IMG/VR virus record: IMGVR_UViG_3300021093_000244
Span: 1 to 31,777 of that record
DNA length: 31,777 nucleotides
Source of the DNA: a virus
Reading direction: 5' to 3' (one strand)
Shown: piece after piece, positions 1 to 31,777 of the stretch
Layout: each line of letters opens with the position of its first letter
Position numbering within the stretch: position 1 is the first letter of the stretch
Notes under the pieces: model-generated
What the model was told of the DNA's origin: nothing
Databases searched by the model: none
What the model saw: the letters and a program-made list of their open reading frames with translations, nothing else
Made by a program: the position numbers and the translations under genes

Positions 1-19
1 TGATGCAATTAAAGAACGT

Positions 20-706
20 ATGAGGGGGAAGACGATTGTATTTTGTCTCCCAGGTCGTGGATGCTCATACATTTTTCTGAAGAACTTTGTACAACTCTGT
101 TTTGATCTGGTACAAAATCAGATGGCAATTCAGATTTCTCAAGATTATTCATCCATGGTGAATTTTGCACGGTGTAAAGTGCTTGGTGCAAATGTTCTCC
201 GTGGTCCCAATCAAATTCCTTGGGATGGAAAACTTGAGTATGATTATCAATTGTGGATTGACAATGACATTGTTTTTGATACAAACAAGTTCTGGCAACT
301 GTGTGATCTAGCTCTTCCTGTTGAAGGACAAGAGCGTGAAATCGCCGCAGGTTGGTACGCTACGGAAGATGGTCACACAACTTCTGTCGCGCACTGGTTG
401 GAAGAGGATGATTTCCGTAAGAACGGCGGTGTAATGAATCATGAAACCGTTGAGTCTATTTCAAAGCGCAAGAAGCCTTTCACTGTGGATTACACTGGAT
501 TTGGTTGGGTGCTCATTAAGAAGGGTGTCTTTGAGAATCTTGAGTATCCTTGGTTTGCTCCAAAGATGCAAGTCTTTGAATCTGGTGGAGTTCAGGATAT
601 GTGCGGTGAAGACGTTTCATTCTGTCTTGATGCAAAGGATGAAGGATTTGAAATCTGGTGCGATCCTCGCATTCGTGTTGGACATGAAAAAACTCGTATT
701 ATCTGA
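20..706 (+). CDS. GT-A-type glycosyltransferase-like protein
   Basis: The 228-residue product looks like a nucleotide-sugar-dependent glycosyltransferase with a GT-A fold. The sequence shows a DxD-type motif, D81-N82-D83, after a hydrophobic strand (YQLWIDNDIVFD), which in this fold binds the metal and sugar nucleotide. Near the end there is a G-E197-D198 motif followed by FCLDAKDEGFEIWCDP and a final VGHEK with H222, the usual late acceptor/metal site pattern. The start at 20 gives MRGKTIVFCLPGRG; no good ribosome binding site precedes it. An open frame entering from the left edge ends at TGA 21-23, so an ATGA overlap with an upstream gene is likely. The stop overlaps the next ATG (TGATG at 704-708). 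Arg codons are mostly CGN, unlike the structural genes further on. Acceptor and sugar are unknown; similar genes are common in marine T4-like phages. Confidence 0.8.
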   Translation: MRGKTIVFCLPGRGCSYIFLKNFVQLCFDLVQNQMAIQISQDYSSMVNFARCKVLGANVLRGPNQIPWDGKLEYDYQLWIDNDIVFDTNKFWQLCDLALPVEGQEREIAAGWYATEDGHTTSVAHWLEEDDFRKNGGVMNHETVESISKRKKPFTVDYTGFGWVLIKKGVFENLEYPWFAPKMQVFESGGVQDMCGEDVSFCLDAKDEGFEIWCDPRIRVGHEKTRII

Positions 707-855
707 TGAACTACAACATACTTTATAAAGGACGTAAAATTTATACGAATCTCAGTGCAGAAGATTGTACTGAGATTCTTCAAGACTTTGCTGAGCGTTT
801 TTACTCGGATGAAGACGTTGATCCCAGTCTTCTTGAACTAGAAGAAATAGCATGA
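706..855 (+). CDS. small conserved hypothetical protein, 49 aa
   Basis: A 49-residue acidic protein begins MNYNILYKGRKIYTN and continues with an amphipathic, Glu/Asp-rich half (EILQDFAERFYSDEDVD). Its ATG overlaps the stop of the glycosyltransferase gene, and its own TGA (853-855) overlaps the next ATG at 852, so it is tied into an operon by translational coupling on both sides. The 'YKGRKIYxNLSxEDxxExLxDxAExFY' layout resembles, from memory, small proteins that recur at this position in T4-like cyanophages. No catalytic or metal-binding motif is visible and no function is assigned. Confidence 0.75.
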   Translation: MNYNILYKGRKIYTNLSAEDCTEILQDFAERFYSDEDVDPSLLELEEIA

Positions 856-1481
856 CTTTACAACATCTTTATTTTTCAGAATACGTCCCCACTTATCAAA
901 AAGAAATTATAGAAGAATCACTTATTGTTTCAGATAAGGTTTGTAGATTATATGATGGTATGGTTGCAGATCATCGTAAAGGAGTTTATAAATATTCAGG
1001 AAATTTAAATAGCACTTGGTTATATCCTGTTTATAATATCTTTGCTGCTGCATCTCCATCAAATCATTTCTATTACTTAAATGGTTTTATTAACTCAGCA
1101 GTTAAAAATCATTTTCATGCAGTTTTAAAATATCCACCTGATACTCAGATTTGGATGCAATCTTGGATTAATTTTCATTCAAGCGAAGATATTCTTAAGA
1201 AGCACAATCACCTCTTCTCATGGCACGGATATATTTCTATTGATCCAAAAGATAGTAAGACAGTTTTCTTTGACAAAAATGGAAAGGAGAACTATTATGT
1301 TGAAAACAAACCAGGATTAATGTACATTGGACCTGGTGATATATATCATGAAGTTCGTTTAAACACTTCAATGCAAAATGGTGATCATCGCATTACACTT
1401 GCATTTAACATTATGACAAGTCATGATCCAGACTTTTCATATAATATGATTGATGGATCATCTTTTATTCCAGTTTTTTAA
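852..1481 (+). CDS. 2OG-Fe(II) oxygenase-like protein
   Basis: This 209-residue protein fits the 2-oxoglutarate/Fe(II)-dependent dioxygenase superfamily that is abundant in marine T4-like phages. The visible core is KKH118-N-H120-LFSWHGYISID, a strand with the first iron ligand region, then GLMYIGPGDIYH166EV, the distal His, then HR180ITLAFNI, where Arg would bind the 2-oxoglutarate carboxylate. The first motif reads H-x-H rather than the classical H-x-D, as in the phage subfamily with 'HxHxxxxxSGxxY'. The substrate is not deducible; protein or small-molecule hydroxylation is possible. The start overlaps the 49-aa gene by 4 nt. An AAGGAG sequence at 1480-1485, overlapping the stop, serves the next gene. 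Activity is inferred, not shown. Confidence 0.78.
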   Translation: MTLQHLYFSEYVPTYQKEIIEESLIVSDKVCRLYDGMVADHRKGVYKYSGNLNSTWLYPVYNIFAAASPSNHFYYLNGFINSAVKNHFHAVLKYPPDTQIWMQSWINFHSSEDILKKHNHLFSWHGYISIDPKDSKTVFFDKNGKENYYVENKPGLMYIGPGDIYHEVRLNTSMQNGDHRITLAFNIMTSHDPDFSYNMIDGSSFIPVF

Positions 1482-1493
1482 GGAGTTGCATTT

Positions 1494-1637
1494 ATGGCAA
1501 AACGTCCGTCTCTTACAGGTAAGGTTGTTATTGAACCTAAAATTAAAAAGACTCGTCAAGGACAAGGTGGTAGCACCAAGTATGCAGCATCCTCTCGTAA
1601 TGTTGCAAAGAAAAAGTATCGCGGACAGGGTAAATAG
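1494..1637 (+). CDS. small basic protein, 47 aa
   Basis: A 47-residue, Lys/Arg-rich protein starts MAKRPSLTGKVVIEPK and ends KKKYRGQGK. The ATG has a strong ribosome binding site, AAGGAG at 1480-1485, with an 8-nt spacer, which together with the in-frame stop at 1635-1637 makes it a convincing gene despite its size. The high positive charge and Gly/Ser/Lys composition (TRQGQGGSTKYAASSRN) suggest binding to nucleic acid or to an acidic protein surface, but that is inference. Similar 45-50-aa basic proteins lie near the baseplate genes of cyanomyoviruses, from memory; no domain name is known to me. Confidence 0.8.
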   Translation: MAKRPSLTGKVVIEPKIKKTRQGQGGSTKYAASSRNVAKKKYRGQGK

Positions 1638-1658
1638 TTAAAAGATAAAACTTAACAC

Positions 1659-2360
1659 ATGTCTTGCTTAATTGCTAATCTACCTTCACAAGAAGTCTGG
1701 GTTCGTAAAGAGTATTTGACCGATCATCAAAGTGGTTGGGGTGAGTTTGTAAAAGGCGTCTGGGTATCTACTAAGTCGATACCTGGACGCGCTTTTTATT
1801 TTGAGACATACTTACCAGAGTATGCTGCAATGTATGATAAACTTCCTATCAGTGCTTTTTTATCTCGCCCAGAAACTCCAAACCCTGATTTAAATCTACC
1901 AAATCTTCAGTTTTGGAATTGCATGGACTATGGAGTGGTCTCTGTGCGGAAACAATTTATCGGATCTATGGATTATGAGTGCTATACTCGTGACTTTGGA
2001 CCTCAAAAAGGGACTTATATCTGCACTTTGGATAACTATCATCAAGATCCAGATGTGATTGACTATGCAACAAGTGAAAATCCAGCTGAACATAAGTCAC
2101 ATAATCTAATTGAATTACAAAACGGACAGTTTGCACTTTATCCTAATAACAGAATTCGCATCTATGACAATAGTTTAACTCCTAAAGAACCAAAAACACC
2201 TGATTTTAAGGTCTCAACTCGTTATTATCAGGTTGAAAACATCTATGAACGACTCGCAATGGGTAATGAAGACGAATATTTTTGGAAAACAGCACAAGAA
2301 CGGGATAGCAACCCCGTAAAAAGTTCTGATTTTAACGAATCAGGAGCACAAAATGACTAA
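1659..2360 (+). CDS. conserved cyanomyovirus hypothetical protein, 233 aa
   Basis: The product begins MSCLIANLPSQEVWVRKEY and is rich in Trp, Tyr and Asp, with a compact soluble look and no signal peptide or membrane segment. Stretches such as GEFVKGVWVSTKSIPGRAF and LQFWNCMDYGVVSV match, as I remember it, a protein kept close to gene 25 in many T4-like cyanophages; its function is not known. The N-terminal 200 residues look like the conserved body. The last 20 or so residues (ERDSNPVKSSD and onward) are encoded by the first copy of a 30-bp repeat (2301-2330) that recurs at 3044-3073, so the present C-terminus may have been rebuilt by a recombination event. It uses CGN Arg codons almost throughout, unlike the gene downstream. 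No late promoter is evident before it. Confidence 0.88.
   Translation: MSCLIANLPSQEVWVRKEYLTDHQSGWGEFVKGVWVSTKSIPGRAFYFETYLPEYAAMYDKLPISAFLSRPETPNPDLNLPNLQFWNCMDYGVVSVRKQFIGSMDYECYTRDFGPQKGTYICTLDNYHQDPDVIDYATSENPAEHKSHNLIELQNGQFALYPNNRIRIYDNSLTPKEPKTPDFKVSTRYYQVENIYERLAMGNEDEYFWKTAQERDSNPVKSSDFNESGAQND
2301..2330 (+). repeat. 30-bp direct repeat, copy 1 (two-hairpin element)
   Basis: This copy matches 3044-3073 at 29 of 30 positions; the only difference is C at 2309 against T at 3052. It lies inside the 3' end of the 233-aa gene. It can form a short hairpin, ACGGG (2300-2304) with CCCGT (2313-2317) around an 8-nt loop. After an A-rich linker, a second hairpin extends past the repeat: 2324-2331 pairs with 2338-2345 around TTAACG. 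The second stem buries the AGGA of the only ribosome binding site before the tiny frame at 2353. Confidence 0.95.
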
Positions 2361-2418
2361 ACAAGTCGATAAAGATAAAAATTCAAAGAAACTATACAAT
2401 GAAAAGACAACAGTATGA
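2353..2418 (+). CDS. possible 21-aa charged peptide
   Basis: A short frame encodes MTKQVDKDKNSKKLYNEKTTV. It is preceded by AGGAG at 2342-2346 with a 6-nt spacer, a good ribosome binding site in a region where most genes have none, which is the main reason to list it. It overlaps the end of the 233-aa gene by 8 nt in another frame. The peptide is highly charged with no motif. Its stop overlaps another ATG (2415) that opens a 13-residue frame running past the start of the 202-aa gene, so the frames could act as leader peptides passing ribosomes on. It may equally be a decayed remnant. Confidence 0.35.
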   Translation: MTKQVDKDKNSKKLYNEKTTV

Positions 2419-2442
2419 AGCAAAGATATAAGAAGAAATCTT

Positions 2443-3051
2443 ATGTATTATTTTGATCTAACAGATGAATGGAAATCAATTCATTTAGAAGATCTCTGGG
2501 TCTATAATAAACTGTTTCTAGCGCACTCTCTGGGGCATCTGTGTGGTCCTATAGGGTGCTCTGTTCCAGTTCCAGGTCATTATATAGTAAGACCTAGTAT
2601 TAATTTACTTGGAATGGGTCGTTTTTCTCGTATTGAGTACATAAAAGACCATACAGATCACTTTCATCCATCAGAGTTTTGGTGTGAAGTCTTTGAAGGG
2701 GAACATCTTAGTGTTGATTTCTGCAACAAAAAGTCAGAATTGGTAGTATTGGGTGCAAGAGATGATCAAAATCCTCTATATAAGTGGAAAAGATGGCAAA
2801 AAATTGATAGACAAGTTGAATTCCCGCCCATTTTGAACAACTTAAGGGGGTATTATAAGTGGATAAATTGTGAATTTATTGGAAATCACCTTATAGAAGT
2901 GCATTTTAGAAGAAATCCAGACTTTCGATATGGTAATAACATTGCGATACCTGTCTGGAAAGACGAAAAAGTTGAAAAAATTGAGAATTTGAAGTTTGTA
3001 AATGATAAAGATTACCTAAGAGAAGGATTTTACATAGATTTTGCGGGATAG
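2443..3051 (+). CDS. hypothetical protein, 202 aa, between direct repeats
   Basis: The 202-residue product starts MYYFDLTDEWKSIHLEDLWVYNK and is rich in aromatic and charged residues. Visible elements are a Cys/Gly/Pro segment (HLCGPIGCSVPVPGHYIVRPS), a GMGRFSRIEYI stretch and a WCEVFEGEHLSVDF strand pair. The 'YIVRP...GMG...WCEVFEG.HLSVD' order loosely recalls an ATP-grasp-like arrangement, but I cannot support that family. I have a weak recollection of relatives in marine T4-like phages. The gene sits between two 30-bp repeats; the second copy supplies its stop codon, and TAG at 3049-3051 is directly followed by TAA. Its Arg codons are mainly AGA/AGG, while the gene just upstream uses CGN, which fits separate acquisition. 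The ATG at 2443 is preceded only by a weak purine-rich stretch. Confidence 0.8.
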   Translation: MYYFDLTDEWKSIHLEDLWVYNKLFLAHSLGHLCGPIGCSVPVPGHYIVRPSINLLGMGRFSRIEYIKDHTDHFHPSEFWCEVFEGEHLSVDFCNKKSELVVLGARDDQNPLYKWKRWQKIDRQVEFPPILNNLRGYYKWINCEFIGNHLIEVHFRRNPDFRYGNNIAIPVWKDEKVEKIENLKFVNDKDYLREGFYIDFAG

Positions 3052-3073
3052 TAACCCCGTAAAAAGTTCTGAT
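3044..3073 (+). repeat. 30-bp direct repeat, copy 2 (two-hairpin element)
   Basis: This is the second copy of the element at 2301-2330, with one mismatch. It covers the last codons and stop of the 202-aa gene. The first hairpin is again possible: CGGG (3044-3047) pairs with CCCG (3056-3059), and the outer pair is now G-T instead of A-T. The second hairpin pairs TTCTGA (3067-3072) with TCAGAA (3084-3089); its 3' arm differs in sequence from copy 1 yet still pairs. Both copies end about 20 nt before the ATG of a small frame (2353 and 3094). Confidence 0.95.
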
Positions 3074-3093
3074 AACCCATTTTTCAGAAATTT

Positions 3094-3264
3094 ATGGAAA
3101 ATTCAAACCCAAAAATGCTTAGAGAAATTGCAAATGATGATTTAGTACCAAAAAAGCACAACTTTGAGACTCAAAGTGAGTTACATGAGAAAATTCGTAA
3201 TGATGAAGACTATGATGATTGGGATTATGGAACAGAACCCATTCCTTTAAAGGAGTGGAAGTGA
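3094..3264 (+). CDS. small acidic hypothetical protein, 56 aa
   Basis: A 56-residue frame begins MENSNPKMLREIANDDLV and ends DDWDYGTEPIPLKEWK. It is acidic in its second half (RNDEDYDDWDYG) and shows no known motif. It fills most of the gap between the 202-aa gene and the promoter of gene 25, which supports it as a gene. No clear ribosome binding site lies before the ATG; the sequence CAGAA there belongs to the 3' arm of the second hairpin of repeat copy 2, so its translation could depend on that structure. Function unknown. Confidence 0.62.
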   Translation: MENSNPKMLREIANDDLVPKKHNFETQSELHEKIRNDEDYDDWDYGTEPIPLKEWK

Positions 3265-3273
3265 AAAATACTT

Positions 3274-3281
3274 AATAAATA
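3274..3281 (+). promoter_or_regulatory. probable late promoter for gene 25
   Basis: AATAAATA differs at one position from the T4-type late promoter box TATAAATA, which is read with the phage late sigma factor gp55. It lies in the only non-coding stretch before gene 25, 21 nt before its ATG, so transcription would begin about 6 nt downstream of the box and give a short leader. No ribosome binding site better than AAGAAAAG is seen in that leader. Confidence 0.55.
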
Positions 3282-3302
3282 AGAAAAGAAACATCATTTT
3301 CA

Positions 3303-3704
3303 ATGCCCGTAGAACGAGTTAGTAGGGGTTTTAAAGATATCAGTATGACCTTTCAGACTAACCCTCTGAACTCGGATTTGATTGCCTTAAAAAATGAGAA
3401 TGCAATTGCTCGTTCTATACGTAATATTGTTTTCACTTTACCTGGGGAGAAGTTTTTCTCCCCAAGATTTGGTTCTGATGTAAGTAGGGCTCTATTTGAA
3501 AATATTAATGATATTGGAGCATCAATTTTAAAGGACCAAATTGAAAGGTCCATTCAGAAGTATGAACTAAGAGTAAATCTTCGTAGGGTTCAAACATTTC
3601 CTGATTATGATAACAATGGTTTTGAAGTGTTAATCATATATGACATTATTGGGATCGAGGTTCCAGCACAAGAGTTACAATTCGTCTTGCAATCGACTAG
3701 GTAA
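3303..3704 (+). CDS. 25: baseplate wedge protein gp25
   Basis: The 133-residue product matches the gp25 family (GPW/gp25), the small wedge protein that joins gp6 and starts sheath assembly at the baseplate of contractile tails; T4 gp25 has 132 residues. The family signature is clear: ENAIARSIRNIVFTLPGEKFFSPRFGSDV, followed by a helical segment with a C-terminal strand pair (FEVLIIYDIIG). The family is named lysozyme-like, but it is a structural fold without the catalytic Glu of phage lysozymes. It is the first gene after a probable late promoter (3274-3281), and its stop abuts the gene 6 start without overlap. A perfect 9-bp hairpin lies in the coding sequence at 3443-3464. Confidence 0.95.
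   Translation: MPVERVSRGFKDISMTFQTNPLNSDLIALKNENAIARSIRNIVFTLPGEKFFSPRFGSDVSRALFENINDIGASILKDQIERSIQKYELRVNLRRVQTFPDYDNNGFEVLIIYDIIGIEVPAQELQFVLQSTR
3443..3464 (+). repeat. perfect 9-bp inverted repeat in gene 25
   Basis: TGGGGAGAA (3443-3451) and its exact reverse complement TTCTCCCCA (3456-3464) flank a GTTT loop. The DNA encodes the conserved PGEKFFSP motif of gp25, so protein constraint explains part of it. About one stem this long is expected by chance in a window of this size when all small loops are allowed, so only the sequence, not a function, is certain. Confidence 0.9.
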
Positions 3705-5630
3705 ATGCCACTAATCAACTTTAGTAATCTGGATTTTGCCCAGATTAAAGAATCAATCAAAGATTATCTAAGATCTAATTCCAATTTTACGGATTATGAT
3801 TTTGAGGGATCTAATCTCTCAACTATCATTGACATCTTGGCATATAATACCTATATTACCTCATACAACGCAAACATGGTTGCAAATGAGGTATTCATTG
3901 ACAGTGCCACTTTAAGAGAAAATGTAGTTGCTCTTGCCAGAAACATTGGTTATGTTCCAAGATCAAGAAAAGCAGCAACTGCTACAATTAATTTCTTCAT
4001 TGACACTACAAATATCACTCCAGTTCCACAATCTATTGTTTTAAAGAAGGGACCTGTTGCTAGTACCTCAAATACTTTTGGAAATCAATCTTATGTTTTT
4101 TCGATTTTAGAGGATGTCACAGTTCCAGTAATTGATAACGATGCAACTTTTGACGAACTTAAGATTGCAGAAGGAACATTAATTACAGAGACTTTTACTT
4201 TTTCAAGTAGAAATTTAAATCAAAGGTTTATCTTAAATAACGCAGGAATAGACACCGATTATATCAGTGTAAGAATTAAAGCAAATGAATTTTCAACTTC
4301 ATCAGTAAAATATTCAAAACAAGATAACTTATTTGAAATTGATGGATCATCAAATGTTTATTTCATACAAGAAATTGAAGATGAAAGATATGAATTAATT
4401 TTTGGTGATGGTGTTTTTGGAAAAGCACTGGAAGAAGGTCAATTTATTGAAGTTTCTTACATTGTAACTAATGGAGAAGGTGCCAATGGAATTTCAAACT
4501 TCTTATTCAGTGGAAGATTAACATATAATAGAAATTCTGCAGAATATGTTGTAACCAGTGGTATATCACTTTTAACTACTGGATTAATATCAAGCGGTGG
4601 AGAACAAATAGAGCAAGTAGAGTCAGTTAGAAAGTATGCTCCCAGAATATTTGCGACTCAAAATAGAGCACTAACTGCAAATGATTATGAAACGCTGATT
4701 CCATCCAAAATTTATCCAGAAACGGAATCAATATCAGTTTTTGGTGGGGAAGAATTAATTCCACCACAATTTGGAAAAGTTTTTATTAGTATCAAACCAA
4801 GAATTGGTGATTTTCTCCCCAACCTCATTAAGGAGAATATAAAAAGAGATCTTAAAAAGTATGCAGTTGCAGGAATTGTTCCAGAAATTTTAGATCTAAA
4901 ATATCTTTTTGTTGAAGTGACTTCAAAGGTTTATTATAATACAAATTTGGCACCATCTACTGAGTATGTTTCCAGTATTGTTCAGGCAAATGCAAGAAAA
5001 TACTCAGAATCTACTGAATTAAATAAGTATGGCGCAAGATTTAAATACAGTAAGTTTTTGAAAATAATAGATGACAGTCACTCCTCAGTAACTTCAAATA
5101 TAACAACAATTCAAATGAGAAGGGACTTGAGAGTTGCATTAAATACTATTGCAGAGTATCAAATTGGTTTTGGAAACAGAATTCATATAAAGAGTATGGA
5201 TGGATTTAATATTAAATCCAGTGCATTTCAAATTTCTGGTATAAACGGAAACGTTTATATGTCGGATGTTCCAGATACTAATAGGACAACGGGTTCTATT
5301 TTTCTATTCACAGTTCCATCAGTATCTTCACTATCCCCCACAATAGTAAGAAGAAATGTTGGCAGAATAGATTATGTAAATGGAATTATAACTTTAAATC
5401 CTATTAATATTTTAAGTGGTAAAGTTAAAGATGGGCAGACAATCATTGAGATTTCCACAATTCCACAATCAAATGATGTAATCGGATTACAGGATCTTTA
5501 TTTGCAACTAGATATTGGTAATAGTATTTTTGAAATGGTTATTGATGAAATCTCATCGGGATTAGATCCTTCAGCATCCAACTATATCGTAACCTCAAGC
5601 TACAGTAACGGGAACCTAGTAAGATTATAA
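3705..5630 (+). CDS. 6: baseplate wedge protein gp6
   Basis: The 641-residue product is the T4 gp6-type wedge protein (660 residues in T4), member of the baseplate J superfamily. gp6 dimers form the continuous ring that ties the six wedges together and rearranges on contraction. The N-terminus (INFSNLDFAQIKESIKDYLRSNSNF) and the segment TLRENVVALARNIGYVPRSRKA (residues from about 69) are typical for the cyanophage version. EIEDERYELIFGDGVFGKAL and the RALTANDYETL motif are further gp6/J hallmarks. From this gene on, Arg is written almost only as AGA. It follows gene 25 directly and is separated by 3 nt from the giant gene, so one late operon is likely. Confidence 0.95.
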   Translation: MPLINFSNLDFAQIKESIKDYLRSNSNFTDYDFEGSNLSTIIDILAYNTYITSYNANMVANEVFIDSATLRENVVALARNIGYVPRSRKAATATINFFIDTTNITPVPQSIVLKKGPVASTSNTFGNQSYVFSILEDVTVPVIDNDATFDELKIAEGTLITETFTFSSRNLNQRFILNNAGIDTDYISVRIKANEFSTSSVKYSKQDNLFEIDGSSNVYFIQEIEDERYELIFGDGVFGKALEEGQFIEVSYIVTNGEGANGISNFLFSGRLTYNRNSAEYVVTSGISLLTTGLISSGGEQIEQVESVRKYAPRIFATQNRALTANDYETLIPSKIYPETESISVFGGEELIPPQFGKVFISIKPRIGDFLPNLIKENIKRDLKKYAVAGIVPEILDLKYLFVEVTSKVYYNTNLAPSTEYVSSIVQANARKYSESTELNKYGARFKYSKFLKIIDDSHSSVTSNITTIQMRRDLRVALNTIAEYQIGFGNRIHIKSMDGFNIKSSAFQISGINGNVYMSDVPDTNRTTGSIFLFTVPSVSSLSPTIVRRNVGRIDYVNGIITLNPINILSGKVKDGQTIIEISTIPQSNDVIGLQDLYLQLDIGNSIFEMVIDEISSGLDPSASNYIVTSSYSNGNLVRL

Positions 5631-5633
5631 GAC

Positions 5634-8600
5634 ATGAATATTAAAAAGAGAATTCAATTCAGCAATATTGTAAGAGATCAAGTACCCTCTTACGTTAAGG
5701 AAGAATTTCCTCTTATTGTAGAATTTTTGTCTCAGTATTACACTGGACAAGAATTTCAAGGTTCTCCTGTAGATTTAATACAGAACATAGATCAATACAT
5801 AAAAGTAGATAACATAACCAATTTAAGTGAGACTACAACTATTCTTTCCAGTGTCGATTTTTTTGATGAAGAAATATTAGTTGATAATACTAGTGGTTTT
5901 CCAGACTCTTATGGTCTCATAAAGATTGATAATGAGATCATTACATATACTGGAAAAACGGATATTTCATTTACAGGTTGTGTAAGGGGATTCTCTGGTA
6001 TTGTAGAATACACTGAATCAGATCAATTAGGGGATCTAGAGTTTTCTCAGACTGATATAGAAGAGCATATTTCTGGATCTGTAGTAACAAATTTAAGTGT
6101 TCTGTTTTTAAAAGAATTTTTAAAGAAAATAAAATATCAATTAACACCAGGATTTGAATCCAGAGAATTTTTTTCTGGAACTGATAATTCTTTTATTACA
6201 AGAGAAGTAAATCAGGCATTATTTTTAAAGCAATCTAGAGATTTTTATTCATCAAAGGGAACTGATGAATCTTTTAAAATTCTTTTCAAAGCTCTTTATG
6301 GTGAAAGAGTTGATGTAATTAAACCAAAAGAATTTCTCATCAAACCATCAGATGCAAATTATCAAATAACCTTCGATTTTGTTGCGGAAAGTTTAGATGG
6401 AGACCTGTCAGAACTAAGAAATTCTACTCTTTATCAGGATACTTATGGGGAAGATATTTCTAAAGCATATGCACCTATAACAACAGTAGAAAAAATTACA
6501 GTATATGATGCAGTAAGAAGAAATACAGTAAAACCTGTAGGAGTTACTACTGACACATATTATAAACTTAGTGTTGATGCTGGATTTGATAGAGATATCA
6601 GTGTAGAGGGATCCATTTATGGAAAGTTTTCATATCACCCTAAAACAAAATTAATCGGTGAAGTTGGAGTTGGAGCAACAACTTTTGATGTTGATTCAAC
6701 TATTGGATTTCCAAGACAAGGTGAATTAGTTGTTGTCTATAAGGATACAAGTGTTGGTATAGTTTCATACTCATCCAAAACAATTAACCAGTTTTATGGA
6801 TGCTCAAATGTAACAGGAACAATAGTTGATGGATCTAATATTGATATTAATACTTATGCTTATGGTAGATCTGTTGTAGATGGAAGAGAACTAAGATTAA
6901 GAATAAGACCTGTTCTTAATAATTTAAAGATAAACGAAGAAACTTATGGGTATGAATCTGGTGATAAGATAAAAATAAAAACTTTAGGTATAGAAAATAA
7001 AGAAAAAGTCAAGAATGAGTGGATATTAAATATTGCAAATAACTATTCTGTTGCTGGAATAGGTTTAACCGCAACAAATACGTATAAAATTTTTGTTAAT
7101 GAGGATCATAGTCTCCATATTGGAGATAGCATTACTATTATTAGTAGTTTAGGAAATGAAAAGGACTTTGTAGTAAAGGACATTTTAAGTTCTAAGTCTT
7201 TTATTTGTGAGGGATCCACTTTTAATTCTTTGAATGCTTCATTCTCAATTAAGAGAAAACTATTAAAAGGAAATTCTGATCAATATTCAATTTCAAATGT
7301 TGTAACTAACGTACAAAATACGTACATTGACGGGGAAAAAGTTTTAGTAGCTTCTCCTTCAATACCATTCTACAATCAACAAAAAATAGATCCTAAAAGA
7401 TCTTCATTTGTTCTTTCTGGAACCTACATTGGAGATACTTTTAAAATCACTGATGGAATAGATCATAATTTCCAAACTGGCGATGCCGTTTTTTATACTC
7501 CAGAAAGATCAAGTTTTACAACCTTTAATTCTTCTGGAGAACCAGTAATTGCCTTTAATGTAATTAGTTCTCTGTTTGATACTGGGGTTTATTTCGTAAA
7601 AAGAGTGGATGCAAATAATGTTAAATTTGCTTTAAGTCCATCTCAAATTCATAGTGGCGAATTTATTAATCTTCAAAGTGAAAGAGTAATAACTAATAAT
7701 AAAATAGAATTATTCAATTACTATAATAAAAATTTATCTACTCAAAAATTATTAAGGGAAATATCTCCACCAGTATTTAAATCAGATTTACAAGAAACCA
7801 TGCCAGGATTAACTGGAATATTGGTTAATGGTGTTGAAATATTAAACTATAAATCAAATGATGGGGTTTTTTATGGTCCTATTAATTATATAACTGTAAC
7901 TTCTTCTGGTTCAGGGTATGATGTGATAAATCCTCCCGTCTTATCAGTATCTGATAATATTGGATCTGGTGCTACGGGTAATGTATCTGTTATAGGACGT
8001 TTTAACGAAATTAGAGTTTTAGATCCTGGATTTGATTACGTTGAAACTCCATCTATAGAAATAACTGGAGGAAACGGATCTGGAGCTATTGCAAAGGTAA
8101 ATACGAAACTAATTTCCCATGAAGTTAGTTTCAACTCTGTTGAAAGTGCTGCTGTTGTAAGTTTAGCATCAACTTCATCCTTAGGATTTACAACATATCA
8201 CAAATTCAGAAATGGCGAAAGAATCATATACGAAACTTTTAGTCAAAAATCAATAGGTGGATTAACTACATCCGCATCTTACTATGTGAATGTGAGAGAT
8301 CCATATACTGTTAAACTCCATAAAAACTTTGGTGATGCTATTTCAGGAGTAAATACAGTATCACTGACAAGTTATGGCGTAGGAAACCATTCACTAAAAT
8401 CTTTTTCTCAAAAATTAGTGGTTGCAAGTGTATCAATTATCAGTCCTGGATCTGGGTATGAGAATAAATTAAGAACTTGCCCATCATCAGGAATTAATAC
8501 TTCTTTATCAACAATTTCAATTAAAAACCACGGTTATAAAACTGGAGAAATTATAACTTACAATGTCGATGGAACTCAAATAACAGGTTTATCAACAAAT

Positions 8601-11600
8601 ACCCAATATTATGTAACTACGGTTGATAACAATACATTTAAGTTATCACAAGTTGGAATTACAACAAATGAAAAAGATTTTTACTTAAAAACAAATCAAT
8701 TTGTTGATTTAAGTTTTGCTGGGATAGGGACTCATTTATTTAATTATCCAGAGATACAAATAAAAGTTTTAGGATCTGTTGGTATAGCATCAACAGGAAA
8801 TAATGAATTCAAATGTGTGTTACAACCCATCGTAAGAGGGGAAGTATCTAGTGTTTATTTGAAATCAAATGGATCTTCTTATGGTGTTGAAGATATTATC
8901 AACTATTATAGGGCGCCAAATATTAGATTACTCTCTGGAGAAAATGCTCAAGTAACTCCAATTGTTTCTAATGGAAAAGTTGTAGATGTAATTGTTAATA
9001 AGAAAGGTAGTTCTTATAATTCACCACCCAATTTAATAATTACTGGAGATGGTGTAGGTGCTATTTTAACCCCAGTTATAAACAATGGGGAGTTAGTTGA
9101 AGTTAAAATCATTGAGAGTGGCATTGGATATACCCAAGACCAGACTGGAATAACAGTAACTTCTTCTGGTGTTGGATGTATTTTAGACGCATCAATTACT
9201 AGATGGACTATCAATTTATTCTCAAAATATTTAAATTCTGTAAGTGATGATGATGGATTTTTAACAGATCCCATAAACGATGATTATGGTCTTCAATATT
9301 CACATCTTTATGCGCCAAGAAATCTAAGAAGAATATTATATTCAAAAAATCAAGAAGGAAACACAATTTATGGCAGAAAAGATCTGATTATTAGGAATAA
9401 TGTAGAAACTACATCAACTGATCACTCGCCAATAATTGGATGGGCTTATGATGGAAATCCAATTTATGGTCCATATGCTTATATAAGCAGAGCAGGTGGA
9501 ACTATCACTCAAATGAAATCTGGATATTCAATTTCACTGAATCCATCAAGACCTAGCACATCCATTTATCCAGAAGGATTTTTTGTTGAAGATTACACAT
9601 ATGTAAAATCTGAAGATGAAACCGTCCTAGATGAAAATAATGGAAGATTTTGTATAACTCCAGATTATCCAAAAGGTGTGTATGCATATTTTACAACTCT
9701 TAATCCAATAGAATCATCTAGTGGTCCATTTAAGGGATATAAACAACCCGCATTTCCATACTTAATTGGTAATTCATATAAAGCGGTTCCAAATGAGTTT
9801 AATTTTAAGAAGGTATCAAATCAAGATGATATTGATTTAAATACAACAAAATGGTTCAGAAATGTTTCTAGTTATAATTTAAATCTCGCAGACTTCAATG
9901 GATACGACTACATAATTTCCCCAAATAGATACAAGGAGCAAGTTTCTGACATTAAATTTGCTAAGAAAGGATCTGTAGATACTGTTGGTATATTAACTGG
10001 AGGATCAAAATATAAAGTCAATGATTCTATTGTCATAGAAAGTGATGGAACAGGTGGAAGTGGATTCTATGCACAAATATCTAAAGTATCTGGTAAAATA
10101 GTAAATACCGTCAGTGTTGCAACATCATCTATATCAAATGTGGAGTTTTACACTGATGGTAACAACAAAAACTTTATTGCTTTTTCAAATAATCCACATA
10201 ATTTTAAAAATAATGATTTAGTTGTACTGTCGGGCATCAATACAACCGCTTCTTTATTGGAAGGATACTATAATATTGGTGTTTCAACAAATACATTTTC
10301 ATTGAAAGCAGGAGTTGGTTCTACAGGTGTCACTGGAATAATTACTTATTTTTCTATTGGTGGTAATTTATCTTTCCCCACAATTAGAGAAAACGATATA
10401 CTGGGAATAGGAACAGAAAGAGTTAAAGTTCTATCAGTTGATCTAAAATCTTCTAGAATAAAAGTTCTAAGATCCGTAGATGGAACAGTAGGATCTTCGC
10501 ATACTACAACTACAGTTTTATATGAAAAAACTAGAAAATTAATAGTTAAAAATGTAGGATATAAAACATCCTATGATTATAGACTAAACAAAGAAATATA
10601 TTTCAACCCAGCAGAATCTGTAAGCATAGGCACTTTTTCGGGTGTTGGAATAGGATCAACATTAGTGTTCTCAAATCCTGGAACTGGAGTCTCCTCGGTA
10701 TTTGTTCCAACTAAAACACTATACTTATCAGGTCATAATTTAAAAACTGGCGACAAGGTTCAATATTATCTAAATGGTGGTGGATTTGGATTGGGAATTT
10801 CCACAAATGGAATTTCTTCTTCAAGATTGCAAGATGAATCAATTCTTTATGTTGCAAAAGTTTCGGACGACTTAATTGGTATTGCAACTGTCATGGTTGG
10901 TCTTGGATCAACAGGCGTATTCTCTGGTGTTGCAAATACAACTAGAAATATTGGAACACTGTTCTTTAACAGTGTGGGCGATGGAAATAATCACAGTTTC
11001 AAAACACTCTATAATGATGTACCAATTGGTAAAATCAGTAAGAATATTGTAACCGTATCTTTAGCAGAAACACACGGTCTTTTAAATAACGATATTGTTG
11101 AAATTAGTGTAAATCCATCTATTTCAACATCAATCACAATAGAGTATAATGACTACAATAGAGTTTTAGTTGCCAATCCTAAGGCATTTACCGCTGCTGG
11201 AGTTAGCACAACAAATGACACTATAACAATTTTAAATCATGAGTATTACACTGGGGAAAAAGTAATTCACACTTCAACATCTCCAAGTGGAGGATTAGTT
11301 AATAATAAAGTTTATTATGTTTATGTTGTAGATACAAATACAATTAAATTAACTACAACACAATATGAATCTTTGCAACCTAGACCATCTTTTGTTGGAA
11401 TTACCAGCTCTTCTACTGGAGAAATTTTCCAAGTAAATCCAAAAATTGATGTTTATAAAAATACAACTATAAACTTTGATCTTTCAGACTCTTCATTATC
11501 ATATATTCAAAACTCAAATAATTACCCTGCATTTGAATTTAAAATTTATACAGATAAAGAATTTACTCATGAATATGATAGTAGCAAATCCCTGAATTCA

Positions 11601-14600
11601 TTTGATGTAGGAAAATCTGGTATTATTGGTGTTACTCCAGGTGCAAAAGTAACTCTTAGAGTTGATCAATATACACCAGAGGTGCTTTACTATAAATTAG
11701 TACCCCTTGATAATATTTCAAATCCAATTACCAAAAAAGAAATAGTTGTTGATAATTCAATTCCCTCGAATAGTGAAATTATTCCAAGAAATAGTAAGTA
11801 TAATGGAAAACATCCAATTTTAGTTTCTGGGTCACAATCATTTACATATAATCTAGAAGAGTATCCAGAAAAATCTGCATATGTTTCGGCAGAGTCTGAA
11901 ATAAAGTATGATACTGACTCAGAAACTGCATTTGGTTCAATCAAACAAGTTGAAATTTTAAATGGTGGTTTCAATTTTAAAAAGATGCCTGGTTTTACTA
12001 CAGTAACATCAGAATATGGAACAGGAGCAGTATTAGATCTTTCAAGTTCTTCCATAGGAAAAATTGGAAAAGTTCAGATAATGGACATTGGATTTGATTA
12101 TTCATCTGATTTTACTTTAAGACCTACAACAAAACTTGCAGAGATTGTTCAATTAGAACCTCTTGCATCTTTTGAAAGTATTGGTATTGCTTCGGTTGGA
12201 AAGTATTATTCTCTAGCGCCAAAATTATTAGTTTTTGATGGTAGAACAAAACAACTAGTTCCAGAAGTAGATTTAAAATATGATTTAAACACAAATGAGA
12301 TTCAAATACTTAAGAACACTTTTGGAGTAACAAACGTTCAACCAACAATCATACCGATACAAAATACTAATGGTGTTGGCATCTCAAGTATGCGTTATAA
12401 TACTACAACAGATGACGTGACAGTATTTTTATCTGTTGGTTTTAGCACTCAAAACACTTTCCCATTTGCTACTAATGATAAAGTATTAATTGAAAATGTT
12501 AGTGTTGGTGTTGGATCAACTGGAAAAGGATACAACTCGGCAAATTATAACTATGGTTTATTCACTATTAAATCTGTTGCAGAGAATAGAGGTGGTCTTG
12601 GCATTGTAACTTATAGCATGAGTGGATATTTAAACTCTGGTGAAGTACCTGGAAGATTTGATTTTGTAAATTCTTCGGGAATTATTGTTCCAGCAAAATA
12701 CTTCCCACAATTTAATATTGTACTAAAGAAAAATAACTTTTTAGATGGTGAAAAGGTAATTGATATTACAAATAATGAGTCTTCAGGAAAAGTTTCTGAT
12801 TGGAACGCTTATACAGAAACCTTAAGAATAGAAACTATTGATGACTTTACTTCTGGTAATACCATTGAGGGTCAAACTTCTAAAACAAGAGGTATTGTAA
12901 AAACTGTAACTAATTTTGATTCAAATTATGAGATAGCAGAAAAGTCTAGGGTTCTTAAGGGGTGGGATAGAAATACTGGATTTTTAAATGACAATATTCA
13001 AAGATTGCATGATAATGATTATTATCAAAATTTCTCATACTCCTTGAAATCAAAAGTTGATTATAGCACTTGGGAAGATCCTGTAAGTGTGTTAAATCAC
13101 ACAACTGGATTTAAGAAGTTCTCAGATTATCAACTAGAGTCCAAACTTTCTTTTGAAAATGAAACCTCAATGGTAGTGGGAGTTACTACTAACATAACAG
13201 GAGTTGATATAATTATTGATATGATTGGAATTGGTGATTTAAATTGTGTTGCTGATTTTGATCTAGTCAGAGAAAATTCTCTATTTATTGGAGCGAATGC
13301 ATATTCAAATGAATTATACTTCAATAGTAGAACAATTACGGACTATTCAGAATCTATTGGCAACAGAGTTCTAATAATTGATGATATTAGTGATCAGTTT
13401 AATAGTTTCCCAAGACCAACTAGATACGCTGAAACTTATAGATGGTTACTTTCTGATACTAAGGCAGTTAAATTCTTGACTTATATCAAGGATAGAAGAT
13501 ACACATCAGAAAGACAATTCATGTTTGTGACTTTCTTAATTGATGATGATAGATTCTCATTTATTAATCAATATGCAAGACTGGAGACAGTTCTAGATCT
13601 TGGATCATTTGATGCTATTGTTGATGGATCTGAAGGTGTTCTTCAATTCTACCCAAATAGATTTACTGTAAATGACTATGAAATCAGAACATTATCATTT
13701 AATGTCAGAGATAATCTAGTTGCCACAGCGTCTTCTCAATTTGGTGTAACAGAATCTGGAACATCTGTAAAATATGAAGTATTACCACCAGTGGTTGTAC
13801 CCACATCATCATTAACGAACATTGTTTCAATGGGCACAACTTATTCATCAGCAAAAATGTTGGTTGAAATAAAAGGAAATAATGGAGAATATGAGTTTGA
13901 TGAGTTGAATCTAACTCACAATGGAACAGATGTTGAGCTATTAGAATATGGTCAGTTGTCTAATCATTCAAGAGATGTTTTCTCAAGCGTTGGTTTAGGT
14001 ACATATATTGCATATATTTCTGGATCTGATGTGAAGGTTGATTTCAGACCAAGACCTGGAATAGGAGTTACTGTAGCAATATCTAGAGTTTCTTTTGCCA
14101 ATACTTCTGTTACTGGACTTGGAACCACAACAATTAATTACAATGGAAATTTTGACATGAAATACTTGAGACTGCAATCAAAACAAGTTTCAATAGCATC
14201 ATCAGCATCACCAACAGAGACAGTTATTGCAACATATCCCAATGTTTATGATGGTGGATATTGTCTGATGTCAGTTAATGATTTGACAAATAATCAAACT
14301 TATATGTCAGAAATAATGATTGGTGATGATGATTATGAAGTTTATTATACAGAGTGGGGTGCAGTATATACATCTGGTCCATTGGGCAATGTTGGTGCTG
14401 CATTAACAGGAGGTACAATTAATTTAACCTTTACGCCAAATGCAAATACGGATGTTCAGGTTAAGACCTTCTTAAATACGATGAGATTCACTGATGAGAG
14501 TCAAACAATCACTAGTATTGCTGATGGAACTTTAGAAACTGAAGCGGCTACCTACTCGGGTACAGAAAGGGATATTAAGAGAGAATTTCCACTAACTCAT

Positions 14601-17600
14601 AAATCATTTAATATCTTCAAAAGAACTTTTGATGGAAGCGATCCCGCAATTGCAAACACAACATCAAATACTATTACAATAGGTAATCACTTCTTTGTAA
14701 CAGGTGAAGAATTACAATACACCTATGCAGGAGCTGGAACCAGCCAAGCTATTGGTATTGCTTCAACTTCATTTGTTGGTATTGGCACAACTGACAAATT
14801 ACCTGGAACTGTCTATGTTGTAAAAATTAATGAAAGTAAGATTCAATTTGCCGCAACCGCCGAGGATGCTTTAAAGACAACTCCAAAACTAATAAATCTA
14901 ACTCACGTTGGAATAGGAACATCGCATACTTTTATATGTAAAAATCAAAACTCAAAAGTCATTGTTGCTGTTGATAATATTATTCAATCCCCAATAGTTT
15001 CCACTGCTATTACAACTCAATTAAGAAGAGATGCATCCTCTGCAGATGATATTCTTTATTTCACTGGAATTACATCATTCTTTGGTGGAGACTTGATTAA
15101 GATCGGCAGTGAAATTATGAGAATTGAGGGTGTTGGTATTGGATCGACTAATGCAATAAGAGTTAGAAGACCATGGCTAGGAACACTTGAAACTAATTAT
15201 TATTCTGGTGACTTAATAACTAAGGTAACTGGAAGTTACAATATAGTTGAAAATACTTTAAACTTTGTTGAAGCTCCATATGGTAATATCCCACTAACTA
15301 CCACAACTAATGCCCCAGATGATAGATATTGGGTTGGCATTTCAACTAATTCTAAGTTCCAAGGTAGAGTATTCTTAAGATCAGGATCCCCAAATACAAC
15401 TACAGAAACTTATTCCAAAAATTATATCTATGATGATATTAGTTCCGCATTTAATGGAACTAGAAAGGCATTTACTCTGAAATCCAGTAGAAATGACGTA
15501 TCTGGGATTGCAAATGAAAATATCGTGATGCTAATCAATGATGTTTTCCAAGGACCTGGACTAAGTAATGATTATGCAATGTCAGAGACTTCTGGAATTA
15601 CCTCAGTTACCTTTACTGGAACAGCATCTTCAGTTGCATATGATCCAAACAATGCAAATATCCCTGTCGGCGGTCTAATTATTTCGGTAGGATCTTCACA
15701 AGGATTTGGATATCAATCTTTGGTTTCGGCAGGTGCTACAGCAGTTGTTTCAATTGCAGGAACTATTTCCAATATTGCAATCGGAAACACTGGTTCTGGT
15801 TATAGAGCAAATACAAAATATGAGTTAATCACTAATGTAACAAATGAAGTTGGTATAGGATCCACTGTAATTACAATTGACAATAAGAGCAGTGTATTTA
15901 AAGCATTAGAACTTGCTAATACTGGTTCCAACTGCACTGTAAGTATAAGCACTTATGTTGCTGGTGCCACCATAGTTTCTTCTGGATCAACATATATTAT
16001 AATAGGATCTGGATCAACCTCATCAAAATCAATACCTGCAAATTCAACTGTTTATATTTCAATCGCAAATCCACCTGTTGGATATGTTAATGTTGGAGTT
16101 GCAAATAGTAACGTTGGTGTTAGTACCATAACCCATGTTGGTATTGCAACAATATACGATGGTCATGTTACTTCAAATGTTTATGTTACAAACCCAGGAT
16201 CTGGTTATACCTCAACAGGAAATCTCTATGTTGTAATTGATGATCCACTTCCATACTCGGATGTTCCTTTAGTCTATAGTTCTCAGTATCCTTCTGGAAT
16301 AGGAACACAAGCAACTATTAGTTTTGTTGTTGGTTCTGGAACTAGTATAACTGATTTTGAAATTCAAAATCTTGGATATGGATATGGTCAGGGAGAATAT
16401 CTAACTGTCCAGTCTGGAGGAATTGCAGGAATTCCAACAACTTCTAGTCCAGACTTTGTAGATTTCACGATCAGTGTTCAAAAAACATTCAATGATAAAT
16501 TCACAGCATGGAGTATTGGCGAACTTCAAGTATTGGATAAACTAGACGATTTATTTGATGCATCTAGAACTGTATTCCCACTAACTCTTCTTGGGGATTT
16601 GATTTCGATTAGATCTGCTAAGGGATCTAATATTGACGTTGAAGCAACTCTATTGATATTCATTAATGACGTTCTTCAAGTCCCAGGTCAAGGTTACACA
16701 TTCAAAGGTGGGAGTAATATCACATTTACAGAGGCACCAAAACCTGGAGATACTTCAAAAATTATCTTCTATAGGGGAAGTGGATCTATTGACGTTGCTG
16801 ACATTGAAGTTCTTGATACTGTTAAAGTTGGGGATAATCTAACAATTAAGTCAGATTCTAGTTTTGGGCAACCAGCATCATATACTGAAGATGAAAGAAT
16901 TGTAACTCAAATAAACACCACTGATACTTTAGAAACTAATACTTATTTTGGCGCTGGTATTGTACAAGATTCAACTTTACTTAGAACAATTACATGGTGC
17001 AGACAAACTGAAGATTTATTCATAAACAATAAAGAAGTTGGAAAAGATAGAGAACTTTATGAGGCAAATATCTATCCATCATCTTACTTAATCAAAAATG
17101 TTGGAATTGGAACTACTATTGCATATGTTGATAATATTCGTCCATTCTTCAACCAATTAAATGAAAATAATTTAACACTTACTTTCCAAAATTTTATAAC
17201 TTTTGTATCTCAAGATGTTAAAGTCGGTGCTGCAGCTACTGCAATAGTTTCCGCAACAGGTCAAATATCAAGTTTTGATATCTCTGAGGGTGGATCTGGA
17301 TATGAAGTTGCGCCAGAAGTTTCATTATCAAATCCTGGAATAGGGACAACCGCAAGAGCAACTGCAACTTCATCTATCACTGCTGGTATTGTTACATCAA
17401 TATCGCTATCATATTCTGGAACTGGATATACTTCATCAAATCCACCACAAGTATTGATTGAACAACCAGTAATAACCCTTGAAGATAACACAGTAGTATC
17501 TTACCAAGGAGACTTCGGAATTGTTAGTGGAATCGCGCAAACTAGCGTTGGTATTGCATCTACTGGTCTTGTATTTGATCTGGTTATCACTCCACAGTCT

Positions 17601-18041
17601 TTCTTAAGAAACACCAAGATAGTTTCAAGTGCATCTACTGTTAGTGGAATTCAAACTGGATACTACTTTGTAATATACAATTCAAATGTTGGTAATGGAC
17701 TGACATCAATAAATGGAGATGGATCTGTAATTGGAATAGGAACTAACTTTATTGATAATGTATATAAAGCAGAGTCCGTTTCTATTGCACAAACTGATGC
17801 TGTTGGATTTGGTTTAACTTATGTTGCCAAGGTCACCGTAAGCGTTTCCAGTTACAACGGATTAACTGGTTTTGGATATAGTTCTTTCTATGGTGAGTTT
17901 AGTTGGGGTAGGATCAATTTAGGACCAAGAGCTGGAATTATTACACATAATGCATATACACAAAATGGGGTAACTGGAATATCAACAGGAACTGTAGTGA
18001 AGAGAACAAGACCTCTTAAGTATGTCAATTACTTATCATAA
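5634..18041 (+). CDS. giant modular baseplate/tail structural protein with YHYH domain (4135 aa)
   Basis: This single 12.4-kb frame sits where T4 has gene 7, between genes 6 and 8, so it probably forms or decorates the baseplate wedge. Residues 1-60 (KKRIQFSNIVRDQVPSYV) and 130-240 (DFYSSKGTDESFKILFKALYGE) form a distinct N-terminal part that I take as the attachment domain. Residues 63-117 hold an 'IDNEIITYT...CVRGFSG' module. Then follow many beta-type repeats: GSGY/GSGA pairs (about residues 750-825, 1070-1190, 3340-3400, 3500-3590, 3860-3950) and seven 'TGE.V.Y...YYV' units (from about 613, 859, 970, 1521, 1704, 1871, 3022). A YHYH-family domain, marked by HSPIIGWAYDGNPIYGPYAY, starts near residue 1264. 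Segment 2596-2690 (YIKDRRYTSERQF) and a GDTSKIIFYRGSG unit near 3710 recall cyanophage fibre modules. No stop or frameshift is seen. A role in fibre-like host contact is inference. Confidence 0.9.
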   Translation: MNIKKRIQFSNIVRDQVPSYVKEEFPLIVEFLSQYYTGQEFQGSPVDLIQNIDQYIKVDNITNLSETTTILSSVDFFDEEILVDNTSGFPDSYGLIKIDNEIITYTGKTDISFTGCVRGFSGIVEYTESDQLGDLEFSQTDIEEHISGSVVTNLSVLFLKEFLKKIKYQLTPGFESREFFSGTDNSFITREVNQALFLKQSRDFYSSKGTDESFKILFKALYGERVDVIKPKEFLIKPSDANYQITFDFVAESLDGDLSELRNSTLYQDTYGEDISKAYAPITTVEKITVYDAVRRNTVKPVGVTTDTYYKLSVDAGFDRDISVEGSIYGKFSYHPKTKLIGEVGVGATTFDVDSTIGFPRQGELVVVYKDTSVGIVSYSSKTINQFYGCSNVTGTIVDGSNIDINTYAYGRSVVDGRELRLRIRPVLNNLKINEETYGYESGDKIKIKTLGIENKEKVKNEWILNIANNYSVAGIGLTATNTYKIFVNEDHSLHIGDSITIISSLGNEKDFVVKDILSSKSFICEGSTFNSLNASFSIKRKLLKGNSDQYSISNVVTNVQNTYIDGEKVLVASPSIPFYNQQKIDPKRSSFVLSGTYIGDTFKITDGIDHNFQTGDAVFYTPERSSFTTFNSSGEPVIAFNVISSLFDTGVYFVKRVDANNVKFALSPSQIHSGEFINLQSERVITNNKIELFNYYNKNLSTQKLLREISPPVFKSDLQETMPGLTGILVNGVEILNYKSNDGVFYGPINYITVTSSGSGYDVINPPVLSVSDNIGSGATGNVSVIGRFNEIRVLDPGFDYVETPSIEITGGNGSGAIAKVNTKLISHEVSFNSVESAAVVSLASTSSLGFTTYHKFRNGERIIYETFSQKSIGGLTTSASYYVNVRDPYTVKLHKNFGDAISGVNTVSLTSYGVGNHSLKSFSQKLVVASVSIISPGSGYENKLRTCPSSGINTSLSTISIKNHGYKTGEIITYNVDGTQITGLSTNTQYYVTTVDNNTFKLSQVGITTNEKDFYLKTNQFVDLSFAGIGTHLFNYPEIQIKVLGSVGIASTGNNEFKCVLQPIVRGEVSSVYLKSNGSSYGVEDIINYYRAPNIRLLSGENAQVTPIVSNGKVVDVIVNKKGSSYNSPPNLIITGDGVGAILTPVINNGELVEVKIIESGIGYTQDQTGITVTSSGVGCILDASITRWTINLFSKYLNSVSDDDGFLTDPINDDYGLQYSHLYAPRNLRRILYSKNQEGNTIYGRKDLIIRNNVETTSTDHSPIIGWAYDGNPIYGPYAYISRAGGTITQMKSGYSISLNPSRPSTSIYPEGFFVEDYTYVKSEDETVLDENNGRFCITPDYPKGVYAYFTTLNPIESSSGPFKGYKQPAFPYLIGNSYKAVPNEFNFKKVSNQDDIDLNTTKWFRNVSSYNLNLADFNGYDYIISPNRYKEQVSDIKFAKKGSVDTVGILTGGSKYKVNDSIVIESDGTGGSGFYAQISKVSGKIVNTVSVATSSISNVEFYTDGNNKNFIAFSNNPHNFKNNDLVVLSGINTTASLLEGYYNIGVSTNTFSLKAGVGSTGVTGIITYFSIGGNLSFPTIRENDILGIGTERVKVLSVDLKSSRIKVLRSVDGTVGSSHTTTTVLYEKTRKLIVKNVGYKTSYDYRLNKEIYFNPAESVSIGTFSGVGIGSTLVFSNPGTGVSSVFVPTKTLYLSGHNLKTGDKVQYYLNGGGFGLGISTNGISSSRLQDESILYVAKVSDDLIGIATVMVGLGSTGVFSGVANTTRNIGTLFFNSVGDGNNHSFKTLYNDVPIGKISKNIVTVSLAETHGLLNNDIVEISVNPSISTSITIEYNDYNRVLVANPKAFTAAGVSTTNDTITILNHEYYTGEKVIHTSTSPSGGLVNNKVYYVYVVDTNTIKLTTTQYESLQPRPSFVGITSSSTGEIFQVNPKIDVYKNTTINFDLSDSSLSYIQNSNNYPAFEFKIYTDKEFTHEYDSSKSLNSFDVGKSGIIGVTPGAKVTLRVDQYTPEVLYYKLVPLDNISNPITKKEIVVDNSIPSNSEIIPRNSKYNGKHPILVSGSQSFTYNLEEYPEKSAYVSAESEIKYDTDSETAFGSIKQVEILNGGFNFKKMPGFTTVTSEYGTGAVLDLSSSSIGKIGKVQIMDIGFDYSSDFTLRPTTKLAEIVQLEPLASFESIGIASVGKYYSLAPKLLVFDGRTKQLVPEVDLKYDLNTNEIQILKNTFGVTNVQPTIIPIQNTNGVGISSMRYNTTTDDVTVFLSVGFSTQNTFPFATNDKVLIENVSVGVGSTGKGYNSANYNYGLFTIKSVAENRGGLGIVTYSMSGYLNSGEVPGRFDFVNSSGIIVPAKYFPQFNIVLKKNNFLDGEKVIDITNNESSGKVSDWNAYTETLRIETIDDFTSGNTIEGQTSKTRGIVKTVTNFDSNYEIAEKSRVLKGWDRNTGFLNDNIQRLHDNDYYQNFSYSLKSKVDYSTWEDPVSVLNHTTGFKKFSDYQLESKLSFENETSMVVGVTTNITGVDIIIDMIGIGDLNCVADFDLVRENSLFIGANAYSNELYFNSRTITDYSESIGNRVLIIDDISDQFNSFPRPTRYAETYRWLLSDTKAVKFLTYIKDRRYTSERQFMFVTFLIDDDRFSFINQYARLETVLDLGSFDAIVDGSEGVLQFYPNRFTVNDYEIRTLSFNVRDNLVATASSQFGVTESGTSVKYEVLPPVVVPTSSLTNIVSMGTTYSSAKMLVEIKGNNGEYEFDELNLTHNGTDVELLEYGQLSNHSRDVFSSVGLGTYIAYISGSDVKVDFRPRPGIGVTVAISRVSFANTSVTGLGTTTINYNGNFDMKYLRLQSKQVSIASSASPTETVIATYPNVYDGGYCLMSVNDLTNNQTYMSEIMIGDDDYEVYYTEWGAVYTSGPLGNVGAALTGGTINLTFTPNANTDVQVKTFLNTMRFTDESQTITSIADGTLETEAATYSGTERDIKREFPLTHKSFNIFKRTFDGSDPAIANTTSNTITIGNHFFVTGEELQYTYAGAGTSQAIGIASTSFVGIGTTDKLPGTVYVVKINESKIQFAATAEDALKTTPKLINLTHVGIGTSHTFICKNQNSKVIVAVDNIIQSPIVSTAITTQLRRDASSADDILYFTGITSFFGGDLIKIGSEIMRIEGVGIGSTNAIRVRRPWLGTLETNYYSGDLITKVTGSYNIVENTLNFVEAPYGNIPLTTTTNAPDDRYWVGISTNSKFQGRVFLRSGSPNTTTETYSKNYIYDDISSAFNGTRKAFTLKSSRNDVSGIANENIVMLINDVFQGPGLSNDYAMSETSGITSVTFTGTASSVAYDPNNANIPVGGLIISVGSSQGFGYQSLVSAGATAVVSIAGTISNIAIGNTGSGYRANTKYELITNVTNEVGIGSTVITIDNKSSVFKALELANTGSNCTVSISTYVAGATIVSSGSTYIIIGSGSTSSKSIPANSTVYISIANPPVGYVNVGVANSNVGVSTITHVGIATIYDGHVTSNVYVTNPGSGYTSTGNLYVVIDDPLPYSDVPLVYSSQYPSGIGTQATISFVVGSGTSITDFEIQNLGYGYGQGEYLTVQSGGIAGIPTTSSPDFVDFTISVQKTFNDKFTAWSIGELQVLDKLDDLFDASRTVFPLTLLGDLISIRSAKGSNIDVEATLLIFINDVLQVPGQGYTFKGGSNITFTEAPKPGDTSKIIFYRGSGSIDVADIEVLDTVKVGDNLTIKSDSSFGQPASYTEDERIVTQINTTDTLETNTYFGAGIVQDSTLLRTITWCRQTEDLFINNKEVGKDRELYEANIYPSSYLIKNVGIGTTIAYVDNIRPFFNQLNENNLTLTFQNFITFVSQDVKVGAAATAIVSATGQISSFDISEGGSGYEVAPEVSLSNPGIGTTARATATSSITAGIVTSISLSYSGTGYTSSNPPQVLIEQPVITLEDNTVVSYQGDFGIVSGIAQTSVGIASTGLVFDLVITPQSFLRNTKIVSSASTVSGIQTGYYFVIYNSNVGNGLTSINGDGSVIGIGTNFIDNVYKAESVSIAQTDAVGFGLTYVAKVTVSVSSYNGLTGFGYSSFYGEFSWGRINLGPRAGIITHNAYTQNGVTGISTGTVVKRTRPLKYVNYLS
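7887..8111 (+). repeat. GSGY/GSGA repeat pair in the giant gene
   Basis: Two consecutive units encode SSGSGYDVINPPVLSV with IGSGATGNVSV, then DPGFDYVETPSIEIT with GNGSGAIAKV. Each unit is about 35 residues: a strand, a G-x-G/F-x-Y turn, Pro-rich strand, and a GSGA turn. The same unit recurs elsewhere in this gene and in genes 8 and 14 and the DUF4815 gene. Confidence 0.85.
8838..9200 (+). repeat. GSGY-type repeat array in the giant gene
   Basis: At least three diverged units lie in tandem. Their turns read SNGSSYGVED, KKGSSYNSPPNLIIT and ESGIGYTQDQTGITVT, with partner turns SGENAQVTPIV, GDGVGAILTPVI and SSGVGCILDASI. The array ends just before the segment leading to the YHYH domain. Confidence 0.8.
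9424..9700 (+). other. YHYH-domain coding segment within the giant gene
   Basis: The encoded segment begins DHSPIIGWAYDGNPIYGPYAY (residues about 1264-1284) and runs through EGFFVEDYTYV, NNGRFCITPDYP and GVYAYFTT. The 'HSPIIGWAyDGNPIYGPYgY' core and late 'YPxGxYaYF' strand are the hallmarks of the YHYH family (named after its Tyr/His residues), which occurs in bacterial secreted proteins and in cyanophage structural proteins. The preceding YSHLYAPRNLRR stretch is also part of the phage version. Domain limits are approximate. Confidence 0.8.
17215..17480 (+). repeat. C-terminal GSGY repeat pair in the giant gene
   Basis: Two units encode SEGGSGYEVAPEVSLS with GIGTTARATAT and then SYSGTGYTSSNPPQVLIE. 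They are the clearest copies of the module near the C-terminus and are the closest in pattern to the units in gene 14. Confidence 0.85.
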
Positions 18042-18048
18042 ATAAATA
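18038..18048 (+). promoter_or_regulatory. probable late promoter for gene 8
   Basis: Two overlapping ATAAATA boxes (18038-18044 and 18042-18048) span the stop codon of the giant gene. The gene 8 ATG follows at 18061, so transcripts starting about 6 nt after either box would carry a leader of only 7-11 nt. The stretch 18041-18060 is A-rich and has no ribosome binding site, so gene 8 translation may rely on the unstructured leader or on coupling to the giant gene. Confidence 0.55.
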
Positions 18049-18060
18049 AAAAACTTCAAA

Positions 18061-19611
18061 ATGGCAGCAATTATAACTGATCAGATTAGAATACTTAATG
18101 CTAAAAACTTTGTAGCGGGGGTAACTACTTCTGATAATTCATATTATGCTTTTATAGGATTACCTAACGCATCTTCTGTACAAAACGATTGGGATACTAC
18201 ACCCCCATCACCAAAAGATTGCTTTGATGATGAGAACGATTATTGGGATACAATGATCGCTCTCAAGAAAATAACACCAACTAATATTAGAAGAGTAGTC
18301 CAAAAGAGATCTTGGAAGTCTGGTATTATCTATGACATGTATCGTCATGATTATACCAGAACAAATATTGCTCCTGTTTCTGGTTCAACTAATTTATATT
18401 CATCAACATATTATGTTTTGAATAGTGACTATAGGGTTTATATTTGTCTTCAAAATGGTTCAACTCCTGAAACTCCCACAGGAAAACCATCTCTTGATGA
18501 ACCAACATTTACAGATTTGGAACCAAGATCTGCTGGAAACAGTGGTGATGGTTATATTTGGAAATATCTTTACACTATTAAACCATCAGATATTATTAAA
18601 TTTGAATCTACTGATTTTATGCCAGTTCCAGATAACTGGGAAAATTCTTCAGATGATGCACCTGTCAGGGAAAATGCAGTAGATGGTGGGATTAAAATTG
18701 TCACTATAAAAAATAGAGGAGTTGGAGTAGGAACCGCAAATCAAACATATACAAGAGTTCCCATTAGAGGTGATGGGACTGGTGCGGAATGCACAATGGT
18801 TGTTAATGCAGATCAAAAAGTAGAAAGCATAACAGTATCAAGTCAGGGTTCTGGTTATACATATGGCAATGTTGATCTGGCTGCAGGTGGTGCACCAGAA
18901 GGATCAACAAAACCCATTTTCAATGTTATTATCCCCCCTAGAGGGGGACATGGTGCGGATATCTATAGAGAGTTGGGTTCATTTAATGTTTTAATGTATG
19001 CACGAATTGAAAATGATGTAGAAAATCCAGATTTTATTACAGGTAATCAGGTATCTAGGGTTGGTGTAGTAGAAAATCCAAAAGCATTTGGATCAACTCA
19101 AAATCTTTCTTTAGACAAAGCAAGTGCTGTCTATGCAATCAGATTAGTAGGTGCTGGGTATAGTTCTGCTGTCTTTAATCCAGACTCTATTGTAACACAA
19201 ACAGTTGGTTTAGGACTTACAGCAGCTGGTAAAGTTATTAGTTATGATCAAACAACTGGAGTTCTAAAGTATTGGCAAGATAGAACAATTGCTGGATTCA
19301 ATACTGTTGGAGCGGCGATAACAAATCCAACTTTTGGATTTAATTTGAATGAATTTACATCATCACCATCTTCTGGTGGAAATGTAAATATTGTTGGTGG
19401 ATCTATTTTACTTTCTATAAGCACCTCATTTAGTGGTGTTTCGACGGTAATAAATAGTAGGACATACTACCTTGGACAGTCTTTTGTCAATGGTCTTGCA
19501 AACCCAGAGGTTCAAAAATACACTGGAAACATAGTTTATGTAGATAATAGACCCTCCATAACAAGATCATCGAATCAAAAAGAGGACATCAAAGTTATAT
19601 TGCAGTTCTAA
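18061..19611 (+). CDS. 8: baseplate wedge protein gp8
   Basis: The 516-residue product is the gp8 wedge protein, which in T4 (334 residues) forms dimers that hold gp6, gp7 and gp10 together. Diagnostic stretches are MIALKKITPTNIRRVVQKRSW near residue 63, YVLNSDYRVYICLQN near 120, GDGYIWKYLYTIKPSDI at 162-178 and IPPRGGHG with R294, followed by DIYRELG. The added length over T4 includes a GDGTGAEC (238) to GSGYTYGN (263) unit of the GSGY type. It starts 19 nt after the giant gene, behind two ATAAATA boxes but without a ribosome binding site, and is followed after 6 nt by the DUF4815 gene. Confidence 0.95.
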   Translation: MAAIITDQIRILNAKNFVAGVTTSDNSYYAFIGLPNASSVQNDWDTTPPSPKDCFDDENDYWDTMIALKKITPTNIRRVVQKRSWKSGIIYDMYRHDYTRTNIAPVSGSTNLYSSTYYVLNSDYRVYICLQNGSTPETPTGKPSLDEPTFTDLEPRSAGNSGDGYIWKYLYTIKPSDIIKFESTDFMPVPDNWENSSDDAPVRENAVDGGIKIVTIKNRGVGVGTANQTYTRVPIRGDGTGAECTMVVNADQKVESITVSSQGSGYTYGNVDLAAGGAPEGSTKPIFNVIIPPRGGHGADIYRELGSFNVLMYARIENDVENPDFITGNQVSRVGVVENPKAFGSTQNLSLDKASAVYAIRLVGAGYSSAVFNPDSIVTQTVGLGLTAAGKVISYDQTTGVLKYWQDRTIAGFNTVGAAITNPTFGFNLNEFTSSPSSGGNVNIVGGSILLSISTSFSGVSTVINSRTYYLGQSFVNGLANPEVQKYTGNIVYVDNRPSITRSSNQKEDIKVILQF

Positions 19612-19617
19612 TCAACT

Positions 19618-22600
19618 ATGGCACAAATCACCAACCTTAATGTTTCCCCTTATTTTGATGACTTTGATTCATATGACAATTTTCATAAGGTTCTTTTTAA
19701 ACCTGGGTATCCAGTACAGGCTAGAGAGCTAACAACTTTACAATCAATTTTACAAAATCAAATTGAAAAATTTGGACAACATTTTTTCAAGGAAGGTGCT
19801 AAAGTAATTCCTGGGAATACTACTTATAATAGATCATATTATTCGGTTGAATTAAATAATACTTATCTTGGTGTTCCAGTAGCAGCATATGCATCTCAAT
19901 TAGTTGGGACAAAAATTACTGGACAAACATCTGGCGTAACTGCAGTAGTAGAAAAAGTTTTATTACCCCAAGAATCTGAAAGAGGAAATCTGACACTATA
20001 CGTTAATTATTTGAGTTCCAGTACTCTGAATAATTCAACTTTACAATTTTCTGATGGAGAACTTTTATCAACTACAACAACGATAACTTCGGGTCTCTTA
20101 GGAAATAATGTTATTTCTGCAGGAACGCCATTTGGTTCTACTATTGCACAGAATTCGACTTCTATAGGATCAGCATTTTCAATTGGAAATGGTGTCTATT
20201 TTATTCGTGGTAATTTTGTAAATGTGGATAGTGAGACTCTCATTTTAAGTCAATATTCCAATACAGCCTCATGTAGAATTGGTCTTTACATAACTGAAGA
20301 AATTATAAATTCGGATGAAGACGAAACTCTAAACGATAACTCTCAAGGATTTAATAATTATGCAGCTCCTGGAGCTGATAGATTTAGAATTTCAACTTCT
20401 TTATTCAAAAAACCATTAACAGATTTTAATGATAATAATTTTGTAGAATTAGCAGTAGTAGAAAATGGTGTTCTAAGAAGTCAAGTAAGAAACACGCAGT
20501 ATAGTTTAATTGCAGATGAATTGGCTAGAAGAACTTATGATGAATCTGGCGATTATTACGTAAAACCATTTGATATTTCTGTAAAAGAATCCCTTAATGA
20601 CAATTTAGGTAACAGGGGAGTTTATAATACAGGGCAATTTACTCAAGCGGGAGGAAATCCGTCAGAAGACCTTGCATTATATCAACTTTCTCCTGGAAAG
20701 GCTATTATTAGAGGATATGATGTAGAAACTATAAGTCCAACATTTGTAGATGTTCCCAAACCAAGGACCACAAAAACTTTAAATAACCAATCTTTTGTCT
20801 ATAATACTGGTTCAAATATACTTGTAAATAGAGTTTATGGAGCACCAATAATTGGTGTTGGAAATACTTACGTTTTAAGTCTTAGAGATAGAAGAGTCGG
20901 ATTATCAACTATTGATTCGGCAGGGAAAGAAATTGGAGTTGCTCGTGTATATGATTTTGCTTTAGAATCTGGATCATATCAAACTTCCTTACCCCAAATT
21001 AATCAGTGGAACTTATCTTTATATGATACTCAACTTGTAACTGAAATTACATTAAACGAGCCAATTACACTAGAGGTCCCAACTTTTGTTAAGGGCAAAA
21101 ATAGTGGAGCCACCGCATTTATAAAGAATACCGTTAATGCTGGAACTGCATTAACAGTATATGAAAGAAGTGGAAATTTTGTATTAAATGAATCTTTCAT
21201 TTTTGATGGTATTGAAAATGGTAGGGTTGCTATTGCTATTACAAATTATAGTCTGTCTGATGTGAAATCGGTGTATGGAATAGTAGGATCTGCAAAAACA
21301 TTTACTGCCGACACAGTACAAGTTTCTAATCATCAAGTAGGTCCATCAAATATAAGTAAAGCTTCAGATTCTGGAATAAGCACTATAACATCAACAAATC
21401 CAACTTTCCCAGGGAATGGAAGTATAGTTAAAATTGGAAATATCTTAAAATATAGTGATCCAAATTCAGTGGATCCAACATATGTTAGAGTTGAAAGTGT
21501 TGGTGTAACATCAGTCACAGTATCTGGAGTTACAACAGTTTTTGGTGTAGCTAGTGGAAGACTTCCAACTTCAGTTTTATCAGTCTCTAATCTAGAAGTG
21601 CTAGTAACAAGTGAAAATGCAGCTACAGATGACACTTTTTACACAAGTCTTCCACACAATAACATTTCTTCTTTAACATTAGTAGATTCTGCAATTACTA
21701 TTAGAAAATCATTTACAGTTGATATATCTGGAAATCAATTATCATCCGCAGTAGTATCTGGTGATAATGAAACTTTCTTGGCATTCGATGAAGAAAGATA
21801 TTCTTTAGTTAGATCAAACGGAGTTACAGAACCATTATCCGCTGATAAATTTGCATTCATTAATGGTGGAACACAACTTCAAATTTATGGATTAGGTGGA
21901 AATGATTCGGGGGCAAATTTAATCACAACTCTAACTAAAGTAAAACCAACAGCAAAGATAAAGAGAAAAAATAGAGTTAATAGTATTATAATTGATAAAT
22001 CAAAATACAATGGATCTGGAATAGGTCAAACAACCTTAGGTGATGGTCTTTCATTTGGAAATTATCCATATGGAACTAGAGTTCAAGATGATATAATTTC
22101 ATTGAATGTATCGGATATTATTCAAATACATGGAATTTATGAATCTATAGACACGGGAAATCCATCTGCACCTAAAGTTGTATTATCATCAATAAGTGGT
22201 CCAACTACAACCACTTCGGATTTGATTATTGGTGAGCAAATGGTTGGACAAAGTAGTGGAGCTATAGCAATAGTTGCAGAGAAATTGACCGATAGCCAAA
22301 TTTCCTATATTTTAAAAAATCAAAATAATTTTGTAGAGGGAGAATCTGTAACATTTGTTGAGTCAAATATTCAATCGGTGATTACAACTCTAGAAGATGT
22401 TAGTGCAAATATATCATCAAATTTCAATTTTAACAATGGTCAAAATTCCAATTTCTACAACTATGGATTTGTAAGAAGAAAGTCTAATATTTCAGAACCA
22501 ACGAGAAGATTGAAAGTTTATTTTTCAAATGGTTTCTATGAATCTACCGATAATGGAGACTTAACGACTGCTGACTCATACGCAGTATTTGATTATACTA

Positions 22601-25600
22601 AAGAAATTCAAAGAGTAAATGGAGTAAGAAATACTGATATCATTGATATCAGACCAAAAGTTTCCGATTTAACGGTAACTGAAGGATCAAGGTCCCCCTT
22701 AGAATTTTACGGAAGAACTTTTAGTTCAACTGGAAATGCTGCATCAAATATTTTAGCCTCGGGCGAATTACTTTTAGTAAGTTATTCTTTCTATTTGGGA
22801 AGAATTGATAGAATTTACTTAAGCAAAAGCGGAGTGTTCCAAGTAAAATATGGAACTCCAGCGGAAAAACCAGAAAAACCAGTTTCTGTTGATGAATCTC
22901 TAGAAATTGGTACTATAACTTTACCGCCATATCTTTATAATGTAAATCAGGCTTCTATATCTTTCTTAGAGCATAAGAGATTTAGAATGATTGATATTAA
23001 ACAACTTGAAAATAGAATTAAAAATCTTGAATATTACACTACATTATCACTTTTGGAATCAAATACTCAAAATATGTTTATTCCAGATGAAGCTGGGTTA
23101 AATAGATTTAAGTCTGGATTCTTTGTAGATAACTTCACATCACTCAAAGCACAAGAAGATGCCGTTTTTTATAAAAATAGTATTGATTTGAGTAGTGGTC
23201 AATTAAGACCTCAACATTATACAAATTCAATTGATTTAATTCAAGGACCAGTTGATGGGATTACAACATTTGATGATTTAAAATTCTTACAACCAGAAGG
23301 AATTAATATCAGAAAATCCGAAGACATTATTACACTTGATTATGCGGACGTTGAGTGGTTGAAGCAAACTTTTGCCACGAGAGCTGAATCCGTAACACCA
23401 TTTATTATTAGTTTCTGGTTGGGTACAATAGAATTAACCCCAGCAACAGATACTTGGGTTGATACTACAAGACTCAGTGCTAAAATTATCGACGTTGAAG
23501 GTAACTATACCGAGCAACTTCTTATTGCTACAGAAAAACTGGGAGTAGATCCACAGACAGGATTAAGTCCTGCTGTTTGGGGATCTTGGGAAACTGTATG
23601 GACTGGAACAGAGGTTGTTTCAACATCTAGAACAAGAACAGTTACAACTGGTGGAAATATAGTTGTTGGTCAAAATAATATTTGGGCATTTGGAACACAT
23701 GACGCTTCTCATGGTGTTGGATTCATTGGTCAAGGAATTGTTTATGATACAGTAACAACATCTGTTGTTCAAGAGGAACTTCAAGAAGTTAGAGATACTG
23801 GAACATCAACAAGAATTGGAACACAAACTGTTGTAGTTCCAGTATATGATCAAACATCTTTAGGAGACAAAGTTGTAAGTAGAGATGTAGTTCCTTATAT
23901 GAGATCTAGGAACATAGAATTTGTTGCTAAGAGAATTAAACCATTTACTCAATTTTATGGATTTTTTGATGGTGTAAATGTCACAAAATATTGTGTTCCA
24001 AAACTTTTAGAAGTAACAATGATTTCTGGAGTTTTTGAAGTTGGTGAAACTGTAACAGGAACTGTAAGATCAACTGGATTATCCCCATCATATACTGACA
24101 CCAATCCAAGAATAACGTTTAGAGTTGCTCAGTCAAATCACCAGGAAGGTCCTTATAATGCTCCAATTGTAACATATCCTTTTAATCCATATAATCCAGG
24201 TCAAGTATTACCATCATCATATTCCGCAACATCAACTGTCTTAAACGTTGATACTTTCTCACTATCTACTGATACTCAAGGTTCATATAGTGGATACTTG
24301 CAAACTGACATGATTTTAGTTGGTTCTACAAGCGGAGCTCAAGCAACAATTAGCAATCTTAGATTGATTACTGATATATCATCAACTTTAATAGGATCAT
24401 TCTTCATTCCAAATTCAAATGTTGATGTCCATCCTAGATTTGAAACTGGAATAAAGGCATTTAGATTAATCAACAATAATCTGAATGATCAAAATATTGC
24501 AACATCAATTGCAGAGGAAAATTTTGAAGCAGCTGGAACTATAGAAACATTACAAGAAAATATTCTTTCAGTTAGAAATGGAAGAATAGAAACTCAAAAT
24601 CTAACGGAGTCTATTGATGCTTTCAGAACTACTGGAACTCAAGTTATAAATTCAACAACTTTATCATCAACATCAGAAACAAGAGCTGTTGGTTATTATG
24701 ACCCCCTTGCACAATCTTTCTTTGTAGATGATCCAACAGGAATTTTCATCACAAAATGTGACGTTTTCTTTAGAGAAAAAGATGATACAGATGTTCCTGT
24801 TACAATGCAGATAAGAACTGTAGAACTTGGAGTACCAACATCAAAAATCTTACCATTCTCTGAAATAGTTTTAAATCCAAGTCAAGTAAATATTTCTGGA
24901 GATAGTTCTGTAGCTACAACTTTTGAATTTAAAGCTCCAATATACTTGGAAGGTCAAAAGGAATATGCAATCGTTCTTCTATCAAACTCTGCAAAATATA
25001 CAGCGTATGTTTCGAGAGTTGGAGAAATTGATTTACTAACTCAAACTTTTATCTCAAATCAACCATACCTAGGATCACTGTTCAAATCACAAAATGCTTC
25101 TACTTGGGATGCAAGTCAGTGGGAAGATTTGAAATTCACTATCTATAGAGCAGACTTCTTACCAGCAGGATCTGTAGAATTCTACAGCCCAGAATTGACA
25201 AGAGGAAATAGACAAATTGCAAATCTACTTCCCAATTCAATTCAATTAAATTCTAGAAGAGTAAGAGTTGGAATAACTTCAGCATTGCTAGATACTGGAT
25301 TAAAGATTGGAAATACTGTTTCTCAACAGGGAATAAATGCAACAGGTAATTATGTAGGTAGTGCTGGTATAGCAACTGGAACTCTTAATATAATTAATGC
25401 AGGTATAGGATATACACCATCATCTGGCGCATTCCAGTTTAATGGTGTCCCATTAACGACTTTAACTGGTAGTGGTAGAGGTGCAACTGCAAATATTACT
25501 ATTGATAATGGAGTTGCCGTTGCTGCAACAGTATTAACTTCTGGAACTGGTTATATTGCTGGCGATGTATTAGGTATTGGAACTATAGGAAATACCTCAA

Positions 25601-27132
25601 TTGGAAGAAATGCAAGACTTTCAGTTGTTTCTATTGGAAATACCTCAGAACTATTATTAGATAACGTTCAAGGAAATTTTGTAGTTGGAGCTTCAAACAC
25701 TGTAACATACACCAATTCTGTGGGATTAGTTACGACTTTAAATTCTACAACTGGTGGTGGGGTTCAAGTTTCAGAAATAATTACTGTTAGTGACGGTTTG
25801 CACATAAAGGTAAATCATAAAAATCATGGTATGTATTTCTCGGACAACTATGTTCAGATTTTTGATGTTGAACCAGATGTAAAACCAACAAAACTTTCTG
25901 TTGCATACGATGCGGACTCTGTTTCGGCAATAAGTGTTGATAGCACATCAGATTTCACAACATTTGAGAATGTTGGAGTTGGTACAACTAATCCTGGATA
26001 TCTTTTAATCGATGAAGAAGTAATTGAATATACTTCAGCGAGTGGTGGAGTGATTTCTGGAAACATTATAAGAGGGTCTAACGCAAAAAATTATCCAGTT
26101 GGAACTCCAGTTTATAAGTATGAACTTGGTAAAGTTTCTCTCCAAAGAATTAATAAAGTTCATGATATGAGTGAAGTTACTGTTTCCAATCCAATAACTT
26201 TTGACTCATATAACGTAAAACTGGATATGTCTCTGAATGGAGTTGATAGGACAAGTGGGACCAGTTTCCCAATTCTATACTTAAATGAAACTAAATCTAC
26301 TGGTGGATATAATATAAGAGCAACTCAAAATATGCCATTTGAGATTATAACTCCAATGGTACAGAACCTAACAGTAAAGGGAACTAATTTGAGTGCTGAA
26401 ATTAGAACTGTTTCAGGATCAAGTATCAGCGGAGATGAAATACCATTTGTTGATCAGGGGTTTGAACCAATTTCTATTAACCAAATTAATTATTTGGATA
26501 GCCCTAGATTGGTATGCTCAAAAATTAATGAGGATCAAAACCTAACCAATTTACCTGGGAATAAGTCCATGAATTTGAGACTTATTTTGAATACAACTGA
26601 TTCTAGAGTAAGTCCAGTTGTTGATACTCAGAGAGTCAGCACTATTTTAACCTCTAACAGAGTTAATAGTGTTATTACAAACTATGCAACCGACAATAGA
26701 GTAAATAGTCTTTTTGATGATCCATCCGCATTCCAATATATTTCTAAAGAAATAGTATTGGCTAATCCATCAACATCAATTCAGATTATGGTAGCCTCTC
26801 ATGTTAATGCTTACAATGACATCAGAGCATTCTATTATATAAGTGAAAATCCAGGTTCAACCCCCGTATTTGTCCCATTCCCAGGATATAACAATCTCGA
26901 CTATAAGGGTGAAATAATTTCATTTGCTGATAGTAATGGTCTTCCAAACAACTATAATCCACCATCAATACTTACTGGATTTGGTCCATCAGAAATTGAA
27001 TTCAAAGATACTTTATTTGCCGCAAATAACCTACCATCATTTAAAGCGTTTAGAATAAAATTAGTAATGACATCAACCAGTCAAGTATATGTACCAAGGA
27101 TTAAAGATTTAAGAGTAATAGCACTTGCTTGA
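19618..27132 (+). CDS. DUF4815-family virion structural protein (2504 aa)
   Basis: The product matches the large DUF4815 phage structural proteins. The N-terminus (SPYFDDFDSYDNFHKVLFKPGYPVQARELT) is the family hallmark. Further family marks are LENRIKNLEYYTTLSLLE near residue 1130, LNRFKSGFFVDNF shortly after, FTQFYGFFDGVNVTKYC near 1450, and DPLAQSFFVDDPTGIFITKCDVFFREKD from about 1694. Between them lie accessory units: four 'G-x-S/T-SGA' modules (about 102, 492, 877, 1568), a GSGY pair (about 1925-1985) and an 'IDEEVIEYT...IIRGS' module (about 2098-2165). It follows gene 8 where T4 has genes 9-12, so it probably forms the wedge periphery or fibre attachment; this is inference from position and size. 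No ribosome binding site is seen before ATG 19618. Confidence 0.88.
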   Translation: MAQITNLNVSPYFDDFDSYDNFHKVLFKPGYPVQARELTTLQSILQNQIEKFGQHFFKEGAKVIPGNTTYNRSYYSVELNNTYLGVPVAAYASQLVGTKITGQTSGVTAVVEKVLLPQESERGNLTLYVNYLSSSTLNNSTLQFSDGELLSTTTTITSGLLGNNVISAGTPFGSTIAQNSTSIGSAFSIGNGVYFIRGNFVNVDSETLILSQYSNTASCRIGLYITEEIINSDEDETLNDNSQGFNNYAAPGADRFRISTSLFKKPLTDFNDNNFVELAVVENGVLRSQVRNTQYSLIADELARRTYDESGDYYVKPFDISVKESLNDNLGNRGVYNTGQFTQAGGNPSEDLALYQLSPGKAIIRGYDVETISPTFVDVPKPRTTKTLNNQSFVYNTGSNILVNRVYGAPIIGVGNTYVLSLRDRRVGLSTIDSAGKEIGVARVYDFALESGSYQTSLPQINQWNLSLYDTQLVTEITLNEPITLEVPTFVKGKNSGATAFIKNTVNAGTALTVYERSGNFVLNESFIFDGIENGRVAIAITNYSLSDVKSVYGIVGSAKTFTADTVQVSNHQVGPSNISKASDSGISTITSTNPTFPGNGSIVKIGNILKYSDPNSVDPTYVRVESVGVTSVTVSGVTTVFGVASGRLPTSVLSVSNLEVLVTSENAATDDTFYTSLPHNNISSLTLVDSAITIRKSFTVDISGNQLSSAVVSGDNETFLAFDEERYSLVRSNGVTEPLSADKFAFINGGTQLQIYGLGGNDSGANLITTLTKVKPTAKIKRKNRVNSIIIDKSKYNGSGIGQTTLGDGLSFGNYPYGTRVQDDIISLNVSDIIQIHGIYESIDTGNPSAPKVVLSSISGPTTTTSDLIIGEQMVGQSSGAIAIVAEKLTDSQISYILKNQNNFVEGESVTFVESNIQSVITTLEDVSANISSNFNFNNGQNSNFYNYGFVRRKSNISEPTRRLKVYFSNGFYESTDNGDLTTADSYAVFDYTKEIQRVNGVRNTDIIDIRPKVSDLTVTEGSRSPLEFYGRTFSSTGNAASNILASGELLLVSYSFYLGRIDRIYLSKSGVFQVKYGTPAEKPEKPVSVDESLEIGTITLPPYLYNVNQASISFLEHKRFRMIDIKQLENRIKNLEYYTTLSLLESNTQNMFIPDEAGLNRFKSGFFVDNFTSLKAQEDAVFYKNSIDLSSGQLRPQHYTNSIDLIQGPVDGITTFDDLKFLQPEGINIRKSEDIITLDYADVEWLKQTFATRAESVTPFIISFWLGTIELTPATDTWVDTTRLSAKIIDVEGNYTEQLLIATEKLGVDPQTGLSPAVWGSWETVWTGTEVVSTSRTRTVTTGGNIVVGQNNIWAFGTHDASHGVGFIGQGIVYDTVTTSVVQEELQEVRDTGTSTRIGTQTVVVPVYDQTSLGDKVVSRDVVPYMRSRNIEFVAKRIKPFTQFYGFFDGVNVTKYCVPKLLEVTMISGVFEVGETVTGTVRSTGLSPSYTDTNPRITFRVAQSNHQEGPYNAPIVTYPFNPYNPGQVLPSSYSATSTVLNVDTFSLSTDTQGSYSGYLQTDMILVGSTSGAQATISNLRLITDISSTLIGSFFIPNSNVDVHPRFETGIKAFRLINNNLNDQNIATSIAEENFEAAGTIETLQENILSVRNGRIETQNLTESIDAFRTTGTQVINSTTLSSTSETRAVGYYDPLAQSFFVDDPTGIFITKCDVFFREKDDTDVPVTMQIRTVELGVPTSKILPFSEIVLNPSQVNISGDSSVATTFEFKAPIYLEGQKEYAIVLLSNSAKYTAYVSRVGEIDLLTQTFISNQPYLGSLFKSQNASTWDASQWEDLKFTIYRADFLPAGSVEFYSPELTRGNRQIANLLPNSIQLNSRRVRVGITSALLDTGLKIGNTVSQQGINATGNYVGSAGIATGTLNIINAGIGYTPSSGAFQFNGVPLTTLTGSGRGATANITIDNGVAVAATVLTSGTGYIAGDVLGIGTIGNTSIGRNARLSVVSIGNTSELLLDNVQGNFVVGASNTVTYTNSVGLVTTLNSTTGGGVQVSEIITVSDGLHIKVNHKNHGMYFSDNYVQIFDVEPDVKPTKLSVAYDADSVSAISVDSTSDFTTFENVGVGTTNPGYLLIDEEVIEYTSASGGVISGNIIRGSNAKNYPVGTPVYKYELGKVSLQRINKVHDMSEVTVSNPITFDSYNVKLDMSLNGVDRTSGTSFPILYLNETKSTGGYNIRATQNMPFEIITPMVQNLTVKGTNLSAEIRTVSGSSISGDEIPFVDQGFEPISINQINYLDSPRLVCSKINEDQNLTNLPGNKSMNLRLILNTTDSRVSPVVDTQRVSTILTSNRVNSVITNYATDNRVNSLFDDPSAFQYISKEIVLANPSTSIQIMVASHVNAYNDIRAFYYISENPGSTPVFVPFPGYNNLDYKGEIISFADSNGLPNNYNPPSILTGFGPSEIEFKDTLFAANNLPSFKAFRIKLVMTSTSQVYVPRIKDLRVIALA

Positions 27133-27133
27133 T

Positions 27134-27358
27134 ATGAAATATATGAAAATAGAGGGTCACTCAAATTTATTGAGAGACCCCAAAACAAATTCTATTATTA
27201 ATTTGGATCAATCACAATATCAGAATTATGTTTCTCAAAGAGAAGTGAAGAACAAAGAGAATGAAAAAATACAACATCTTGAACAAGATGTTGCTAGTAT
27301 GAAGAGTGATCTTAATGAAATCAAATTTCTTTTACGGAGTTTATTGAATGAAACCTGA
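27134..27358 (+). CDS. small coiled-coil protein, 74 aa
   Basis: The protein starts MKYMKIEGHSNLLRDPKTNSIIN and ends with a heptad-like helix (IQHLEQDVASMKSDLNEIKFLLRSLL) that should form a short coiled coil. I chose ATG 27134, one base after the DUF4815 stop; a TTG at 27125 would add three residues but overlaps that gene and gives MLDMKYMK. The KIEGHxxLxRDPxxxxIIN opening resembles, from memory, small proteins found next to structural genes in cyanomyoviruses. A small trimeric or dimeric adaptor of the virion or an assembly factor is possible, but unproven. It contains a perfect 22-bp palindrome (27272-27293) and overlaps the next gene by 11 nt. Confidence 0.8.
   Translation: MKYMKIEGHSNLLRDPKTNSIINLDQSQYQNYVSQREVKNKENEKIQHLEQDVASMKSDLNEIKFLLRSLLNET
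27272..27293 (+). repeat. perfect 22-bp palindrome
   Basis: CAACATCTTG (27272-27281) and CAAGATGTTG (27284-27293) are exact reverse complements separated by AA. In RNA this makes a 9-bp stem with a GAAC loop. It lies in the coiled-coil coding part of the 74-aa gene. No U-run follows, so it is not an intrinsic terminator. Confidence 0.95.
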
Positions 27359-27530
27359 AGATATTGATCTAGAAAATTTAAGTAAAAGTTTTGAATATTT
27401 TAAATTTTGTTCTGAGATAGATAGTATAGATGATATTGATTCCTTAAAAACCATTGCCAAGTGTTATTATAAATTATACCTTAAACAACAAGAAGTTGTA
27501 TCAAGTTTAGGAGTTATAAATGGCAACTAA
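27348..27530 (+). CDS. small acidic conserved protein, 60 aa
   Basis: The 60-residue product begins MKPEDIDLENLSKSFEYFKF and continues IDSIDDIDSLKTIAKCYYKLYLKQQEVV, an acidic, probably all-helical protein without membrane segment. Its layout resembles, from memory, a small conserved protein of T4-like cyanophages. The start overlaps the previous gene by 11 nt and the end overlaps the next one by 11 nt, so the three small genes form a tightly coupled set. The last residues (SLGVINGN) are encoded by the stretch that also carries the ribosome binding site of the next gene. Function unknown. Confidence 0.8.
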   Translation: MKPEDIDLENLSKSFEYFKFCSEIDSIDDIDSLKTIAKCYYKLYLKQQEVVSSLGVINGN

Positions 27531-27906
27531 AAATATAGTTTTTGATCCAGATTCTGGAGTTGCTTATGGTGTTAATTTGACAATCAATACTGGTGCAACT
27601 TTTAATACTAATTTTAATGTCAAAAAATTAGCTGGGACTTCATTTGATTTTAGTGGATATACTGGTTCATCGCAGATGAAAAAAAGTGTTTCTATAGGGT
27701 CAAGTGGTCCAGCAGATGCAACTTTTAATGTTGGATTCACAAGTGCTGCTGGAGGCAAATTCAATATATCTTTAGGGGCAACAGCAACAAGATCATTAAA
27801 AGAGGGAAGATATGTTTTTGATGTTTTAGTCAGTTCTGGATCAACTGTTTATAGAATTATTGAGGGTAATATTTTAGTAAAACCTGGCATTTCTTCAGCA
27901 CCATAA
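27520..27906 (+). CDS. small beta-sandwich virion protein, 128 aa
   Basis: The product is rich in Gly, Ser, Thr and Val with alternating strand patterns (YGVNLTINTGATFNTNFNVKK, RYVFDVLVSSGSTVYRIIEG). It ends NILVKPGISSAP. The 'TxNxGxxFxxxFxV' opening and the 'EGRYxFDVLVxSGxxxxRxIEGNILVxPGIS' close resemble small phage beta-sandwich domains, such as the N-terminal domain of baseplate upper proteins or the LtfC/p132/Gp6 group, so a virion surface or fibre-adaptor role is plausible. The start has a good ribosome binding site, AGGAG at 27509-27513, with a 6-nt spacer. Its stop lies inside the ATAAATA box of gene 13. Confidence 0.83.
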   Translation: MATKNIVFDPDSGVAYGVNLTINTGATFNTNFNVKKLAGTSFDFSGYTGSSQMKKSVSIGSSGPADATFNVGFTSAAGGKFNISLGATATRSLKEGRYVFDVLVSSGSTVYRIIEGNILVKPGISSAP

Positions 27907-27909
27907 ATA
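27902..27909 (+). promoter_or_regulatory. probable late promoter for gene 13
   Basis: CATAAATA matches the T4-type late box at seven of eight positions and overlaps the stop of the 128-aa gene. Gene 13 begins at 27929. A ribosome binding site, GAGAGGG at 27914-27920, lies 8 nt before that ATG; a start about 6 nt past the box would keep most of it. Confidence 0.6.
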
Positions 27910-27928
27910 TTTTGAGAGGGACTAACAA

Positions 27929-28774
27929 ATGGCGCAACCATCTACTAGGCAAGAACTGATAGATTACTGTAAGAGAAAACTGGGTGCGCCAGTTTTGGAA
28001 ATTAACGTAGCTGATGAGCAAATTGATGACTTGGTTGATGACGCTATTCAGTTTTTTCAAGAAAGACACTTTGATGGAGTTTATCCAACTTTCTTCAAAT
28101 ATCAATTCACTCAAGATGATATTGACAGGGGAAGAGCAACACCAAAAAATGCTGGTGTTGGAATTGTAACTACCTCTGTTAGTACTAATATTGCAGGAGT
28201 TGCTGTAACTTTTAACTACACAGAAAACAGCAATTACCTACAAATCCCACCCTCAGTTATTGGTGTTAATAAAATTTTCAGATTTGATGGTGCTAACACC
28301 ATAACAAATAACATATTCAGTGTTAAGTATCAGTTGTTCTTAAATGACATCTATTACTGGGGAACAACAGAACTTCTAAGTTATGCAATGGTAAAAACTT
28401 ACTTGGAAGATTTAGATTTCTTACTTAATACTCAAAAGCAGATTAGATTTAATAAAAGACAGGACAGACTTTATTTGGATATTGATTGGGGTTCTGTTAG
28501 AGTTGGCGAATTTATTGTTATAGATTGCTATGCAGTTTTAGATGGAAATGAATATTCTAAGGTTTGGAATGACTCTTTCCTAAAACCATATCTAACCTCT
28601 CTCATTAAGAGACAGTGGGGGCAAAACTTAATTAAGTTCCAAGGTGTTAAATTGCCAGGTGGAGTTGAATTAAATGGTCGTCAAATCTATGACGATGCCC
28701 AGAAAGAAATAGATATGTTGATGGAAAAAATGTCTAATACTTATGAACTTCCACCATACGACATGATAGGATAA
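27929..28774 (+). CDS. 13: neck protein gp13
   Basis: The 281-residue product matches the T4 gp13 neck protein (309 residues), which with gp14 completes the head-tail connector after DNA packaging and lets the tail join. The N-terminus, STRQELIDYCKRKLGAPVLEINV and DDLVDDAIQFFQERHFDGV, is the cyanophage gp13 signature. Later stretches FSVKYQLFLNDIYYWG, DRLYLDIDWG and FLKPYLTSLIKRQWGQNL also fit. The C-terminus carries PGGVELNGRQIYDDAQKEID and ends YELPPYDMIG. It has its own late box and good ribosome binding site, and gene 14 follows after 4 nt. Confidence 0.95.
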   Translation: MAQPSTRQELIDYCKRKLGAPVLEINVADEQIDDLVDDAIQFFQERHFDGVYPTFFKYQFTQDDIDRGRATPKNAGVGIVTTSVSTNIAGVAVTFNYTENSNYLQIPPSVIGVNKIFRFDGANTITNNIFSVKYQLFLNDIYYWGTTELLSYAMVKTYLEDLDFLLNTQKQIRFNKRQDRLYLDIDWGSVRVGEFIVIDCYAVLDGNEYSKVWNDSFLKPYLTSLIKRQWGQNLIKFQGVKLPGGVELNGRQIYDDAQKEIDMLMEKMSNTYELPPYDMIG

Positions 28775-28778
28775 TCGT

Positions 28779-30209
28779 ATGTTAAACCCATACTTTCAAC
28801 AGGGATCTGCAAGCGAGAGAAGTTTAGTTCAAGATCTTATTAATGAACATCTAAGAATGTATGGTGTTGAAGTCTTTTACTTGCCAAGAAAATATATTAC
28901 GGAAAAAACAGTATTAAAAGAAGTCATCGAATCAGTTTTTGATGAAGCACTTCCAATTGAGGCTTATGTTGAAAACTTTGAAGGATATGGAGACAATCAA
29001 ACAATACTATCAAAATTTGGTATTCAAGCACTGAATGAACTAACCCTAACAATATCTAGAGAGAGATTTGTAACTTATATTACACCTCTCATAAAAAATA
29101 ATCAAAATGTAAAGTTATCCACCAGACCAAAAGAGGGAGATCTTGTTTATTTTCCCTTGGGAGATCGTCTTTTTGAAGTTAAATATGTAGAGCATGAAAA
29201 ACCATTCTATCAACTTCAAGGAAATTATACTTATGAATTGAAATGTGAGTTGTTCCGTTACGAAGATGAAGTCATTGATACTGGAATAACAGAGATTGAT
29301 GATTTACTAAGTACAGGAGCTGGTGGTGGAACTGGAACAGGATCTGAAGATGATCCTACAACTAAACTTGGAATAACTCAAATATTAACTCTAGTCGGAA
29401 CAGGAGTTACTGCCACTGCGATTACTAATATAATTAACGGTGGTATAAGATTCTTTACCGTTAAAAATAGAGGTGGTGGATATACTTATTCGCCAAGGGT
29501 TGCAATATCGTCCGCACCTTCTGGTGGATTGACTGGTATTGGATCCGCAACAATGATTGGTGGTATAGTTGTTTGTACAGACAACGTAGCTCCTGGAACA
29601 TTGTCAGTACAGTCAGTTGAAGTAATAAATCCAGGTTATGGATATACAATTGCACCCAAAGTTGCATTTTTTGGTAATGGTTCTGGAGCTGCTGCAACTT
29701 GCACAATAGGTGATGGTGTAGTTGGAATTATATCCATAACAGGAGGAGGTTCTGGTTACACTACATCCCCAACAATTACTTTTACTGGAATTTCTTCAGT
29801 TTCTGCTGCCGCAACTGCCGTTGTTAGTTCTGCTGGAACTATCTCTCAGATTAGAATTACAAATGCTGGTCTTGGATATACTCAGGTTCCAACTATTACA
29901 ATATCCTCACCATCAATGGCATCCACTGGAGACTTTATTTTTAATGAAATTGTGACTGGTTCCGTGAGTGGAACAACTGCGAGAGTAAGATCTTGGAATT
30001 CTGTAACTAATAAATTAGAAGTTTATCAAGTTAATGGGTCATTTAAAATCAGTGAAAATATAGTAGGATCAGAATCTGGAGCATCTCACGCCTTAAGAGT
30101 AATAAATTCTGATCCAGTGGATGACGGTTATGCGGATAATAGTGATATAGAAATTGAAGCAGATAAGATTATAGATTTTTCTGAGAGAAATCCCTTTGGG
30201 ATGCCATAA
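28779..30209 (+). CDS. 14: neck protein gp14 with C-terminal repeat extension
   Basis: Residues 1-185 are the gp14 neck protein core: MLNPYFQQGSASERSLVQDL, MYGVEVFYLPRKYI, FEGYGDNQTILSKFG and YTYELKCELFRYEDE. The whole product has 476 residues against 256 in T4. After a Gly/Asp linker near 190-200 come four GSGY-type units (about residues 224-378), then an 'IVTGSVSGTTARV...GSESGASHALRV' unit (about 390-450) and a short acidic tail ending FSERNPFGMP. These additions match modules in the baseplate proteins of this window. They should project from the neck collar; binding to carbohydrate or host surface is only a guess. A weak AGGAT precedes the ATG. Confidence 0.95.
   Translation: MLNPYFQQGSASERSLVQDLINEHLRMYGVEVFYLPRKYITEKTVLKEVIESVFDEALPIEAYVENFEGYGDNQTILSKFGIQALNELTLTISRERFVTYITPLIKNNQNVKLSTRPKEGDLVYFPLGDRLFEVKYVEHEKPFYQLQGNYTYELKCELFRYEDEVIDTGITEIDDLLSTGAGGGTGTGSEDDPTTKLGITQILTLVGTGVTATAITNIINGGIRFFTVKNRGGGYTYSPRVAISSAPSGGLTGIGSATMIGGIVVCTDNVAPGTLSVQSVEVINPGYGYTIAPKVAFFGNGSGAAATCTIGDGVVGIISITGGGSGYTTSPTITFTGISSVSAAATAVVSSAGTISQIRITNAGLGYTQVPTITISSPSMASTGDFIFNEIVTGSVSGTTARVRSWNSVTNKLEVYQVNGSFKISENIVGSESGASHALRVINSDPVDDGYADNSDIEIEADKIIDFSERNPFGMP
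29449..29912 (+). repeat. GSGY-type repeat array in gene 14
   Basis: Four diverged units encode NRGGGYTYSPRVAIS, NPGYGYTIAPKVAFFG, GGGSGYTTSPTITFTG and NAGLGYTQVPTITIS, alternating with turns such as GNGSGAAATCTIG. Spacing is about 40 residues, and the pattern is the same as in the giant gene. Confidence 0.88.
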
Positions 30210-30211
30210 AC

Positions 30212-30218
30212 ATAAATA
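30212..30218 (+). promoter_or_regulatory. probable late promoter for gene 15
   Basis: ATAAATA lies in the 34-nt gap between genes 14 and 15, preceded by C as in the box of gene 13. AGGA at 30232-30235 is 8 nt before the gene 15 ATG and would be kept in a transcript starting about 6 nt after the box. Confidence 0.55.
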
Positions 30219-30243
30219 TTAGTTATCATACAGGATCTTTAAT

Positions 30244-31245
30244 ATGTTTGAGTATTTCTATAACGAAATTTTAAGAAAAACTGTAATCTCCTTTGGTTCT
30301 CTTTTTAATGACATTTCCATAAAACACACAGACAATGAAGGTAATGTCAAAAGTGTAATCAAAGTTCCTTTGGCTTATGGTCCTACTCAAAAATTTCTTG
30401 CAAGGTTAGAACAATCTCCAGATCTGAATAAATCAACTCAAATAACATTACCAAGAATGTCATTTGAATTCACTGGTTTGACATACGATCCTGCAAGAAA
30501 AGTAACAACTACTCAATCATTTACTACAAAAGATCCAACTAACGGGACAGAAACAAAAAAAGCATATTTGCCAGTTCCATACAGTATGGCTTTTGAACTT
30601 AGCATCATGTCAAAATTAAATGATGATGCTCTTCAAATAGTTGAGCAGATTTTACCATATTTCCAACCATCTTATAATTTAACAGTTGAATTGGTTGATA
30701 GTATTAATGAAAAGAGAGATATTCCAATTATATTGGAAAATATCACAATGCAAGATGATTACGAAGGTAATTTTACTACACGTAGAGTATTAACATACAC
30801 TTTAAGATTTACAGCAAAAACATATCTGTTTGGACCAGTATCTACTGCAACCAAAGATATTGTCAAAAAGGCTACTGTCAGTTACATCACTGGAGGAAGC
30901 ACAGACAATCCAACAAGAGAAGTTGTTTATTCTTCAGAAGCGAGAGCTATCAAGAATTATACTGGAAATGTTATTACCAATCTTGCAAAAGATGTAACTA
31001 CAACGGATATTTTAATTACCGTCAATGATGCGTCTTCAATTGTTAAAAATAGTTATATAGATCTTGAGGGTGAAGAGTTATATGTAAAATTAGTTTCTGG
31101 AAATGTATTGACAGTTGTTCGTGGATCTGACAAAACAACTATAACTTCTCACTTGTCTGGGGCTGAGGTTAAATCAATAACGACAGCAGATAATGACCTA
31201 ATAGAAGAAGGCGATGACTTTGGATTTAGTGGTACAACTTTATGA
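30244..31245 (+). CDS. 15: tail sheath stabilizer and completion protein gp15, with added C-terminal module
   Basis: The 333-residue product matches gp15, the hexameric terminator that caps the tail sheath and tube and forms the head-joining surface; T4 gp15 has 272 residues. Core features are MFEYFYNEILRKTVISFGSLFNDI, RMSFEFTGLTYDPARK, VPYSMAFELSIMSKLNDDALQIVEQILPYF and RRVLTYTLRFTAKTYLFGPV. After about residue 243 there is an added domain: TTTDILITVNDASSIV, IDLEGEELYVKLVSGNVLT, VVRGSDKTTITSHLSGAEV. This copies a module found in the giant and DUF4815 proteins. The stop overlaps the start of gene 16 (ATGA at 31242-31245), showing translational coupling with the terminase gene. Confidence 0.95.
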   Translation: MFEYFYNEILRKTVISFGSLFNDISIKHTDNEGNVKSVIKVPLAYGPTQKFLARLEQSPDLNKSTQITLPRMSFEFTGLTYDPARKVTTTQSFTTKDPTNGTETKKAYLPVPYSMAFELSIMSKLNDDALQIVEQILPYFQPSYNLTVELVDSINEKRDIPIILENITMQDDYEGNFTTRRVLTYTLRFTAKTYLFGPVSTATKDIVKKATVSYITGGSTDNPTREVVYSSEARAIKNYTGNVITNLAKDVTTTDILITVNDASSIVKNSYIDLEGEELYVKLVSGNVLTVVRGSDKTTITSHLSGAEVKSITTADNDLIEEGDDFGFSGTTL

Positions 31246-31679
31246 GAATGACAAAAAACTTTGATGGGTTGGAAGATGCACTTAATGTAGATACTGAAAT
31301 AGTTTCTACAGAAAAAGAGGAAACTTCTATTGAGAAGATGGAAAAAGTATCATCAACTATGGATGATATTAAAAAAGACTATGATTATACCAGAGGAAAT
31401 TTATACTCTATTATTGAAAAAGGGCAAGAAGCAATTAACGGAATACTTGAACTAGCACAAGAAAGTGAAATGCCTAGAGCATATGAAGTTGCTGGTCAGT
31501 TAATTAAAAATGTTGCTGATGCAACAGATAAATTAATGGATCTTCAAAAGAAACTCAAAGATATTGAAGAAGATCGTGGTGTTAGAGGTCCAACAACTGT
31601 TAATAATGCTCTTTTTGTTGGATCCACTGCAGATCTTACAAAGTTCCTAAAACAGCAAAGTCAAAATGAAAACGTTTAA
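31242..31679 (+). CDS. 16: small terminase subunit gp16
   Basis: The 145-residue product fits the T4-type small terminase, the ring protein that recognises DNA and regulates the packaging motor; T4 gp16 has 164 residues. Its layout is helical: an acidic N-terminus (FDGLEDALNVD), a central helical hairpin (IKKDYDYTRGNLYSIIEKGQEAINGILELAQES, then EVAGQLIKNVADATDKLMDLQKKLKDIEED), and a C-terminal tail with NNALFVGSTADLTKFL, which occurs in cyanophage gp16. ATG 31242 is coupled to gene 15; ATG 31248 (MTKNFDGLEDAL) is an equally possible start. No ribosome binding site is seen for either. Confidence 0.9.
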   Translation: MRMTKNFDGLEDALNVDTEIVSTEKEETSIEKMEKVSSTMDDIKKDYDYTRGNLYSIIEKGQEAINGILELAQESEMPRAYEVAGQLIKNVADATDKLMDLQKKLKDIEEDRGVRGPTTVNNALFVGSTADLTKFLKQQSQNENV

Positions 31680-31777
31680 GCAATTTCAAGAAGACTGGAC
31701 GAATAAATATAAAAAGAGTATTGATTGCTCAAATCCAAAAGGATTTTCTCAACGCGCTCATTGTGCGGGAAGAAAAA
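31666..31777 (+). CDS. small Cys/His-motif protein, N-terminal part (cut by window end)
   Basis: The first 37 residues read MKTFKQFQEDWTNKYKKSID followed by CSNPKGFSQRAHCAGRK, and the frame is still open at the right edge. The motif C21-S-N-P-K-G-F-S-Q-R-A-H32-C33-A-G-R-K recurs in marine T4-like phages and in some of their larger proteins (I associate it with DUF5872, not certain). The Cys/His spacing might bind a metal, but a full site is not visible. The start overlaps gene 16 by 14 nt in another frame. T4 has gene 17 (large terminase) here, so this would be a small insert or a short gene ahead of it. Confidence 0.72.
   Translation, partial: MKTFKQFQEDWTNKYKKSIDCSNPKGFSQRAHCAGRK

Follow-up and report, generated by a model that had tools for sequence, protein, structure and literature searches.

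A covarying pseudoknot in a 30-bp repeat ahead of baseplate gene 25 of T4-like cyanophages, a probable translational switch

What is a 30-bp direct repeat doing twice, 743 nt apart, just ahead of the baseplate genes of a virus? The question was raised by IMG/VR record IMGVR_UViG_3300021093_000244, of which the 31,777 nucleotides analyzed here are referred to as the window. An earlier note had described the repeats at 2301-2330 and 3044-3073, with one mismatch, as enclosing a 21-aa frame (2353-2418) and a 202-aa ORF (2443-3051), and had interpreted them as the trace of a gene insertion. Coordinates, content and identity were reproduced (29 of 30 positions, the sole difference being C/T at position 9). 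No repeat sites beyond these two were found in the window and none in 100 dinucleotide shuffles of it, which places the repeats far beyond chance. The region contained the following features.

1631-1636, + strand: late-promoter-like TAAATA at the stop of a 47-aa gene
1659-2360, + strand: 233-aa cargo gene, phrog_3704, whose last 19 codons lie in leader copy 1 and the DNA 3' of it
2301-2330, + strand: leader element copy 1, with a putative pseudoknot within its first 28 nt, exact matches in at least 120 viral contigs and both helices covarying among 99 variants; P1 is 2301-2304 with 2313-2316, P2 is 2307-2308 plus 2310-2312 with 2323-2327, and 2309 (C) is a free bulge
2323-2347, + strand: competing hairpin of copy 1 predicted by RNAfold, occupying the P2 3' strand (2323-2327) and covering the ribosome-binding site AGGAG at 2342-2346
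2353-2418, + strand: 21-aa frame, the truncated start of a long-type small gene (MTKQVDKDKN...) with a full length of 84 aa in the relative L141
2384-2462, no strand: junction of two parental sequences according to blastn, L141-like on the left and L133/L132-like on the right
2443-3051, + strand: 202-aa cargo gene, phrog_3577, with its TAG stop inside leader copy 2
3044-3073, + strand: leader element copy 2; P1 is 3044-3047 with 3056-3059, P2 is 3050-3051 plus 3053-3055 with 3066-3070, and 3052 (T) is a free bulge
3058-3096, + strand: competing hairpin of copy 2 predicted by RNAfold, covering the start codon ATG at 3094-3096; a clear ribosome-binding site is gone
3094-3264, + strand: 56-aa short-type small gene (MENSNPKMLREI...ELHEKIRNDEDYDDWDYGTEP), which would be controlled by leader copy 2
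3303-3704, + strand: gene 25, baseplate wedge subunit (phrog_261, E=8e-48), with its own TAAATA at 3276-3281

The 56-aa small gene had no match in Pfam and PHROG searches. The 233-aa protein bears a PurM/ferredoxin label in isolate records and had no Pfam match; the label looks unreliable. Elsewhere in the window, a 209-aa 2OG-Fe(II) oxygenase-like gene (PF13759) at 852-1481 is missing from the close relative L133, and the first 999 aa of a 4135-aa ORF at 5634-18041 match phrog_2885, a baseplate wedge subunit.

The 30-mer was not confined to the window. A scan of viral contigs gave the exact matches listed above, and each of the stretches read outside the window carried one copy. Judged from sequence, the element sits alone in hundreds of phages whose hosts are marine and freshwater cyanobacteria. 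Isolates with the element are T4-like phages of Synechococcus and Prochlorococcus such as Syn9, S-RSM4, S-SKS1 and S-WAM2. With a covariance model, 14 of the 15 isolates of the first set, and also Syn9, S-WAM2 and ACG-2014d, each had one strong match (E<1e-8); no second strong copy was found at E<0.005 within complete genomes. Strong matches were absent from T4, HTVC008M, P-SSM2, P-HM2, S-SSM7, S-PM2, P-SSM4 and S-SM2; many T4-like cyanophages (P-SSM2, P-HM2 and S-SSM7 among them) are without the element. A cellular origin was rejected, since the 84,980 species genomes yielded a single exact match, on a short MAG contig where the flanking DNA is cyanophage-like. The contig VGMB01000217.1 (L123), probably placed in a Chlamydiae MAG by a binning error, carries the exact element between such flanks.

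In complete cyanophage genomes the element usually lies right ahead of a small ORF that is followed by baseplate gene 25. Gene 25 followed within 2.5 kb downstream, after the small ORF, in 347 of 354 informative contigs. In S-SCSM1 the element and the small ORF are kept together apart from gene 25, so that the small ORF, and not gene 25, is what the element goes with. The leader is shared by loci with different small ORFs and, among other T4-like phages, by loci with a VOC-like gene. This small gene ahead of gene 25 has a modular build and encodes 50-96 aa: the N-terminal module, PVDRDxNYM..WGT, resembles phrog_1414 in marine phages and is missing in short alleles, and the C-terminal module is ELHEKIRNDEDYDDWEYGTEP. 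The VOC/glyoxalase-like gene is preceded by a pseudoknot with a CUAG/CUAG P1 in the contigs L391, L417, L423, L437 and L455; L417 carries two of these in a row, of which the first lacks the bulged base.

Upstream ORFs run through the DNA of the element in frame 0 (86), frame 2 (17) and frame 1 (8), and in 26 cases it is not read. Since the leader DNA of CGGG types was kept whichever of three upstream frames, or none, ran through it, selection acts on the nucleic acid, and a conserved protein tail was ruled out as the cause. A frameshift stimulator was set aside as well, as the element lies ahead of the start codon.

By covariation, the repeat is a conserved cis-acting RNA element whose first 28 nt form an H-type pseudoknot. 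In this structure positions 1-4 pair with 13-16 (P1) and positions 7-8 and 10-12 with 23-27 (P2), position 9 is bulged and the connector is A-rich. The variant set comprised 99 distinct sequences, partly gathered with patterns that fixed the core. At least nine different 4-bp P1 stems were present (CGGG/CCCG, AGGG/CCCU, UGGG/CCCA, GGAG/CUCC, AGAG/CUCU, AGCG/CGCU, AGUG/CACU, CUAG/CUAG, GGGG/CCCC and GGCG/CGCC), with compensatory changes that included C-G, A-U, U-A and G-C. In one scan, position 3 could not be G and position 14 could not be C, and the other P1 positions were open; of its 102 matches, 85 had all four P1 pairs. For P2, all 17 contigs in which A7 and U27 had both changed were re-paired (16 as G-C, one as U-A). 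Seven contigs had changes at both G8 and C26; five near-identical ones carried A8-U26 with a late promoter in front, and the other two had no late-promoter context and look like chance matches.

Over the whole structure 98.8% of the alignment cells were paired, compared with 24-53% in slid controls (42-53% for shifts of one or two columns). Five pairs showed changes on both sides, and the covariation score was reached by none of 500 shuffles. The pairs 4-13, 10-25, 11-24 and 12-23 were invariant, so that three P2 pairs and one P1 pair give no covariation signal. Position 9 could be any base or absent, which fits a bulge. The invariant core across variants was AU-AG-N-AAC / AAAAGUU.

A second structure was predicted downstream. 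In 324 distinct leaders the sequence between element and start codon paired with the 3' part of the element with a mean z of -2.2 against shuffles, and in 97% of them the folding energy lay below the shuffle mean. The downstream hairpin took at least three of the five bases of the P2 3' strand in 96% of 323 leaders, and in 59% when the downstream sequence was shuffled (predicted). Pairing of an element with its own downstream sequence reached -8.6 kcal/mol, versus -6.7 kcal/mol with downstream sequences of other P1 types. Different lineages use different letters for this pairing: CUGAUUU..AAAUCAGGAG in the types of window copy 1, UUUAAAAGU..ACUUUUAAA in Syn9 and CUCUCUAAAAGUUCUGGAAACAGACUUUAGAGAGG in AGAG types. 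The predicted mean unpaired probability of the ribosome-binding site was 0.20 with all bases free to fold versus 0.70 with the element withheld, a state in which the element bases were barred from pairing and pseudoknot energies were not part of the calculation. Some leaders lack an obvious ribosome-binding site; in window copy 2, where it is missing, RNAfold placed the hairpin over the AUG.

As the P2 3' strand is claimed by the hairpin of the ribosome-binding region, pseudoknot and start-masking hairpin exclude each other. By prediction, the leaders have two mutually exclusive conserved structures, one of them masking the start site, and in this respect work like a riboswitch. Two exclusive leader states, brought about by the complementarity of the P2 3' strand to the ribosome-binding or start region, are well supported by these predictions.

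Concerning transcription, a TAAATA late promoter was found near the element in 175 of 382 loci, mostly ending 3-7 nt before P1. In many marine phages P1 begins 3-7 nt after TAAATA, which would put it at the 5' end (about +1) of the predicted late transcript. In CGGG types, to which the window belongs, cargo genes (the 233-aa gene, the 202-aa gene and others) lie between the leader and the 47-aa gene with its TAAATA (1631 in the window); in 143 of the 146 CGGG-type loci, and in the window, the element has no adjacent promoter and yet is kept letter for letter.

Taken as a whole we consider it probable, if by no means certain, that the pseudoknot leader is a riboswitch-like two-state translational switch of a small late gene and that the window holds two recombined cassettes. 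The element probably switches translation of the small gene beside the tail baseplate genes, as far as folding models allow. The leader would normally begin a late mRNA, or lie close to its 5' end, ahead of the small gene and of baseplate genes 25 and 6. With the pseudoknot formed the start site would be free (presumed ON state), and with the downstream hairpin formed it would be masked (presumed OFF state). Most likely, the choice would be made either by a factor of the infected cell (a metabolite, or an RNA-binding protein of phage or host that reads the invariant core) or by the speed of folding. The outcome would set the translation of the small late gene. In the window, copy 1 now heads a truncated small gene and copy 2 the intact short one.

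Among the other readings, a protein-binding operator is the best placed, although we regard it as possible and not probable. Here a phage protein would repress or time translation without an intrinsic two-state switch. The precedent in T4-like phages is gp32 of T4, which binds a pseudoknot in its own leader and thereby represses its translation (PMC3014915), possibly the sole viral example of a pseudoknot in translational autoregulation according to a 2010 review (PMC3014915). Like that operator, the element is an H-type pseudoknot in a T4-like phage mRNA leader upstream of a start codon, with an expected action on translation, and this is its nearest function in T4-like phages. The invariant loop and the A-rich strand could be protein contacts, and the occurrence of the same leader before different small ORFs and the VOC-like gene fits a reader acting in trans. 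However, sequence and locus differ (a small gene before gene 25), and the element is followed by a start-masking hairpin, whereas the gene 32 operator is followed by an unstructured AU-rich run. Gene 32 lies elsewhere in these genomes; in Syn9 it is at 1245 and the element at 58104, outside the gene 32 leader. Binding by the product of its own gene, as with gp32, is unlikely because the downstream products differ, and autoregulation by the small gene product is further weakened by the VOC-like gene downstream. The strongly conserved start-masking hairpin points instead to an RNA switch.

That the switch senses a ligand is a more doubtful proposal. The element would then be a new cyanophage riboswitch class of 28 nt, below the smallest known natural aptamer, by which an infected-cell metabolite lets the virus time late-gene translation. 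The preQ1-I riboswitch, for instance the Tte aptamer, has about 33 nt. Like preQ1-I (RF00522), the element is a very small H-type pseudoknot with a G-rich P1 and an A-rich third loop, as seen from the covariation and the invariant AAAA. Further similarities are the loop letters AG-N-AAC followed by the P1 3' strand, a P2 made by AG/CU-type pairing, and a leader position with translational logic. The preQ1 pocket consists of U6-C15-A29 in Tte numbering (PMC8612554). In contrast, the aligned positions of the element are A5, C12 and U25, invariant in 99 variants, so that the U6 and A29 contacts are missing, and opposite the cytosine that would contact preQ1 stands G23 of the RNA itself. Moreover, its P2 3' strand is not the ribosome-binding site, and the downstream gene is not a queuosine gene. 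For the window region and 11 variant loci, Rfam 15 at E<=10 returned chance matches only, mostly snoRNA-like, and the RF00522 covariance model gave no match at E<=10. Having no Rfam match and lacking two of the three pocket contacts, the element was not classed as preQ1-I, which is nevertheless its nearest shape.

Structured RNAs in T4-like cyanophage transcripts have precedents: cyanophage papers report the cis-RNAs wcaG, PhotoRC-II, the glutamine riboswitch and CfrI. These RNAs, and manA, resemble the element in this respect. Unlike the element, which is linked to late baseplate genes, they are linked to photosynthesis or metabolic genes, and none of the five matched at this locus in the Rfam scans. 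A literature search, which was not exhaustive, found no description of the element.

A third reading, that the pseudoknot shields late mRNA from 5'-end-dependent decay or directs its processing, with the downstream hairpin being secondary, is improbable. The location of P1 3-7 nt after TAAATA, at about +1, speaks for it. The element remains unchanged, however, in the window and the CGGG-type loci that are promoterless at this point, and the conserved pairing to the start region and the single copy per genome are left unexplained.

Why, then, does the window carry two copies? L141 matches window positions 1-2383 at 99.6% (blastn) and then runs into its intact 84-aa small gene; the 21-aa frame of the window is what remains of such a gene. 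L133, which has neither the 233-aa gene nor copy 1, matches from 2463 on at 90%, and L132 is 100% identical from 2347 on (both blastn). With a left part matching L141 and a right part matching L132/L133, the window carries two like cassettes one after the other. On these alignments, two related cassettes were probably joined by recombination between L141-like and L133-like relatives.

An assembly chimera between co-occurring L141-like and L132-like phages is an unlikely source of the double copy. L132 starts at 2347, just past copy 1, and the homology to L141 stops at 2383, giving an overlap there. Against this, the junction at 2384-2462 lies inside L132 at 100% identity, and a chimera formed at a repeat common to both phages would contain a single copy. 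A chimera would in any case leave the RNA finding unaffected.

The gene-gain scar of the earlier note, according to which a 30-bp target was doubled when the 202-aa gene came in, is hardly credible, because the element is old, covaries as RNA and is found alone in hundreds of phages, and because the 202-aa gene elsewhere has the element directly 3' in 41 of 48 independent loci and within 1.8 kb upstream in none, which also excludes target-site duplication. In its favor, two copies flank the gene in the window, and relatives without it have a single repeat as foreseen (the close relative L141, L010, L035, L066 and others). Deletion of one repeat and the intervening DNA did give the proposed in-frame ...RDSNPVKSSDNPFFRNL..., although the frame ends at 3145, about 72 nt past the repeat and not about 50. 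The C-terminus NPVKSSDNPFF expected of insert-free relatives was found in none. Insert-free homologues of the 233-aa protein (L141, L147, L169, L177, L180, L181 and others) already end in RDSNPVKSSDFNESGA... (DFNESGA..., not NPFF), an ending that the note had named beforehand as refuting. The contrast in Arg codons is real (8 AGA/AGG and 3 CGN in the 202-aa gene, 9 CGN and 1 AGA in the 233-aa gene). Yet gp25 and gp6 just downstream likewise favor AGA/AGG, so that the contrast belongs to the right-hand side as a whole, not to a single foreign gene.

Gene gain just upstream of gene 25, in contrast, stands. The interval gp46-gp25 is a gene-gain hot spot of cyanomyoviruses, described by gene content (PMC3037559); it is the same place in the genome and explains the changing cargo upstream of the leader. 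The description consulted does not mention an RNA element at the gene-25 edge.

T4-like cyanophages rank with the most common viruses in sunlit ocean waters. To our knowledge, little has been established about their post-transcriptional control. The present analysis adds an apparently undescribed, very small pseudoknot, supported by covariation and present as a single copy per genome in many isolates, with a conserved start-masking partner helix. It also illustrates that what looks like the scar of an insertion can be a regulatory RNA, and specific reporter and binding tests are now possible for the element.
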